DNA of 64,000 nt from the NCBI GenBank assembly GCA_013204105.1, contig JABMOM010000032.1, positions 124,001 to 188,000 of the forward strand, given 5' to 3'. The notes beneath the pieces are model-generated. The model was not told the origin of the DNA and searched no databases. It saw only the letters and a list, made by a program, of their open reading frames with translations. Of the stretch, positions 1 through 64,000 are shown piece after piece (positions within the stretch are counted from its first letter, which is position 1; the number at the start of each line of letters is the position of its first letter). Both the position numbers and the translations under genes were made by a program. Origin of the DNA: Flavobacteriales bacterium. Lineage in GTDB: Bacteria; Bacteroidota; Bacteroidia; Flavobacteriales_G; Salibacteraceae.

Positions 1-35
1 TATTTTCCAGCGCATCACGCAAAGGTAACGCGCTA

Positions 36-64
36 TTGGATGCACGTTAATTCCTGTACCTTTG
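36..64 (+). promoter_or_regulatory. Bacteroidota-type promoter for the RluB-like gene
   Basis: A TTG at 36-38 and the -7 box TACCTTTG at 57-64 are separated by 18 bases, close to the known Bacteroidota pattern of a -33 TTG and a -7 TAnnTTTG. Transcription would start about 5 bases after the box, leaving a leader of roughly 14 bases before the ATG at 83. Confidence 0.65.
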
Positions 65-82
65 CAGGTTCAAAACAATTGT

Positions 83-1330
83 ATGGCAAAGAAGAGTACC
101 TGGGAGAAGCGCGCAAAGAAGGTTAAGAAGGAGGAATTCCTCGTGCTGGGAGGCACAACGGGAAAGAAACGTTCGACAACCAAGCCCGCTGCCGGAAAAG
201 GAAAGCCCAAGTCGGAAACGGAATTCGGATCAGACGAACGGAAACCAAGAAGCAGAGGAGGAAGTCGTCCTTCGGAAGATTCCAAATATGGTAATTCACG
301 AGGCGGAAGTCGCTCAAGCGGCGATTCCAAATTCGGAAATTCACGAGGAGGCAGTCGCTCAATTGGTGATTCCAAGTTCAGCAAGCCACGCGCTGGTGGA
401 CGTTCAGACAGTGATTCCAGATTCAAAAGCGAAGCAGGCGAAAGAAAATTCAACCCTTCTGAATTCATCACCCGTGATGGCGATGAAGGGAAAAGCGATA
501 AGTTTAAGTCACGCGGAAATGCCAACAAGGAATTCCGTCAAAACGACAAGAAAAGCTCGTACAACAAATTCACAAAGGACAAGCCGTTTGAAGGATTCAA
601 GAAGAAGCCTGAAAACGATGGATTGACCCGCCTCAATAAGTACCTCGCCATGGCAGGTATCTGTTCGCGACGCGAAGCGGATAAGTATATTGAGAATGGA
701 ATGGTCTCCATCAATGGCAAAGTGGTGACCGAGCTTGGTACCAAGGTTAAACCCGGAGATGTTGTAGAATACGGAGGAGAAAAAGTGAAGGCAGAAGCGC
801 TTCGCTACATCCTATTGAATAAACCAAAAGATTGCATCACAACCCTCAGCGATGAGCTTGGTCGAAACACTGTGGTGGGATTGGTTAAGAATGCTTGCAA
901 GGAGCGTGTGTTTCCTGTAGGAAGACTGGATCGCAATACTACTGGACTTCTCCTCGTGACCAACGATGGTGACCTCGCCGATAAGTTGGTCCATCCGAGC
1001 AATGAAATTCGGAAGGTCTATCACGTCATCACAAACAAGAACGTTACAATCGCTGACCTCAAGAAACTCGAGACCGGAGTTGAATTAGACGACGGCGTGG
1101 CTAAGGCCGATGCCGCGTTATTTGCCGGTGACGGTTCGGTTCGAAACGAGATCGGCTTGGAAATCCACTCAGGGCGTAATCGCATTGTGCGACGCATGTT
1201 TGAAACCCTTGGATACGAAGTGACACGACTCGATCGTGCTGCTTTTGCGGGTCTCAGCAAGAAAGGATTGCCACGCGGGAGATGGCGCTTCCTCACCGAT
1301 AAGGAAGTGGGCTATCTCAAGATGTTGTAG
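83..1330 (+). CDS. rRNA pseudouridine synthase, RluB/RsuA family, with long basic N-terminal extension
   Basis: Predicted to convert a specific uridine in ribosomal RNA (RluB-type, 23S) to pseudouridine. The 415-residue protein has a Lys/Arg/Ser/Gly-rich first ~180 residues, then an S4 RNA-binding domain (LTRLNKYLAMAGICSRREAD) and a RsuA/RluB catalytic domain with the GRLDRNTTGLLL motif that carries the catalytic Asp. Family members in other phyla are about 230-290 residues, so the extension is the unusual part; it contains 15-residue repeats rich in GGSR and DSKF. A TTG at 62 would also be in frame, but it lies inside the -7 box, so the ATG at 83 is the start. The family call is firm; the exact target uridine is not shown by the sequence. 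Confidence 0.9.
   Translation: MAKKSTWEKRAKKVKKEEFLVLGGTTGKKRSTTKPAAGKGKPKSETEFGSDERKPRSRGGSRPSEDSKYGNSRGGSRSSGDSKFGNSRGGSRSIGDSKFSKPRAGGRSDSDSRFKSEAGERKFNPSEFITRDGDEGKSDKFKSRGNANKEFRQNDKKSSYNKFTKDKPFEGFKKKPENDGLTRLNKYLAMAGICSRREADKYIENGMVSINGKVVTELGTKVKPGDVVEYGGEKVKAEALRYILLNKPKDCITTLSDELGRNTVVGLVKNACKERVFPVGRLDRNTTGLLLVTNDGDLADKLVHPSNEIRKVYHVITNKNVTIADLKKLETGVELDDGVAKADAALFAGDGSVRNEIGLEIHSGRNRIVRRMFETLGYEVTRLDRAAFAGLSKKGLPRGRWRFLTDKEVGYLKML
254..424 (+). repeat. 45-bp tandem coding repeat in the RluB-like gene
   Basis: About 3.8 imperfect copies of a 45-base unit lie at roughly 254-298, 299-343, 344-388 and 389-424. Each encodes a 15-residue unit of the form GGSRxxxDSKxxxxR, making a basic, disordered, RGG-like RNA-binding tail. 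The third and fourth copies are more diverged. Confidence 0.75.
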
Positions 1331-1376
1331 TCAACTAAAACTCCCTCGTTCATAAGTCATTGCGGATGACAAACTT

Positions 1377-1422
1377 CACAGCTTTTGGCTGTGTAGCTTC
1401 GAATATTCGACACCCTGTGTCG
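1377..1422. promoter_or_regulatory. Cluster of three inverted repeats upstream of the AsmA-like gene
   Basis: Three short perfect inverted repeats follow each other: CACAGC-TTTTG-GCTGTG (1377-1393), the 12-base palindrome TCGAATATTCGA (1399-1410) and CGACAC-CCT-GTGTCG (1408-1422). No T-run follows, so they do not look like an intrinsic terminator. They end 12 bases before the AsmA start codon and could be an operator or mRNA structure; this is inference only. Confidence 0.35.
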
Positions 1423-1434
1423 TTCTAATTCGGT

Positions 1435-4131
1435 ATGCGCAAATTTCTCATATGGTTCTTCGGTCTTACCCTCGCCTTGATTCTAGGTGCAGTTGGTGCG
1501 TATTTTTTAGCCAAGAAATACGAAGAACCGGTTCGTAATTACGTCATAGGGGAAGTGAATAAGCGACTCCAGTCGCCGGTGCACGTGTCCGACATCAATT
1601 TCTCCTTGCTCGAAAACTTCCCTTCAGCATCATTGGTCATGGACAGTGTTTGGGCCAATGAAAACATCGTAAAGATGGGGGCTCCTGATACGCTCTTTTT
1701 CTTTGAAAAAGTCTACCTCAACCTGAACCTCCTGGACATGCTCAAGGGGCAATACAAGATCAATGAAATCGAGGCCCGCGATGGTTTTATGGATTTTCTC
1801 GTGGACGATGAGGGCTATGATAATTACCATATATGGGTCAAGAACCAGAACACAACAGGTTTTCTGCTTGAATTGGATAAAGTACACATTCAACGAACGC
1901 GACTGACCTATATCAATCGCGCGCGGGAGCAGGAATATCGCTTGAGAGCTAATGATCTCTACTTCAATGGTCGCTTCTCAGACGAGAGTTATACGATGGC
2001 GGTGCTAGGAAGTGGTTATGTAAACGACATCCTGATCAAGGGCACCAACTACCTTCATGACCGGGAGGTAGATGTAGAAACCGACCTTGACATCATCTCC
2101 AAAGAAGAACGCTATGGGTTCAGAAAGGGAAGCCTAACCATTGACGATCGATTGAGCTTTAACATTTCTGGCGAATTGGTTGGGGATGGAGTGGATCTGC
2201 ACATTACTGGCGCCAATCTGGATGTTATCCGAACCTTGGCGCTGATACCGTCTGAAAGTCGCGAGGCGCTCGATGACTACGCAAGTTCCGGAGTCATCAC
2301 GTTTGATTGCACCCTCAAAGGGGCTTTTAGCAGAACTGAAAACCCTCGATTTATAGGCAGTTTTTCGATCGAAGACGCCAACATTACCAAGAAGGGGGGT
2401 AATTGGAAGCTTTCAAGCTTGGAGGGGTCAGGCAGCATAGACAACGGAGCCGAGCGTACTTTCAAGTCTGTTCATCTCGTGTTGAATGACCTGAAGGGAG
2501 AACTCAACGGCAATCCATTTCAAGCGTCGTTCAGTATCACGAACTTTGTCAAACCGAACATCGATGGAAGCATCAAGCTGAGTTCTGACTTGGCAGCCAT
2601 GAAGGAATTTTTTGGGATAGAATGGTTAGAAGAAGGAGAAGGAGGATTCGAGATAGACGCAAGTATTTCTACCACCCTTGAAAATCCATCAGAACCAGCA
2701 GCGCGTGATTTTCTGAATTCGAAAGCCAGTGGCATCATCCGGGTTACGGACGCGTTTCTGATCCTGAAAAATGATCAGAGACGCTACAGTGTAGAAGATG
2801 CTGAGTTCAAAATATTGAACAACAGCCTCGAAATCCAGCGCTATGCGGGTAGCATAAACGATTGTGACCTGGTATTGGAAGGAAGGGCGGATGGCTTTCT
2901 CAATTACTTTTTTTCCGAATCAGGGGTCTTAGACGTCAAAGGAAAGGTCACCACCGGCGCGATAGACTTGGAAGAACTCTTCCCTAACACCTCAGAAAGT
3001 GAAAGCGGGATCGTGATTGCCTTTCCAAAACGGGCCCAATGGGATCTTGAGCTCACAAGCGAGTCTTTCAAGCAGGGAAAATTCATCGCCAATGATATCA
3101 GTGGAAGATTGGTGATGAATCACTTCAAAGTCGAAGCAACAAGGCTGGAGTTTATAAGTCAGCAAGGGAACGTAAGCGGAAAGGTCGGAGTCTATCGCTT
3201 CGCGAACAATCAATTCGGTCTGCGCACAGATTTTAAAACGGAGCAAGTAAACATCAAGGAGTTGTTCACGACCTTCAACAACTTCGAGCAAAGCTTTATC
3301 ACGGCTGAAGTATTGGACGGGAAGTTAGACGCCGATATTCAATTCCAGGCCTTTTGCGACTCATTGCTCAATATCGATATGCAGAGCATCGTCTCCTCTC
3401 TGGATATTTCTCTTACCGACGGTGCCTTGGTCGGATTCAAGCCCTTAATGGCTGTTGCTGAAGAGATAAAGAAGCGTCCGATGCTCCGCTTATTCATACC
3501 GGTGGACGAATTGCGAAAACGCTTGGAGGATGTGCGCTTTGCCACCTTGACGAATGAGATCGGGATCCGAGATGGGGTGGTGACCATACCTTCCATGGAG
3601 ATCAAGTCATCAGCGCTCAATCTGAACGTGAGCGGGACCCATACCTTTGATGATAAGATCGATTACGAAATGGATTTCGCACTCGCGGAAGTCTTGCAGT
3701 TGAAGGATCGAACAGAGCCTTACAACGAGTACGTTCAACGTGATGAGAGTGGTAAGACTCGCGTTTTCATTACCATGATTGGCACGACCGAGGATTTTGA
3801 AATTGATGTAAAGCGTACGACGCTGAAGCATACCCTCAAGGACCAAGTGCTCTCCGAATCAAAAGCCGTCAAGGATTTGCTGCGCAATGAATTCAATGCC
3901 ATTGCCAAAGATTCAGTGAGAAAACCAGTAGAAACGCCAAAGGAGCTGGAGATTGAGTTTGATGCTGAGTCTGGTACAGAGGCAGAAGGTAAGCTTGAAG
4001 AAAATACGCCTACAACCGCCGCTCCAAAGGAGAAGGCCGGAGATAAGAAGCTGTTGAACAAACTGATCCAGAAGGCGGAGACGGATAAGAAAAAGCTGAA
4101 GGAGGGGGATTTTGACGATGACGACTTTTGA
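1435..4131 (+). CDS. AsmA-like inner-membrane-anchored protein
   Basis: An 898-residue protein with one N-terminal hydrophobic segment (about residues 4-26) and a long beta-rich periplasmic part typical of AsmA-family proteins, which bridge the periplasm and are linked to phospholipid transport and outer-membrane homeostasis in other bacteria. The AsmA-type C-terminal domain is recognisable around residues 600-800, with alternating strand patterns and the run SALNLNVSGTHTFDDKIDY. The last ~90 residues are charged and probably disordered, ending in DFDDDDF. It stands between the pseudouridine synthase and a histidine kinase with no tight coupling to either. The family call is confident; the substrate is unknown. 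Confidence 0.8.
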   Translation: MRKFLIWFFGLTLALILGAVGAYFLAKKYEEPVRNYVIGEVNKRLQSPVHVSDINFSLLENFPSASLVMDSVWANENIVKMGAPDTLFFFEKVYLNLNLLDMLKGQYKINEIEARDGFMDFLVDDEGYDNYHIWVKNQNTTGFLLELDKVHIQRTRLTYINRAREQEYRLRANDLYFNGRFSDESYTMAVLGSGYVNDILIKGTNYLHDREVDVETDLDIISKEERYGFRKGSLTIDDRLSFNISGELVGDGVDLHITGANLDVIRTLALIPSESREALDDYASSGVITFDCTLKGAFSRTENPRFIGSFSIEDANITKKGGNWKLSSLEGSGSIDNGAERTFKSVHLVLNDLKGELNGNPFQASFSITNFVKPNIDGSIKLSSDLAAMKEFFGIEWLEEGEGGFEIDASISTTLENPSEPAARDFLNSKASGIIRVTDAFLILKNDQRRYSVEDAEFKILNNSLEIQRYAGSINDCDLVLEGRADGFLNYFFSESGVLDVKGKVTTGAIDLEELFPNTSESESGIVIAFPKRAQWDLELTSESFKQGKFIANDISGRLVMNHFKVEATRLEFISQQGNVSGKVGVYRFANNQFGLRTDFKTEQVNIKELFTTFNNFEQSFITAEVLDGKLDADIQFQAFCDSLLNIDMQSIVSSLDISLTDGALVGFKPLMAVAEEIKKRPMLRLFIPVDELRKRLEDVRFATLTNEIGIRDGVVTIPSMEIKSSALNLNVSGTHTFDDKIDYEMDFALAEVLQLKDRTEPYNEYVQRDESGKTRVFITMIGTTEDFEIDVKRTTLKHTLKDQVLSESKAVKDLLRNEFNAIAKDSVRKPVETPKELEIEFDAESGTEAEGKLEENTPTTAAPKEKAGDKKLLNKLIQKAETDKKKLKEGDFDDDDF

Positions 4132-4217
4132 CGGGGCTCTCCTGATTCACAATTCCTAACGCACCCTTCGACCGGATATTCGTATTATTCGTTCAATTTC
4201 GCAATCGGGTGCTCCGA

Positions 4218-5738
4218 ATGGCAAACAACTTCAACATATATTCTCAGAAACAGCGATGGAAGCTTTTGCTCTTCACCGCAGCGCTTGTGTTCGTGGCTTT
4301 GTCGCTGTGGTACACAAAGTCGCTGGTGGATAAAATCGGCAAAGAGGAACGATCCAAGGTAGAAATCTGGGCAGAGGCGGTTAAGAAGCGTTCGGCACTT
4401 GTGCAATACACCAGTCGGCTCTTCAACAAGCTGCAAATAGGGGAGAGGAACAAAGTTGAACTCTACTTAGAAGCCACCAAATACTTAGCGAGACCAGATA
4501 TTACGGACGTGAGCTTCGCGTTGAATGTGCTCAATGACAACACAACTGTCCCGGTCATTCTGACCAATGAGCAAGGGGTAATAACGTCCTACCGAAACAT
4601 TGAAGTGCCTTCTGGTGAGGAGAAGGACGACTACCTCCGCAAAGAGCTGGAGGACATGACGAAGCAATACGATCCGATCGAAATTGTCTACTACGGCAAT
4701 TCTAGGGTCTTCCTCCACTACAAGGATTCCAGGCTTTTTTCTGAGTTGAAGACCACGTTTGAGGACTTGCAAGAATCTTTTATTTCTGAATTAATGCTGA
4801 ATGCGGCTTCTAGCCCGCTGATCCTGCTTGATTCAGCAAGCAGGCGGGTCATTGAAGCCGGAAATGTGAGCGAGGAAATATTGAGTGACCCCGACCTGCT
4901 CGCTGCCAAGCTAAAGGAAATGAACCGCCAGCATCAGCCGTTGCAGGTGGAGATCAATGGACGCAAGGCATACGTATATTATGAGGATTCATTTCTTCTG
5001 ACCCAACTCACCTACTACCCATTGGCGCAATTCGGCATTATCGGTTTGTTCATCATGATCGCCTATCTGTTGTTCAGTACCGCGCGAAAGGCGGAGCAAA
5101 ATCAAGTCTGGGTCGGCATGAGTAAAGAGACAGCTCACCAACTGGGAACCCCCCTTTCCTCGATGATTGCATGGGTGGAGTTGCTGCGTGAAGAAGAGAA
5201 GAACAAACAGGTTGCGGACGAGTTGATGAAAGACATCGAGCGCTTGCAAGTGGTTACGGATCGCTTCAGTAAAATTGGATCACAGCCCGCCCTCGAAGAA
5301 CAAGACCTGATCCCCTTGCTCAGTGAGTCGGTGCAGTACTTTAAGCATAGGAATGGCAGGAATGTCGTTTTCTTTACGGCCTTTCCGGATCACCCAGTTC
5401 TACTAACGCTGAATCGTTCCTTATTTGAATGGGTGATTGAAAACCTGGTCAAGAATGCCCTTGACGCGATGGAAGGGAAAGGAAACATCGAGATGCGTGT
5501 GGAAGACTTCGGAAGTAAAGTGCACATCGAGATCAGTGACACGGGTAAGGGAATCCCAGCTAACCGTTTTAAATCTATTTTCCAACCTGGATATACCTCC
5601 AAGAAAAGGGGATGGGGATTAGGTCTTTCGCTGAGTAGGAGGATTGTGAAGGACTACCACAATGGAAAAATATATGTGTTGAAGTCCGAATTGGGAGAAG
5701 GCACCACGTTTAGGATCAGTCTTCGCCGAAAAAACTAA
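4218..5738 (+). CDS. Orphan membrane sensor histidine kinase
   Basis: A 506-residue kinase. TM1 is at about 14-33 and TM2 at about 267-290, enclosing a ~230-residue periplasmic sensor region with no recognised fold. The phospho-acceptor region GMSKETAHQLGTPLSSM places the active His at residue 307. The ATPase domain shows the N box (NLVKNALDAM), G1 box (DTGKGI) and G2 box (GWGLGLSLSRRIV). No response regulator is adjacent, so it is an orphan, as is common for this HQLGTPLSS subgroup in Bacteroidota. A GTG at 4209 is in frame, but ATG 4218 is preferred. A weak -7-like box (CAATTTCG) ends at 4201. Confidence 0.9.
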   Translation: MANNFNIYSQKQRWKLLLFTAALVFVALSLWYTKSLVDKIGKEERSKVEIWAEAVKKRSALVQYTSRLFNKLQIGERNKVELYLEATKYLARPDITDVSFALNVLNDNTTVPVILTNEQGVITSYRNIEVPSGEEKDDYLRKELEDMTKQYDPIEIVYYGNSRVFLHYKDSRLFSELKTTFEDLQESFISELMLNAASSPLILLDSASRRVIEAGNVSEEILSDPDLLAAKLKEMNRQHQPLQVEINGRKAYVYYEDSFLLTQLTYYPLAQFGIIGLFIMIAYLLFSTARKAEQNQVWVGMSKETAHQLGTPLSSMIAWVELLREEEKNKQVADELMKDIERLQVVTDRFSKIGSQPALEEQDLIPLLSESVQYFKHRNGRNVVFFTAFPDHPVLLTLNRSLFEWVIENLVKNALDAMEGKGNIEMRVEDFGSKVHIEISDTGKGIPANRFKSIFQPGYTSKKRGWGLGLSLSRRIVKDYHNGKIYVLKSELGEGTTFRISLRRKN

Positions 5739-5762
5739 TCGTCAACCATTAATTCACAGCAA

Positions 5763-6431
5763 ATGACTTGGTTCACTTCTGCATACAATGACTTCTTTAA
5801 GGACCTAGCGAAACACAACGATCGGGAGTGGTTCGCGGTAAACAAGAAGCGCTACGAGAATGACGTCAAGAAGCCATTCGAAGGGTTCATAACAGACATG
5901 ATCCTGCGCATGCAAGCAATCGACCCGAATTGCAAGATCGAAGCAAAGGATGCCATTTTTAGGATTTACCGAGACACTCGGTTTTCAAAGGATAAAACGC
6001 CTTATAAGACCCAAATGTCAGCAGTGGTCAGCCAGGGTGGGCGGAAGGATACCACCCTCGAAGGAATCTACCTCGAGTTAGGGTTTGAACACATTCGAAT
6101 GTACGGTGGCGTGTATCAGCCGAATAAAGATCAGCTTTACAGCATCCGGCAGGAGATCCTATACAATCTCACCGATTTTGAGAAACTCATCAACGAGCAG
6201 AAATTCAAGGCGCGATTTGGTGAGATTCGAGGGGAAAAAAACAAGCGATTACCGCCTGAATTTGTGGAAATTCAAGACAAGCAACCGCTCATTGCCAATA
6301 AGCAATTCTATTACTTCACTGAGTTTGATCCTAAGCTTCTGACCAGCGACGGGTTGATCGATGCGTTTTTTGAAGCTTATGGAGAGAGTAGGGATGTTCG
6401 GAATTTCCTACATGCCCCCCTCAGCGATTAA
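5763..6431 (+). CDS. DUF2461 family protein
   Basis: A 222-residue cytoplasmic protein matching the DUF2461/TIGR02453 family: it begins with a WFxxxNKKRYE-type segment (NDREWFAVNKKRYENDV), followed by FRIYRDTRFSKDKTPYKT, which is the family hallmark. The length is normal. The function of this family is not known. It follows the histidine kinase by 24 bases on the same strand and may be co-transcribed with it. Its 3' end overlaps the convergent DUF3078 gene by 4 bases. Confidence 0.9.
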   Translation: MTWFTSAYNDFFKDLAKHNDREWFAVNKKRYENDVKKPFEGFITDMILRMQAIDPNCKIEAKDAIFRIYRDTRFSKDKTPYKTQMSAVVSQGGRKDTTLEGIYLELGFEHIRMYGGVYQPNKDQLYSIRQEILYNLTDFEKLINEQKFKARFGEIRGEKNKRLPPEFVEIQDKQPLIANKQFYYFTEFDPKLLTSDGLIDAFFEAYGESRDVRNFLHAPLSD

Positions 6432-7363
6432 AGCTGAAACTGAAGGCCTAGCGCAAATACTTCTTTGAACTGCGTACGCGGCCCACGACCATCGTCCGAG
6501 CCATCACCATCCCGATCCACCGCAAAGGTTATATCGTCGTCATAGACCAAATGGGTTGTGATGCTGGTTGATAGCCAGGAGTTGATCTTCATTGCTAGCA
6601 ATGTTTCCCAGTTGATGTCAATGTTTTGTGGGTTGTTCAAATAATTTGAGAACAGATCTATGCGTGTGCTGAGCTTTACGTTCTCTACAACCTGGGCGGT
6701 GTATTGAAGCTTCAGAAAACCTCCAACCTCATAACGAATGGTTTCCCCATCAGTGAGCTTCATACCCATGTCATTGTAGGTAGCCTCGACAACTCCGAAA
6801 GCGCCGGCATCGGCTAAGCGTTGGTTGTCTACCATGGTTGTCTTGCTGGTTACGGGCGAGATGTAGGCTGAAAATTGCTCACTCGGTTTGTAGTCAATAC
6901 CCAAGCCAGCAATCACGTATGCTGGTGCAAATGGGTCCGAGATCAAAGGTGAAGGAGAGGCAGCATAGTCATATCCTGCATCCCATTGTGTGCGAAAGGT
7001 GAACATGGCTGTCCAGAAGGTCTTCGCTACGGGCGTGGTGTGCCCTAGTTTAGAGTTGATTTCAATGCGGTCATCCGTCTTTTGAACCTGCCCTTTTTCA
7101 CCGATTCGTGAGATGCCGTAGGCGGCATCCAAGCTGTTGTCCCAAGTCCATTTGTCCTTTTTATAGTTGGCGAAAGCGTTGAAGAGCACCGTTCCATTGA
7201 TGGCAGATTGTCCACCACCTTGCCAGTTGTCAAGGTAGGTTTGAGAAAAATTGAGGCCCAATAACCCGCCTTTTTTCCAAGTTTCTGGGATTGCAGTCGA
7301 GTCCTGGGCATTTGCGCCTAAAAACAGGCAAAGCACAATCATAAGAGTTATGGCTCTTTTCAT
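6428..7363 (-). CDS. DUF3078 outer-membrane-type protein
   Basis: A 311-residue exported protein with a signal peptide ending at about ANA-QDS (residue 20). The opening of the mature part (KKGGLLGLNFSQTYLDNW) followed by WTWDNSLDAAYGISR is the DUF3078 signature found only in Bacteroidota. Alternating aromatic strands and a C-terminal Phe-rich end (ALGLQFQL) suggest an outer-membrane beta-barrel. It lies 14 bases downstream of the crotonase gene on the same strand, so the two are probably one transcript, although no functional link is obvious. Confidence 0.85.
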   Translation of the reverse strand: MKRAITLMIVLCLFLGANAQDSTAIPETWKKGGLLGLNFSQTYLDNWQGGGQSAINGTVLFNAFANYKKDKWTWDNSLDAAYGISRIGEKGQVQKTDDRIEINSKLGHTTPVAKTFWTAMFTFRTQWDAGYDYAASPSPLISDPFAPAYVIAGLGIDYKPSEQFSAYISPVTSKTTMVDNQRLADAGAFGVVEATYNDMGMKLTDGETIRYEVGGFLKLQYTAQVVENVKLSTRIDLFSNYLNNPQNIDINWETLLAMKINSWLSTSITTHLVYDDDITFAVDRDGDGSDDGRGPRTQFKEVFALGLQFQL

Positions 7364-7377
7364 AAGGTTGGTTTTAT

Positions 7378-8136
7378 TTACTTCGTTTTAAAAGAATGGA
7401 TAGCGTTTCTCGTGAAGTCGGATAGCACTAAGGTTCCGCTCACTTCTGCTCGACGCAAAAGTAATTCATTCCAGTGTTCGGTGCCTTCCCAAAAGATGCG
7501 TTTCATCTCCGCCATGGCTTCTGGATTGAAATTTTTAACCTGCTGTAAGAAAGATGCGATTGCAGCGTCCATTTCCTCTATACTGCCGAAGATTTGTGCA
7601 AACATGCCACGTTGCTCCGCCCATTCGGCCGATCGCCAGGCAGAGGCATCGATGGCTAACTCGCTAAAAGCAGCCTTGCCCACCTTTCGTTCCACGGCAG
7701 GACCAACCACAAAGGGGCCAATGCCCACGGCAAGTTCAGAGAGCTTTACGGAAGCAAATTTCGTAGCAAAGCAGTAGTCCATGGAACTGGCTACACCCAC
7801 TCCCCCGCCGACTGTTTTGCCTTGAACGCGGCCGACGATAAACTTAGGGCAAGTGCGCATCGCGTTGATCACGCTAGCAAAACCGCTAAAGAATTCCTTG
7901 CCCTGCGCCTTGTCCTCAATCGCGATGAGTTCATCGAAACTAGCACCAGCGCAGAAGGCACGATCACCTCCACTTTGGAGCAGGATTGCAAGAACGTCTT
8001 TGTTCTGACCCGCATTCGTGATGGTTTCGGCAAGCTTGTTCAGGATGGCACCTGGCAAGGAGTTGCTTTGAGGGTGGAAGAATTCTATGACAGCTATTCC
8101 GTCGTTGATTTCTTGGGTGACATAAGCGTCTATCAT
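7378..8136 (-). CDS. Enoyl-CoA hydratase/isomerase (crotonase) family protein
   Basis: A 252-residue crotonase-fold enzyme starting MIDAYVTQEIN. The two oxyanion-hole segments are visible: GDRAFCAGASFDEL and QGKTVGGGVGVASSMD. The conserved acid is in KLSELAVGIGP. The overall form resembles methylglutaconyl-CoA hydratase and related hydratases of branched-chain amino acid or fatty-acid degradation, but the substrate cannot be assigned from sequence alone. The frame is open upstream to 8472, but the leading part is not crotonase-like, and a family-typical start plus a nearby -7-like box support the ATG at 8136. Confidence 0.85.
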   Translation of the reverse strand: MIDAYVTQEINDGIAVIEFFHPQSNSLPGAILNKLAETITNAGQNKDVLAILLQSGGDRAFCAGASFDELIAIEDKAQGKEFFSGFASVINAMRTCPKFIVGRVQGKTVGGGVGVASSMDYCFATKFASVKLSELAVGIGPFVVGPAVERKVGKAAFSELAIDASAWRSAEWAEQRGMFAQIFGSIEEMDAAIASFLQQVKNFNPEAMAEMKRIFWEGTEHWNELLLRRAEVSGTLVLSDFTRNAIHSFKTK

Positions 8137-8152
8137 GGAGATGAAATTTGGG

Positions 8153-8160
8153 CAAAGGAA
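8153..8160 (-). promoter_or_regulatory. Candidate -7 box for the crotonase gene
   Basis: On the minus strand the sequence is TTCCTTTG, one mismatch from TAnnTTTG, 16 bases upstream of the crotonase ATG. No clear -33 TTG is seen. Confidence 0.35.
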
Positions 8161-8252
8161 GAAACTTGACGGAAATAATCCACCCATGACTGAGTTAACA
8201 CATTTATGGGAAAACTTTTCAATGCGTTCTGCACCCAACGTAATGCTGAGGC

Positions 8253-8260
8253 TAGATTTG
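8253..8260 (+). promoter_or_regulatory. -7 box giving a predicted leaderless mRNA (MORN-repeat gene)
   Basis: TAGATTTG matches TAnnTTTG exactly and is followed by only 5 bases before the ATG at 8266. With the usual start 5-6 bases after the box, transcription would begin at the start codon. It also decides the start: the upstream in-frame ATG at 8206 would lie outside the transcript. No clear -33 TTG is present. Confidence 0.6.
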
Positions 8261-8265
8261 AGCCC

Positions 8266-9876
8266 ATGAAGTACCATTTGATCACATGCTTGATGTTGCT
8301 TTCTTCTGTCGCTATCGCACAAGAGTTCAAAGTCTCCGATGCGAAGCCGGAACCGTTTGTCACGTTCTACGATGATGATCATAAACAGAAATACAGTGAG
8401 GGTGCCTTTCTTATTGGTAAGAAACATGGCGAGTGGACTTACTACTATACAAACGGGAATAAGCAGGAACAAAGCCTCTATAACAATGGCTTACTCAGCG
8501 GACCTGTGCTGTACTGGTACGATAACGGTCAACGAAAAGTAGAGGGCTATTTCAAGCTCATTTACCAAGATGGAATTCTCGCGCCGCTGAGGGATAGCAT
8601 TTACAAAGAGTGGTATGCCAACGGCAACATGAAAGTCAAAGGCCAGTACTATTACAACGTCCGAAATGGCATGTGGAACTGGTGGTTTGCCGAAGGCGAT
8701 GATTGGAAGGAGGTCGATTATAATCAGGGAATTGCTCGCCCACTTCAGGGAAGGAATATGGATGGTGAGAATACACTGAGCGACGGCAACGGTGTGCTTT
8801 ACGGCTATTTCGACAATGGTAGATTGAGTTCCAAGCTGAGTGTAAAAGACAACGATTTTTTTGGTTCATCGACCTACTATTATGAGAATGGAAACGTGGA
8901 GAGTGAGGGGGATGTGATTGGGGCGGATCGCGCTGGGTTGTGGAAGTTTAATTATGAAGATGGTGCCAAATGGAAGCACATAGAATACAAAGAAGGTCAG
9001 TTGGATGGCGTGATCCGAACTTGGTATCCCACCGGCGAAATCAGCGTTGAAGGAAAACATGCCAAGGGCAAAAAAAATGGTCCGTGGATGTGGTATAACA
9101 GTTCGGGTCAGGTGTACATGCGCGGAAGCTTCAAGGACGATATGCAGCACGGAACGTGGACTTATTATTTTGAAAACGGTCAAATAGAAAGTACCGGCGA
9201 TTTTGAAGAAAACCTGCGGCAAGGAGAGTGGCGCATGTTTTACAAGGATGGTTCGGATTGGAAGGTTGGCAGCTATCTGGATGACAAGAAACATGGTGAA
9301 TGGCGCACCTACTTTGAGGCGGGTCAACTCGTGCAAAAGGGGAATTATGCCCACGGAAAAGAAGAAGGACTTTGGCAAGCATGGTATCAGAATGGTCAAT
9401 TAAAGGATGAAGGCACCTACAAGGTAGGATTGATGCATGGCGATTGGAAAGGCTGGTTTGATAATGGAGAGCTCAATTACGAAGGGGTCCGAAACGAAGG
9501 TGTAAAGGAGGGACAGTGGACCTACGGCTACCCCAATGGAAAGAAACGAGAAGAGGGGTCCTACAAAGCCGGAACGATGGACGGGAAATGGTCTTATTTC
9601 TACGAAGCAGGAAATGTGGATTACGAGTGCGTCTATACTAATGGGGCCAAGGATGGAAAGTGCACGTATTACTTTCCGCACGGTTCTGTCTTGAAGAAGC
9701 AATCGTACAAAATGGATCGATTGGACGGAAAGAGCGAGATGTACAACCAAACCGGTCAGCTCATTGGTATTAGGCATTACAAGAATGGAGTGCCCCATGG
9801 TAAGGCGATCAATTATGACGACAAGGGGAAGGTGATGAACGAAATGAACTTCAAGGACGGAATTCAGGCACCTTAA
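8266..9876 (+). CDS. Exported MORN_2/YwqK-type repeat protein
   Basis: A 536-residue protein with a signal peptide (MKYHLITCLMLLSSVAIAQ) followed by about twenty copies of a ~23-residue beta-hairpin repeat with the pattern G-x-W-x-x-Y-x-x-N-G-Q-x-x-x-E-G-x-Y, i.e. MORN_2 repeats. Databases often label such proteins YwqK-family antitoxin; nothing here supports a toxin-antitoxin role. It is likely periplasmic or surface-exposed, with a repeat-solenoid binding role that is unknown. An upstream ATG at 8206 would add 20 residues and hide the signal peptide, so 8266 is chosen. It is followed by the rimP operon, separated by a hairpin. Confidence 0.85.
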   Translation: MKYHLITCLMLLSSVAIAQEFKVSDAKPEPFVTFYDDDHKQKYSEGAFLIGKKHGEWTYYYTNGNKQEQSLYNNGLLSGPVLYWYDNGQRKVEGYFKLIYQDGILAPLRDSIYKEWYANGNMKVKGQYYYNVRNGMWNWWFAEGDDWKEVDYNQGIARPLQGRNMDGENTLSDGNGVLYGYFDNGRLSSKLSVKDNDFFGSSTYYYENGNVESEGDVIGADRAGLWKFNYEDGAKWKHIEYKEGQLDGVIRTWYPTGEISVEGKHAKGKKNGPWMWYNSSGQVYMRGSFKDDMQHGTWTYYFENGQIESTGDFEENLRQGEWRMFYKDGSDWKVGSYLDDKKHGEWRTYFEAGQLVQKGNYAHGKEEGLWQAWYQNGQLKDEGTYKVGLMHGDWKGWFDNGELNYEGVRNEGVKEGQWTYGYPNGKKREEGSYKAGTMDGKWSYFYEAGNVDYECVYTNGAKDGKCTYYFPHGSVLKKQSYKMDRLDGKSEMYNQTGQLIGIRHYKNGVPHGKAINYDDKGKVMNEMNFKDGIQAP

Positions 9877-9901
9877 GTGATTCAGCTAGAGATATCTTGA
9901 T

Positions 9902-9909
9902 TATATTTG
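9902..9909 (+). promoter_or_regulatory. -7 box of the rimP-nusA-infB operon
   Basis: TATATTTG matches TAnnTTTG exactly. Transcription would start near 9914-9916, giving a leader of about 50 bases that contains the hairpin at 9927-9952. No good -33 TTG is visible. Confidence 0.55.
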
Positions 9910-9926
9910 CGGCGTCAAAGAAGTGG

Positions 9927-9952
9927 TGAGGGGAAGTCCCCTCATTTTTTTT
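9927..9952 (+). terminator. Intrinsic-terminator-like hairpin in front of rimP
   Basis: A perfect 7-bp stem (TGAGGGG / CCCCTCA) with the 4-base loop AAGT is followed by eight T residues. It has the form of a Rho-independent terminator. It either ends transcription of the MORN-repeat gene, which stops at 9876, or acts as an attenuator in the rimP-nusA-infB leader, because it lies downstream of the -7 box at 9902. The two roles are not exclusive. Confidence 0.75.
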
Positions 9953-9963
9953 GCAAGAATACC

Positions 9964-10410
9964 ATGATTAACGCCTCAAATATCCACGCATTGGTAGACG
10001 AGAAGATCGAAGGGACCGGCATGTTTGTCGTCGAACTTACGGTCAGTTCGTCGAACCGCATCGTGATTGAATTGGACAACTTGGAAGGAGTCACCATCGA
10101 CGATTGTGTTCAGGTGAGCCGACATGTAGAGTCCAGTCTTGATCGCGAGACGCAGGATTTTGAGTTACAGGTTTCTTCTGCGGGCATTGACAAGCCGTTG
10201 CGGGACCGTCGTCAATACGTCAAAAACGTGGGACGCGAGCTTCGGATGCAGTTGAATGACGGTGCAGAGCTGAAAGGTGAGCTCATCGAAGCCGGTGAAA
10301 AAGTGAAGTTGAAGCTTCCGGCATCGAAGAAGAAGAAACTACCAGAACGTGAGGAGTTGGTTGAGTGGGAAAACATCAAGGAAGCTAAAATCATTATTTC
10401 GTTTAAATAA
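9964..10410 (+). CDS. rimP: Ribosome maturation factor RimP
   Basis: A 148-residue RimP, which assists assembly of the 30S subunit. Conserved features are the N-terminal VDEKIEGTGMFVVELTV, the VTIDDCVQVSRHVESSLD helix, and the junction EVSSAGIDKPLR-like segment (VSSAGIDKPLRDRRQY) before the C-terminal SH3-like domain. It is the first gene of the widely conserved rimP-nusA-infB block. The ATG at 9964 is chosen; the frame stays open further upstream, but only through the terminator-like hairpin. Nothing about the protein is unusual. Confidence 0.95.
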   Translation: MINASNIHALVDEKIEGTGMFVVELTVSSSNRIVIELDNLEGVTIDDCVQVSRHVESSLDRETQDFELQVSSAGIDKPLRDRRQYVKNVGRELRMQLNDGAELKGELIEAGEKVKLKLPASKKKKLPEREELVEWENIKEAKIIISFK

Positions 10411-10421
10411 ACATTTCGGAT

Positions 10422-11657
10422 ATGAATACCGATGAATTGATCGAGTCGTTTCAGGACTTCAAGGACCTTAAAAATATTGACCGTGTTACCATGATGCACA
10501 TCTTAGAGGATGTGATTCGCGGTCTGATCATCAAGGAATATGAAGATGATTCCAGTTTCGACATCATCATCAACCCGGATAAAGGTGACCTCGAAATATG
10601 GAGAAACCGAACCATCGTTGCCGATGGCGCTGTGGAGGACCCGCTGACTGAGATTGAGTACAGTGATGCTGTCAAGATTGAGCCTGACTTTGAGATCGGG
10701 GAGGAAGCGTCTGAGGAACTGAAGATCGAGAACTTCGGTCGTCGTGCCATCCTTTCGATGCGTCAAAACCTCCAAGCGAAGATCCAAGAATTAGAGAAGG
10801 ATACCATTTATAAGAAATACAAGGATCGCGTTTGAGACATCATCACAGGAGAAGTCTACCAGATCTGGAAGCGTGAAATCCTTGTCTTGGATGATGAAGG
10901 CAATGAATTGGTGCTTCCTAAGTCGGAGCAGATTCCAACGGATTACTTTAAAAAGGGTGATACCGTCCGAGCCGTTGTGAGCAAGGTTGATATGAAAAAC
11001 ACCAGCCCGGTGATCATTTTGTCACGAACGTCGCCTGCCTTCTTAGAGCGATTGTTTGAGATGGAAGTGCCAGAGATCTTTGATGGATTGATTACCATCA
11101 AGAAGATCGTTCGTGAACCAGGAGAGCGCGCTAAGGTGGCCGTTGAGTCTTACGATGATCGGATTGATCCAGTAGGAGCATGTGTAGGCATGAAGGGTTC
11201 GCGTATCCATGGTATCGTTCGTGAATTGCGCAATGAAAACATTGATGTTATCAATTACACCTCCAACGCTCAACTCTTTATCCAGCGCTCGTTGAGCCCT
11301 GCAAAGATCACCACCATTAAGATCAACGAAGAGACGGGTCATGCCAGCGTATACCTCAAGCCAGACCAAGTATCCTTGGCCATTGGTAAAGGAGGTCATA
11401 ACATCAAATTGGCTGGAAAGCTTACAGGACACGAAATTGACGTTTACCGAGAGTCTGAAGAAGACTACGAAGACGTGGATCTAGAAGAATTCGCAGATGA
11501 GATCGACAGCTGGATCATCGACGAACTCAAGGCCATTGGTTGTGACACTGCGAAAAGTGTCCTTGAATTGACCAAAGAAGACCTTGTAAAGCGCACCGAT
11601 CTGGAAGAAGAGACCGTGAAAGAGGTTCTTCAGATCCTCCGCGCAGAATTTGAATGA
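10422..11657 (+). pseudogene. nusA: Transcription termination/antitermination factor NusA, interrupted by an in-frame TGA
   Basis: NusA binds RNA polymerase and controls pausing, termination and antitermination. Codons 1-137 encode the N-terminal polymerase-binding domain; codon 138 (10833-10835) is TGA; the same frame then continues with no length change through the S1 domain (DIITGEVYQIW), two KH domains (VGACVGMKGSRIHG, LAIGKGGHNIKLA) and a helix-hairpin-helix-like tail to 11657. In relatives the position is the glycine of KDRVG-x-I-TGEV, so a single GGA to TGA change explains it. The rest is undamaged, with no frameshift or codon decay, and TGA is an ordinary stop elsewhere in this window. 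A sequence error or a very recent nonsense mutation is most likely. The first downstream ATG (10887) would lose the start of the S1 domain. Confidence 0.85.
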
Positions 11658-11698
11658 GCATGAGAATGTGATAAAATCACGAGATTCGCAACATATTT

Positions 11699-14464
11699 AT
11701 GTCAGACGCACCGATTAGATTAAGTAAAGCAGCAAAGGAGTTTAACGTAGGGTTACCTACCGTAGTGGAATTCTTGAGTAAGAACGGCATCGTAGTAGAA
11801 GCTCGTCCAAATACCAAGATTGAACCTTCGGCATATCAGCTATTGGTGGAGGAGTTCGCCCCGGACAGAGCTAAGAAGCAGAAGTCCAATGAGCTCGCTC
11901 ATACTAAGGTAGTGAGGGAGACCATTACGCTTGATGATTCCAAGAAGACCAAGACCAACCTAGATACGGAGCAGGACGAAGTATTGATCAAGAATGTTGG
12001 CGGTATCGAAGAGCCTGAGCCTGTAGTGGAAGCTCCTGCAGTACAGGTAGAGAAGAGGGAAGTGCCAAAGGAGAAGGATGCTGGCCCAACGGTAGTCGGG
12101 AAGATCGACCTGTCAACCATCAAGTCGAACCGTCCAAAGAAGAAGGCGGAAAAGGAAGAGGAAGAAAAAGTTGCCGCTGAAAAGAAGAAGGAAGAAGAGA
12201 AGGTGGCCGCTGAGGAGGTGAAGAAGGCTGCTGAGAAGGAGCCAAAGAAGCCTGCTGTTGAGGAGGTAAAAGAAGAAGCACCTGAGCCGAAGAAATTTGA
12301 GCAAGAGGTAATGAAGGCCAAGGCCGATAAGCTGGACGGCCCAAAATTCGTTGGTAAGATTGAACTTCCTGCGGAGCGAGTCAAGAAGAAGGTCGGCGAA
12401 TCGGAAGAGGATGCCAAGAAGCGTAAGCGCAAGCGAATCGCAAAGGTGGATACTAATAAGCCAGCCAGCGGCGGCGCGCGTGACTTCAAGCGAGGCCCAG
12501 GCCCAGGTGGTCCATCTGGCCCTGGAAGAAGAGGTGCCAAGGCGGCTCCTAAACCGGAGTTGACGGAAGAAGAAATTCAGAACCAAGTGCGTGAGACTCT
12601 CGCGGCACTTAAAAGCAAGGGAAAATCTACCCGTTCAAAGTATCGACGGGAACGCCGCGATGCTGTGAGCGAAAAGATGCAAAAGGAACTCGAGCAAGCG
12701 GAGGTAGATCAGAAGGTTTTGAAGCTGACCGAATTCGTTACCGTGAGCGAACTGGCCACGATGATGAACGTATCACCAACGGAGGTGATTTCGATTTGTA
12801 TGTCCGTCGGAATGATGGTGTCCATCAACCAGCGACTCGATTCGGAGACTCTTACATTGCTCGCCGAAGAATTTGGATATACCGTAGAGTTCATCAGTTC
12901 GGAGATCCAACAATCAGTTCTTGCAGAAGACGTGGATGCACCAGAAGATCTGGTTGAACGTCCACCGATCGTAACCGTCATGGGTCACGTGGACCACGGT
13001 AAGACATCTCTCTTGGACTATGTTCGACGGGAGAATGTGATTGCCGGTGAAGCCGGAGGTATTACACAGCACATTGGTGCGTATAGCGTTGAACTCGAGG
13101 GTGGAAAGATCATTACGTTCTTAGATACACCAGGTCACGAGGCGTTTACCGCGATGCGTGCACGTGGTGCTCAGGTAACCGATATTGCCATTATTGTAAT
13201 TGCAGCGGATGATGCAGTGATGCCACAGACTGTGGAGGCCATCAATCACGCGCAGGCTGCCGGGGTGCCGATGGTCTTCGCATTCAATAAAATTGATAAA
13301 GATGGAGCCAACGCAGATAAGATCCGCGAGCAATTGGCCAATATGAATATTCTCGTTGAAGACTGGGGCGGTAAATACCAGTGCCAGGAAATCAGCGCGA
13401 AACAGGGATTGAACGTAAATGAACTCCTCGAGAAAGTATTGCTTGAATCTGAAATGCTTGAATTGAAAGCAAATCCAGACAAGAATGCGCGAGGAACGAT
13501 CATTGAGGCGACGCTCGACAAAGGACGTGGTTACACATCCACCTTGTTGGTGCAGTCCGGAACGCTTGCCATTGGGGATGTTATCCTAGCCGGTAGCTAC
13601 TTCGGTCGTGTAAAAGCCATGTTCAACGAACGTGGTGTGGCCATTGATGAGGCTGGGCCATCTCATCCGGTTAGTCTTTTGGGATTGAACGGCGCGCCTA
13701 GTGCGGGAGATAATTTTATTGTGATGGAAGACGAGAAGGAAGCGAAAAACATCGCTACTAAACGTCAGCAACTTCAGCGTGAGCAAAGTATCCGTACTCA
13801 GCGACGAAGAACATTGGAGGACATTGGGGATATCATCCAATTGGGCGATTACCACGAGGTCAATGTCATCATCAAAGGTGACGTGGATGGTTCGGTAGAA
13901 GCGCTTGCGGACTCTATGCTCAAACTTTCTACAGAAAACATTGCGATCAACGTCATCCATAAGTCAGTAGGTCAGATTACAGAATCGGATGTCTTGCTTG
14001 CAACGGCGTCCGACGCTATCATCATCGGATTCCAGGTTCGACCATCTGCTCAGGCGCGAAAGCACGCTGAAAACGAGGGCATCCAGATTCGATTGTATTC
14101 CATCATCTACGATGCTATCAATGATATGAAGGCGGCGATGGAAGGAATGCTCAAGCCGAAGATCGAAGAGCAGATCGTCTGCAACATTGAAATCCGTGAG
14201 ACCTTTAAGATCAGTAAGGTTGGTACGATTGCAGGCTGTTATGTCCTTGATGGAACGGTTACGCGTAATACGAAGGTTCGCATCATCCGCGATGGCATTG
14301 TCATCTATTCCGGAAACCTAGGCTCGCTCAAGCGATTCAAGGATGACGTGAAAGAGGTGAAAGCTGGATTCGAATGTGGACTTAACATCGATAACTTCAA
14401 CGATATCGAAGCTGGTGATATCATCGAAGGCTTTGAAGAAGTAGAAGTAGCGCGTAAACTCTAA
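11699..14464 (+). CDS. infB: Translation initiation factor IF-2
   Basis: A 921-residue IF-2, the GTPase that brings initiator tRNA to the 30S subunit. It has an N-terminal IF2_N domain ([21 protein letters not shown]), a long Glu/Lys/Ala-rich linker (about residues 60-290), a second IF2_N-like domain before residue 400, then the G domain with GHVDHGKT (G1), DTPGHEAF (G3) and NKID (G4), and the C-terminal initiator-tRNA-binding domains. The length is typical for Bacteroidota. It follows nusA by 41 bases. The biased linker creates long spurious reverse-strand frames that should be ignored. Confidence 0.97.
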
Positions 14465-14484
14465 ACTTTAGCAGACCGAAGTGG

Positions 14485-14949
14485 TCACTCAACCGTGATC
14501 TCGTCCTTTACAATGAAGGATGCAGGGTAGATTTGACGAATCTCATGGTGAAATTCCAAGGCTTCTAAATGCGTGCGAAAATCTCCGAGACGAACCACCC
14601 AGTTGGGATAGTTCCATTTGGTATATGCGCGTTCCTGATTGAATAATTTAAGAAAATCGGATTGTTTTTCTAGCGCCATCTTGCGGGCATTCGGCCCAGC
14701 CCCCGAAAAGATTTGAATGCGATATCCATGGCTCTTCATAGTGGCAGCATCCAAACTATCCATCATTTCTAAGTAACGTTTCATCCGAGGTTCCATGGCA
14801 ATGGTTGACGAATCAACGCCTACAATTACCTGCTGTTCAAACGATTGAGCCGCATCGATAGGGGGCGCGATTGCGTTTTGAGCGTTCAAGTTTATCGCTG
14901 AAAGCGATACGCCTAAAAGGAATACAAAACGAAGGGGAAAATTTGGCAT
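14485..14949 (-). CDS. Exported SPOR-domain protein
   Basis: A 154-residue protein with a signal peptide (MPNFPLRFVFLLGVSLSAIN, cleavage after LNAQ) and a C-terminal SPOR domain: GYRIQIFSGAGPNARKMAL followed by RLGDFRTHLEALEFHHEI. SPOR domains bind glycan strands lacking stem peptides at division septa, so a periplasmic, peptidoglycan-associated role is likely. A start at 14970 would add seven residues; the -7-like box TAACTTCG at 14955-14962 argues for 14949. It is convergent with infB and divergent from the act-cox operon. Confidence 0.85.
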   Translation of the reverse strand: MPNFPLRFVFLLGVSLSAINLNAQNAIAPPIDAAQSFEQQVIVGVDSSTIAMEPRMKRYLEMMDSLDAATMKSHGYRIQIFSGAGPNARKMALEKQSDFLKLFNQERAYTKWNYPNWVVRLGDFRTHLEALEFHHEIRQIYPASFIVKDEITVE

Positions 14950-14954
14950 GTTTG

Positions 14955-14962
14955 CGAAGTTA
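14955..14962 (-). promoter_or_regulatory. -7-like box giving a predicted leaderless mRNA (SPOR gene)
   Basis: On the minus strand TAACTTCG (one mismatch from TAnnTTTG) is followed by 5 bases and the ATG at 14949, the same spacing as in front of ruvB, gmd, cysQ and the MORN-repeat gene. Confidence 0.5.
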
Positions 14963-15115
14963 CTCTGCATCAGAATTTTAAACTTTTGGACTCAAATTCT
15001 AGATACGCTAAATAATTGATAGTAAGACAGTAAAGGCCCTTATATAGAATGATTTTAAATTGATGGACACGGCGGGATTTTTAAACAAATGTTAACACTC
15101 ATAAGGCCATTCTTC

Positions 15116-15123
15116 TAAATTTG
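15116..15123 (+). promoter_or_regulatory. -7 box of the act-cox respiratory operon
   Basis: TAAATTTG matches TAnnTTTG exactly. Transcription would start near 15129, about 40 bases before actA. A TTA at 15092-15094 is the nearest -33 candidate (21-base spacing). The surrounding ~220-base divergent gap (14950-15169) is AT-rich and holds no other feature I can support. Confidence 0.6.
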
Positions 15124-15169
15124 CCACCGCTTTCTGACCACCCTTTTACAACGAAAACTGAAAGAATCT

Positions 15170-16438
15170 ATGCGAAATACGTGGGTGAGCTTAACAAGGA
15201 ATTTTCTCTTTGTTACGGGCGTAATGTCTCTGCTCCTAATGTCATCGCCTGCTTCAGCCCAAGAGGGTGAAGCGATCTTCAAAGCCAATTGTACTGCATG
15301 TCACAAGATCGATAAGAAACTTGTTGGTCCTGCTCTTCAAGGCGCAAGAGCGCGCTGGGCTGAACGGACAGGCAGTGATGATGCAATCATCGCTTGGGTG
15401 AAGAACTCGCAAGGCTACATGAAGTCTGCGAACGATGCTTATGCCAACAAACTCTTTGATGATTACAACAAGAGTGTGATGACGCCGATGGCCATTTCTA
15501 CGGAAGAGGTTGTTGCCGTTTTAGACTATGTGGATAATTGGCAGCCTGAAGTTCCCGTCGCGCAAGCAGGTGGCGAGGCAGGTGCTGCTGGAGCCGAAGA
15601 CAGCGCAGGCGATCCTACCCTTTGGTTGATCCTCGTTGCTGTTGTTTTGTTCGTTGTCTTCCGTGTTCTTTGGGGAGTTAACAAGAACCTTGAATCCCTC
15701 AATCGTCAGAACGAAGGCGATGCGCCAGTGCCGTCTACCGATATGTTTGGTGAGTTCATCGGATTCTTCACCCGCAACCTTGCAATCACCGCAGTGCTGT
15801 TCCTAGTATTGGGAGCTTATATCTGCGTGTTGGGTTGGGATTATGTGAGTGGCGTTGGCGTTTATCAGGGTTACCAACCAAAACAACCGATCTGGTTCTC
15901 GCACAAGATTCACGCAGGTCAGAACGGAATCAATTGTGTTTACTGTCACAACTCTGCAGAGAAAGGAAAAGCCGCTGGTATTCCATCGCTCAACATTTGC
16001 ATGAACTGCCACATGGGTGTGCAAGAAGGAAAAGTGTCTGGAACCAAAGAGATCGCTAAGATCTACACCGCCATTGGGTGGGATGCAGACAAAAATCGAT
16101 ACATCGAGGGCTACGAACAGAAACCAATCGAGTGGGTGCGTATTCACAACCTGCAAGATTTTGTCTACTTCAATCACAGCCAACACGTAGTTGTCGGGAA
16201 ACAAGAATGTCAGACATGTCACGGCCCTATCGAGGAGATGGATGAGGTTTACCAATATTCAGAGCTCACCATGGGATGGTGTATTACCTGCCACCGCGAA
16301 ACGAGTGTTACCATGGACGGAAACGGATACTACGAATCCATCCATGAAGATCTCGTTGAAAAGTACAAAGGCGAGGGCCTCGAAACATTTACAGTAGAGC
16401 ACATCGGGGGTCTCGAATGTGTTAAGTGTCACTATTAA
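15170..16438 (+). CDS. actA: Alternative complex III subunit A, hexaheme cytochrome c
   Basis: A 422-residue membrane-bound multiheme cytochrome. After a signal peptide (cleavage near residue 30) comes a monoheme cytochrome c domain with CTACH at 41-45, then two hydrophobic segments (about 144-165 and 202-225), then a pentaheme domain with CVYCH, CMNCH, CQTCH, CITCH and CVKCH: six hemes in all. ActA passes electrons within the quinol:cytochrome c oxidoreductase. The N-terminal fusion of a monoheme domain to the pentaheme domain is the form known for Bacteroidota. It is the first gene of the actABCDEF-coxBA operon. Confidence 0.92.
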   Translation: MRNTWVSLTRNFLFVTGVMSLLLMSSPASAQEGEAIFKANCTACHKIDKKLVGPALQGARARWAERTGSDDAIIAWVKNSQGYMKSANDAYANKLFDDYNKSVMTPMAISTEEVVAVLDYVDNWQPEVPVAQAGGEAGAAGAEDSAGDPTLWLILVAVVLFVVFRVLWGVNKNLESLNRQNEGDAPVPSTDMFGEFIGFFTRNLAITAVLFLVLGAYICVLGWDYVSGVGVYQGYQPKQPIWFSHKIHAGQNGINCVYCHNSAEKGKAAGIPSLNICMNCHMGVQEGKVSGTKEIAKIYTAIGWDADKNRYIEGYEQKPIEWVRIHNLQDFVYFNHSQHVVVGKQECQTCHGPIEEMDEVYQYSELTMGWCITCHRETSVTMDGNGYYESIHEDLVEKYKGEGLETFTVEHIGGLECVKCHY

Positions 16439-16455
16439 TCCTGTGATTGATCACT

Positions 16456-19400
16456 ATGAGTAATAATAAAGTATATTGGAGAGGAACGGAGGAGCTTGAA
16501 AAAGATCCTGCGTTTGTAAAGAACGCGGACAAGGAGTTCTCAGAAGAGCTTCCTATTGACAAGTTCCTATCGAACAAGGATCTCGATTCGACCAATACGA
16601 GTCGAAGAGATTTCTTAAAGTTCATGGGCTTTGGGATTACCGCGGCTACCTTAGCTGCTTGCGAGACCCCAGTGGTCAAGAGCATGCCATATGTAGTGAA
16701 GCCGGACGAAGTAATGCCAGGCATCGCGAACTACTACGCCTCTACCCATTTTGATGGTTATGACTATGCCAGCATTTTGGTCAAGACGCGAGAGGGTCGT
16801 CCGATTCATATTGAAGGCAACAAACTATCGAAGACTGCACAAGGCGGCGTAAGCGCTCGTGTAAACTCTTCCATTCTATCCCTTTACAATAAGCGCCGCT
16901 TTACTGGTCCGATGAAGGAAGGTCAATCTATGGATTGGGCTACCATGGATGGTGAAATTGCAGGCTTATTGAACAACGTGAAGAACAGCGGGGGCAATGT
17001 GCGCTTCCTGTCTTCTACCATGATCAGTCCATCTTCGATGTCGCTCATCGGGGAGTTCAAGACCTGGATGGAAAGCGCAAATGTTCCGCTTGACGCAACG
17101 GAGGAAGCAGCTCCGTCTTCGGCATCTGTAAATCACGTCATGTATGACGCGGTTTCTTCCGCTGCGATGATCGAGGCGAATAAGAATACACACGGCATTG
17201 CTGCCATTCCTTCTTATCATTTCGAGAAGGCCAAGGTGATTGTGAGCTTCGGTGCTGACTTTTTGATCAATTGGATCAACCCGATTGGATTTGCTAGAGA
17301 CTACGCCAATGGGAGAAACCCAGAGGGAGGTATGAGTAAGCACTACCAGTTTGAGACGGTGATGTCGACTACTGGTTCAAACGCTGATATACGCGGAGCC
17401 ATCAAGCCCTCGGAGCAAGGTGCGGCGGTCGCAATGCTCGGAAATGCAATTGCAGGCATGATGGGCAATGGAGGTAGCATTACTGCTTCTCTTGTGAATG
17501 ATGATAACCAGGTTGAAAGCAAATTGAAGGATGCAGCTTCTAAACTAGTTGCAGCTAAAGGAAGTGGACTCGTTATCTCGGATTCAAACGACCCGAACGT
17601 ACAGGCAATCGTGAATGGCATCAATGAAATGTTGGGAAACATTGGTTCGACCATTGACTTCTCTAACACCATGAATTTGCGCAAGGGCAGTGATACTGAG
17701 GTGGCTGCATTGATCGGAGAAATGAATGCTGGTGCTGTAGATTTACTTTTCGTAATGGATGCGGATCCAGCCTACACATTGCCTTCGGCATGGGGCTTCT
17801 CTGATGCCATGGCTAAAGTGAAGAACGTTGTTTCATTTGCTGAAAAACCTGACGCTACTTCACAAAGTGCGAAGTATATCTGTCCAGTGCATCACTTCTT
17901 GGAGAGCTGGAACGATGCAAATCCATTTGGCAATGAGGTCACTTTCGCTCAGCCAACGATCAACCCGATCAATAATACACGACAGTGGCAAGACTCCGTC
18001 CTCACTTGGATGGGCTCTGCAGACACTTATTACGATGTCCTCAAGCGCCGTTGGGATGCTGAAGTAACCGCTACGGACGATCCATCCGTGATCTTTGCTA
18101 GCAAGTGGAACAAAGTCATCCAGGATGGTGTAGGTTCCATGCCGATGCCAGAAATGGCGATTGTGCCCGTCTTCAATGCGGAGGCAGTTTCAAGTGCAGC
18201 ATCAGCGCTGTCAAAACCAATCGATGGTTGGGAGGTTGCTTTTTACGTGAAAGCGGGAATTGGTATAGGTAGCAACGCCGACAACCCATGGCTGCAGGAG
18301 CTTCCTGATCCGGTCACGAAAGTGGTTTGGGATCAATACGTAGCGATGAACCCTGCTGACATGATGAGCGATGCGTTCCAATTGAATACCCTCATGGGTG
18401 AGCAACAACGCGCGGGCATGGTCAGAGTAACGGTCAATGATGCATCTGTTGAGCTTCCTGTTGTTTCTGTCCCGGGACAAAAGCGCGGAACCATCGGCGT
18501 GGCACTGGGGTATGGAAAAGGATACGAAGGCGATCGACTGATCGGTGAAAACGCATTCGCGATGTTGCCGGTGACCCAAGGTTATATTCGATACAGTGCG
18601 CCTGCTACTGTAGAGAAAATCGAGCGACGATACAACATTGCTTCTACCCAGACGCAACACACAATGATGGGTCGAAAGATCCTGAATGAGACCACCTTCT
18701 CTGAGTTTAAGTCAGAAGGACGAGAGCATTGGAACCCGGTTGAGATGCTGAACGATGCTTATGGTAACAAGGTTACGATGGACAAGCTTGACCTATGGGC
18801 TGAGCATGACATTGACCTCGGACACCGATGGGGATTGTCGATCGACTTGAGTACCTGCATCGGTTGTGGTGCTTGTGTTACGGCATGCCATTCTGAGAAT
18901 AATGTACCCATTGTGGGAAAGGACGAAGTGAACCGAACGCGTTCCATGAGTTGGATTCGTATTGACCGATATTACAGCAGTGATGCTGATCCGGAAATAC
19001 ATGGAGGCATCGATCAAGACAAAGATTATCAAGCCATGGAGATTCCTTCGGAATATCCAGAGGTCGGGTATATGCCAGTCATGTGTCAGCACTGTAACCA
19101 CGCTCCATGTGAGACGGTTTGTCCAGTGGCTGCAACAACGCACAGTGATGAGGGCTACAACCAGATGACGTATAACCGATGCATCGGAACGCGTTACTGC
19201 GCGAACAACTGTCCGTACAAAGTCCGTCGATTCAACTGGTTCAATTATATAGGCGACAGCAAGTTTGCCGATTTGAACCCATCACAGGATAACCTCGCTC
19301 GCATGGTGCTGAATCCGGACGTAGTGGTTCGTTCACGTGGTGTTATGGAGAAATGTAGCCTCTGCGTTCAGCGCGTTCAAGCCGGTAAGCTTGATGCTAA

Positions 19401-19629
19401 GAAAGCGGGCACTCCAGTGAAAGATGGTTCGATTCAGACCGCATGTTCTTCTGCTTGTCCTACAAATGCCATCGCATTTGGTGACATCAACGATAAAGGC
19501 TCGAACGTTCGATCACAAGCGATGAACGATCGTGCTTATCACCTACTTGAAGAGGTGGGTGTGAAGCCAAACGTCTGGTATCAAACCAAAGTCCGAAACT
19601 CAGAACACAATGCAGATCACACTGCTTGA
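16456..19629 (+). CDS. actB: Alternative complex III subunit B, Fe-S and molybdopterin-like
   Basis: A 1,057-residue subunit. The N-terminus has a twin-arginine-type motif (SRRDFLKFMGFGI) followed by a lipobox-like LAAC. The first ~750 residues are a molybdopterin-oxidoreductase-like domain, which in this family has lost the cofactor; the C-terminal part is a ferredoxin-type domain with cysteine clusters CIGCGACVTAC, CQHCNHAPCETVC, CIGTRYCANNCP and CSLCVQRV...CSSACP, consistent with three 4Fe-4S and one 3Fe-4S centres. An in-frame TTG at 16447 is the alternative start; the ATG at 16456 is preferred. Confidence 0.93.
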   Translation: MSNNKVYWRGTEELEKDPAFVKNADKEFSEELPIDKFLSNKDLDSTNTSRRDFLKFMGFGITAATLAACETPVVKSMPYVVKPDEVMPGIANYYASTHFDGYDYASILVKTREGRPIHIEGNKLSKTAQGGVSARVNSSILSLYNKRRFTGPMKEGQSMDWATMDGEIAGLLNNVKNSGGNVRFLSSTMISPSSMSLIGEFKTWMESANVPLDATEEAAPSSASVNHVMYDAVSSAAMIEANKNTHGIAAIPSYHFEKAKVIVSFGADFLINWINPIGFARDYANGRNPEGGMSKHYQFETVMSTTGSNADIRGAIKPSEQGAAVAMLGNAIAGMMGNGGSITASLVNDDNQVESKLKDAASKLVAAKGSGLVISDSNDPNVQAIVNGINEMLGNIGSTIDFSNTMNLRKGSDTEVAALIGEMNAGAVDLLFVMDADPAYTLPSAWGFSDAMAKVKNVVSFAEKPDATSQSAKYICPVHHFLESWNDANPFGNEVTFAQPTINPINNTRQWQDSVLTWMGSADTYYDVLKRRWDAEVTATDDPSVIFASKWNKVIQDGVGSMPMPEMAIVPVFNAEAVSSAASALSKPIDGWEVAFYVKAGIGIGSNADNPWLQELPDPVTKVVWDQYVAMNPADMMSDAFQLNTLMGEQQRAGMVRVTVNDASVELPVVSVPGQKRGTIGVALGYGKGYEGDRLIGENAFAMLPVTQGYIRYSAPATVEKIERRYNIASTQTQHTMMGRKILNETTFSEFKSEGREHWNPVEMLNDAYGNKVTMDKLDLWAEHDIDLGHRWGLSIDLSTCIGCGACVTACHSENNVPIVGKDEVNRTRSMSWIRIDRYYSSDADPEIHGGIDQDKDYQAMEIPSEYPEVGYMPVMCQHCNHAPCETVCPVAATTHSDEGYNQMTYNRCIGTRYCANNCPYKVRRFNWFNYIGDSKFADLNPSQDNLARMVLNPDVVVRSRGVMEKCSLCVQRVQAGKLDAKKAGTPVKDGSIQTACSSACPTNAIAFGDINDKGSNVRSQAMNDRAYHLLEEVGVKPNVWYQTKVRNSEHNADHTA

Positions 19630-19654
19630 AGCTAATTTGAATTAACACGTTCTT

Positions 19655-21025
19655 ATGCAAAGAGAATCAGCGATAAGAGAGCCGCTCATTTTAGGTGACA
19701 AGAGCTACCACGACATCACCGAAGATGTATGCGCTCCAGTAGAAGGCAAGGCCAATAAGTATTGGTACATCGTTTTCTCCATATCTGTCATGGTTGCCCT
19801 CTGGGGTGTAGGATGTATTCTTTATACCATTGGCCGAGGAATCGGTACATGGGGTTTGAATACTACGGTTGCCTGGGCATGGGATATCACCAACTTCGTG
19901 TGGTGGGTAGGTATTGGTCACGCAGGTACGCTGATCTCTGCCGTATTGCTATTGTTCCGACAGAAGTGGAGAATGGCCATCAACCGATCTGCAGAAGCGA
20001 TGACGATTTTTGCGGTAATAATGGCCGCCCTCTTCCCTGGTATCCACATGGGACGTATTTGGATGGCATATTGGGTGTTTCCTTTACCGAATCAGTTCGG
20101 ATCTCTTTGGGTCAACTTCAACTCACCCCTCCTTTGGGACGTGTTCGCGATCTCGACGTATTTCTCGGTATCGCTCGTTTTCTGGTACATTGGTCTGATC
20201 CCAGATTTTGCTACCATTCGTGACCGTGCAGTAAAGCCGATTTCGAAAATGGCGTACAGCGTATTGAGCTTTGGTTGGACCGGAAATGCGAAAGCCTGGA
20301 TTCGTTTTGAGGAAGTTTCCCTCGTATTGGCAGGCCTCGCGACTCCACTTGTATTCTCTGTTCACTCAATTGTATCCATGGACTTTGCTACTTCGGTCAT
20401 TCCGGGTTGGCACACCACGATTTTCCCTCCTTACTTCGTTGCCGGAGCGATTTTCTCTGGGTTTGCTATGGTCCAGACGCTTCTCCTCATCGCACGTAAA
20501 GTGTTGAGTCTAGAGTCCTACATCACGGTTCAGCATGCTGAGTACATGAACATCGTGATTGTGATCACGGGTTCTATGGTAGGTGTAGCCTATCTGTCTG
20601 AGCTTTTCATTTCGTGGTATTCTGGAGTAGAATATGAGGGTTACGCCTTCATGAACCGTGCTACTGGACCTTATTGGTGGGCGTACTGGTCTATGATGAC
20701 CTGTAACGTAGTTACCCCGCAGCTCTTCTGGTTTAAGAAGATTCGTAGGAGCTTCATCGCGTCTTTCGTTCTTTCGATTTTCGTAAATGTCGGTATGTGG
20801 TTTGAGCGTTTCGTAATCATTGTGACCTCGCTGCACAGAGATTACATCCCATCGAGTTGGAGTATGTTCCATCCGACCTTTGTAGATATTGGAATCTTCC
20901 TCGGTACGATCGGAATTTTCTTTACGCTGTTCTTATTGTTCAGCCGATTCTTCCCAGTACTGGCGTTGAATGAATTGAAGTCAATCCTTAAGTCCTCCGG
21001 TGAGAACTATAAAAAGCAACACTAA
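19655..21025 (+). CDS. actC: Alternative complex III subunit C, NrfD-like quinol-binding membrane protein
   Basis: A 456-residue polytopic membrane protein of the NrfD/PsrC family, with about ten hydrophobic segments. It opens with the cytoplasmic stretch REPLILGDKSYHDITEDV, which is typical of ActC. In known complex III structures this subunit holds the quinol-oxidation site near ActB. The gene follows actB by 25 bases, and its stop codon is one base from the actD start. Confidence 0.93.
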   Translation: MQRESAIREPLILGDKSYHDITEDVCAPVEGKANKYWYIVFSISVMVALWGVGCILYTIGRGIGTWGLNTTVAWAWDITNFVWWVGIGHAGTLISAVLLLFRQKWRMAINRSAEAMTIFAVIMAALFPGIHMGRIWMAYWVFPLPNQFGSLWVNFNSPLLWDVFAISTYFSVSLVFWYIGLIPDFATIRDRAVKPISKMAYSVLSFGWTGNAKAWIRFEEVSLVLAGLATPLVFSVHSIVSMDFATSVIPGWHTTIFPPYFVAGAIFSGFAMVQTLLLIARKVLSLESYITVQHAEYMNIVIVITGSMVGVAYLSELFISWYSGVEYEGYAFMNRATGPYWWAYWSMMTCNVVTPQLFWFKKIRRSFIASFVLSIFVNVGMWFERFVIIVTSLHRDYIPSSWSMFHPTFVDIGIFLGTIGIFFTLFLLFSRFFPVLALNELKSILKSSGENYKKQH

Positions 21026-21026
21026 A

Positions 21027-21551
21027 ATGAGTAAGGCTATCTATGCTCTTTACAATGATGACGAAGTGATGGTAGACGGTGCCAAAAGCATCCTCTCCAA
21101 GAATATTCGCATCAAGGATGTTTACTCTCCTTTTCCGGTTCACGGGTTAGAGAATATTCTAGGCATCAAGTGGACGCGGCTTGCGATCACTGCATTCCTC
21201 TATGGTTTGACAGCGTTGGCCCTTGCCCTCATTGGTCTGTGGTTCTTTATGATCAAGGATTGGCCGATGAACATTGGAGGTAAGCCAAACAATTTCCTCT
21301 ATCAGAATTTACCTGCTTTCATTCCGATCACGTTTGAGTTTACCGTGCTTTGCGCGGCGCATGGAATGGCGATCACTTACCTGATCAGAAACAGAACGCT
21401 TCCTGGCATGAAGGCGAGGAACCCGCATCCTCGTACGACGGATGATCATTTCTGCATCGAAATCGACAGAGCGGAGAATGCAGGCATGTCGGATGACGAA
21501 ATCCGAACGGTATTGCAAGAGACGAACCCAGTTGAAATCTTTGAAAAATAG
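21027..21551 (+). CDS. actD: Alternative complex III subunit D (DUF3341)
   Basis: A 174-residue protein with two membrane segments (near residues 53-75 and 95-120) and the DUF3341 pattern: AIYALYNDDEVMVDGAK, DVYSPFPVHGLE and a C-terminal TDDHFCIEI. ActD is a small structural subunit of alternative complex III. The ATG at 21027, one base after the actC stop, is the start; an upstream in-frame start within actC is not credible. Confidence 0.93.
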   Translation: MSKAIYALYNDDEVMVDGAKSILSKNIRIKDVYSPFPVHGLENILGIKWTRLAITAFLYGLTALALALIGLWFFMIKDWPMNIGGKPNNFLYQNLPAFIPITFEFTVLCAAHGMAITYLIRNRTLPGMKARNPHPRTTDDHFCIEIDRAENAGMSDDEIRTVLQETNPVEIFEK

Positions 21552-21553
21552 GC

Positions 21554-22213
21554 ATGAGAAAGATGAATCTACACGCGCTTACCAATGTTGCCCTGATCGC
21601 GATGGCCATGTTCCTCGCTTCGTGTGGCAATACCCCGCAAAGCCCAGGTGTTGAATACATGCCTGATATGTATCGCACTCCAGCATTGGAACCATACGGA
21701 GGTAATAGCAACTATGCAGACAGCATGGAGGCACGCACGCCAGCTGAAGGAAGTATTCCGCGAGGATACCTTCCATATGGTATTCCCAATAGTAATGAGG
21801 GTTACGAGATGGCTGGAACACTTCTCAAGAATCCATACCTGAGCAACGAAGAGATCCTTGCAGAAGGGAAAGCCATTTACACCAAGTACTGCTTACACTG
21901 CCACGGCAAGGAAGGAGCTGGTGATGGACTTACGGTGACTGCAGGTGGTCACCCACCGCCCCCGGCGTATAACAGCGCTGCCTTGAAGGCGCTTCCAGAA
22001 GGGAAAATGTTTCACACCATTACCTACGGTAAGAACCTGATGGGTTCTCACTCTTCTCAACTGAATGTTGAAGAGCGATGGAAGGTCATTCGATACGTTC
22101 AGACCTTGCAGAATCCTGAAGGGGAAGAGGCTCCAGTAGAAGCAGTAGAAGGAAGTGAAGAAGCCCCAGCTGAGGCTGCGGCTATGTCGGACGAAACAGC
22201 AATGAACAACTAA
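21554..22213 (+). CDS. actE: Alternative complex III subunit E, monoheme cytochrome c lipoprotein
   Basis: A 219-residue lipoprotein with the lipobox LASC (acylated Cys24) and one heme site, CLHCH, in a class I cytochrome c fold with a likely Met ligand downstream. It ends in an acidic, Ala/Glu-rich tail of about 35 residues. In alternative complex III ActE passes electrons on towards the terminal oxidase. It starts two bases after the actD stop. Confidence 0.92.
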   Translation: MRKMNLHALTNVALIAMAMFLASCGNTPQSPGVEYMPDMYRTPALEPYGGNSNYADSMEARTPAEGSIPRGYLPYGIPNSNEGYEMAGTLLKNPYLSNEEILAEGKAIYTKYCLHCHGKEGAGDGLTVTAGGHPPPPAYNSAALKALPEGKMFHTITYGKNLMGSHSSQLNVEERWKVIRYVQTLQNPEGEEAPVEAVEGSEEAPAEAAAMSDETAMNN

Positions 22214-22227
22214 ACGAAATCACGACT

Positions 22228-23433
22228 ATGGAATACGCATTTGAAGGTAGAGCCAAGCGGACCACGTTCATATTGATGGGGATAGGATTACTATCGATCA
22301 TCTTGGGCTTCTTCGGTGGTGATCACGCCGGTAACAGGGTATGGACCAGCATCTTTATCAGTGGTTTCTTCTTTTTCGGAGTTGGACTGACTGGAACATT
22401 CTTCCTTGCATTGCAGTACGCGGCAGAATCAGGTTGGCCTACAGTGTTGAAGCGAATCTTTGAAGGTGTCGCAGCTTACTTGCCAATTGGAGCCATCACG
22501 TTATTGGTAGTCTTCGCGGTTGCAAGTGCACACTTGATGGACTTTCACTTGTACCATTGGATGGACCACGATCTGTACGACCCCGCTTCACCGAAGTACG
22601 ATGAAATCATTGCGCACAAAGAGCCTTACTTGAATTTGCCTTTCTGGTGGATTCGCACGCTGGCCTATCTAGGATTGTATGTATGGTTCACAATGTTGTT
22701 CCGCAAGCGTTCCTTGATGGAGGATGGTGTCATTGAGGATCCTAAGCGCTACTATAATAAGAACAAGACCCTCGCGGCGATCTTCCTAGTAATCTTCGGA
22801 TATACCTCCGTAACGGCAAGTTGGGATTGGGTCATGAGCATTGACACGCACTGGTTCTCGACCATTTTCGGGTGGTACATCTTCTCAGGAATGTGGATCA
22901 GCGGCCTGGTAATGATGACGTTGTTGGTTATTTACCTCCGCAGCAAAGGACTGATGGAATTTGTGAATGAAAGTCACATGCACGACATGGGTAAGTGGGT
23001 CTTTGCGATCAGCTTCCTCTGGACGTACTTGTTTTTCTGTCAATTCATGCTCTACTGGTATTCAGATATACCTGAAGAGGTTATGTATTTCCAGGCAAGG
23101 ATCAACGATTATTCTTGGTTGTTCTGGGGTACATTCTTGATCAACTTCATTTTCCCAATGTTGCTACTCATGTCGAAAGACGCCAAGCGCAACCCTGGAT
23201 TCTTGGTCTTCGTAGGAGTGATCATATTCTTTGGCCACTGGATGGATGTGTTTATGATCATTACCCCTGGTGTAATGAAAGATCACGGTACCATTGGATT
23301 GGTTGAGATTGGAACATTTCTAGGGTTTTTGGGGTTATTCTTACACGTAGTATTGAATGCACTGTCGAAGCGTTCTCTCCTCGCTAAGGGTCACCCGATG
23401 CTCGAGGAAAGCCTGCACCACCACATTAATTAA
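22228..23433 (+). CDS. actF: Alternative complex III subunit F, NrfD-like membrane protein
   Basis: A 401-residue polytopic membrane protein related to NrfD and to ActC but shorter, with about ten hydrophobic segments. Typical elements are the N-terminal EGRAKRTTFILMGIGLLSII and FHLYHWMDHDLYDP. It completes the six-subunit actABCDEF set that is usual in Bacteroidota and directly precedes coxB. Confidence 0.92.
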   Translation: MEYAFEGRAKRTTFILMGIGLLSIILGFFGGDHAGNRVWTSIFISGFFFFGVGLTGTFFLALQYAAESGWPTVLKRIFEGVAAYLPIGAITLLVVFAVASAHLMDFHLYHWMDHDLYDPASPKYDEIIAHKEPYLNLPFWWIRTLAYLGLYVWFTMLFRKRSLMEDGVIEDPKRYYNKNKTLAAIFLVIFGYTSVTASWDWVMSIDTHWFSTIFGWYIFSGMWISGLVMMTLLVIYLRSKGLMEFVNESHMHDMGKWVFAISFLWTYLFFCQFMLYWYSDIPEEVMYFQARINDYSWLFWGTFLINFIFPMLLLMSKDAKRNPGFLVFVGVIIFFGHWMDVFMIITPGVMKDHGTIGLVEIGTFLGFLGLFLHVVLNALSKRSLLAKGHPMLEESLHHHIN

Positions 23434-23456
23434 GTATTAACGCTAGTATAGAGAAC

Positions 23457-24674
23457 ATGGTAACGTTTCTGATCATAGTCGCAATTGCACTCGCATCACT
23501 CGCCGTATGGCAGTTATTGAGAGTGTTTGAAGGAACAGCTAAGCTGAAGGGTGGAGATTCATTCGTACCTACGGATGCGGAGAATAAATACCAAGGCAGG
23601 ATGATGCTGCTGTTTATGTTTGGATACTTCGCGTTTTTCGCTTGGTTGTATGTGCGCTATGCGCCGCATTTTCTTCCAGAATCCGCTTCTGAGCATGGCT
23701 TAGTGCTGGATCAACTGTTGGATTTCAATTTCTTGATCATCACAGTGGTATTCGTGATCACACACGTATTCTTGTTCTACTTCGCATTCAAGTACACGTA
23801 TTCAAGTGATCGCAAGGCGACGTTCTTTACCCACAGTAATAAGCTCGAGTTGCTTTGGACAACAGTTCCAGCAGTATTCCTCGCAGTTATCATTGTCTAC
23901 GGTCTTTCTGCATGGATGGACATCACAGACGAAGCTCCAGAAGGTTCGTTGACGATCGAGCTCTATCCAAAGCAATTTGACTGGACCGCGCGTTACTCAG
24001 GTTCTGACTCTCTCTTGGGAGCGTCCAATTACAACATGATCTCCGGAGTCAATCCACTTGGAGTGATAACGAATGGTTCATTGACATCCAAACAACAAGA
24101 ACTAACCGAAGAGATCGCCGGTTTGAAAGAGGAGCTGGAAACGGTTCCCAAAGGAGGTCTGAAGGAAGAGGAAATAATCGAAACGATCGGAAAGAGAGAA
24201 AGACAATTAGCCCGCGTCAGTTCATTTGAAGGACTTGAAGCCGCTTCTTTGGTTGCTGGAGACGACGACATTTTGGTTAAGACCGAGTTTTACTTGCCGG
24301 TAGGAGAAAGCGTTGAATTCATTTTTAGGAGCAGGGATGTTATTCACAGTGCTTACATGCCGCACTTCCGTGCTCAGATGAACTGCGTTCCAGGTATGAC
24401 TACCTCCCTCAATTTTATTAGTCGAAAGACGACCGAGGAAATGCGCGAGATTACGGACAATCCAGATTTTGACTACTTATTGCTTTGCAACAAGATTTGT
24501 GGAGCTGCCCATTACAATATGCAGATGGTAATCAAAGTGGTTGAACCTGAGGTTTACAGCAAATGGATCACCGAACAAGAGACTTTCGCAGAGTCCATTC
24601 AACCTGCCGATGAAGAGGGAATGGCGGAAGCAACAAACGTGACCCGTAACGAAATTTCAATGATCGAACAATAA
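23457..24674 (+). CDS. coxB: Cytochrome c oxidase subunit II with a coiled-coil insertion
   Basis: A 405-residue subunit II with two clear TM segments after an initial hydrophobic N-terminus, then a cupredoxin domain with the CuA ligands in CNKICGAAHYNM and the upstream His of DVIHSAYMPHF. Between the first cupredoxin strands (DWTARYSG) and the rest lies an inserted Glu/Lys/Leu-rich segment, at about 24080-24240, that looks like a helical hairpin (KQQELTEEIAGLKEELE). It receives electrons from ActE or another cytochrome c and passes them to CoxA. The final ~25 residues are acidic. Confidence 0.93.
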   Translation: MVTFLIIVAIALASLAVWQLLRVFEGTAKLKGGDSFVPTDAENKYQGRMMLLFMFGYFAFFAWLYVRYAPHFLPESASEHGLVLDQLLDFNFLIITVVFVITHVFLFYFAFKYTYSSDRKATFFTHSNKLELLWTTVPAVFLAVIIVYGLSAWMDITDEAPEGSLTIELYPKQFDWTARYSGSDSLLGASNYNMISGVNPLGVITNGSLTSKQQELTEEIAGLKEELETVPKGGLKEEEIIETIGKRERQLARVSSFEGLEAASLVAGDDDILVKTEFYLPVGESVEFIFRSRDVIHSAYMPHFRAQMNCVPGMTTSLNFISRKTTEEMREITDNPDFDYLLLCNKICGAAHYNMQMVIKVVEPEVYSKWITEQETFAESIQPADEEGMAEATNVTRNEISMIEQ

Positions 24675-24679
24675 TTACT

Positions 24680-26467
24680 ATGGCAACAGCAGCAGAACAT
24701 AACACCGATCATCACCACGAAGAGACGTTCATATCGAAGTATATCTTCAGTATGGACCATAAAATGATCTCGAAGCAATTCTTGCTCACAGGAATGTTCA
24801 TGGCCGTCATTGGTATGATCATGTCATCGTTGTTTCGTCTTCAACTCGGATGGCAAGGAGAATCCTTTTGGATCCTCAACTTCTTCCTTGGCGATAAGTG
24901 GGCTCCTGATGGAATCCTTGATCCAAATATGTACTTGGCTTTAGTTACCATTCACGGTACGATCATGGTATTCTTCCTGTTAACAGGAGGATTGAGCGGA
25001 ACCTTTGCGAACTTGCTTATTCCATTGCAGATCGGTGCGCGTGATATGGCTTCTGGATTCATCAACCTGCTTTCGTACTGGTTCTTCCTGGCGTCAAGTA
25101 TAGTGATGATCGTCTCTCTATTCGTTGAGACTGGACCGGCCTCTGGTGGTTGGACCGTTTACCCTCCTCTGAGCGCATTACCCCAAGCAATGCCTGGATC
25201 TGGTATGGGAATGACCCTTTGGCTCGTCAGTATGTCGCTCTTCGTCGTATCATCGCTTCTAGGAGGTTTGAACTACGTCGTTACGGTAATCAACTTGCGT
25301 ACTAAGGGAATGACCATGACGCGTCTTCCGTTGAGCGTTTGGGCATTGTTTATCACTGCTGTGATCGGCGTGCTTTCTTTCCCAGTTCTGTTTTCAGCGG
25401 CTTTGCTCTTGATCTTCGACCGAATGTTCGGTACAAGCTTCTACCTGAGCGATATTCATGTCGCTGGTGAATTGCTGGAGCAGACTGGCGGCAGCCCGAT
25501 TCTTTATGAGCATCTTTTCTGGTTCTTAGGTCACCCCGAGGTATACATCGTATTGCTTCCTGCCTTGGGTATTACTTCAGAAGTAATTGCGACCAATTCA
25601 CGCAAGCCAATCTTCGGCTACCGTGCAATGATCGGTTCGATCCTCGCAATCGCCTTCCTTTCGTTCATCGTTTGGGGACACCACATGTTCATTACAGGTA
25701 TGAATCCATTGCTGGGATCGGTATTCACCTTTACCACGCTTTTGATTGCCATTCCATCTGCGGTAAAAGCATTCAATTACATCACTACACTGTGGAAAGG
25801 AAACGTGCGGTTTACACCGGCCATGTTGTTCTCCATTGGTATGGTCTCTACCTTCATTTCTGGAGGTGTAACGGGCATCATCTTGGCAGACAGTGCACTT
25901 GACATCAACTTGCACGACACCTATTTCGTAGTTGCTCACTTCCATATCGTAATGGGGCTATCTGCTGTACTCGCAATGTTTGCGGGAGTTTACCATTGGT
26001 TCCCGAAGATGTATGGCAAGATGATGAACCGAAAGATGGGATATGCCCACTTCTGGGTGACATTCGTGTGTGCCTATGGCGTATTCTTCCCGCAGCACTT
26101 CATGGGGCTTGCTGGAGTGCCTAGACGTTATTACACCAATAGTGAATTTCCTTTGTTTGATGAATTCATTGGAATGAATGAGATGATCTCGGTCTTCGCG
26201 ATCGTGGGCGCTCTTGTTCAGTTCATCTTCATCTTCAATTTCTTCTATAGCATGTTCCGCGGGCCGAAAGCTTCGCAGAATCCATGGGGTTCGAATACAT
26301 TGGAATGGACCACTCCTGTAGAGCACATCCACGGAAACTGGCCAGGTGCATTGCCTACGGTTCACCGTTGGGCGTACGATTACAGCAAGCCAGGAAAAGA
26401 GCATGACTTCGTTCCGCAGATCGTTCCGCTTGAAGAAGGCGAACTCGATGGCGGTGCGGGCCATTAA
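24680..26467 (+). CDS. coxA: Cytochrome c oxidase subunit I, aa3 type
   Basis: The 595-residue heme-copper subunit with about twelve TM helices. The ligand and proton-path motifs are present: VTIHGTIMVF (heme a His), GHPEVYIVLLPA (CuB His and cross-linked Tyr), WGHHMFITGM (CuB His pair) and HDTYFVVAHFHIVMG (heme a3 and heme a ligands). With coxB it forms the oxidase core coupled to alternative complex III. Subunit III and assembly genes are not in the window. It is the last gene of the operon, followed at once by a strong terminator. Confidence 0.96.
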   Translation: MATAAEHNTDHHHEETFISKYIFSMDHKMISKQFLLTGMFMAVIGMIMSSLFRLQLGWQGESFWILNFFLGDKWAPDGILDPNMYLALVTIHGTIMVFFLLTGGLSGTFANLLIPLQIGARDMASGFINLLSYWFFLASSIVMIVSLFVETGPASGGWTVYPPLSALPQAMPGSGMGMTLWLVSMSLFVVSSLLGGLNYVVTVINLRTKGMTMTRLPLSVWALFITAVIGVLSFPVLFSAALLLIFDRMFGTSFYLSDIHVAGELLEQTGGSPILYEHLFWFLGHPEVYIVLLPALGITSEVIATNSRKPIFGYRAMIGSILAIAFLSFIVWGHHMFITGMNPLLGSVFTFTTLLIAIPSAVKAFNYITTLWKGNVRFTPAMLFSIGMVSTFISGGVTGIILADSALDINLHDTYFVVAHFHIVMGLSAVLAMFAGVYHWFPKMYGKMMNRKMGYAHFWVTFVCAYGVFFPQHFMGLAGVPRRYYTNSEFPLFDEFIGMNEMISVFAIVGALVQFIFIFNFFYSMFRGPKASQNPWGSNTLEWTTPVEHIHGNWPGALPTVHRWAYDYSKPGKEHDFVPQIVPLEEGELDGGAGH

Positions 26468-26485
26468 TCACGCTTAGCATTGTTT

Positions 26486-26513
26486 AAAACCCGCTGAATA
26501 AGCGGGTTTTTTT
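26486..26513 (+). terminator. Rho-independent terminator of the act-cox operon
   Basis: A perfect 10-bp stem (AAAACCCGCT / AGCGGGTTTT) with the loop GAATA, running straight into a T tract, lies 18 bases after the coxA stop. Confidence 0.92.
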
Positions 26514-26540
26514 ATGCCCAAAAAGTGTCGGGTCACTTGC

Positions 26541-26548
26541 TACCTTTG
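26541..26548 (+). promoter_or_regulatory. -7 box giving a predicted leaderless mRNA (ruvB)
   Basis: TACCTTTG, an exact TAnnTTTG match, ends 5 bases before the ruvB ATG, so the predicted transcript begins at or next to the start codon. No clear -33 TTG is seen in the preceding T tract of the terminator. Confidence 0.65.
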
Positions 26549-26553
26549 TTGGG

Positions 26554-27582
26554 ATGAACAACTTCCTCGATCCTGATCCTTCCGAACTCTCCGCCTCCGA
26601 TAAGGAGATTGAACGCGTCTTAAGGCCCATCCAGTTCGAGGATTTTAACGGACAGGAAGCCATCATCGAAAACCTGAAGGTATTCGTGCAAGCCGCCACT
26701 CAGCGAAATGAGGCATTGGACCATGTACTCCTGCACGGCCCTCCCGGACTGGGTAAGACTACCTTGGCCAATATCATTGCGCAAGAGCTGGGAGTGTCCA
26801 TCAAGACAACGAGCGGCCCGGTGCTCGACAAGCCAGGTGATTTGGCCGGACTCCTCACTAACTTAGAGGAAAGGGATGTCCTCTTCATCGATGAGATCCA
26901 TCGCCTGAGTCCCGTAGTGGAAGAATTTCTGTATTCTGCGATGGAGGATTACACCATCGACATCATGATCGACAGTGGTCCGAGTGCGCGAAGCGTGAAG
27001 ATTGAGTTGGCGCCTTTCACATTGATCGGTGCTACGACCCGTTCAGGGCTATTGACATCGCCTCTGCGCGCACGTTTTGGTATCAATAGTAGATTGTCTT
27101 ATTACAATGCAGAATTGCTCACCACCATCGTCGATCGCAGTGCAGATATCCTGAACATTGAAATCGACCACAAAGCAGCGATGGAGATTGCAAGACGCAG
27201 CAGAGGAACCCCTCGGATTGCGAATGCGCTTCTCAGGCGGATCAGAGACTTTGCCCAAATCAAAGGCGATGGATCGATCGATTTTAAGATCGCTGAGTAT
27301 GGTTTGGAAGCGCTGAGCGTTGACACCCATGGACTCGATGAGATGGACAATAAGATCCTGTCAGTGATCATCGATAAGTTTCGAGGAGGACCAGTAGGAC
27401 TTACCACCATCGCGACGGCGGTTGGCGAGCAGGCCGGCACCATCGAAGAAGTATATGAACCCTTTCTTATCCAAGAAGGTTTTCTGCACAGAACTCCGCG
27501 GGGAAGAATAGCTACCCCTGAGGCCTTTGAACACCTAGGTCGCGAGCTTCCGAAAGGCCCGCAAGGAGGGTTGTTCGAATAA
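26554..27582 (+). CDS. ruvB: Holliday junction branch migration helicase RuvB
   Basis: A 342-residue AAA+ motor that drives branch migration with RuvA (encoded at 35551 in this window, not adjacent). The Walker A motif GPPGLGKTT is at 62-70 and Walker B is LFIDEIHRL; the RuvB beta-hairpin region [22 protein letters not shown] and the C-terminal winged helix ([20 protein letters not shown]) are intact. It is followed by queG after one base. Confidence 0.97.
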
Positions 27583-27583
27583 T

Positions 27584-28540
27584 ATGGAGGCCTTCGACCT
27601 AAAGCTACAGGCTCGAAGCGAGTGGGTAAAGTCGACGGCCCGAGCCATGGGGTTTTTGGACTGTCGGATTGCAAAGGCTGCGCGCCTTGAGCAGGAAGAA
27701 GCTTTCCTTGAAAAGTGGTTGCGTGATCAAAAGCACGGGGGAATGGATTACATGTCCAAGCATTTCGATCTGCGCGTTGATCCGCGAAAACTGGTACCGG
27801 GCGCAAAGAGCGTCATCGTGCTTTCCATGAATTACTTTCCAGAAGAAGCCCTTTCTGATCAAGGCCCCAAGCTGTCGAAATACGCTTACGGTCGAGATTA
27901 TCACAAAGTGATCAAAAAGCGCTTGAAAGAATTTCTGTTTCGCATGGAAGAACAGTTCGGCGAAGTGCAGGGCCGGGGCTTTGTGGATTCTGCACCGGTC
28001 ATGGAAAAAGCTTGGGCCACTCGCGCCGGAATCGGCTGGATGGGAAAACACACCAATGTTCTTTCAAAGCAGAAGGGTTCGTTCTACTTTCTCGCGGTAC
28101 TCATTACGGATCTGGAATTGGCCAGCGACGGTCCAGTGACGGATCATTGCGGGTCGTGTACTGCCTGTATTGATGCCTGTCCAACGGATGCCATTGTAGC
28201 CCCCTATGTCCTTGACGGAAGCAAGTGCATTTCCTACTTTACCATTGAATTAAAGGATGCGGATTTACCTACGGAGTTTGCTGGTAAGTTCAACGATTGG
28301 ATGTTTGGCTGCGACATCTGCCAAGACGTTTGTCCATGGAACCGATTCAGTCAACCGCATCAGACAGAGGAGTTCCTACCGAAGCAAGCGTTGCAAGAAA
28401 TGGATAGAAAAGATTGGGAACGCCTAGAAGAAGAGGAATTTGATGTGCTTTTTGAAGGATCAGCCGTCAAGCGAACTAAGTACAGCGGGTTGATGCGCAA
28501 CATTCGCTTCCTCAATCTTTCGGATAGAAAACCCGATTGA
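27584..28540 (+). CDS. queG: Epoxyqueuosine reductase QueG
   Basis: A 318-residue cobalamin-dependent iron-sulfur enzyme that reduces epoxyqueuosine to queuosine at the tRNA wobble position. Two 4Fe-4S motifs are visible: [12 protein letters not shown] and [11 protein letters not shown]. The N-terminal cobalamin-binding region contains SMNYFPEE and [13 protein letters not shown]. The gene starts one base after the ruvB stop, suggesting one transcript. Its last 29 bases overlap the 3' end of the convergent barrel gene. Confidence 0.94.
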
Positions 28541-29162
28541 TCGAGAAGGTCACGGCATTGTTGTAAGCACCGCCTAAAAGACTGAATCCATTAACGAATT
28601 GAAGTCGTCCAGAAGCTGGGGTGATCGAATAGTGGAGGCGCACGTTGGTGTGCCAAAACTCATTGATCGGCACGTTCACCCCTAGGTTTGCCGCGAGCTC
28701 GTATCGATTGAAATCTTTCACAGAAGTGGGCAGGACGAAGTTGGGGTCGGTGATGCGGCTGAAAAGGAAAAAGCCGTTGTTCAAACCCGCTTCGAACTCA
28801 AATTTCCAAATGAACTTCTTTAGTAAGATTGGCACGTCTACATAGTGCGGCTCAAGCCTAAACGTTACATAGTCAAAATTCTTTGTATCTGGTCGTTTTC
28901 TACTTCCACGCATGGCGTAGTTGATTTCCATTTGAAGGTTGAGATCTTCCCCTATTGGGGTGAAAACGCCTCCCCCGAGGGTGCCGCCGAATTTGTTATA
29001 ACCCCCGACGTCATCGTTGTGGATCTGACTCGCCACGATGCCTGCTCGAATGAGTCCTGAAAATTCGCCTTTGTTTAGGTTTGGCTTCTGAGCAAATGTC
29101 GTGCTCATAGAGAACAAGGAGACGAAGATGGCTAGGTTGGAAAGCCTATTTGACGTGCACAT
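28512..29162 (-). CDS. Small outer-membrane beta-barrel protein
   Basis: A 216-residue protein with a signal peptide (cleavage near STTFAQ) and alternating hydrophobic strands ([39 protein letters not shown]) typical of the small PorT-like or OmpX-like outer-membrane barrels of Bacteroidota. A GTG at 29174 would give MKRYMCTS; both starts overlap the end of the upstream Omp28-like gene. It is the last gene of the four-gene minus-strand operon starting with the TlpA gene. The specific function is unknown. Confidence 0.7.
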
Positions 29163-30066
29163 GTACCTCTTCACTTTGGATCACTTCTTCGGTGTCATCA
29201 TTCACAATCAATGCGATGACGTGTGTATTTTCAGCGGTAACTACATTGGACGGCATCGTGGTGTTGAGTTCGTAGTCTATCCAGGTTCCAGCTTCGATCG
29301 TTCCGGTGATCAGAGGATCTCCATTGATGCTTTGGTCGTTGTTCAACTTCCCTCTCATCACGTGCCGATGCATGTAGTCCGTCACGATCTTGTGCGGATA
29401 CTCATCCTCGCTCACGCGCGCATCCAATTGTTCTGCAATCACACTGTCTTCCGCACATAACACCAGGATGCGATAATTTCCGGTGATTGTGCTCAGCACT
29501 TCAATGCTCGACTTGATGCAGAAATTTCCAAGTTCTTCAGAGTATTCGGCCGCAAGACCTAACCCAAAATCAGTGCTTGTGTTGGTATTTTCTTCATCGA
29601 TGGGCTTATCCCAAAATGTAGTTGCTTGATTGTACACCAGAAGGTCATTGAACGATGGAAAAGTGTGTCTATTGATCACCGCGCTTGGAATCGGTTGGGT
29701 GGCCATGTTGAAGTGCTGAAAGAGATCCGTTCCATAGCCGGTGTTAAAGTCGGTGGGGTAGTCTGGCAAATCCACTTTGGCGAAGCCTCCGGCATGTACA
29801 GAAAGCACGATCACACGGTCTTTGTTTTCCTCTTGTTGCTGGACTAGTAGCACCGTGTTGGCTGGGCAAGTGATGCATTTGTGTCCAGTGAACTCCTCCA
29901 CATAGGTTTTCTTGAAATCACGGTTAATGGCGGTTGAGTCGACTACTGGAAACACACAAACCCCAGCGACTTCGACAGGTTTTGGGATAGGTAAGTCCAC
30001 CTTGTTGCACGCAGCAGTAAGACTGGAAATACCGACGAGAAGAAGTAAATACTTTAGTAAATTCAT
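29146..30066 (-). CDS. Omp28-like lipoprotein with a thioredoxin-type CxxC
   Basis: A 306-residue lipoprotein with the lipobox LTAAC (acylated Cys20). The segment KTYVEEFTGHKCITCPAN followed by VIVLSVHAGGFAK is characteristic of the Omp28-related family, whose N-terminal domain has a thioredoxin-like fold with CxxC (CITC here). The C-terminal half is an Ig-like or beta-sandwich domain ending [12 protein letters not shown]. It probably sits on the outer membrane as a redox or chaperone protein. The in-frame start at 30099 is rejected because the lipoprotein signal begins at 30066. It follows the DUF6029 gene by 10 bases and overlaps the next gene. Confidence 0.82.
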   Translation of the reverse strand: MNLLKYLLLLVGISSLTAACNKVDLPIPKPVEVAGVCVFPVVDSTAINRDFKKTYVEEFTGHKCITCPANTVLLVQQQEENKDRVIVLSVHAGGFAKVDLPDYPTDFNTGYGTDLFQHFNMATQPIPSAVINRHTFPSFNDLLVYNQATTFWDKPIDEENTNTSTDFGLGLAAEYSEELGNFCIKSSIEVLSTITGNYRILVLCAEDSVIAEQLDARVSEDEYPHKIVTDYMHRHVMRGKLNNDQSINGDPLITGTIEAGTWIDYELNTTMPSNVVTAENTHVIALIVNDDTEEVIQSEEVHVHVK

Positions 30067-30076
30067 GTCTTTCAAG

Positions 30077-31792
30077 TTAAAAGCTGCTGGTGATGGCAAC
30101 CGTTAAACCATTTGCGGCGGGCACATTTCTGCATACCCCGCCCACACAGAAAATACCAGCCCGCTGCCTACCGTAACCAATACTCATGCGCAGTGCGTTC
30201 TGGATATATGTCACCTGTGCCGTCGGATAATTGACCCGTAAATCTTCGACCTTATTGCCATAATTGTACTGGTTCAGAATGGTCACAATCCAGTGCGGTG
30301 AGTAACCGTATTCAACCAGTCCGAAGATCCAATCGCCTTGGTCCTGATCCGTGAAAAGCGTTTGTGCCTCCCATCGAATGCTGTGCTTTTTGCCAATGGT
30401 GTGCAAACCTTCAAGGACTGCAATGTTGGCAACAACATTCGGTGACACCTTATTTTGAATCAATGCAATGTTGTATTCCTGAAAGGCATATGTAGCCTTG
30501 AGCTTGAAGTGCTTCGTGAATTTACGGTCAATCTCAATGTTGAAGTCACGGTAGTAAACGGAATCACCCAGATTCAAAAGGTTGGTCTTGTACCCCTTGC
30601 GGCCGGGATCAGCCTCCAGGTAGACCTGTTGATCCAATAGGGCGTTGGCCGTGTCCATATCGGCGTTCGTATAGTAATCTCGATTCAATGCATTGATCAG
30701 CGATACATTGACCTGAATCGTTGTTCCGTATTTCCCACCCATCTTACTTCCTCGTTTGATCTTGTAGATGAGATCCCCTTGAATACCTACTTCACCGTTC
30801 GGTTGCGTGGCGTACGGGTACAACGTCGCCGCGAGGTTGTAGGTGTGTTGTCGTGACAAGGCGGGCAGGTAATTGATGAAAAGGTCGTTCAAGCCGGCTT
30901 CCCGATCACTTCGGAATTCCATGTTGTCGATGCTCTTCGCGGAGATGTTCACTCCAAATCCTTTTCGGGAGTAGGTAGCCGACATGAAGATGCCTTGGCC
31001 TTCTTTGTAGATGTAGTGGTTAGATTTCGTCGGGTCATTTGCTTTGTATGCATATTCCCCCATCAATCCGAAGTCTTTCCAATTGAGTTGAAAACGTCCA
31101 GCGCCACCCGTTACATTTTCAGGGAGTTTGAGAGAAGAATTGCCTCCTGCCTGAAACTTACTGACGATACTACCTCCAAGCGAAACGCGCAAAGGACTCG
31201 ATTCGAGCTTGGTGATCAGTTCGTTCAATTGAAATTCTGAGTCGAAGGCACGCACGATGCCGTCGCTCTTCTGCCAGTAATAACGTTGATTGCCTACGAG
31301 GGCTTTGAGGTATACGCCTTTGTAGGGAGAGTACTTAACCCGGACTCCGTCAAAGGCATTGTCAATACCCAGTGCCCGCTCCTCATATGCCCTAAGAATG
31401 AGGCCATTTCCGAATTGCTCGTAAAAATTTCCAGCGGTTACTTCAAGGCCATCTTGGGCAAAACGCGCATAACGAAAGGGCACACCAATGGGCTGATTTC
31501 CATAGCGAACGTCGAAGCCTTGAACAGGAGGGATGTAACTTTCAATACGAACCCCTGCTGTGAACTTTCCCTTTGTAGCGATCAGGTTCGTGAACGCGTT
31601 GATGCCGCTTTTCTCTGGGACGATGGGCGCGCCGATGATTGAGTCCTTATTATACTGCTGTCCGTAGACGTCGAAATTACCATGGATTTGCAAACCGTCG
31701 AAAACCCCGCCACCCTCGTCTTGAGCGAAAAGCGCTTGCGGTGCTACAAGAAAAAATAGAAATAGGGAGGTAAGTAGTTTTAGCTGTTTCAT
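30077..31792 (-). CDS. DUF6029 outer-membrane protein
   Basis: A 571-residue exported protein with a signal peptide ending LFAQDEG. It matches the Bacteroidota-specific DUF6029 family: the mature start (FDGLQIHGNFDVYGQQY) and then dense amphipathic strands up to the C-terminal Phe (VAITSSF), as expected for a large outer-membrane beta-barrel. Neighbours are a TlpA thioredoxin upstream (27 bases) and an Omp28-like CxxC lipoprotein downstream (10 bases), so a role in an envelope redox or export module is possible, but no function is established. Confidence 0.82.
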   Translation of the reverse strand: MKQLKLLTSLFLFFLVAPQALFAQDEGGGVFDGLQIHGNFDVYGQQYNKDSIIGAPIVPEKSGINAFTNLIATKGKFTAGVRIESYIPPVQGFDVRYGNQPIGVPFRYARFAQDGLEVTAGNFYEQFGNGLILRAYEERALGIDNAFDGVRVKYSPYKGVYLKALVGNQRYYWQKSDGIVRAFDSEFQLNELITKLESSPLRVSLGGSIVSKFQAGGNSSLKLPENVTGGAGRFQLNWKDFGLMGEYAYKANDPTKSNHYIYKEGQGIFMSATYSRKGFGVNISAKSIDNMEFRSDREAGLNDLFINYLPALSRQHTYNLAATLYPYATQPNGEVGIQGDLIYKIKRGSKMGGKYGTTIQVNVSLINALNRDYYTNADMDTANALLDQQVYLEADPGRKGYKTNLLNLGDSVYYRDFNIEIDRKFTKHFKLKATYAFQEYNIALIQNKVSPNVVANIAVLEGLHTIGKKHSIRWEAQTLFTDQDQGDWIFGLVEYGYSPHWIVTILNQYNYGNKVEDLRVNYPTAQVTYIQNALRMSIGYGRQRAGIFCVGGVCRNVPAANGLTVAITSSF

Positions 31793-31819
31793 CAGCGGTA
31801 AATGAGGGGCGGTTTTGGG

Positions 31820-32335
31820 TTAGTTGATGCTTTCTCCTGCGGCAAGTTTTTCTACCAATTCGTACAATTCGTGCTCATCACCTGGTTGGTAAGAGTTATG
31901 TTGCCAAACGATGTTGCCATCGCCATCGATTAAAAAGGTGTGCGGAACATTGTTGACGTTCATAGCACGCTTAAAATCGGCGTTGGGATCGAGGTATACG
32001 TCATATTCCCAAGATTGACCGTCTACATAAGGCTTCACCTTGTGCATGTTTCTAGCGTCATCTATGGAGATTGCTACTAGCTTGACTCCCGTCTCATCTT
32101 GCCAATCCACATATTCTTCAGCGATGGTGTTGAGTTCACGCTTACAGGGACTACACCAGGTCGCCCAAAAACTGATGATGATGGGATTGCCATCGTTTTG
32201 AATCGAGCTTGTATTGAAAGAGGCACCGTTCATCGCCTTTATCTCAACGGCAGGAATTTTTCGCCCGCCATCTTGTGCTTGAAGGGTTGTGGCGATCATC
32301 AGTGCAATCGCCAGAAGAGTGAAAACTTGTCGCAT
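31820..32335 (-). CDS. TlpA-family thioredoxin
   Basis: A 171-residue periplasmic thiol-disulfide protein: signal peptide (cleavage near TLQAQDG) and a thioredoxin fold with the active site WATWCSPCK, the cis-Pro segment VNNVPHTFLID, and FISFW-like strands (IIISFWATW). It probably reduces or isomerises disulfides in exported proteins. It heads the operon with DUF6029, the Omp28-like protein and a small barrel, and has its own exact -7 box. Confidence 0.9.
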   Translation of the reverse strand: MRQVFTLLAIALMIATTLQAQDGGRKIPAVEIKAMNGASFNTSSIQNDGNPIIISFWATWCSPCKRELNTIAEEYVDWQDETGVKLVAISIDDARNMHKVKPYVDGQSWEYDVYLDPNADFKRAMNVNNVPHTFLIDGDGNIVWQHNSYQPGDEHELYELVEKLAAGESIN

Positions 32336-32355
32336 AGTTAATTTTTTAAGAGGGG

Positions 32356-32363
32356 CAAAGGTA
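32356..32363 (-). promoter_or_regulatory. -7 box of the TlpA-DUF6029-Omp28 operon
   Basis: On the minus strand TACCTTTG matches TAnnTTTG exactly, 20 bases upstream of the TlpA ATG, implying a leader of about 15 bases. No -33 TTG is clear. The rest of the gap up to 32476 holds only a weak 5-bp inverted repeat (TACCA-TTTC-TGGTA). Confidence 0.62.
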
Positions 32364-32476
32364 CCGTTTCATTCATCTTTGACCATGGGCCTTGCTCCGT
32401 GATAATGTCATTTTGCTTGGCATCCTATTTACAAGCACCGTACCATTTCTGGTATGCACTTCGTAGGAGGCTGTGC

Positions 32477-33178
32477 TTATACTTGGTCCACTTCGGACAT
32501 CGCGAGCAATGCATCTACGACGGTCGGCACTCCTACTGACGCCCGTGCTTGGATGAACTTTAAATTCTTAAGCTTCGGTTGTTGAATTTCCTCTGGGTCA
32601 ACCACGTAGCATTGAACCCGCTTAGGAGCGTAGTGAATGAGACCCGCGGCTGGGTATACATTCAAGCTTGTACCTACGATCACTACCACATGAGCCTTGC
32701 GCATGACTTCGACTGCGCGCAACATTTCCGGAACTTCCTCCCCGAACCAAACAACATGTGGACGCAATTGCGCTCCTAACTCGCAAACGTCACCGATGTT
32801 AAGATCGTGTTGAATGGGATAAAGACGTAGGGCATCATTCTCCGGTCGTGCTTTGAGGATTTCCCCGTGTAAGTGAAGGACCTTAGAGCTGCCTGCTCGT
32901 TCATGGAGATCATCAATGTTTTGAGTAATCACCTGAACGTCGAACTTATCTTCCAATAGAACAAGTGCTTCATGAGCGGCGTTGGGTTCGGCCTCCAATA
33001 CTTGCTTTCTCCGCATGTTGTAGAAGTCGAGGACCAATTTTGGATTCGCTTGCCAGGCCTCAGGAGTAGCCACTTCCTCGATGTCGAATTCTTCCCAAAG
33101 GCCACCGGAGTCACGAAACGTCTTCAAGCCGCTTTCAGCACTCATACCGGCTCCGGAAAAAATGACCAATCGTTTCAT
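32477..33178 (-). CDS. NAD-dependent protein deacylase, sirtuin class III-like, without zinc cysteines
   Basis: A 233-residue sirtuin that removes acyl groups from lysines using NAD. Conserved parts are GAGMSAESGLKTFRDSGG (NAD loop), TQNIDDLHERAGS and the catalytic His in LHLHG. The Tyr and Arg of FYNMRR match the YxxR pair that gives SIRT5/CobB-type enzymes desuccinylase activity. The usual four zinc cysteines are missing: the region between LHLHG and VVWFGE contains only one Cys. It is divergent from maeB. Confidence 0.88.
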   Translation of the reverse strand: MKRLVIFSGAGMSAESGLKTFRDSGGLWEEFDIEEVATPEAWQANPKLVLDFYNMRRKQVLEAEPNAAHEALVLLEDKFDVQVITQNIDDLHERAGSSKVLHLHGEILKARPENDALRLYPIQHDLNIGDVCELGAQLRPHVVWFGEEVPEMLRAVEVMRKAHVVVIVGTSLNVYPAAGLIHYAPKRVQCYVVDPEEIQQPKLKNLKFIQARASVGVPTVVDALLAMSEVDQV

Positions 33179-33196
33179 CGCTTAGGGGAATAACCT

Positions 33197-33204
33197 CAAA
33201 GCTA
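33197..33204 (-). promoter_or_regulatory. -7 box of the sirtuin gene
   Basis: On the minus strand TAGCTTTG is an exact TAnnTTTG match, 18 bases before the ATG at 33178. A -33 TTG is not clear. Confidence 0.58.
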
Positions 33205-33245
33205 TAAAAGGCGCGTCATTGGCGTGCAGGCACGTTCAATATTTC

Positions 33246-33253
33246 TACTTTTA
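33246..33253 (+). promoter_or_regulatory. Candidate -7 box for maeB-ruvA-sprA
   Basis: TACTTTTA has one mismatch (the last base) to TAnnTTTG and lies 21 bases before the maeB ATG at 33275. Confidence 0.35.
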
Positions 33254-33274
33254 CGTCTTTCTGAAAACAACCTT

Positions 33275-35554
33275 ATGAAGAAGCGCAAGAAGCAAGATGC
33301 ATTGGATTACCATGCGTTAGGGAGACCGGGTAAAATCGAGGTTGTGCCTACCAAACCTTATTCTTCTCAAAGAGACTTGAGCTTGGCTTATTCTCCTGGA
33401 GTAGCTGAACCATGCCTCGCGATAGCGGAGAGGAAGGAAGACGTCTACAAATACACCGCAAAAGGGAACTTGGTAGCAGTAATCTCAAACGGTACCGCGG
33501 TTTTGGGATTGGGAAACATTGGACCAGAGGCTTCCAAGCCGGTCATGGAGGGAAAAGGTTTGTTGTTCAAAATCTTCGCAGACATCGATGTCTTTGATAT
33601 TGAGGTCGATGCTACGGATGTAGATCTTTTTGTAAATACCGTAAAGGCGATTGCTCCAACCTTCGGAGGAATCAACTTGGAGGACATCAAATCTCCTGAG
33701 GCATTTGAAATAGAACGCCGACTGAAAGAGGAGCTGGACATCCCAATCATGCATGACGATCAGCACGGCACTGCGATCATTTCAAGCGCTGCCTTGCTGA
33801 ATGCGCTGGAAATAGCCGGAAAGAAAATCGAAAAGGTAAAGGTGGTCGTCAGCGGTGCAGGAGCAGCTGCTGTGTCTTGTGTCAACCTCTATAAGTCGCT
33901 AGGAGTGAAGCCAGAGCATATTATCATGGTAGACAGCAAGGGGGTCATATCAGATAGTCGTGAAGACCTAGACGAGATCAAGTCTAAATTCATCGCCAAG
34001 ACCAAGAAAAAAACCTTGGCAGAGGCCATGGATGGCGCAGATGTATTCTTAGGACTTTCCGTTGGGGGCATCGTCACCAAGGAGATGCTCAAGAAGATGG
34101 CCAAGAATCCAATCGTATTTGCCTGCGCGAATCCAGACCCTGAGATCGCCTACGATATTGCAGTCGCAGCACGAAAGGATATCATCATGGCTACAGGAAG
34201 AAGCGATTTCCCTAACCAGGTGAACAACGTGCTGGGGTTTCCTTTCATCTTTCGTGGCGCATTGGACGTACGCGCTACTACCATCAATGAAGAAATGAAA
34301 CTAGCGGCGGTAAAGGCGCTTGCTGATCTTGCCAGGGAGCCAGTGCCGATCGAAGTAACCATCGCCTATGGTGAGACAAACATTGCTTTTGGTAAGGAAT
34401 ACATCATTCCAAAACCGCTGGATTTCAGACTAATTACAACCGTGGCGCCTGCGGTAGCTAAAGCCGCCATGGACAGTGGAGTAGCCCAGCAACCCATCAA
34501 GGATTGGGATGCATACCGTGAAACCTTGGACCAGCGCCTTGGATTGGATAATAAATTGATCCAGAGCATTACACAAAAAGCGAGAAGGTCACCGAAACGG
34601 GTTGTATTTGCTGAAGCAGATCACTATAAAATTTTAAAAGCAGCGCAGATATCTAGGGAAGACGGCGTGGCCATTCCAATTCTGCTCGGCAATAAAGAAC
34701 TGATCAATGCGCTGATCGAAGAGCATGGATTGGACCTATCCGACATCGAGATCTTAGATCCTCGAGAACCAGAGGAGAGTGAGCGCAGAAATCGTTATGC
34801 AGCGCAGTTGTACAACAATCGTAAGCGGCGCGGTTTTACGCTGAGTGAAACACGTAAGATCATGCACGAGCGCAACTATTTTGGAGCAGGAATGGTCGAA
34901 GCGGGAGATGCCGACGCTATGATTTCAGGACTTACGCGGAATTATCCGGCTACTATTAAACCTGCATTGCAAGTGATTGGCACCGATCCGCAAGTGAGCA
35001 AAATCGCGGGAATGTTTGTGATCATAACCAAGCAAGGGCCACTGTTCTTAGCAGATACCACGATCAACTACAGTCCATCCGCTGAAGAGTTGGCAGATAT
35101 CACCGTTCTCGTGCACGAGGCCGTTGAGCGCTTCCGCTTGAAACCGCGCATCGCATTACTCAGTTATTCCAATTTTGGAAGTACCGATGGAGAGGAAGCC
35201 GTCAAGGTGAGGAACGCGGTGAAGATTTTACACGATAAGTATCCGGATATGGTTGTGGACGGAGAAATCCAAGCCAATTTCGCCATCAACACTAAGATGG
35301 TGGATGACATTTTCCCATTTTCAAAATTGGCGGGCAAAAGAGCGAATGTGCTCATCTTTCCTAACCTTTCCGCTGGTAACATCGCCTATAAACTTTTACA
35401 GGAGATGGGTGGAAGAGATGCCATCGGGCCGATTTTGCTCGGCATGAAGAAACCCGTGCATATCTTGCAGCTGGGTAGCTCCGTTAGGGAAATTGTCAAC
35501 ATGATTACCATCTCCGTGGTAGACGCTCAGACACGTCAAAAGCAAGGAAAATGA
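33275..35554 (+). CDS. maeB: NADP-dependent malic enzyme with phosphotransacetylase-like domain
   Basis: A 759-residue MaeB. Residues 1-430 are malic enzyme: YSPGVAEPCLAI, the catalytic region DDQHGTAIISSAALLNAL, the nucleotide site VVSGAGAAAVSC and RSDFPNQVNN. Residues ~440-755 are a phosphotransacetylase-like domain (RVVFAEADHYKILKAAQ, GLTRNYPATIKPALQVIG), which in MaeB usually has a regulatory acetyl-CoA-binding role. It decarboxylates malate to pyruvate and NADPH. The start MKKRKKQDALDYHALG is family-typical, so the upstream in-frame ORF start at 33224 is rejected. The stop overlaps the ruvA ATG. Confidence 0.95.
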   Translation: MKKRKKQDALDYHALGRPGKIEVVPTKPYSSQRDLSLAYSPGVAEPCLAIAERKEDVYKYTAKGNLVAVISNGTAVLGLGNIGPEASKPVMEGKGLLFKIFADIDVFDIEVDATDVDLFVNTVKAIAPTFGGINLEDIKSPEAFEIERRLKEELDIPIMHDDQHGTAIISSAALLNALEIAGKKIEKVKVVVSGAGAAAVSCVNLYKSLGVKPEHIIMVDSKGVISDSREDLDEIKSKFIAKTKKKTLAEAMDGADVFLGLSVGGIVTKEMLKKMAKNPIVFACANPDPEIAYDIAVAARKDIIMATGRSDFPNQVNNVLGFPFIFRGALDVRATTINEEMKLAAVKALADLAREPVPIEVTIAYGETNIAFGKEYIIPKPLDFRLITTVAPAVAKAAMDSGVAQQPIKDWDAYRETLDQRLGLDNKLIQSITQKARRSPKRVVFAEADHYKILKAAQISREDGVAIPILLGNKELINALIEEHGLDLSDIEILDPREPEESERRNRYAAQLYNNRKRRGFTLSETRKIMHERNYFGAGMVEAGDADAMISGLTRNYPATIKPALQVIGTDPQVSKIAGMFVIITKQGPLFLADTTINYSPSAEELADITVLVHEAVERFRLKPRIALLSYSNFGSTDGEEAVKVRNAVKILHDKYPDMVVDGEIQANFAINTKMVDDIFPFSKLAGKRANVLIFPNLSAGNIAYKLLQEMGGRDAIGPILLGMKKPVHILQLGSSVREIVNMITISVVDAQTRQKQGK

Positions 35555-36153
35555 TCGCTTACGTCGCGGGAGAATTCACGGAGAAATCACCCACACACCT
35601 AGTGGTGGAGTCTGGTGGCGTAGGCTACCTGATCAACATCAGCCTGAATTCTTATACCGATTTTGCGAAATTGTTCGAAGGAAAGGTCCTTGTGCATTAT
35701 GCGGTGAGCGTCGATATTCGCTCCGGTGAAAGCAGGCATCAACTCTTTGGATTTTCAGCCGCTCTGGAGCGAGAAATGTTCCGATTGCTGATCGCAATCT
35801 CTGGCATTAGTTCGTCCATTGCCCTCATGATTCTCTCTTCCTTTAAACCCGAGGAATTACAATCGATCGTGATCTCGGAAGACCTTAAAACACTGACCGC
35901 TGTGAAGGGCATAGGCCCAAAAGTGGCGCAGAAGATAATCGTAGAATTGAAAGGAAAGATCGCAGCGGATATGGAGGGCGCTCAGGAAAGCGCCGGATCA
36001 GGCAATAGTTTGAGACAGGAGGCGTTATCCGCACTCACCGCGTTAGGGTTCGACCGGGGATCCTCAGTGAAGGTGATCAACAACCTACTTAAACAGGAAC
36101 CGGCTCCTGAATCGGTCGAATCATTGATCAAGCAAGCATTGAAGCAGCTCTGA
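35551..36153 (+). CDS. ruvA: Holliday junction branch migration protein RuvA
   Basis: A 200-residue RuvA that binds the four-way junction and recruits RuvB. It has the N-terminal OB domain (MIAYVAGEFTEKSPTHLVVESGGVGYLI), the helix-hairpin-helix motifs (LLIAISGISSSIALMIL, LTAVKGIGPKVAQKIIVELK) and the C-terminal RuvB-binding domain (EALSALTALGFDR). Its ATG overlaps the maeB TGA in ATGA. maeB-ruvA-sprA is a gene order commonly met in Flavobacteriia. Confidence 0.97.
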   Translation: MIAYVAGEFTEKSPTHLVVESGGVGYLINISLNSYTDFAKLFEGKVLVHYAVSVDIRSGESRHQLFGFSAALEREMFRLLIAISGISSSIALMILSSFKPEELQSIVISEDLKTLTAVKGIGPKVAQKIIVELKGKIAADMEGAQESAGSGNSLRQEALSALTALGFDRGSSVKVINNLLKQEPAPESVESLIKQALKQL

Positions 36154-36168
36154 CCTGAAAGAAATTTT

Positions 36169-39100
36169 TTGAAGCACCGCCGTAGAAATAGGATCCTAAT
36201 GATAATTTGGGCATCGTTACTGATGCCTTTGGTCGTTCTTGCCCAAGATGATGACACGACATCGAATGGGCTTTTGTTTCCTTTTGAGGACACTTACGAC
36301 CCGCTTGAAGATGACGATCGACTCTTGTACGGTCAGCCTCCTAGTTCGGTAGAGACAGAATTTGAATACGACCCAGAAACGCAGCAGTACAATTACCAGC
36401 AAAAGCTGGGTAGCCTCAACTACCGCCCGCCTTCCTACCTGTCCTTTGATGAGTACCAAGAGTACGAGTCGAATAAGTCCATGCTGGATTACTGGAAGGA
36501 AATCAGAAACAATGCAGAAGAACTGGACGATGAAGATGCGAACAGCTCTTCTAGTTTCCGGCCAACCATCAATGTAGAAAGCGAAGGTTTTGACCGGATA
36601 TTCGGCGGTAACACCATTGAGATTCGGCCCAATGGATCAGCCGAGCTCATTTTTGGCGTGAACAGCTCAAAAACCGACAACCCAGCAATTCCAGTCAATC
36701 AGCGGAGGATTACGGTCTTTGATTTCCGTCAAAACATCCAGCTGAATGTCATCGGAAACATCGGCGATAAGCTTAAGATCCAAACGAATTACAATACCCA
36801 AGCAACGTTTGATTTTGAGAATCAGATGAAGCTTGAATACACGGGCGATGAGGATGAGATCATCCAAAAGATTGAGCTAGGAAACGTTTCGCTGCCGCTT
36901 CAAAGTTCATTGATCTCCGGTAGTCAGTCACTCTTCGGGGCAAAAACGGAATTGAAGTTCGGCAGATTGTCCATAACCTCAGTGTACTCACAACAAAAAA
37001 GTGAGCGCAGGGAAGTGCGCACGGAAGGAGGAGCTCAAGAGGTTGAATTTGAAGTCGGCGCAGATGAGTATGAAGTGTATAAGCACTACTTCCTTTCCCA
37101 CTTCTTCCGTGATGTCTATGAGAAGGCCCTCTCAACTCCACCCATCATCAACTCGAGTGTGAACGTCACCCGAGTTGAAGTGTGGATTACCAACACGAAC
37201 TTCAGCACGGATCAAAACAGGAACATCATCGCGTTTCAGGACCTTGGAGAATCCCGACGCACCTATAACGAGCTTTTTTCTGGAGCGAATCCATTGGAGA
37301 AACAATCACAGCCGGCTGCTAACGGGGTTAACTTGCTTTACAAGAAGGTCTATCGAGATCCAGAAGTACGTGGCTTTACGCGGTCCTCCCAGCAGTTGGA
37401 GACGGTCTATGGTCTTGAAAGCCGCTTTGATTATCAGAAAGTTGAACTCGCTAGAAAATTGCAACAAGGGAGAGACTTCAACCTGAATCCTCAGCTCGGA
37501 TACATTTCCTTGGTGCAAGAGGTTCAGCCAAACCAAGTGTTAGCGGTGGCATTTGAGTTCACCTACAACGGGGTGACATACAAAGTGGGTGAATTCTCGA
37601 ACGAGAACAACGGCGACCAGTCCCTGCTCCTGAAGATGTTGAAGAGCACAGAGCTTAATACGCGCTTCCCCATGTGGGATCTTATGATGAAAAACGTGTA
37701 TTCCATTGGCGCTTACCAGCTCAGTCAGGCAGGATTCGAGCTTGGAGTTTGGTACCTCGACCGCGCTAAAGGAATCGACATCAACTACATCCCGATCGAC
37801 CGACCGGGCTTCAATGACACGCCCTTGCTTCAGGTCGTTGCCTTAGATCGAATCAACAACAACCGGGCGCAGGTACCCGATGGTGTGTTCGACTTTTTGG
37901 CCAACCCACAAATCACTGTCAACCCTTCAAATGGACGCATTTTCTTCCCAGTATTAGAACCGTTTGGAAGCCATTTGCATGACAAGATTATCGAGGTAAC
38001 AGGTGATGAAGACTTGGCGCAACGCTATACATTTGATTCCCTCTATTCCAATACTCAGGCGAACGCCCAGTACAACTTCCCTGCGGTCAACCGCTTCTCG
38101 ATCAAGGGAAAATACCAAAGTGCAAACAGTTCGGAAATCGCGTTAAATGCCTTCAATATTCCGACCGGATCGGTGAAGGTTACGGCAGGAGGACAGACAC
38201 TGGTCGAGGATCAGGATTATACCGTGGATTACACCCTCGGACGCGTGAAGATCATCAACCAAGGTATTTTGGAATCAGGAACGCCAATCAATGTGTCGCT
38301 TGAGAGTAATTCCGCCGTTGGAATCAATCGGAAAGCTTTGTTTGCCTCTCGCTTTGATTATAAATTTTCGGATGACCTGAACCTAGGAGGTACGTTCATG
38401 AACCTTTCCGAGCGTCCGCTCACCCAAAAGGTGAATTTTGGCGATGAGCCCATCAGCAATACCGTCGTGGGTATCGATGGAAACTACACGATGGAATCGC
38501 AGTTCATCACCTCGTTGGTAGACAAGATTCCGTTGATCGATACCAAGGAGAAATCGACCATCAATATATCTGGAGAGGCGGCCAAACTCTTTCCAGGTCA
38601 CTCACGGGCCATTGGTAATGAGGGCAATTCATACATCGACGATTTTGAAGGAAGTCAGAGCACGATCGACCTGCGGACTTTTAGTATGTGGTCCATCGCC
38701 AGTACCCCTCAGGGTCAGCCTGACTTGTTCCCTGAAGGAGCCTCGGCGACTTATCGCAATGATTTGACCTTCAATAAAAACCGAGCACGATTGGCTTGGT
38801 ACCTGATCGACCCCTTGTTTTTCAGAGATGACAATACCACACCTACACACATCCGTGGAAACGATACCATCCAAAAGAATCACCTGATGCGTCAGGTCTT
38901 TGAGACCGAGGTATTCCCTAACCGAGAATTCAACAACGCCCAAGGTCTACAGAACTTCATGACGACGATGTTCGACCTTTCCTTCTATCCAGAAGAACCA
39001 GGGCCATACAATTATGATGTAGACCCGGTGCCGGGTGTTACTGCAGGTGTGAAGGTGGAGAATGACACCGTGCGCCTCGATGCTCCGGAGACGCGATGGG

Positions 39101-42100
39101 CGGGTATCCAACGGCGGATTGATCAGACCGATTTTGACGCTGCTAACATTGAGTTCATCCAGTTCTGGATGATGAATCCATACGCCGAAGAAGACAAGCC
39201 AGGATTTCCAGGCTACTATCAAACCGACGGAGAGTTGTACTTCAACATCGGAAACATTTCTGAGGATGTCCTGAAAGATGAGGTGAAGAGCTTCGAAAAT
39301 GGATTCCCAACTTCAGAGGGCGGAGCATCCAATCTAAGCGACGATGAGAACTTTACGCGTTGGGGAAGACTGCCCAAAGGACAGCAAATCGTAAACGCCT
39401 TCGACAATGACCCGCAGACGCGAGAGTTCCAAGACGTCGGATTGGATGGATTGCGGGACGAAGAAGAGGCGCAATTTTTTGATTCGATCTACATCCAACC
39501 GCTTTCGAATCGTCTAAGTGGTAATCCAGCGGCACTCAATCGGATACGCGCAGACCCGTCGCACGACAACTATAATTTTTACCGTGACGACGACTATGAT
39601 CGGGAACGCGCTAACATCTTGGAGCGGTATAAATTCTACAATGGACAGGAAGGGAACAGCCCAACGTCGGAGCAGTCACAACAATTGAATGATCAGGGTT
39701 ACCCTACCTCGGCGTCTACCTTGCCAGATGCTGAGGACATCAACCGCGACAACACACTAGACAACGTCGAAAGCTATTATCAATACAAGATTAATATTTC
39801 CAAAGAGGCGTTGTCAGACGTGGGTAATAACTACATCAACGCGATTCAGGAAGGACGTCCCCAAGGTCAAGATGAAGACCGTACGGTAGATTGGATACAG
39901 TTCAGAATTCCAGTGCGAGAGTTCGAAAAGCGCGTCGGAAACATCCAAGATTTTCGCTCCATTCGCTTCATGCGAATGTTTGTCAAGGGCTTCGAAAAGC
40001 CAGTAGTTCTGCGGTTTGCACGACTTGAGTTGGTGCGCGGCGAGTGGAGAAGGTTTACAGGCGATTTGGACGAAGAGGGAGAAGTGCTTGCGGATGATCC
40101 CAATGTTCAGTTCAACGTTGGTGCTGTAAACATTGAGGAGAATGGTGAAAAGGAGCCGGTCAACTACGTGCTTCCACCTCAATTGCAACGGGAGATTCAA
40201 GCAGGATCGCCGAACCTCGCCCGCCAGAACGAACAGTCGCTTTCACTGCAGGCCTGTGGTTTGGAAGATGGAAAGGCACAAGCAGCCTTTAGAAACGTTC
40301 AACTCGATATGCGTTCTTTCAAAAAGATGCAGATGTTCCTCCACGCAGAATCTTCCGATCCATTGCAGCCCGTTGGTGACGACGATATCCGTGTATTCAT
40401 TCGGGTAGGAACGGATTTCACGGACAACTACTACGAATACGAGACGCCTTTAACGGTCACCGCTCCAGGTAATTATGACAACGATGCGATTACCGACCAG
40501 CAAGCCGTTTGGCCCTTGGAGAACAATGTGGTGATTGAGTTTGAGCAGCTCTTTGGCGCGAAGCGGGAGCGGAATGACAAACTAGGAGTAGAGGGGAACG
40601 TGCAACTGAACCAGCGCTACGAAGTGGATGCTGGGGCCGGAAGAAAAATTTACGTCGTAGGTAATCCTAACCTGGCCGATGCCCGTGTGGTCATGATCGG
40701 AATCCGCAACCCGGCCAAACGTAACAACCCCAACGACGATGGACTTCCGAAATGCGTTGAAGTTTGGGCGAATGAATTGCGCTTGACACACTTTGATCAG
40801 AGTGGTGGAGAGGCTGCAATGGCTAGGATTTCAGCGAACCTTGCCGATTTCGCGAACGTCGCGGTATCGGGGCAGGTCACCACGCCAGGCTGGGGAAGTC
40901 TTGAGTCCAAGGTCAGTGAACGTCAACGAGAGACCATCACTTCATTTGATGCCTCGGCTCAGGTACAGCTGGATAAGTTCATTCCTGAAAAAGTCGGACT
41001 GAAAGTGCCGATGTACGTTGGCTTCTCTCAAACCGCCAGCAATCCTCAGTTTGCCCCAGCCGAACCCGATACACCCATGGAGGTTTACCTGAATGATCGA
41101 GATCCGGGCGCTAGAGACAGTCTAAAAATACTTTCGCAAACCGTCACAACGCGCAAGAGCCTCAACTTCACCAATGTGAGGAAGGAGAAGACAGGAGAGG
41201 GTCCGGCGCGCTTCTACGACATTTCAAATCTTTCGGCGACGTATGCTTTTACAGAAATCAACTTCCGCGACTACAACACCGAATACAATTTCACGCGTAA
41301 TTATCGCGGAGGCCTAGCATACAGCTATTCGAACAGCCCGAAATCGATTGAGCCCCTCAGCAAAGTGAAGTTCCTCCGAAAGTCCAAGTACCTGCGACTG
41401 CTGCGTGATTTTAATTTCACCTTGGCCCCGAAGCAAGTGGCCTTCCGAAATGATTTTGACCGGCGTTATTCGGAACGCAAGATGCGTAACCTGAATCCCG
41501 AGTCTACGCTGCCACAACAACCTTTCGTTGATAAGGCATTCAGTTGGAATCGTACATACAATTTGTCGTATGACTTAACGAAAGCAATCAAGATCGACTT
41601 CAATGCGAATGGCCGGGCGTTGGTAAGAGAGTTCGAAGGCGAAAGCGTTCAGCGTCCTGATGGCTCGAATGATCCGGGTAGGGGTGGCGTGCGCTATGAT
41701 GCCGATGGAAGAGAAATCCAAAATTCCGGAAGCTATGAGCTGCATCGTGATTCGATCTTGTCCAGTTTGAAGAACCTGGGACTACTGACGAATTATACGC
41801 ACAACGCAAGTGTTTCTTGGGCTGTGCCATTGAACAAGATTCCGATTTTGGACTGGACCAATCTCAGCACCCGGTATTCGGCTACCTATGATTGGACGCG
41901 CGGTCCATTGATCGACCCTCAGGTGCGCCAGGCGAACATAGATTCTAATAATCCGCGTGCTTATCGAGGGGATACCTTGGGCCATACGGTTTCCAACGGC
42001 CAGCAATTGCAGGCAAATGCTACGCTGAACTTGATCTCACTCTACAACAAGGTGCCGTACTTGAGAGATGTGAATCGAGGTAAGAAGAGCAAGTCGAAGA

Positions 42101-43578
42101 ATAAATCGGCCGCCAAGAAATCGGTTTCGAGGGAACAGGATGATAAGAACTCCGTTACCGATGACAGTCCTGAAGAAGACGATAAGAAGAAGGACAAGAA
42201 TCCGGTGATCCTGGACAATGCACTGAAAGTGCTGATGAGTGTGAAAAACATTTCGGCCACCTATTCTTTGAACCGGGGTATTACGCTGCCTGGATTTAAG
42301 CATGAAGCCACGTACATGGGGATGGATCCAGGGGCAGGTATGGCACCGGGGACGGGATTCGTTTTTGGACAACAGGAGAATTTTGGTGATCGACAAACCC
42401 ACTTTGCGGACTGGGCTGGCAACGACAAAGATTGGTTGATCCCTAATCCGAATTTGTACAATCCGTACATGCGAACTACTACGGAAAACCTCTCACTTCG
42501 CTCCAGCGTGCAACCGGCCAAAGACCTGAGGATAGACCTCACGTTGAATGAGGTGACTTCAGAGAGTACTACGGAGTATTGGAATTTTGATGACATGAGG
42601 GATATGTTCAGCGACGATAGTACACGCGTGATTACAGGAAATTACAGCGCGTCCATTCTTTCCATCTCTACCGCCTTTCAGCGCATTGACTCAGCCAATC
42701 GAACGCTTTACAACGAATTCCTAGACAGCCGTAAGGCAATCTCCAATCGCATGGGCGACCGACAGGGGATCTCGGGCGTGGATTCAGCGGGATATTCGTT
42801 GGGGTATGACGCTACCCAACAAGACGTGTTGATTCATTCGTTCTTTTCGACTTATACAGGAGAAGGGGTGGGTAAGAGCAACCTCAATCCGATCAAGGTT
42901 CGGATTCCTTTGCCCAACTGGCGTATCAACTATACAGGACTCAATAAGATCAAGTTCTTCCAGAAGCACTTTAGAAGTGTAAGCGTGAACCACGCCTATC
43001 GATCCACCTATACCGTCGGGGGATTCTTGAAGTCCTTTGGTAGAAGGGACACCTTTGCTTTGAACGAGAATCGAATCCAGCCAGAGTATATCATATCTCA
43101 GGTTACGATCAGCGAATCGTTCTCTCCTTTGGTCAACGTGGATATGACGTGGAAAAACAGCCTGCTTACCAGGGTGGAAGTGAGAAAGGACAGAACGCTT
43201 TCGTTGAATACGAGTAACAACCAGTTGACGGAGATTGGAAACCTCGAGTACATTATAGGAACGGGTTACACGCTCAAGGAATTGAAACTGCCCTTTAAAA
43301 TCAGGGGGAATACCGTAAAGAGTGACTTAACCCTACGCGGTGATTTCAGCATCCGAGATTCTAAGACCATCATTCGTAAGATCATTGAACGCGAAACACA
43401 GACCACTGCAGGGCAGCGCGTGTATTCGTTAAAGTTGACAGGTGATTACATCCTCACCCAGGCATTGACACTGCGGGTATTCTACGATTGGGTTGCCAAC
43501 CGTCCTGCGATATCGAACTCCTTTCCGACGTCGAACACGAATGCTGGTTTTAGCCTTCGCTTCTCGTTGAGCGGATAA
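36169..43578 (+). CDS. sprA: Type IX secretion outer-membrane translocon SprA
   Basis: A 2,469-residue giant beta-barrel that is the conducting channel of type IX secretion and is required for gliding in Flavobacterium. It begins with a signal peptide (positively charged N-region, cleavage near VVLAQDD). The SprA pattern is clear throughout: YRPPSYLSFDEYQEYE, DVQFRIPVREFEKRVG-like stretches, EVWANELRLTHF and a C-terminal barrel ending SLRFSLSG. Length is normal. The proposed start is TTG at 36169, because the first downstream ATG (36199) removes the basic KHRRRNR N-region of the signal peptide; TGAAAGAAA lies just upstream. It is probably co-transcribed with maeB-ruvA. Confidence 0.95.
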   Translation: MKHRRRNRILMIIWASLLMPLVVLAQDDDTTSNGLLFPFEDTYDPLEDDDRLLYGQPPSSVETEFEYDPETQQYNYQQKLGSLNYRPPSYLSFDEYQEYESNKSMLDYWKEIRNNAEELDDEDANSSSSFRPTINVESEGFDRIFGGNTIEIRPNGSAELIFGVNSSKTDNPAIPVNQRRITVFDFRQNIQLNVIGNIGDKLKIQTNYNTQATFDFENQMKLEYTGDEDEIIQKIELGNVSLPLQSSLISGSQSLFGAKTELKFGRLSITSVYSQQKSERREVRTEGGAQEVEFEVGADEYEVYKHYFLSHFFRDVYEKALSTPPIINSSVNVTRVEVWITNTNFSTDQNRNIIAFQDLGESRRTYNELFSGANPLEKQSQPAANGVNLLYKKVYRDPEVRGFTRSSQQLETVYGLESRFDYQKVELARKLQQGRDFNLNPQLGYISLVQEVQPNQVLAVAFEFTYNGVTYKVGEFSNENNGDQSLLLKMLKSTELNTRFPMWDLMMKNVYSIGAYQLSQAGFELGVWYLDRAKGIDINYIPIDRPGFNDTPLLQVVALDRINNNRAQVPDGVFDFLANPQITVNPSNGRIFFPVLEPFGSHLHDKIIEVTGDEDLAQRYTFDSLYSNTQANAQYNFPAVNRFSIKGKYQSANSSEIALNAFNIPTGSVKVTAGGQTLVEDQDYTVDYTLGRVKIINQGILESGTPINVSLESNSAVGINRKALFASRFDYKFSDDLNLGGTFMNLSERPLTQKVNFGDEPISNTVVGIDGNYTMESQFITSLVDKIPLIDTKEKSTINISGEAAKLFPGHSRAIGNEGNSYIDDFEGSQSTIDLRTFSMWSIASTPQGQPDLFPEGASATYRNDLTFNKNRARLAWYLIDPLFFRDDNTTPTHIRGNDTIQKNHLMRQVFETEVFPNREFNNAQGLQNFMTTMFDLSFYPEEPGPYNYDVDPVPGVTAGVKVENDTVRLDAPETRWAGIQRRIDQTDFDAANIEFIQFWMMNPYAEEDKPGFPGYYQTDGELYFNIGNISEDVLKDEVKSFENGFPTSEGGASNLSDDENFTRWGRLPKGQQIVNAFDNDPQTREFQDVGLDGLRDEEEAQFFDSIYIQPLSNRLSGNPAALNRIRADPSHDNYNFYRDDDYDRERANILERYKFYNGQEGNSPTSEQSQQLNDQGYPTSASTLPDAEDINRDNTLDNVESYYQYKINISKEALSDVGNNYINAIQEGRPQGQDEDRTVDWIQFRIPVREFEKRVGNIQDFRSIRFMRMFVKGFEKPVVLRFARLELVRGEWRRFTGDLDEEGEVLADDPNVQFNVGAVNIEENGEKEPVNYVLPPQLQREIQAGSPNLARQNEQSLSLQACGLEDGKAQAAFRNVQLDMRSFKKMQMFLHAESSDPLQPVGDDDIRVFIRVGTDFTDNYYEYETPLTVTAPGNYDNDAITDQQAVWPLENNVVIEFEQLFGAKRERNDKLGVEGNVQLNQRYEVDAGAGRKIYVVGNPNLADARVVMIGIRNPAKRNNPNDDGLPKCVEVWANELRLTHFDQSGGEAAMARISANLADFANVAVSGQVTTPGWGSLESKVSERQRETITSFDASAQVQLDKFIPEKVGLKVPMYVGFSQTASNPQFAPAEPDTPMEVYLNDRDPGARDSLKILSQTVTTRKSLNFTNVRKEKTGEGPARFYDISNLSATYAFTEINFRDYNTEYNFTRNYRGGLAYSYSNSPKSIEPLSKVKFLRKSKYLRLLRDFNFTLAPKQVAFRNDFDRRYSERKMRNLNPESTLPQQPFVDKAFSWNRTYNLSYDLTKAIKIDFNANGRALVREFEGESVQRPDGSNDPGRGGVRYDADGREIQNSGSYELHRDSILSSLKNLGLLTNYTHNASVSWAVPLNKIPILDWTNLSTRYSATYDWTRGPLIDPQVRQANIDSNNPRAYRGDTLGHTVSNGQQLQANATLNLISLYNKVPYLRDVNRGKKSKSKNKSAAKKSVSREQDDKNSVTDDSPEEDDKKKDKNPVILDNALKVLMSVKNISATYSLNRGITLPGFKHEATYMGMDPGAGMAPGTGFVFGQQENFGDRQTHFADWAGNDKDWLIPNPNLYNPYMRTTTENLSLRSSVQPAKDLRIDLTLNEVTSESTTEYWNFDDMRDMFSDDSTRVITGNYSASILSISTAFQRIDSANRTLYNEFLDSRKAISNRMGDRQGISGVDSAGYSLGYDATQQDVLIHSFFSTYTGEGVGKSNLNPIKVRIPLPNWRINYTGLNKIKFFQKHFRSVSVNHAYRSTYTVGGFLKSFGRRDTFALNENRIQPEYIISQVTISESFSPLVNVDMTWKNSLLTRVEVRKDRTLSLNTSNNQLTEIGNLEYIIGTGYTLKELKLPFKIRGNTVKSDLTLRGDFSIRDSKTIIRKIIERETQTTAGQRVYSLKLTGDYILTQALTLRVFYDWVANRPAISNSFPTSNTNAGFSLRFSLSG

Positions 43579-43649
43579 GTGTGAATACCTCGTTCAAAAG
43601 CGATGATTATTTTCAAGAGAGAAGCCACTTAATCCTAAAAAGATTCATG

Positions 43650-43657
43650 TAGGTTTG
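43650..43657 (+). promoter_or_regulatory. -7 box of gcvH
   Basis: TAGGTTTG, an exact TAnnTTTG match, lies 17 bases before the gcvH ATG. The -33 position is weak (TTA near 43629). Confidence 0.58.
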
Positions 43658-43674
43658 CTCAAACATTATTCGAT

Positions 43675-44055
43675 ATGAACATTCCAGCAGACTTGAAATA
43701 TACCAAAGACCATGAGTGGGTTAAGGTAGACGGTGACACAGCTGTCATCGGTGTTACAGACTACGCTCAAGGAGAATTGGGTGATGTGGTATATATCGAG
43801 ATCGAATCCGAAGGAGAGGCCCTTGATCAAGAGGAAGTGTTTGGAACGGTTGAAGCCGTAAAGACGGTTTCGGATCTATTCATGCCAATTTCTGGTGAGG
43901 TCATCGAAGTGAATGGTGCGTTGGCTGACGCTCCAGAGACGGTCAATAACGATCCTTACGGAGACGGCTGGATGATCAAGGTGAGAATATCAGATGCTTC
44001 CCAATTGGATGATCTGATGTCTGCCGACGATTATAAAACCGAAATCGGAGCCTGA
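43675..44055 (+). CDS. gcvH: Glycine cleavage system H protein
   Basis: A 126-residue lipoyl carrier that shuttles the aminomethyl group between the P, T and L proteins of glycine cleavage. The lipoylated lysine is K63 in [16 protein letters not shown], and the family start [14 protein letters not shown] and C-terminal [12 protein letters not shown] are intact. The other glycine cleavage genes are not in the window, as is usual in Bacteroidota. A VanZ-like gene follows after three bases. Confidence 0.97.
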
Positions 44056-44058
44056 CCC

Positions 44059-44436
44059 ATGTTTTTAAAATACAACTACCTGGGAGTAGCCTGGGCGGTT
44101 ATGATATTGGTTCTTTGTGGTTTGCCTGGAGATCAATACGATGGTTCAAAGGTCCAAAATGCGGACCTGGCCATTCATGCCTTGTTGTTTGGAGTTCTGA
44201 GTTTTTTGCTGACCGAGGGATTCTTGAAACAATCCAGCTATCGAAAATTACGCTTTCAAACCATGAGAAAAGTCTTTGTACTAACGGTTCTATATGGGGT
44301 CGTGATTGAATTGCTTCAAGGGACCGTATTCATAGATCGGTCCATCGAGACGATGGATATCGTGTTCAATACGATCGGTTCCTTAACCGGATTGACCGTG
44401 TTTGGAGCAGTGTATGGTGTAAAGGGTTATTTGTGA
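44059..44436 (+). CDS. VanZ-like membrane protein
   Basis: A 125-residue membrane protein with four hydrophobic segments. The pattern ADLAIHALLFGVLSFLL, then VLYGVVIELLQGTVFIDRSIETMDIVFNTIGSLTGL, matches VanZ-like proteins (the EhLLQ and D-x-x-N elements). The family is associated in some bacteria with teicoplanin resistance, but the role here is unknown. It is coupled to gcvH, as in other Bacteroidota. Confidence 0.85.
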   Translation: MFLKYNYLGVAWAVMILVLCGLPGDQYDGSKVQNADLAIHALLFGVLSFLLTEGFLKQSSYRKLRFQTMRKVFVLTVLYGVVIELLQGTVFIDRSIETMDIVFNTIGSLTGLTVFGAVYGVKGYL

Positions 44437-44474
44437 CCTAATTCTAAAAATGACCAAAAATTAACCCTCGCGGG

Positions 44475-44505
44475 TTGTACAATCCGAAAGGATGTGACTA
44501 TTTTG
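44475..44505 (+). promoter_or_regulatory. Promoter of the TonB gene
   Basis: TTG at 44475-44477, then 21 bases, then TATTTTG at 44499-44505, a -7 box one base shorter than TAnnTTTG. It lies inside a possible GTG-started N-terminal extension (44494), so it supports the ATG at 44527 as the true start. Confidence 0.5.
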
Positions 44506-44526
44506 GTCGACGAAATACGAGAACGT

Positions 44527-45201
44527 ATGCAATTAAAGAAGAATCCAGAGGCAGACATCGAGAATAAGAAGGGAGTATATTTCCTAATCGGTTTGCTGAT
44601 ATCGCTGGGTGTAGTGCTTGTGGCCTTTGAGTGGACGCAGTACGAAGGTGATGTGGGTAAGCTCGGAGAGCTCGACATCGAACTGGATGAAGAGGAAATG
44701 ATCCCGATTACCCAACAGCAACCTCCACCCCCACCGCCCCCACCGCCCCAAACTACGATCATCGAGATTGTAGAGGATGACGAGGAGCTTGAGGAGGAAT
44801 TGGAGATTGAAGACACGGAGAGTGATGAGGATGAGATCATCGAATTTGTAGACATTCCCGATGAAGTTGCAGAAGAGCCCCAGATCTTTAACATCGTTGA
44901 AGAAAATCCAGAATTTCCGGGTGGAGAGCGTGCCCTCTTTGAGTTCTTGGGTAAGAACACAAAATTCCCTGCCATTGCAAAAGATGCTGGAATTCAAGGG
45001 ATCGTGTACGTCCAATTCGTTGTGATGGAAGACGGTTCGATCAATGACGATATGATTACAATTTTGAGAGGTGTGCATCCCGCATTGGACACCGAGGCGA
45101 TTCGCGTGGTAAAGAGCATGCCTGACTGGAAGCCAGGACGTCAACGTGGTAAGGCTGTGAGGGTCTATTACAAGTTGCCTTTCCGCTTCATTCTGAAGTA
45201 A
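44527..45201 (+). CDS. TonB-family energy transducer
   Basis: A 224-residue TonB that passes proton-motive energy from an ExbBD complex to outer-membrane receptors. It starts MQLKKNPEADIENKKG, then has one TM segment (about 17-38), a linker with the run of eight-plus prolines (QQPPPPPPPPPP), a very acidic stretch, and the C-terminal domain FPGGERALFEFLGKNTKFP ... KSMPDWKPGRQRGKAVRVYYKLPFRF. ExbB/ExbD genes are not adjacent. A GTG at 44494 is in frame but falls upstream of the likely transcript start. Confidence 0.92.
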   Translation: MQLKKNPEADIENKKGVYFLIGLLISLGVVLVAFEWTQYEGDVGKLGELDIELDEEEMIPITQQQPPPPPPPPPQTTIIEIVEDDEELEEELEIEDTESDEDEIIEFVDIPDEVAEEPQIFNIVEENPEFPGGERALFEFLGKNTKFPAIAKDAGIQGIVYVQFVVMEDGSINDDMITILRGVHPALDTEAIRVVKSMPDWKPGRQRGKAVRVYYKLPFRFILK

Positions 45202-45221
45202 GCGTTTCTACACAATACTGA

Positions 45222-45249
45222 AAAGCTCCGAGAGATTGGGGCTTTTTTT
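45222..45249 (+). terminator. Rho-independent terminator after TonB
   Basis: An 8-bp stem with one G-T pair (AAAGCTCC / GGGGCTTT), loop GAGAGATT, then a run of T residues to 45249, 20 bases after the TonB stop. The remaining gap to 45350 shows no clear promoter for the next gene. Confidence 0.82.
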
Positions 45250-45350
45250 ATGCCCTCGCTCAAGCAAGACCGCCGTATTCTCAAGGTGGGGGGATGCGAT
45301 GCAATCGGCAGCAATGCCTGGGCGTTGGAAAAGAAAATCCTAACGCCTTG

Positions 45351-46028
45351 ATGATTACAAACACCCCAGAACAAAAGCCCAGCTTTAGAATGCTGTTGGG
45401 TTTGACCATTGCTCTATCTGCATCCTTATGTGCTTTGGAACACGGAAGACCTTTGGATGGAACCGTAGTGAAAGTAAGTAGAGAAGATCCCGTTTGGATC
45501 GAAGAGGATCCGATTCCAATTACGAAAGCATTGCCAAAGCCGCCACCAAAAGTCAATGAAGGAGTGTCTCCGCAAGTGGTGACCGCTGGTTTCATTCCTT
45601 CCTTTCAGATATTACCGAATAGCACGGACCCCTCCGAATTACCAGATATTGATCTTTCATGGATGGATGAAATCGTTACCATGGAGACAGCCGATGGTCC
45701 GACCATAGATCCACTCGATTTTCCAGATGTGTACCCCGAATTCCCTGGAGGAGATGCAGGGCTTGCAATGTTCTTAAAGGATAATTTAAACTATCCGGAA
45801 TTTGCCAAGGACCAGCGAATTCAAGGCAAGGTCTTCATCAAGTTTGTTGTGAACGCTAAGGGCGAGATAGATGAAAGCTCATTTGAAATATTGGGCTCTC
45901 CGCACATCACCTTAAGCGACGAAGTGATCCGTTTGATAAAGAAAATTCCCAATTGGAAGCCGGGACAGCAAGGGCCGAGAAAGGTCCCTGTCTTCATGAA
46001 GCTCCCTGTGAACTTCACGCTGCGTTAA
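45351..46028 (+). CDS. Second TonB-like protein without the proline-rich linker
   Basis: A 225-residue protein whose C-terminal ~95 residues match TonB closely (YPEFPGGDAGLAMFLKDNLNYPEFAKDQRIQGKVFIKFVV... IPNWKPGQQGPRKVPVFMKLPVNFTL). The N-terminus MITNTPEQKPSFRMLLGLTIA aligns with that of the preceding TonB and gives one TM segment. The linker is short, with a PKPPPK patch instead of a long proline run, so its reach across the periplasm may differ. An upstream ATG at 45294 is in frame, but alignment to the neighbour favours 45351. Likely a duplication of the preceding gene that has diverged. Confidence 0.82.
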   Translation: MITNTPEQKPSFRMLLGLTIALSASLCALEHGRPLDGTVVKVSREDPVWIEEDPIPITKALPKPPPKVNEGVSPQVVTAGFIPSFQILPNSTDPSELPDIDLSWMDEIVTMETADGPTIDPLDFPDVYPEFPGGDAGLAMFLKDNLNYPEFAKDQRIQGKVFIKFVVNAKGEIDESSFEILGSPHITLSDEVIRLIKKIPNWKPGQQGPRKVPVFMKLPVNFTLR

Positions 46029-46038
46029 AATGCACCCC

Positions 46039-46054
46039 GATCCTTTATAGGATC
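46039..46054. repeat. Inverted repeat between convergent genes
   Basis: GATCCT-TTAT-AGGATC is a perfect 6-bp inverted repeat overlapping the last codons of cysN and lying 10 bases after the second TonB-like gene. It lacks a T tract on either strand, so a terminator role is uncertain. Confidence 0.4.
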
Positions 46055-47316
46055 ATTCCAGCGCCCACGGTTTCGTTTGTGCTTTCATCGATCAAAATGA
46101 TGCTGCCCGTATTGCGGTTGCGTTGGTAGCGATCAGTGAAGAGCGGAACTGTGGTGCGTATGGTGATGCGAGCGATGTCGTTCATCTTAATGTCCTTGTC
46201 ATCTTCCAAGCGATGCAAGGAATTGATATCGACCTTATAGCGGATCTCCTTGATGATGCAACGCGCCGAGCGTGAAGTATGCTTCACAGCGTATTTGCCA
46301 TTGAGTTGTAAGGGGCGTGTACTCATCCAACATACCATCATTTCGTGGTCCTGGCTAACCTCTGGCTGGTTGTTCACCCGCACGATCATGTCTCCTCGGC
46401 TCACGTCGATGTCGTCTTCTAGGATCAAGGTGCAACTCATGGGAGGAAAAGCCTCTTCTATTTCACCGTCAAAGCTGTCGATTTTGGCAATCTTAGAAGT
46501 GAATCCAGAAGGGAGGACAATCACTTCATCCCCTTTCTTGAATACGCCTCCCGCAACACGCCCTGCATAACCTCTGTAATCATGGAACTCAGTAGTCTGA
46601 GGTCGAATGACGGTCTGAACAGGGAAACGACAATCCACGTGGTTGGCGTCGCTTGCTATATGCACGGTCTCCAATGTGTAAAGCAAGGTCGATCCGCCAT
46701 ACCAATCCATTTTTTTAGAACGATCCACAACATTGTCCCCTAAGAGGGCGCTGATTGGGATGTAGCGGATGTCATTGATCTCCAACTTGGAAGTGAAGTC
46801 GTCCAGTTGGTTTTTGATCTCCTCATACCGTTCTTGTGAGTATTCTACAAGGTCCATCTTGTTGACGCAGTAAATGACATGCTTAATACCCAAAAGAGAA
46901 GCGATAAAGCTGTGTCGAGCAGTCTGCTCAACGAGGCCATGACGTGCGTCAACCAAGATGATTGCGAGGTTGGCTGTACTCGCTCCGGTCACCATGTTTC
47001 GCGTGTACTGGATGTGTCCCGGGGTGTCTGCGATGATGAACTTTCGCTTTGGCGTAGCGAAGTAGCGGTAGGCGACATCGATGGTGATGCCTTGCTCTCG
47101 CTCAGAACGGAGTCCATCCGTCAAGAGGGCTAAGTTCACTTGACCATCGCCTCCTATGCGCTTACTGGCTTTTTCAACGGCTTCCATTTGATCCTGGAAG
47201 ATCGCCTTACTATCGTAAAGCAGTCGTCCGATGAGGGTGCTCTTTCCGTCGTCAACGCTTCCTGCAGTAGTGAAGCGTAAAAGCTCCATGTCCAAATATC
47301 CTGTAGTCTCGCTCAT
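46045..47316 (-). CDS. cysN: Sulfate adenylyltransferase subunit 1 (GTPase)
   Basis: A 423-residue elongation-factor-like GTPase that couples GTP hydrolysis to APS formation by CysD. G1 is GSVDDGKST (19-27), G3 DTPGHIQYTRNMVTGA and G4 NKMD; the CysN-type C-terminal beta-barrels follow. No C-terminal APS-kinase fusion is present, in agreement with the separate cysC upstream. It is the last gene of cysC-cysD-cysN; 41 bases separate it from cysD. Confidence 0.95.
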   Translation of the reverse strand: MSETTGYLDMELLRFTTAGSVDDGKSTLIGRLLYDSKAIFQDQMEAVEKASKRIGGDGQVNLALLTDGLRSEREQGITIDVAYRYFATPKRKFIIADTPGHIQYTRNMVTGASTANLAIILVDARHGLVEQTARHSFIASLLGIKHVIYCVNKMDLVEYSQERYEEIKNQLDDFTSKLEINDIRYIPISALLGDNVVDRSKKMDWYGGSTLLYTLETVHIASDANHVDCRFPVQTVIRPQTTEFHDYRGYAGRVAGGVFKKGDEVIVLPSGFTSKIAKIDSFDGEIEEAFPPMSCTLILEDDIDVSRGDMIVRVNNQPEVSQDHEMMVCWMSTRPLQLNGKYAVKHTSRSARCIIKEIRYKVDINSLHRLEDDKDIKMNDIARITIRTTVPLFTDRYQRNRNTGSIILIDESTNETVGAGMIL

Positions 47317-47357
47317 GTCAATGTATGCTTGCTAATGTCTTAGGTCTGTCTTGTTTT

Positions 47358-48260
47358 TTAGAAGTAGCCTTCTTTCTTTCGGTCTTCCATCGCTGCTTCT
47401 GATCGCTTGTCGTCCGATCGGGTTCCGCGTTCCGTGGTGCGGGTTGCAGCAACCTCTTCAATGATTTTCGCCAAATCATCCGCAGGCGACTCAACGGCTC
47501 CGGTGCAGGTCATGTCACCGATGGTGCGGAAGCGTACAATGCGCTTTTCAATCTTTTCTTCAGGCCTTTTAGGCATGAACTCTCCGTCGGAATAGATGAC
47601 ACCATCTCTGATGAAAACATCCCGTTCATGAGAGAAGTACAGGGAAGGCAAATCGATGTTTTCGTGCAGTATATATTGCCACACGTCCATCTCTGTCCAG
47701 TTACTGATTGGGAATATTCGGAAGTTTTCGCCGAAGTTCTTCATCCCATTGAACAGATTCCATAGCTCTGGGCGTTGGTTCTTTGGATCCCATTGACCGA
47801 ACTCATCGCGATGCGAAAAGAACCTTTCTTTAGCACGGGCCTTTTCTTCATCTCTTCGGGCACCACCCATGCAGGCGTCGAATTTGTGCTTTTCGATCGT
47901 GTCAAGAAGGGTCACGGTTTGAAGACCATTGCGACTGGCGTTGAAGCCAGTTTCTTCTGCTACTTTTCCTTGATCAATGCTTTCTTGTACCGAGCCGACG
48001 ATCAATTCAACTCCATCCTTTTTAACGAGGCTGTCACGGAAAGCGATGGTTTCAGAGAAGTTGTGTCCTGTGTCTACGTGCACCAACGGAAATGGGATCT
48101 TAGCTGGCCAAAAGGCCTTCTTGGCTAGGTGATAGCAAAGGATGGAATCCTTGCCTCCTGAAAAGAGCAATGCAGGATTGTCAAACTGAGCAACGACCTC
48201 ACGGATGATGAAGATCGCTTCCGACTCCAATTCTTTCAGGTGTGTCAAATTGTATTTCAT
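47358..48260 (-). CDS. cysD: Sulfate adenylyltransferase subunit 2
   Basis: A 300-residue PAPS-reductase-fold enzyme that forms APS from ATP and sulfate. The PP-loop LLFSGGKDSILCYHLA is near residue 32, with HVDTGHNF, GGARRDEEKARAKER and the C-terminal RTTERGTRSDDKRSEAAMEDRKKEGYF all intact. Its start overlaps the cysC stop (ATGA), which implies translational coupling. Confidence 0.96.
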   Translation of the reverse strand: MKYNLTHLKELESEAIFIIREVVAQFDNPALLFSGGKDSILCYHLAKKAFWPAKIPFPLVHVDTGHNFSETIAFRDSLVKKDGVELIVGSVQESIDQGKVAEETGFNASRNGLQTVTLLDTIEKHKFDACMGGARRDEEKARAKERFFSHRDEFGQWDPKNQRPELWNLFNGMKNFGENFRIFPISNWTEMDVWQYILHENIDLPSLYFSHERDVFIRDGVIYSDGEFMPKRPEEKIEKRIVRFRTIGDMTCTGAVESPADDLAKIIEEVAATRTTERGTRSDDKRSEAAMEDRKKEGYF

Positions 48261-48871
48261 GATCTATCTATTCGAATGAACGGCAAAAGCTTTTCAAAAA
48301 GCTCGTCGCCGGATGCTTGAATGGTCTTGTCTTTTGTTTTGATTTCTATGGAAGGCGCATTGGGCCCTTCAAAAGGAGCAGAGATTCCAGTAAAGTCCTT
48401 GATCTCACCTGCCCTTGCCTTTTTGTATAAGCCCTTCACATCGCGCTTCTCACATTCTTCCAAAGGAGTGTTGATGTAAACCTCAAGAAATTCTTCGGCT
48501 CCAATGATGTCCTTGGCCATGTCTCGGATGTCTTGCGTTGGACTCACGAAGCAGTTGATGCAAATTACCCCGCCGTCGGCAAAGAGCTTGGAAACTTCGG
48601 CAATCCGTCGGATGTTTTCCTGGCGGTCTTCTTCCGAAAAACCCAGTCCCTTATTTAATCCAGTGCGGACGTTGTCGCCGTCTAGCAGCTTCGAGAAATA
48701 TCCGTTCTTCAATAATTGTCGCTCAAGGTACTTGGCCAAGGTGGTTTTTCCAGAACCCGAAAGCCCTGTCATCCAAACGACCTTTCCACGCTGGTTCAGA
48801 AACGCTTCCTTTTCAGGTTTCTGGATCAGTTCGTCAAAAACACTGTGAATATTGTTTCCCTCGTCCTTCAT
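48257..48871 (-). CDS. cysC: Adenylylsulfate kinase
   Basis: A 204-residue APS kinase that makes PAPS from APS and ATP. The P-loop GLSGSGKTT is at 36-44; LLDGDNVRTGLNKGLGFS, the ENIRRIAEVSKLFADGG lid region and the FLEVYINTPLEECEKRDVKGLYKKAR segment are typical. It heads the cysC-cysD-cysN operon. The presence of an APS kinase means the product is PAPS. No reductase (cysH) is in the window. Confidence 0.96.
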   Translation of the reverse strand: MKDEGNNIHSVFDELIQKPEKEAFLNQRGKVVWMTGLSGSGKTTLAKYLERQLLKNGYFSKLLDGDNVRTGLNKGLGFSEEDRQENIRRIAEVSKLFADGGVICINCFVSPTQDIRDMAKDIIGAEEFLEVYINTPLEECEKRDVKGLYKKARAGEIKDFTGISAPFEGPNAPSIEIKTKDKTIQASGDELFEKLLPFIRIDRS

Positions 48872-48881
48872 AAACAGCGGG

Positions 48882-48889
48882 CAAATGTA
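48882..48889 (-). promoter_or_regulatory. -7 box of cysC-cysD-cysN
   Basis: On the minus strand TACATTTG is an exact TAnnTTTG match, 10 bases before the cysC ATG, giving a leader of only about 5 bases. A -33 TTG is not obvious. Confidence 0.6.
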
Positions 48890-48931
48890 TGAATATCAAG
48901 CCGCTTATCTGCGCTTAACACAAAATTAATC

Positions 48932-48952
48932 TACTAGTTCTATAGACTAGTA
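48932..48952. promoter_or_regulatory. 21-bp palindrome in the cysC-deoC divergent gap, candidate operator
   Basis: TACTAGT-TCTATAG-ACTAGTA has perfect 7-bp arms; the centre TCTATAGA is itself palindromic. It lies about 45 bases upstream of the cysC -7 box and about 40 bases upstream of the deoC -7 box, a place suited to a dimeric regulator. Which gene it serves is not known. Confidence 0.45.
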
Positions 48953-48991
48953 CTATTTATTCTCAGATGGCCCGTCTTTTCTGTTTTCCGC

Positions 48992-48999
48992 TAGTTTTG
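48992..48999 (+). promoter_or_regulatory. -7 box giving a predicted leaderless mRNA (deoC)
   Basis: TAGTTTTG is an exact TAnnTTTG match ending 6 bases before the ATG at 49006. It decides the start: an in-frame ATG at 48967 lies upstream of the box and would not be transcribed. Confidence 0.62.
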
Positions 49000-49005
49000 C
49001 CAGCA

Positions 49006-49920
49006 ATGGAAGTCAAGGACAAAAGCGTAGAATTTTCATCGGTTCCCGTGGATCTCATGGGCATTAATGACCGCATTGCTAGGATCAAAGCACGCAGCAT
49101 CAAGTCAGAGGCGAAGGTGGCGGGATTGCACATGGCGTTGAGCATGATCGACTTGACCACATTGGAAGGTTCGGATACGCAGCAAAAGGTGCGGCAACTC
49201 TGTTACAAAGCCATGCACCCACACGACGAGCTAGAAGGCACTCCACCGGTAGCAGCCGTTTGCGTCTATCCAACCCTGGTGCGCACGGCGAAAGAAGCAT
49301 TGAAAGGGAGTGAAGTTCGAGTGGCGTCAGTTGCCACCTATTTCCCAAGTGGTCAATCCACCTTGGAGCAGAAATTAGAAGAGACGCACTTTGCCATCAC
49401 GGAAGGAGCAGATGAGGTGGATATGGTCATCTCGAGGGGCAAATTTCTAGCAGGTGAATACACCTATGTTTTGAATGAAATAAAAGCGGTGAATGCACTT
49501 TGTAAAGAACATTCGGTTGACTTAAAAGTGATTTTGGAAACGGGTGAGTTGGGGTCGTTGGACGAAGTGCGCAAAGCAGCCGATCTTGCCCTCCTCGCAG
49601 ATCCTGCATTCATAAAAACGAGCACGGGAAAGATTGGTCAGGCAGCAAACATGCAAGTCACCCTCGTCATGCTTCAGGCCATTTCAGATCATTATCACCG
49701 AACGGGAGCGCGGGTAGGAATGAAGCCAGCTGGCGGGATTTCTGACGCAAAGACCGCGCTGCATTACTTGATGATGGTGAAAGAAGTGTTGGGGGAGGAT
49801 TGGCTCACCAATAAACGTTTTCGCTTTGGCGCCAGTAGATTGGCAAACGATATTCTGATGCAATTGCGCAAGCAACAAACGGGGCTCTATCAGTCCCCTC
49901 ATTATTTTTCAAAGGATTGA
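49006..49920 (+). CDS. deoC: Deoxyribose-phosphate aldolase
   Basis: A 304-residue class I aldolase that cleaves 2-deoxyribose 5-phosphate into glyceraldehyde 3-phosphate and acetaldehyde. The Schiff-base lysine is in FIKTSTGKIG, the second catalytic lysine in GMKPAGGIS, and the acid in DEVDMVISRG. The length is a little over that of the E. coli enzyme because of an N-terminal extension. An alternative ATG at 48967 would add 13 residues without conserved content. The following two aldehyde dehydrogenase genes suggest that the acetaldehyde is oxidised at once. Confidence 0.95.
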   Translation: MEVKDKSVEFSSVPVDLMGINDRIARIKARSIKSEAKVAGLHMALSMIDLTTLEGSDTQQKVRQLCYKAMHPHDELEGTPPVAAVCVYPTLVRTAKEALKGSEVRVASVATYFPSGQSTLEQKLEETHFAITEGADEVDMVISRGKFLAGEYTYVLNEIKAVNALCKEHSVDLKVILETGELGSLDEVRKAADLALLADPAFIKTSTGKIGQAANMQVTLVMLQAISDHYHRTGARVGMKPAGGISDAKTALHYLMMVKEVLGEDWLTNKRFRFGASRLANDILMQLRKQQTGLYQSPHYFSKD

Positions 49921-49926
49921 TTGAAC

Positions 49927-51366
49927 ATGACAAAGGACTGGAACTTATCTGCTGCCCCTGAAAGCACTTCGCACGTTCAACTCCAACAGGAGTATGGCTT
50001 GTTTATAGGTGGAAAGTGGATCAAGCCGAGCGATGGCAAATACTTTGAGACCTCAAATCCAGCCACTGAAAAGAAATTGGCCTCCATCGCTTTGGCAGGA
50101 AGGAAGGACGTGGACTCGGCGTTCAAATCGGCCGATAAGGCATTTGAAAGTTGGTCGAAGCTTTCTGGCGCGGAACGGGGCAAATACATTTTTCGCATTG
50201 CCCGCATTATTCAAGAGAAGAGCAGAGAATTTGCAGTGATCGAGTCTATGGATGGGGGAAAACCGATCCGGGAATCACGTGATATTGACATTCCACTGGC
50301 TGCCGCCCATTTCTTCTACTACGCGGGTTGGGCTGATAAATTGGAATATGTATTCCCGGGACGAAAAGTGCGTCCCATGGGCGTTGCTGCTCAGATCATT
50401 CCATGGAATTTTCCACTCTTGATGGCGGCTTGGAAGATCGCTCCTGCATTGGCATGCGGGAATACGGTTGTTTTGAAGCCCGCTGAGACTACTTCCCTCA
50501 CCGCCCTCAAATTGGCTGAGGTCATTGACGAAGCAGGCTTGCCTCCCGGGGTCGTGAACATCATCACAGGGGATGGTTCTACGGGAGCACTCATGACTGC
50601 ACACCCAACGCCGAATAAGCTGGCGTTTACAGGTTCCACAGAAGTGGGCAAACAGATCTACAAAGCGGCAATCCAAGGAGGTAAGAAGGTCACGCTGGAA
50701 TTGGGTGGAAAGGCCGCCAACATCATTTTTGACGATGCACCCATCGATGCTGCTGTCGAGGGTATCATCAACGGCATCTATTTCAATCAAGGGCATGTCT
50801 GTTGCGCCGGATCGAGGTTGTTTGTGCAAGAGACCGTTTACGCTGAAGTCCTTGCCAAGTTGAAGAGAAGAATGGACAGCCTGATCGTGGGAGATCCGAT
50901 GGATAAGAATACCGACATAGGGGCGATCAACTCCAAAGAGCAATTGAAAACCATTGAGCACTACCTCAAGCTGGGAAGCGAAGAGGGGGCGGATATATAC
51001 CAACCAGCCGGTGAGCTACCCAAGAAGGGCTATTGGTGCAAACCAACGTTGTTTACCAACGTCGCTCAAAGCAACCGCATCGCGCAGGAAGAAATCTTCG
51101 GACCGGTATTGGCGATCCAGACCTTTCGTACGATCGACGAGGTGATTGAAAAAGCGAACAATACGCCTTATGGGCTGAGCGCTGGTGTTTGGACAGACAA
51201 AGGGTCAAAGGTCTTCCAGCTGACCAAGGCTTTGAAAGCAGGTGTCGTCTGGGCCAACACATACAACAAGTTTGATCCAACGAGTCCGTTTGGCGGTTTC
51301 AAGGAAAGCGGATTCGGAAGGGAAGGGGGAATGCACGGCTTAGAGGCCTATTTAGCTTTCGATTGA
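49927..51366 (+). CDS. Aldehyde dehydrogenase, full-length, ALDH16-like first half
   Basis: A 479-residue NAD(P)-dependent aldehyde dehydrogenase. The NAD-binding segments IIPWNFPLLMAAWKIAPAL and FTGSTEVGKQIY, the catalytic Glu in LELGGKAANII, the catalytic Cys in GHVCCAGSRLF and the late EEIFGPVLAI motif are all present. It starts six bases after the deoC stop; ATG 49927 is preferred over TTG 49921. With deoC and the truncated paralogue downstream it probably works in deoxyribose catabolism, oxidising acetaldehyde or a related aldehyde. It contains all residues needed for activity. Confidence 0.92.
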   Translation: MTKDWNLSAAPESTSHVQLQQEYGLFIGGKWIKPSDGKYFETSNPATEKKLASIALAGRKDVDSAFKSADKAFESWSKLSGAERGKYIFRIARIIQEKSREFAVIESMDGGKPIRESRDIDIPLAAAHFFYYAGWADKLEYVFPGRKVRPMGVAAQIIPWNFPLLMAAWKIAPALACGNTVVLKPAETTSLTALKLAEVIDEAGLPPGVVNIITGDGSTGALMTAHPTPNKLAFTGSTEVGKQIYKAAIQGGKKVTLELGGKAANIIFDDAPIDAAVEGIINGIYFNQGHVCCAGSRLFVQETVYAEVLAKLKRRMDSLIVGDPMDKNTDIGAINSKEQLKTIEHYLKLGSEEGADIYQPAGELPKKGYWCKPTLFTNVAQSNRIAQEEIFGPVLAIQTFRTIDEVIEKANNTPYGLSAGVWTDKGSKVFQLTKALKAGVVWANTYNKFDPTSPFGGFKESGFGREGGMHGLEAYLAFD

Positions 51367-51404
51367 AAACCATGATCCGCCTTTTGCGGTAAAAAGAACA
51401 TGCA

Positions 51405-52271
51405 ATGCCAAGACTAGACATCAAAAAGACGTACAAGCTCTTCATCGGAGGTAAATTTCCAAGAACGGAAAGCGGTAGGTCATACCCCATAAATGATGAG
51501 CAAGGCGGAGTAATAGCCAACCTCTGTCTCGCTTCACGAAAGGATTTTCGCAATGCTGTTGTTGCTGCGCGGAAAGCTCAGTCAGGATGGGCGGGTATGA
51601 CGGCCTACAATCGTGGACAGATCTTATATCGATTGGCTGAAATGCTTGAAGCGCGACACGACGCGTTTGCGGCGGAGATGCAAACCTTAGGATTACCGAA
51701 GAAGCAGGCGAAAAAAGAGGTGGATACTTCCATCGATCGCTTGGTTTATTATGCTGGGTGGTGCGATAAGTACTCGGCGATTTTTAGTTCGGTAAACCCA
51801 ACGGCAACTGCACATTTCAATTTTTCGGTGCATGAGCCCACAGGGGTAGTAGCAGCCATCCTTCCTGAAGAATCTCCGCTTCTGGGCCTGATCAGTACAA
51901 TCGCCCCAATCATCGCGGGCGGAAACAGCGTCATTGTATTGGCATCTCAAATGAAGGCGACTTCTGCCGTGAGCTTTGCAGAAGTAATTCAGAATTCTGA
52001 CGTTCCAAGTGGTGTCGTAAACGTCCTCACCGGTGATGGGCAAGAGCTATTGCCGCAAATGGCATCGCACCTGGATGTGAACGCCTTGGTCATCGCTCGC
52101 AGTGACGTAGAGATGGAGAAACTCCTCGTTGCATCGGAAAATGTCAAGCGCTTGATCCATTGGCCTTCCATTTTAACCGAGCAAGACCCCTACAAGATCC
52201 TCGATGCGCAGGAGGTGAAAACCACGTGGCATCCTGTGCAAGAGAGTGCGTCTTCGGGAGAAGGTTATTGA
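51405..52271 (+). CDS. Truncated aldehyde dehydrogenase homologue lacking the catalytic domain
   Basis: A 288-residue protein that aligns with only the NAD-binding half of aldehyde dehydrogenases: YKLFIGGKFPRTESGRSYP, then LAEMLEARHDAFAAEM, VVAAILPEESPLLGLIS and GVVNVLTGDGQELLPQMASH. The catalytic Cys region is missing, and the Asn of the usual PWNFP motif is replaced (LPEESP). It ends in a short tail unlike aldehyde dehydrogenases. The frame is open and clean, so this looks like a maintained subunit rather than decay. Together with the preceding gene (479 + 288 residues) it matches the two-domain layout of ALDH16 proteins, here split into two genes. Confidence 0.85.
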   Translation: MPRLDIKKTYKLFIGGKFPRTESGRSYPINDEQGGVIANLCLASRKDFRNAVVAARKAQSGWAGMTAYNRGQILYRLAEMLEARHDAFAAEMQTLGLPKKQAKKEVDTSIDRLVYYAGWCDKYSAIFSSVNPTATAHFNFSVHEPTGVVAAILPEESPLLGLISTIAPIIAGGNSVIVLASQMKATSAVSFAEVIQNSDVPSGVVNVLTGDGQELLPQMASHLDVNALVIARSDVEMEKLLVASENVKRLIHWPSILTEQDPYKILDAQEVKTTWHPVQESASSGEGY

Positions 52272-52291
52272 TCCTTATTGGAAGAATCGTC

Positions 52292-52298
52292 TAATTTG
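52292..52298 (+). promoter_or_regulatory. Weak -7-like box before the TPR kinase gene
   Basis: TAATTTG is one base short of TAnnTTTG and lies 21 bases before the ATG at 52320, the same arrangement as in front of the TonB gene. Confidence 0.35.
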
Positions 52299-52319
52299 GT
52301 GGCCTGTCAACCAACAGCA

Positions 52320-54212
52320 ATGTTTGATTTCTTCCCTTCATACCCAAAGATTAAGCGGCGGACTTGGCTGATGCTATTATCCAGCAGCATTAGCTTGGTG
52401 GTGCATGGCCAGAAGAGTGAGGCCTTGCTGAAGCAATTCGAACGCTTGAGTGGGTCGAGTCCCCAAAAAGCCATGCAAATGGTCGATTCGCTCGCGGCGA
52501 TTGAAGGCATTCATGACTTACCTGGGGAATGGTTGGAGCTGATGCGAGCAGAGGCCCTCTTCGCAATGAACGAGTACCCGAGGGCTAAATTGAATTTTCT
52601 CACAGCAGGCGAATTGGCGAAGCAAAACAACAACCTGAAAGTATTGGCCAGAAGCCAAGTGGGAATGGCTCAGTGTAGCTACAGGTTGTCTGACGTGAAG
52701 AATGCGATAATCGAGGCTGAACAAGGCTTGCGCTACGCGAAAGAAGCTGAGGATATTTCGAGCGAGGCGAAGGCTTTGACTTTGACAGGCAACGTGCTGA
52801 TGAATCAAAAGGATTTTGCCGGAGCCTTGAGCTACTTCAACAAAGCATTGGAGATTCATGCCGCACGAGGAGACAGTTCGCAAATGGCAGCAAATCTCAA
52901 CAACATCGGAAACGTACACCTCGAATCCAAGGAATACAAAGAAGCAGAAGCCTACTTCAATAAAACCTTGGCCATTGATTCTGCCTTAGGAGGGCGTTCA
53001 TACGTTGCTGGGGATTACAACAACCTCGGATTGGTGATGAAGAATCGCGGAGATTTGGAGACTGCTCTGAAATACCAAATGGCCTCTTTGGAGATCAACC
53101 GTGAATTGCATTTACCTTTTGGAGTGGCAGGAAATTTCAACAACCTGGGCAATATATACCAAGGTTTAGGGAAGCCTGACGAAGCTCTTCGGATGTTCAA
53201 TGACTGCTTGGAACTCGCTGACTCGTTGGGATACCAATCGATCAAGAACGACGCTATGTCGAATATGGCGGACGTGTACATGGAGATGGGGGAGTACGAA
53301 CGAGCGAATCAGTATCTCAAGGATTTAGTGAGTAGTATTTCTCAGATATACAGTGACGATGTAGCGAAAAAACTCACTTCCTTCAACGACCTCTATGACC
53401 TGATGCAAAAGGAGAATGAGATCCGTGATTTGCAACAGAGGGAGGCGTTGAATCAAGTACGTGTCGAGCGGGAAAGGCTTTGGTACCTTGCCATTCTGCT
53501 GATGGTGATCATGATGGGACTGGTGGTTGTCTGGTGGATGCGGACCCGATCGTTGAAGGAAGGCCACCGGCTCCAGCTGGACCTACAACATTATCAACTG
53601 AAGGCGATTCAGCTTCAGATGAATCCGCACTTTCTCTTCAATACCTTGGGCGCCATCGGCAACTACATCGAAGAACACAACGCTGGTGAAGCGAGCAGAT
53701 ACCTCTCAAAGTTCTCGAAATTGATGCGAAATTTTCTAGAGGCCGCCGAGCATTCCGTCACCACCATTGAGCGAGAAATGACCCTTCTAACACGCTATTT
53801 GGAACTGGAGCAACTGCGATCCGATCATTCGTTTGAATTTGAGGTCACAGCGGATGAATCTCTCTACGGAACCGCTTTGCCAAGCATGGTTTTGCAACCC
53901 ATTGTAGAAAATTCAGTGCTCCATGGCGTACGAAAGTTGACAGATGAAAAAGGAGTCATTCGGGTACATTTCTTTAAAGAAGACGAAGAGACCGTATGCG
54001 AAGTGTCGGATAATGGCCCTGGCTTTGCCCCGAAACAGGAATCAAAAGGGAAGCACTCTTCCATTGGAATGCAACTCATTCAAAAGCGCTTGCAGTTGTT
54101 ATCTAAGGAATCAGGACAAAGCCTCCAGTTAAAAGTGAAAGATCGAAAAGAGGGAGTGAGGGGCGCTAGCATCCTGATATACCTTGGCAGCGGCGAATTT
54201 AAAAGCAGATGA
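52320..54212 (+). CDS. TPR-containing sensor histidine kinase, LytS/YehU type
   Basis: A 630-residue kinase. A signal sequence or anchor (MFDFFPSYPKIKRRTWLMLL) is followed by about six tetratricopeptide repeats in the periplasm (for example ANLNNIGNVHLESKEYKEAE and GNFNNLGNIYQGLGKPDEAL), a coiled coil, one TM segment (AILLMVIMMGLVVVWWM), then the His-kinase domain with the phosphorylated His in QLQMNPHFLFNTLGAI and a HATPase domain (PIVENSVLHGV, SDNGPGFAP, GMQLIQKRL). The start at 52320 is family-like; TTG 52278 is rejected. Its stop overlaps the ATG of the response regulator (ATGA), so the pair is one system. Confidence 0.92.
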   Translation: MFDFFPSYPKIKRRTWLMLLSSSISLVVHGQKSEALLKQFERLSGSSPQKAMQMVDSLAAIEGIHDLPGEWLELMRAEALFAMNEYPRAKLNFLTAGELAKQNNNLKVLARSQVGMAQCSYRLSDVKNAIIEAEQGLRYAKEAEDISSEAKALTLTGNVLMNQKDFAGALSYFNKALEIHAARGDSSQMAANLNNIGNVHLESKEYKEAEAYFNKTLAIDSALGGRSYVAGDYNNLGLVMKNRGDLETALKYQMASLEINRELHLPFGVAGNFNNLGNIYQGLGKPDEALRMFNDCLELADSLGYQSIKNDAMSNMADVYMEMGEYERANQYLKDLVSSISQIYSDDVAKKLTSFNDLYDLMQKENEIRDLQQREALNQVRVERERLWYLAILLMVIMMGLVVVWWMRTRSLKEGHRLQLDLQHYQLKAIQLQMNPHFLFNTLGAIGNYIEEHNAGEASRYLSKFSKLMRNFLEAAEHSVTTIEREMTLLTRYLELEQLRSDHSFEFEVTADESLYGTALPSMVLQPIVENSVLHGVRKLTDEKGVIRVHFFKEDEETVCEVSDNGPGFAPKQESKGKHSSIGMQLIQKRLQLLSKESGQSLQLKVKDRKEGVRGASILIYLGSGEFKSR

Positions 54213-54949
54213 TTACCACCATTCTTATAGTAGAGGACGAACCAGCACTTCGCAGATCCTTGGAGCGAAATCTGACCAAGCTGTTTTCGGAAGAAGTAAC
54301 GCTGCATTTAGCTGGATCGGTAAAGCAAGCCTTAGAAGTGTGCGCTAAAAATGCAATCGACCTGATCTTCTTGGACATTAACCTCCCGGATGGGACTGGA
54401 TTTGACTTACTTGATCAGATAGGCGCTACGGATGAGGACCCAGAGACTTTGGTGATAATCACAACCGCCTATGAGGAATTTGCCATCGAAGCCATTCGAG
54501 CGAGCGTTGTAGACTACCTATTGAAGCCGATCGATCCAGAAGAATTAAAAGCCGCGATCGAGAAAGCGAATAGGAGGATCAGCGAACGCTCTGTTGATGA
54601 ACCCTCAGCCATCCAAAGCGAGAAGATTGCGGTTTTCACGGCAGAACGTGTCCAGCTAGTCGATCCAGAGGAGATCGTACGCGCCCAGTCGAGCAGCAAC
54701 TACACTACGCTTTATCTGACAAGCGGCGAAAAGCTGGTCATCTCTCGGACCCTCAAAGACGTCGACGCCAAACTTGGCCCTCGAGGATTCTTAAGGGTGC
54801 ATCAATCGCATTTGGTGAACTTGCTGCACATCCGCTCGTTTGAAAAGCAGGGAATTGGCATCGTCATCTTATCGGACGGCTCGGAAGTGGTGGTGTCTAA
54901 TTCATATCGAGGCCAATTGATCGATCTTTTGCGCAAACACTCCTTTTAG
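54209..54949 (+). CDS. LytTR-family response regulator
   Basis: A 246-residue regulator. The receiver domain has acidic ED at 9-10 and the phosphorylated Asp at 56 (FLDINLPDGTG), with Thr and Lys in ITTAYEEF and LLKPID. The C-terminal LytTR DNA-binding domain starts near residue 145 (SSNYTTLYLTSGEKLVISR, LRVHQSHLVNLLHIRSF). It is coupled to the TPR kinase by a 4-base overlap. Target promoters cannot be named; the aldehyde dehydrogenase genes just upstream and the type IX cargo just downstream are neighbours. Confidence 0.94.
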   Translation: MITTILIVEDEPALRRSLERNLTKLFSEEVTLHLAGSVKQALEVCAKNAIDLIFLDINLPDGTGFDLLDQIGATDEDPETLVIITTAYEEFAIEAIRASVVDYLLKPIDPEELKAAIEKANRRISERSVDEPSAIQSEKIAVFTAERVQLVDPEEIVRAQSSSNYTTLYLTSGEKLVISRTLKDVDAKLGPRGFLRVHQSHLVNLLHIRSFEKQGIGIVILSDGSEVVVSNSYRGQLIDLLRKHSF

Positions 54950-55055
54950 AATTCTCATCCGATGCCTTAGGATGCTCAAGAGAACCCATCGAATTCTCAT
55001 TTGCTGAATTGTTCGCTTGGTCTGTGAGTCTTGTATTAAACGCAAACAAGCACTC

Positions 55056-56114
55056 ATGAAAACACTTACGCTAACATCAATCCTTGCCGGAGCGCTCTCA
55101 ATGATCGCATCCATTGGCTTGGCACAGAGCTACGACTTCGAGTACGAAGCCGCCACATATACAGAACTCACAGGAGCTACTGTCATCGAAGTCCCTGCTG
55201 AAGGGTACTTCTTAGACTTAAACAACGAGAAATTCCTTTGCTTTTCAGAGATCTATCGCGCAAATGGCGATGACGGATTGAAGATCAGTCGTGAGGGTTC
55301 ATTTCAACTTTTAAAAGGTGGAACAAAGGCGACCTTTCTTTTTTCTGGAGGATTTATTCATCGCGATGATACAGAGATTTCCTACCTCATTGAAGGTCAG
55401 AAAAAGGACACAAATCGAGTCATTAAGGTTCAGTATGAAAACGTCGGATTTAACTATGGCGAAGAAGCTGAGTACATGAATTTTCAGTTATGGATCTATC
55501 CAAACACGGGAGACTTTGAAGCGCACGTTGGATCGTTCTTGGTCAACACCAATGGTAGTTCTTACTCCACAGGTGCCTCAGCTTGGGGTCCAGCAACCGG
55601 TGTGATTCGCATGGACACAGCATACAATTTCTTAAACATCATTACCCTGGCGGATAACCCTTCCAACCCAGACATTCGCCGCGGCGATTTTAGACTCTTG
55701 GGTGATACGCCCGTTGAAGGAGCAGTGCTCAAGTTTAAGAATCAAGCTGAAGCAATTGACCACACCATTCCAGGAGACGATGACGACGATGATGGTGATC
55801 AAGGAAATGGTGGCAATCCCATGAATTGGCCAGTTGGTTTGAATGATCGCCCCGAGGCTCCCTTATTGGTGTATGGTTATCCAAACCCTGTTGCTCGCGA
55901 AATTACCTTCGAGTTCAACCATGATTACATCAAGACTGATCCCATTCTTTTCGATGTCATTGCGATGGACGGAAGACGAATCACACAAATTTCAACCAAC
56001 CAAATGTCCGATCAGCAAATTCGATTGAATGTGAGCGATTGGCCATCTGGCATCTACATTTTGGCGGGAAAGGACCATCCCGAACTGTTCTCTCGATTCC
56101 AAGTGGTCCACTAA
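55056..56114 (+). CDS. Secreted protein with type IX (type A) C-terminal sorting domain
   Basis: A 352-residue protein with a signal peptide (cleavage near IGLAQSY), a ~210-residue N-terminal domain of unknown fold (residues 25-240), an Asp/Gly-rich linker (PGDDDDDDGDQGNG) and a type A sorting domain of about 80 residues: VYGYPNPVAREITFEF, MDGRRITQI, LNVSDWPSGIYIL. Such domains are cut off or anchored after passage through SprA (encoded at 36169). The cargo function is unknown. Position M14 of the open frame, 55056, is chosen because it starts the signal peptide. The ~100 bases upstream contain only weak inverted repeats. Confidence 0.85.
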   Translation: MKTLTLTSILAGALSMIASIGLAQSYDFEYEAATYTELTGATVIEVPAEGYFLDLNNEKFLCFSEIYRANGDDGLKISREGSFQLLKGGTKATFLFSGGFIHRDDTEISYLIEGQKKDTNRVIKVQYENVGFNYGEEAEYMNFQLWIYPNTGDFEAHVGSFLVNTNGSSYSTGASAWGPATGVIRMDTAYNFLNIITLADNPSNPDIRRGDFRLLGDTPVEGAVLKFKNQAEAIDHTIPGDDDDDDGDQGNGGNPMNWPVGLNDRPEAPLLVYGYPNPVAREITFEFNHDYIKTDPILFDVIAMDGRRITQISTNQMSDQQIRLNVSDWPSGIYILAGKDHPELFSRFQVVH

Positions 56115-56137
56115 CAGCTAGTAGCGTGGCGTGAATT

Positions 56138-56168
56138 GGTCCTTTCCTTGCGGAAAGGGCCTTTTCTA
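56138..56168 (+). terminator. Rho-independent terminator after the type IX cargo gene
   Basis: A 10-bp stem with one G-T pair (GGTCCTTTCC / GGAAAGGGCC), loop TTGC, then TTTTCTATTTT, 23 bases after the stop codon. Confidence 0.85.
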
Positions 56169-56204
56169 TTTTATCGACATGAAGGTCGTCGTTTTGCTCT
56201 TGTG

Positions 56205-56212
56205 TATACTTG
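56205..56212 (+). promoter_or_regulatory. -7-like box giving a predicted leaderless mRNA (cysQ)
   Basis: TATACTTG (one mismatch from TAnnTTTG) ends 5 bases before the ATG at 56218. It lies inside the possible upstream extension that begins at 56131, so it supports 56218 as the start. Confidence 0.5.
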
Positions 56213-56217
56213 CACCC

Positions 56218-57000
56218 ATGAAATTTGAACGCATCCTGATCGAGGCTTCATTGAAGGCCGGTGAAGAGATCATGAAGGTCTACGCAAGGGAATTTGACGT
56301 AGAAACCAAGGAGGATAACAGTCCACTTACCGAGGCAGACCGCAACAGCCATCTCGCCATCATGGCCTACTTAAAAGATACCGGTATTCCCATCCTAAGC
56401 GAAGAAGGAAAAGAGATGAGCTACGCCGAACGCAAGCATTGGAGCTCGTTCTGGTTGGTAGATCCATTGGATGGAACCAAAGAATTCGTCAAGAAGAATG
56501 GTGAGTTTACGGTCAACATCGCCCTGATTGAAAATGGACTCCCGACGTATGGGATCATTTATGCACCTGTCCTCAAGAAGTTATTTGTCGGGAATGTAGG
56601 TGTCGAAGCATGGGTAGCAGAGGAGGTAGAGCCCAGCACTTCGGTCGATCAGATCTTGAGCGCTAAGACAGCAATTCCTGTGACGAAACCTGAGGTTCCT
56701 TACATCGTAGTTGCAAGTCGCAGCCATTTCAGCCCTGAAACACAAACATTTGTGGATGGACTTAAAGCAGAAAAAGGCGAGATCGATTTCGCTTCTATGG
56801 GCTCTAGTTTGAAGATATGCCTTGTCGCTGAAGGCCTGGCCGATATCTACCCAAGGTTTGGTCCTACCATGGAATGGGATACAGGCGCTGGACACGCCAT
56901 TGCAAAGGCTGCAGGTAAGATGGTCACCGACCATGTTACGGGTGAGGAGATGCGCTATAACAAAGAGAACTTGCTCAACAACTGGTTCATCGTTCAATAA
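56218..57000 (+). CDS. cysQ: 3'(2'),5'-bisphosphate nucleotidase CysQ
   Basis: A 260-residue Mg-dependent phosphatase of the inositol-monophosphatase family that converts PAP to AMP. The metal-site motifs are present: LSEEGKEM, DPLDGTKEF and MEWDTGAGHAI. PAP arises when PAPS is used, so it is functionally linked to cysC-cysD-cysN about 7 kb away. The frame extends upstream to 56131, but that part overlaps the terminator of the previous gene; the -7-like box supports 56218. Confidence 0.93.
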   Translation: MKFERILIEASLKAGEEIMKVYAREFDVETKEDNSPLTEADRNSHLAIMAYLKDTGIPILSEEGKEMSYAERKHWSSFWLVDPLDGTKEFVKKNGEFTVNIALIENGLPTYGIIYAPVLKKLFVGNVGVEAWVAEEVEPSTSVDQILSAKTAIPVTKPEVPYIVVASRSHFSPETQTFVDGLKAEKGEIDFASMGSSLKICLVAEGLADIYPRFGPTMEWDTGAGHAIAKAAGKMVTDHVTGEEMRYNKENLLNNWFIVQ

Positions 57001-57040
57001 GATTTTGTCGTTTTTGATTTTGTTGTTTTCTGGACAAGGT

Positions 57041-57048
57041 TAATTTTG
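57041..57048 (+). promoter_or_regulatory. -7 box of the exported unknown gene
   Basis: TAATTTTG is an exact TAnnTTTG match 25 bases before the ATG at 57074. TTTG at 57013-57016 is a possible but rather distant -33 element. Confidence 0.5.
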
Positions 57049-57073
57049 GCCCAAACCTGAACGATTGACTACT

Positions 57074-57655
57074 ATGAGATTTACCTTGATTGTCGCAATG
57101 GCCCTATTAGTGAGCAGCGCTTATGCTCAAAAAGACCCTGAAGATTTTGATATTGACGGTTTCGTCGTTCTAAAAGAAAATCCGAACGATACTATTTTCG
57201 GAAAGGTAAACGACCGCTCCACCCACCTAATGGAACATACCAACGCCTGGTTAATGCACCCAGACGGTGAAATTCGAAAGCACAAGCGCAAGGATTTGCT
57301 TGCCGTTGGAAAGGGCAACAAGCTCTTCATCGTGAAAGATAAAATTCCGAAAGGCTATGGATCGCAATTGTTGCAAGTAGATGTAAGAGGTGCCATGACA
57401 TGCTATACTTTGCATAATAGTGCTGGTGCCACCTTCTTTCTGATGAAAGAGGGTCAAGAAAAAATGCAAGTCCTGAGGGATATCCCCAAAGGAGCGAATA
57501 GCTTCAAGGACCAAAAGAAAATGGCCAAGTACTTCCTAGACGATCCAGAGATTTACGCTAAGGTGAAGTCAAAAGAATACACGCCAAACCTAGCGCCCGC
57601 CGTCGTGAGAGAATACAACTCAAGGCACGCTGATTCCAGCAACGGATTGCACTAG
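57074..57655 (+). CDS. Exported protein of unknown function
   Basis: A 193-residue protein with a signal peptide (cleavage near SAYAQKD). The mature part begins with a segment of the type GFVVLKENPNDTIFGKV, seen in many uncharacterised Bacteroidota exported proteins that have a beta-rich ~150-residue domain. The C-terminus is charged (KVKSKEYTPNLAPAVVREYN). ATG 57074 is preferred over TTG 57065. I do not recognise a function. It has its own promoter and terminator and appears to be a single-gene unit. Confidence 0.75.
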   Translation: MRFTLIVAMALLVSSAYAQKDPEDFDIDGFVVLKENPNDTIFGKVNDRSTHLMEHTNAWLMHPDGEIRKHKRKDLLAVGKGNKLFIVKDKIPKGYGSQLLQVDVRGAMTCYTLHNSAGATFFLMKEGQEKMQVLRDIPKGANSFKDQKKMAKYFLDDPEIYAKVKSKEYTPNLAPAVVREYNSRHADSSNGLH

Positions 57656-57676
57656 TAACAAGCAAGGATATAGAAG

Positions 57677-57699
57677 AGCCGCCAAGTGCGGCTTTTTTT
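57677..57699 (+). terminator. Rho-independent terminator after the exported unknown gene
   Basis: AGCCGC-CAAGT-GCGGCT followed by T residues to 57699, 21 bases after the stop codon. The T tract overlaps the last codon of the convergent BNR-repeat gene. Confidence 0.88.
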
Positions 57700-58732
57700 A
57701 TTTCCATTCGAGCCGAGCCATTTTGCCATTGCGGCCTGCTGCCCATCCGCTCTTCCCGTTCAGGTCGCAGGTATAATATCCTTCCTCCCCAATGGATTTC
57801 CACGTAAGCCCTCCATCTCTGGTGAGGTCGCTTCCAGTTCTGCCGACCGCTATGGCATATGCCTCGTCGGCTGTGATGGACACGCAAGATCTGTAACCGC
57901 CTGGGTTTTGAACCGTGATCGGAAGCCAGGCTTCCCCATCAATGGAAACGGCGCAATTGGAAGTGGCATTAATGCTGTCGATATAGCTCCCGCCAACGGC
58001 AATGAACGACCTTCCATTCTGCGAACAGATGGAGAATATTCCACTACCAGCTCCACTTTCGATAGGAACGAGGTGTTCTTCCAATAGGTTCCAGGCAAGG
58101 TCAAAGACAAACATCCGACTCTTGGGTCCGCCTCCAGTGGCTATGATTACGTGGCTGTCTGTGACGATGATTCCCGTCCCACTCGCCGCATAGCCGGCTT
58201 CGTTGGAGTCTAATTGGGGGCGAAGTGAATCTTCGACTGCCTTCCAAGATGCGCCGAAATCTTTACTCATCAACAGCGACATTTTGCCGTCGATCGGATC
58301 ACCATAAGCAACGCCGAATCCTGAAGCATTAAAATCAAGCCCATCAAAGAACACCACTTGGTGCGTGTCTTCATAAGCAACCCGCCAAGTCATACCGCCG
58401 TCGGCAGTCCGGTAAATGCTGACGCCATTCCCGGCGCTAATGGCTACAGCATTGTTTCTGTCAAAGCCATGGATGTCACGCAGGTCTTGATCCTCAGCCA
58501 TCGGTACAGAGACTTCTGACCAATGCAATCCATCTGAGCACAAGAGAACCGTGCCCTGCGTGCCGCTGGCCCAGGCAATGCTATCTGATATAAAATGCAT
58601 TCCCCGTAAGTGCGCGGATGTAATCCGTTCCAAGGGAATCCATTCAGGTTCCGTGGGGATTGAAATCTCTTGCTGCTCAGGCCCACATCCTATGAGTAGA
58701 AGTAGGAGCAATAAATGCCATGTGTGCTTCAT
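57698..58732 (-). CDS. BNR/Asp-box repeat lipoprotein
   Basis: A 344-residue lipoprotein (lipobox LIGC, acylated Cys16) with a beta-propeller built of BNR/Asp-box repeats: [31 protein letters not shown] and others. It resembles the Ycf48/sialidase-like propellers that are often called oxidoreductase in databases, but no catalytic residues of a sialidase are visible. The likely location is the outer membrane, perhaps as a binding platform. It is divergent from gmd. Confidence 0.82.
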
Positions 58733-58736
58733 GGTT

Positions 58737-58744
58737 CAATACTA
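58737..58744 (-). promoter_or_regulatory. Candidate -7 box, possible leaderless mRNA (BNR gene)
   Basis: On the minus strand TAGTATTG (one mismatch from TAnnTTTG) is followed by 4 bases and the ATG at 58732. Confidence 0.38.
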
Positions 58745-58787
58745 CAAAGACTCGTCGATTTTGTATCCAGCTTTTTCACAGGGTACT

Positions 58788-58795
58788 TACCTTCG
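58788..58795 (+). promoter_or_regulatory. -7-like box giving a predicted leaderless mRNA (gmd)
   Basis: TACCTTCG (one mismatch from TAnnTTTG) ends 5 bases before the gmd ATG at 58801. The long in-frame extension that begins at 58720 is thereby unlikely to be translated. Confidence 0.5.
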
Positions 58796-58800
58796 TGCTC

Positions 58801-59889
58801 ATGTCAAAAGTCGCACTGATCACAGGAATTACGGGCCAGGATGGAGCGTACCTGGCTGAATTTCTCTTGAAGAAAGACTATGTGGTTCACGGTATCAAAC
58901 GCCGAAGCAGCCTCTTCAACACGGAAAGGATCGACCACCTCTACCAAGACCCTCACGAGAAGGACCGTCGATTCAAGCTGCATTATGGTGACTTGACTGA
59001 CAGCACCAACTTGATCCGCATCATCCAAGAAACGCAGCCGGATGAAATCTACAACCTCGCAGCACAGAGTCATGTAAAGGTTTCCTTCGAAACACCTGAA
59101 TACACCGCGAATTCGGACGCTGTCGGAACGCTGCGTATCCTGGAAGCGATCCGCATCCTCGGTCGAGTGAAGACGACGAAATTCTACCAAGCATCTACCA
59201 GTGAGTTGTACGGTAAGGTGCAAGAGATTCCACAAAACGAAGAGACGCCTTTCTATCCTAGAAGTCCTTATGGAGTGGCTAAACTTTACGCTTTCTGGAT
59301 ATGCAAGAACTACAGGGAAGCCTATGACATGTTTACCTGTAATGGCATCCTCTTCAACCACGAGTCGCCGCTTCGAGGTGAGACCTTCGTGACGCGCAAG
59401 ATTACACGAGCAGCGGCAAAGTACAAGATGGGCTTGCAGAGCAAGTTGTTTCTCGGAAATTTGGATGCGCAAAGGGATTGGGGACATGCCAAAGATTACG
59501 TGGAAGGAATGTGGCTGATGCTTCAGCAGGACAAACCAGACGACTATGTATTGGCTACCGGCACCACCATTACGGTTCGGGCCTTTGTCGAAATGTCCTT
59601 CAAACACGTCGGTGTTGAATTCGAATGGCAAGGGAGTGGGATAGGCGAAAAAGGAATAGACAAAGCGACCGGTGAAGTAGTCATCGAAATCGACCCAAGC
59701 TATTTCCGTCCAACCGAGGTCGAATTGCTCGTTGGCGATGCTTCAAAGGCCAAGAGGGAGCTAGGCTGGGTGCCTAAGTGCACGGTGGAGGAATTATGCA
59801 GCGAAATGGTCCAAGCCGACCTCGATCGATTCAGTCGAGACAAATACCTCATGGAAGGAGGGCACCGCGTCATCCAAAGCCACGAGTAA
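58801..59889 (+). CDS. gmd: GDP-mannose 4,6-dehydratase
   Basis: A 362-residue short-chain dehydrogenase/reductase that turns GDP-mannose into GDP-4-keto-6-deoxymannose. It has the NADP-binding [17 protein letters not shown], the arginines of [10 protein letters not shown], the active-site [10 protein letters not shown] (YxxxK) and [17 protein letters not shown]. The length and start ([15 protein letters not shown]) are typical, so the ORF start at 58720 is rejected. Its stop overlaps the fcl ATG (TAATG). Confidence 0.96.
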
Positions 59890-60833
59890 TGCAAAAAGAG
59901 AGTAAGATCTACGTCGCGGGTCACCGCGGAATGGTGGGTTCGGCGATCGTGAGAAGACTGCAGTCCGATGGTTACAACAACATTGTCACCAGAACCTCGG
60001 CCGAACTCGATTTAAGAAATCAAGCAGCCGTTCAGTCCTTTTTTGCTGCAGAGCAACCGGAGTACGTTTTTATGTCAGCTGCGAAGGTGGGCGGCATCGT
60101 GGCTAACAATACCTATCGCGCTGATTTTATCTATGACAACTTGATGATCGAAGCCAACGTCATCAGGGCCTCCCATGATTTTGATGTGAAGAAAATGCTC
60201 TTCCTCGGTTCGAGTTGTATTTACCCAAAGCTGGCGCCTCAACCACTCAAGGAAGAATACTTACTGGAAGGATATTTGGAACCGACCAACGAACCGTATG
60301 CCATCGCCAAGATCGCCGGTATCAAGCTCAGCGAAGCGTTCCGGGATCAGTACGGCTGCAATTTCATCTCGGCCATGCCTACCAATCTGTATGGCCCCAA
60401 CGACAATTACGACCTCCAAAACTCGCATGTTCTTCCGGCCTTGCTTCGCAAATTCCATGCGGCGGTGCAAGAAGGGAAACAAGAAGTTGAGATTTGGGGA
60501 ACGGGCTCTCCGAAGCGCGAATTTCTTCATGTAGATGACCTCGCAGATGCGTGCTTTTACTTGATGCTGAACTACGATGACAGGGGATTTGTGAATGTCG
60601 GAACAGGGACCGATGTGTCCATAAAGGAGCTCGCTGAAATCGTAGCTCGGGTTACTGGGTTTAAAGGCAGACTTGTCTTCGATACTTCAAAGCCTGACGG
60701 TACCCCCCGGAAATTGATGGATGTAGGCAGACTCCATCGCCTCGGATGGAAGCACCGCATCGACTTGGAAGATGGTGTCAAAGCGGTTTACGAGGGCGTA
60801 AAGGACTCAGAACTGTTCACGGTTTCGGCTTAA
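59889..60833 (+). CDS. fcl: GDP-L-fucose synthase
   Basis: A 314-residue epimerase-reductase that finishes GDP-L-fucose made by Gmd. Motifs: GHRGMVGSAIVRRL (nucleotide binding), FLGSSCIYPKLAPQPLKEEYLL, the active-site Tyr in EPYAIAKIAG, and TNLYGPNDNYDLQNSHVLPA. The ATG is within the TAATG overlap with gmd. The TAA stop is also the first part of the -7-like box of the next gene. Confidence 0.96.
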   Translation: MQKESKIYVAGHRGMVGSAIVRRLQSDGYNNIVTRTSAELDLRNQAAVQSFFAAEQPEYVFMSAAKVGGIVANNTYRADFIYDNLMIEANVIRASHDFDVKKMLFLGSSCIYPKLAPQPLKEEYLLEGYLEPTNEPYAIAKIAGIKLSEAFRDQYGCNFISAMPTNLYGPNDNYDLQNSHVLPALLRKFHAAVQEGKQEVEIWGTGSPKREFLHVDDLADACFYLMLNYDDRGFVNVGTGTDVSIKELAEIVARVTGFKGRLVFDTSKPDGTPRKLMDVGRLHRLGWKHRIDLEDGVKAVYEGVKDSELFTVSA

Positions 60834-60838
60834 CTTCG
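60831..60838 (+). promoter_or_regulatory. -7-like box overlapping the fcl stop codon (RemB-like gene)
   Basis: TAACTTCG contains the fcl TAA stop codon and ends 4 bases before the ATG at 60843, so it could give a leaderless transcript independent of gmd-fcl. One mismatch from TAnnTTTG. Confidence 0.42.
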
Positions 60839-60842
60839 CGCA

Positions 60843-62405
60843 ATGCGAAAGCTCCTCGCCATTCTTTTCTTCACCTTGCTGTATTCCGGGGCATACGCGC
60901 AATTGGGACTTTCTCCATTGAATCCAGAGCACACTGGCATGGTGCGCGACCATCTAGCAGGTGAAAAAGCGGTACGTCAAACGGCATTTTGGCCTTTCTT
61001 AATGGAGCAGTCAACGCTCGAATCCATCTACGATGCCGACACGGAAAAATGGTCGAGAAAGGAGCACAGCTCTTGGGTCATGCGCAAGCTGCGCAATGAA
61101 CACCTGCTGGAGGTAAGTGAAGATGATTTTACGCTTTTCCTGGATGCAGGGTGGAACCTGGAAGCGTCGTATCAAACCGATGATGAAGGTCGTCGCATGT
61201 ACACAAACACCCGAGGCTTACAACTCACCGGCACGGTGGGGAGTCGCGTCTTTTTCGGGTCCAGTTTTTACGAGAATCAGTCGATCTTCCCAAATTACCT
61301 TGACAGCATCGTCTCCAAACGAGGAGGCTTTGACAACAGTGCAGATCCAGAGCGTGGCAGCGTGCCAGGCTTCGGAAGATGGAAGCCTTTCAACACCTCA
61401 GACAGCTACGATTACGATTACACCTTGGGTACGGGTTACGTCGGGGTAGTCTTGAAAGGCCGGTCCTTCGTTCAGCTGGGTCAGGATAAGCAGTTTCTCG
61501 GATACGGATACCGATCGATGTTGCTGTCTGATGCTTCAGCGCCCTATCCCTTTTTACGACTTCATCTCAGTTTCCTTGAGGATAAGTTGACCTACACTAC
61601 GACTTGGGCAGTCTTGCAATCGCTCGAGCGAATCGCCCCGAATTACAACAACAAAGAGGCCTTATTCAGAAGGATGGGAGGGAGATTTTCCTACTTACAC
61701 TTCCAGCCGAAGCATTGGTTGGGCTTGGGTGTTTTCGATGGGACCACATGGACCTGGAGGGCAAATAATCATCCTTCGAGCATTGAGTATTATCTACCGT
61801 ACGGTGGTGTTTACACAGGTAATGGCATCCGCAATCACATGATCGGATTCAACGGTCATGTGCGCCCCATGCAATGGCTTAATGTCTATGGGCAATGGGC
61901 GGTCAACACGAAAACACGCGGTCAAGTAGCTCAATTGGGTACTCGATTTTCAGGTCTGCCGGAAGGCTTTGAATTGATCTTAGAATACAATCACACTGGG
62001 ATAGGGGCCTACTTTACTGGAGAAGGCGATGCGGCAGGAACGATCATAGCAGAACCTTTTCAAAGCGGAACCAATGCCTTGGATTATTACCAGCACAATG
62101 ATCAATCGCTCGCGCACCCTGTCTTGATATCCAATGATGAAATGCTCGTTCGAGTTGCTTATCGATTCAGGGATGTTTTCGTACGAGGAAGCTACCACTA
62201 CGTTGCTAAAATTCCATCGATGATCGACCATTCGCAGGACTACTTCAACTTTGAGCTGGGGTACCAGATCAATCCGAAGAGCAATGCGCAGATCGTTTTG
62301 GGGAACATCAACAGAACAGAGCGCGATGGCGTTCGATCCATGATCGACACGTACACCTATGTCGCCTTCAGAACCAACCTTATTAACCGCTATAGAGACT
62401 ACTAA
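60843..62405 (+). CDS. RemB/Wzi-like outer-membrane beta-barrel protein
   Basis: A 520-residue exported protein with a signal peptide (cleavage near GAYAQLG) and many amphipathic strands. The pattern VRQTAFWPFLMEQ, FVQLGQDKQFLGYGYRSMLLSD and KHWLGLGVFDGTTW agrees with the capsule-assembly Wzi and gliding-protein RemB group; RemB genes in Flavobacterium lie close to polysaccharide genes, as here. It probably binds or anchors surface polysaccharide. The protein is intact. The gene symbol is left blank because RemB and Wzi cannot be separated from the sequence alone. Confidence 0.75.
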   Translation: MRKLLAILFFTLLYSGAYAQLGLSPLNPEHTGMVRDHLAGEKAVRQTAFWPFLMEQSTLESIYDADTEKWSRKEHSSWVMRKLRNEHLLEVSEDDFTLFLDAGWNLEASYQTDDEGRRMYTNTRGLQLTGTVGSRVFFGSSFYENQSIFPNYLDSIVSKRGGFDNSADPERGSVPGFGRWKPFNTSDSYDYDYTLGTGYVGVVLKGRSFVQLGQDKQFLGYGYRSMLLSDASAPYPFLRLHLSFLEDKLTYTTTWAVLQSLERIAPNYNNKEALFRRMGGRFSYLHFQPKHWLGLGVFDGTTWTWRANNHPSSIEYYLPYGGVYTGNGIRNHMIGFNGHVRPMQWLNVYGQWAVNTKTRGQVAQLGTRFSGLPEGFELILEYNHTGIGAYFTGEGDAAGTIIAEPFQSGTNALDYYQHNDQSLAHPVLISNDEMLVRVAYRFRDVFVRGSYHYVAKIPSMIDHSQDYFNFELGYQINPKSNAQIVLGNINRTERDGVRSMIDTYTYVAFRTNLINRYRDY

Positions 62406-62407
62406 CC

Positions 62408-63499
62408 ATGCTTAGCATTGTACTCACATTCGTAACCGCTTTGATCGTTTCAGTGCTCGCTACACCGGCCCTGATTAAGGTGGCCTATCTAAAACGACTG
62501 GTAGATGAGCCAGGCGAGGAGCGGAAGCTGCATTTCCGTCGCATTCCAACCATCGGAGGCATCATCATTTTTGCCGGAACCCTCTTTTCATACTTGATGT
62601 GGTATCCCTTCGAAGAGATGCTTGACGTCGGACAACTGGGGCGTGCACTGAAGGATTTTCAATACATCGGCGCTACCATGATTTTGTTGTTCTTCATCGG
62701 AATCAAGGACGATATCATTGGAACAGCCCCCGTCAAGAAGTTGGTCGGTCACCTGATCGTTGCTTTCATCTTGGTCATCATGGGTGATATCCGAATCACC
62801 AGTATGTATGGCATCTTCGGCATCGAGGACTTACCAGAATGGGGGAGCATCTTCCTTTCAATCCTTACCTATACGGTGATTGTGAATGCGATCAACCTGA
62901 TCGATGGCATTGACGGTTTGGCGGGTGGAGTAGGTCTGATCGCTGCCGTAGCGATGGGCACTTGGTTCTATTACGCGGGCGCCAATGAACATGCGGTACT
63001 GGCCTTTGCACTTGCTGGAAGTTTGATTGGATTCCTGGTATTCAACTTTTCGCCGGCCAAGATATTCATGGGGGATAGCGGTTCGCTGACTATCGGTCTC
63101 ATCCTTTCCATCTTAGCGATCAAACTGATCGAGTTTCCGGTGGAGCGATTGCCCAATGATCTGCTTGGTATTTCCAAGCCTGTATTTGCCATAGCGGCAT
63201 TGGTTTATCCCTTGACGGACACCCTTCGCATCTTTATTTACCGAATCGCTCGGGGGATGTCCCCGTTCGCGGCGGATCGAAACCACATACATCACCGCCT
63301 GCTCGACCTTGGGTTCGGTCATAGAAGAACCGTATTGCTGATTTATTCCACTTCGATTTTCATCATCTTACTTTCTACAAGCATCCAGCTAGACCCAAGC
63401 ATGGCGATGATCGTTACTGCGGCTGTAGCAATTGTCGTGTCCCAGATTCCTGGATTGATCCTCATGCTGAAACGAAAAAGAGAACTGTCCAAAGCGTGA
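62408..63499 (+). CDS. Undecaprenyl-phosphate glycosyl-1-phosphate transferase, WecA/MraY family
   Basis: A 363-residue polytopic enzyme (about ten TM segments) that loads the first sugar phosphate on the lipid carrier. The family motifs are in order: DEPGEERKLHFRRIPTIGG, the Asp pair in GIKDDIIG, NLIDGIDGLAGG, FMGDSGSLTIG and the His-rich DRNHIHHRLLDLG, which marks the WecA/TagO branch. It starts three bases after the RemB-like gene. It probably primes the polysaccharide to which gmd and fcl supply fucose. Confidence 0.93.
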   Translation: MLSIVLTFVTALIVSVLATPALIKVAYLKRLVDEPGEERKLHFRRIPTIGGIIIFAGTLFSYLMWYPFEEMLDVGQLGRALKDFQYIGATMILLFFIGIKDDIIGTAPVKKLVGHLIVAFILVIMGDIRITSMYGIFGIEDLPEWGSIFLSILTYTVIVNAINLIDGIDGLAGGVGLIAAVAMGTWFYYAGANEHAVLAFALAGSLIGFLVFNFSPAKIFMGDSGSLTIGLILSILAIKLIEFPVERLPNDLLGISKPVFAIAALVYPLTDTLRIFIYRIARGMSPFAADRNHIHHRLLDLGFGHRRTVLLIYSTSIFIILLSTSIQLDPSMAMIVTAAVAIVVSQIPGLILMLKRKRELSKA

Positions 63500-64000
63500 G
63501 AATAGGATTGCTTATAGTGATCATTGGCCTTTCGCTGAAAGGAATCGGACAGGATGGTAGGCTTCCACTCGAGCACTTTGTCTCACAGAAGGCTGAAGTA
63601 CTCCTCCAAGAACATGCGGAAGAGGTGCACCCTGAAATCAAACCGTATAGCTTTTGGACCATTCAGCAATACGCGGAAGCACCGGATAGCAATCTTGATT
63701 TTGTGCGTACAGCATTCAAACGACAAGCAAAAACGTACATCCGGGTGGCGCCTCGTATAGGTGTGAATGGCTTCAACCAAGGAGGGTCTACTTTCAAACA
63801 AGGGATAGGCAGTATTGGTGGATTGGCGGTTGGATTAGGTATTAAAAATCGTTTCTACTTAAACGTAGAAGGCATGATCGGGTACGAAACCCCTGCGAGT
63901 TACTATGGGAATATAGTAGATAGCCTAGGAGTTATGCCCGGTTTTGGATACGTCCGCCGCTCAAGAGATATAGTACAAGGCTATGATTTCAATCAGCTCA
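63496..64000 (+). CDS. Outer-membrane beta-barrel protein, truncated by the window end
   Basis: A frame opened by GTG at 63496, overlapping the previous stop (GTGA), stays open to the window end (168 codons visible). It has a signal peptide (residues 1-19, ending KGIGQDG), then EVHPEIKPYSFWTIQQYAE and repeated strand-like segments (YIRVAPRIGVNGFNQGG, LAVGLGIKNRFYLNVEG). The HPEIKPY element and gene position suggest a second Wzi/RemB-type barrel. The C-terminal part is not in the window, so the family is tentative. Confidence 0.65.
   Translation, partial: MRIGLLIVIIGLSLKGIGQDGRLPLEHFVSQKAEVLLQEHAEEVHPEIKPYSFWTIQQYAEAPDSNLDFVRTAFKRQAKTYIRVAPRIGVNGFNQGGSTFKQGIGSIGGLAVGLGIKNRFYLNVEGMIGYETPASYYGNIVDSLGVMPGFGYVRRSRDIVQGYDFNQL

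Follow-up and report, generated by a model that had tools for sequence, protein, structure and literature searches.

NusA sets transcriptional pausing and termination genome-wide, and how cells fix its level therefore matters widely. The closest described system is the rimP-leader (Naville and Gautheret 2010, PMC2965389), an element of the rimP-nusA-infB leader with a G-rich 5' arm, a C-rich 3' arm and a T stretch, for which the available text of that study names NusA as the best candidate and which it presents as the most ubiquitous attenuator. According to the same text, NusA represses the operon in E. coli, in which two terminators ahead of rimP are described in the consulted part of another article (PMC6511841). 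In B. subtilis, NusA-stimulated leader termination governs how far transcription enters nusA, as stated in the accessible portion of the report (PMC12288461), a finding that goes back to Mondal 2016. In S. agalactiae, the leader yields a short RNA whose end, 31 nt past the start site, coincides with a predicted intrinsic terminator ahead of rimP, and NusA feedback is proposed in the available text (PMC4448216). For F. psychrophilum, one sentence in the available text mentions a structured 5' element upstream of rimP, conserved in Flavobacteriaceae and without an Rfam match (PMC9723704). A literature search, to which most subscription literature lay outside, found no paper on the rimP/nusA leader in Bacteroidetes/Bacteroidota, and the main texts of two B. 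thetaiotaomicron maps gave no match for rimP, nusA or infB. An element of this general kind, known from other bacteria, is met here in Bacteroidota.

The window, that is, the whole stretch of 64,000 nucleotides that was analysed, holds rimP (9964..10410, ATG at 9964; Pfam RimP_N E 3.2e-9), nusA (10422..11657; Pfam NusA_N E 2.1e-30 on its first part) and infB (11699..14464; Pfam IF-2 domains), all on the + strand, and 5' of rimP a co-directional MORN_2-repeat gene (8206..9876, +, stop 9874-9876; Pfam MORN_2 E 5.9e-51). Between the MORN gene and rimP, also on the + strand, stand a -7 box, TATATTTG (9902..9909), which is the presumed rimP promoter and belongs to the TAnnTTTG type kept in class leaders; a presumably transcribed spacer (9915..9926), placed by the start site expected from the box; the terminator hairpin TGAGGGG-AAGT-CCCCTCA (9927..9944), with a 7-bp stem (9927-9933/9938-9944) and the loop AAGT; and a T8 tract (9945..9952), the presumed termination point. 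The box, the 7-bp stem, the eight T residues and the following rimP had been described in an earlier note on this DNA, and all were found where it had placed them. Another candidate promoter box, TTTTTTTG (9946-9953, +), lies inside the T tract. The window's nusA carries an in-frame TGA at 10833-10835 (codon 138). Glycine occupies this position in 128 of the 131 relatives aligned, and the stop in the window counts among the other three. As NusA is essential elsewhere, this TGA is likely an assembly or sequencing error.

A terminator scan of the window drew the hairpin as a 9-bp stem including G-U pairs (9925-9946) and put it at the head of the 18 terminator-like sites found between 5000 and 20000. 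Shuffled sequences average 14.9 such sites, so the count alone is no proof, and chance was therefore assessed through conservation. The leader (9910-9966) folds at -18.4 kcal/mol (z -2.76), and 1 of 200 shuffles was equally good. Rfam gave matches below threshold only at this leader (PrrB_RsmZ, E 0.0049, 23.1 of 44 bits; BTnc231, E 3.2); in 12 relatives, one tRNA exceeded its cut-off and all other matches were sub-threshold.

The class sample comprised 60 genomes (the window's own and those of its genus, family, order and class), in 57 of which a protein search found RimP. From these, 56 leaders were extracted, the window's own included, and the missing one (G057, locus L274) has GGGGGC-GAA-GCCCCC followed by T6 ahead of rimP. 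A GC-rich hairpin was found in 56/56 class leaders, mostly as GAGGGG..CCCCTC, by a script that favours GAGGG-like arms. An automatic terminator rule that is blind to letters, asking for a minimum of 4 G-C pairs and of 5 T in 8, was passed by 54 of the 56 leaders (L033 and L051 were missed) and by 10/560 shuffles, compared with 0/30 recA leaders (shuffles 0/300) and 2/29 dnaA leaders (shuffles 7/290). The controls were recA and dnaA only, with 30 loci fetched for each and starts placed by a rough profile; one dnaA locus, having 33 bases upstream, was dropped. The strict box TAnnTTTG stands 5' of the hairpin in 53/56 class leaders versus 139/5600 shuffles, and the hairpin loop starts 16 to 39 bases past a -7-like box in 55, L024 being the leader without a box. 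The arms are polar: 49 of the 56 leaders carry GGG on the 5' side of the stem and CCC on its 3' side. Minus-strand matches to the rule, present in 31/56 class rimP leaders, 5/70 phylum leaders and 12/30 nusA leaders (the latter two sets are described below), probably arise because the hairpin is nearly palindromic and follows A-rich sequence.

A set of named records was taken from the best 80 loci among the NusA matches listed, with rimP present at 77 and upstream sequence that could be used at 76; it covers Bacteroides heparinolyticus DSM 23917, Mucilaginibacter, Prolixibacter, Sphingobacterium and Marinilabilia. The script found the hairpin in 75/76 of these leaders, a G-rich arm in 70 and the box in 68, in a set that overlaps the 56 class leaders, at least five contigs having the same length in both. 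Several class leaders of the named set (for example L213, L228 and L254) have interrupted T tracts, in the form of TTTTATT or a G ahead of the T run; T-tract interruption is a trait reported, in the part of the article at hand, for NusG- and NusA-dependent terminators (PMC8060035).

Position and T content bear on whether the hairpin is a 5' stabiliser or a ribosome-access structure at which termination is incidental, a role that would suit the poor T tracts of class leaders L021, L033, L035 and L049. The distance from hairpin to start codon, however, ranges from 6 to 74 bases across class leaders (L046, with a misplaced start, left out), and 7-9 T lie within 9 bases past the outermost G-C pair in 49/56, which would be superfluous for a stabiliser. 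We regard such a role as highly improbable.

A structure model of the hairpin (R1) matched other sites in 60/60 genomes (E up to 10, among the matches listed), and in the window's genome other sites score better than the rimP leader. The hairpin shape is thus ordinary, since R1 matches generic terminators, and because R1 is unspecific, the exact-string pattern GAGGGG-N3-9-CCCCTC-T5 serves as the evidence of specificity. This string occurs 26 times in 24/60 genomes (reversed control pattern, 0), at 25 places because one palindrome matches both strands, and 21 of the 25 are rimP leaders; the window leader itself lies outside the pattern, with an A after CCCCTC. Among 129 distinct hairpins, the matched stems were GAGGGG/CCCCTC in 65, TAGGGG/CCCCTA in 12, CAGGGG/CCCCTG in 2, and GCGGGG/CCCCGC and GAGGCC/GGCCTC in 1 each, counts that lean towards GAGGGG because the register was chosen to fit it; alignments A1 and A3, with misplaced arms or loops, were excluded.

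Beyond the class, RimP was found in 289/296 genomes of a phylum sample. The 70 leaders taken from it, 30 best-scoring and 40 picked at one to three per family among the matches listed, form a non-random set, 10 of which belong to the window's class. The automatic rule was passed by 49/70 (shuffles 43/700), and a hairpin with a T run was recognised by eye in 20 of the 21 missed leaders, giving 69/70 by eye; the hairpins that the rule had missed were bulged, had a long loop or a weak T run, or stood at a locus whose start was misplaced. At the remaining locus, L117, the sole hairpin lies 62 bases ahead of the start, leads into TTTTCG and precedes the box-like TATCTTCG. Stems vary by lineage, including GTGGGG..CCCCAC, AGTCCCGC..GCGGGACT, TAGCCCG..CGGGCTA, TCGCCC..GGGCGA and GTGAGCGTC..GGCACTCAC, and arm polarity is G-rich-5'/C-rich-3' in 26 of the 70, inverse in 29 and neither in 13, with no hairpin found by the script in 2. 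Outside the class, then, the position of the hairpin is kept and its stem letters turn over; the order of box before hairpin was counted by rule in class leaders only. Two terminator-like hairpins stand in tandem ahead of rimP at L067, L107, L111, L118 and L082-L084.

The earlier note had offered a competing explanation, in which the hairpin does no more than end the MORN gene, rimP having its true promoter inside the T tract; it had also proposed that its own attenuator reading would fall if the hairpin were lost wherever a different gene lies upstream. The main upstream ORF, roughly called as the longest of at least 90 aa within 700 bases, is MORN-like in 32 of the 56 class leaders and co-directional, and in the window merely 25 bases separate the MORN stop from TATATTTG, both of which fit the competing explanation. 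The other class leaders, however, have another co-directional ORF (15), a divergent one (8) or none (1), and the 70 phylum leaders have 46 co-directional and 24 divergent ones, so that the hairpin is kept with every kind of upstream ORF and recurs, its letters changed, in further classes of the phylum. The refuting condition set by the note thus did not bring down the attenuator reading. As to the promoter, TAnnTTTG occurs between hairpin and ATG in 0/56 leaders (the looser TTnnTTTG in 17/56), and one nusA leader (L302, see below) has a hairpin with a T run before the box and a second hairpin after it. The MORN-terminator explanation is thus largely contradicted and, in our estimate, very improbable. 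In the window, the 25 bases that separate MORN stop and box held no + strand terminator in the scan, and for this reason the hairpin may also end MORN transcripts.

nusA lies 3' of rimP in 124/126 loci; of the two exceptions, L061 stops at a contig edge, and L117 (genome G221), the one rimP leader judged by eye to have no hairpin after a box, is followed by 964 bases without nusA, a single case. The separate nusA of G221 is preceded by a hairpin with a poor T tract. In G265 (L275), of the same family, the hairpin GACTTTGG-GCG-CCAAAGTC with a broken T tract stands between rimP and nusA, directly before nusA. Eleven genomes had no or a weak RimP match; NusA_N was found in 7 and neither domain in 4. 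One of the 7, G057, turned out to have rimP, and of the 6 genomes that remained, 5 have a hairpin with a T run ahead of nusA by rule, the sixth (L272) having a 4-bp hairpin.

In one family (f51, G166 and its relatives), RimP_N exceeded the cut-off in 1/40 genomes and NusA_N was found in 35; in the exception, G386, the RimP_N match lies on a different contig from nusA. rimP thus seems to be absent from this family, to judge by domain matches. Among its 30 nusA loci read, 26 of them new, the strict rule was passed by 26 (shuffles 2/600) and a looser rule by 27 (shuffles 27/600), with a divergent main upstream ORF in 22/30. On reading, hairpins of the GGGC..GCCC type, each followed by a T run, were recognised at L284 and L301; the upstream sequence at L285 is shorter than 60 bases; and at L302 the scored hairpin precedes the box, a 4-bp GGGC hairpin with T7 following it. 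A terminator-like hairpin is therefore met ahead of nusA also without rimP, in this family and in other genomes with no or a weak RimP match. Since the hairpin is found ahead of nusA even where no rimP accompanies it, it goes with nusA, and a link to NusA is favoured.

Taken with the leader itself, these data make it probable that the rimP-nusA-infB leader works as an attenuator made of a terminator alone, by which NusA keeps its own operon in check. We infer that RNA polymerase would start about 5-7 bases past TATATTTG (near 9915), giving a leader of about 38 bases, and that at the hairpin and T tract it would either let go of the leader or continue into the operon. Polymerase-bound NusA would increase termination at the leader hairpin, and excess NusA would thereby lead to less NusA, RimP and IF2 being made. 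Class leaders have a short spacer ahead of the hairpin, with a median of 18 bases, and in 55/56 of them it holds no exact complement of at least 3 bases to the 5' arm, so that a competing antiterminator in the spacer is unlikely. A leader peptide was considered and rejected: an ATG is present in 28/56 class leaders, yet there is no common peptide or stop position. With no sign of an antiterminator or a leader peptide, the efficiency of the terminator would be set by the polymerase and its factors. As to the attenuator itself, a stem of this strength followed by eight T residues could end transcription with no help from NusA; in B. subtilis, NusA dependence is said, from work by Mondal in 2016, to be greatest at weak terminators. 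Counted against a NusA attenuator are the stem letters conserved in the class, since a mere terminator could do without such conservation, the ordinary shape shown by R1, the poor T tract at nusA of G221 and the hairpin of only 4 bp at L272.

The same conservation of GGGG/CCCC letters within the class, across the 129 distinct hairpins, suggests a specific reader, which would suit an attenuator whose read-through is set by an effector other than NusA, be it RimP, IF2, NusG, a small RNA or growth-dependent polymerase speed. RimP interacts with rRNA, according to the available text of one study (PMC2965389), and NusG likewise stimulates intrinsic termination, according to that of another (PMC8060035). 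RimP is nevertheless unlikely as a general effector, because the family without a RimP match has the hairpin in its nusA leaders, and we consider a different effector improbable overall. Returning to NusA, a further proposal, which we put forward as speculative and rather doubtful, is that Bacteroidota keep one ancestral NusA sensor that follows nusA and not whichever gene opens the operon, and that the class stem GGGG(AC)..(GT)CCCC is held because NusA reads the G-rich 5' arm. If this were true, the arm would signal to NusA, at a terminator, through its specific RNA sequence.

Among known systems, Rfam RF01770, a gammaproteobacterial leader with a terminator, concerns the same operon by a 102-position model; at its cut-off of 47 bits it was reached in 0/60 genomes, and it had no match at the window leader. 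The F. psychrophilum element shares phylum and gene with ours and is likely identical to the present hairpin; the accessible text gives neither sequence nor mechanism (PMC9723704). For S. agalactiae, the terminated RNA was seen by RNA-seq (PMC4448216, in the part available), whereas the leader here is known from sequence; likewise, NusA dependence is reported for the B. subtilis nusA leader in the accessible portion (PMC12288461) and inferred here. The rimP-leader (PMC2965389, available text) is closest: it occupies the same operon leader and has a terminator hairpin with a T stretch, both recognised here by sequence and fold; no antiterminator is visible in it, nor here as an exact complement in the spacer; and its G-rich 5' and C-rich 3' arms recur in the 49/56 polar class leaders. 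The main text of that study names Firmicutes and Gammaproteobacteria and has no match for Bacteroidetes, Bacteroides or Flavobacter, whereas the stem here is GGGG(AC)..(GT)CCCC in the class and has other letters elsewhere, behind a TAnnTTTG box. Compared with the motif GGGc(...)gCCC given in the available text, the window's GGGG-AAGT-CCCC lacks the c and g, which are the less conserved letters; GGGGAC..GTCCCC is seen in many class stems, and the common stem of family f51, GGGCt..aGCCC, is close to the published motif. The hairpin before nusA where rimP is missing is the part not met in the literature examined, as far as its accessible text goes. Family f51 offers a natural test of whether NusA or RimP is the likelier regulator, which the available text of PMC2965389 had left open, and the survey extends the rimP-leader to the phylum, with different promoters.
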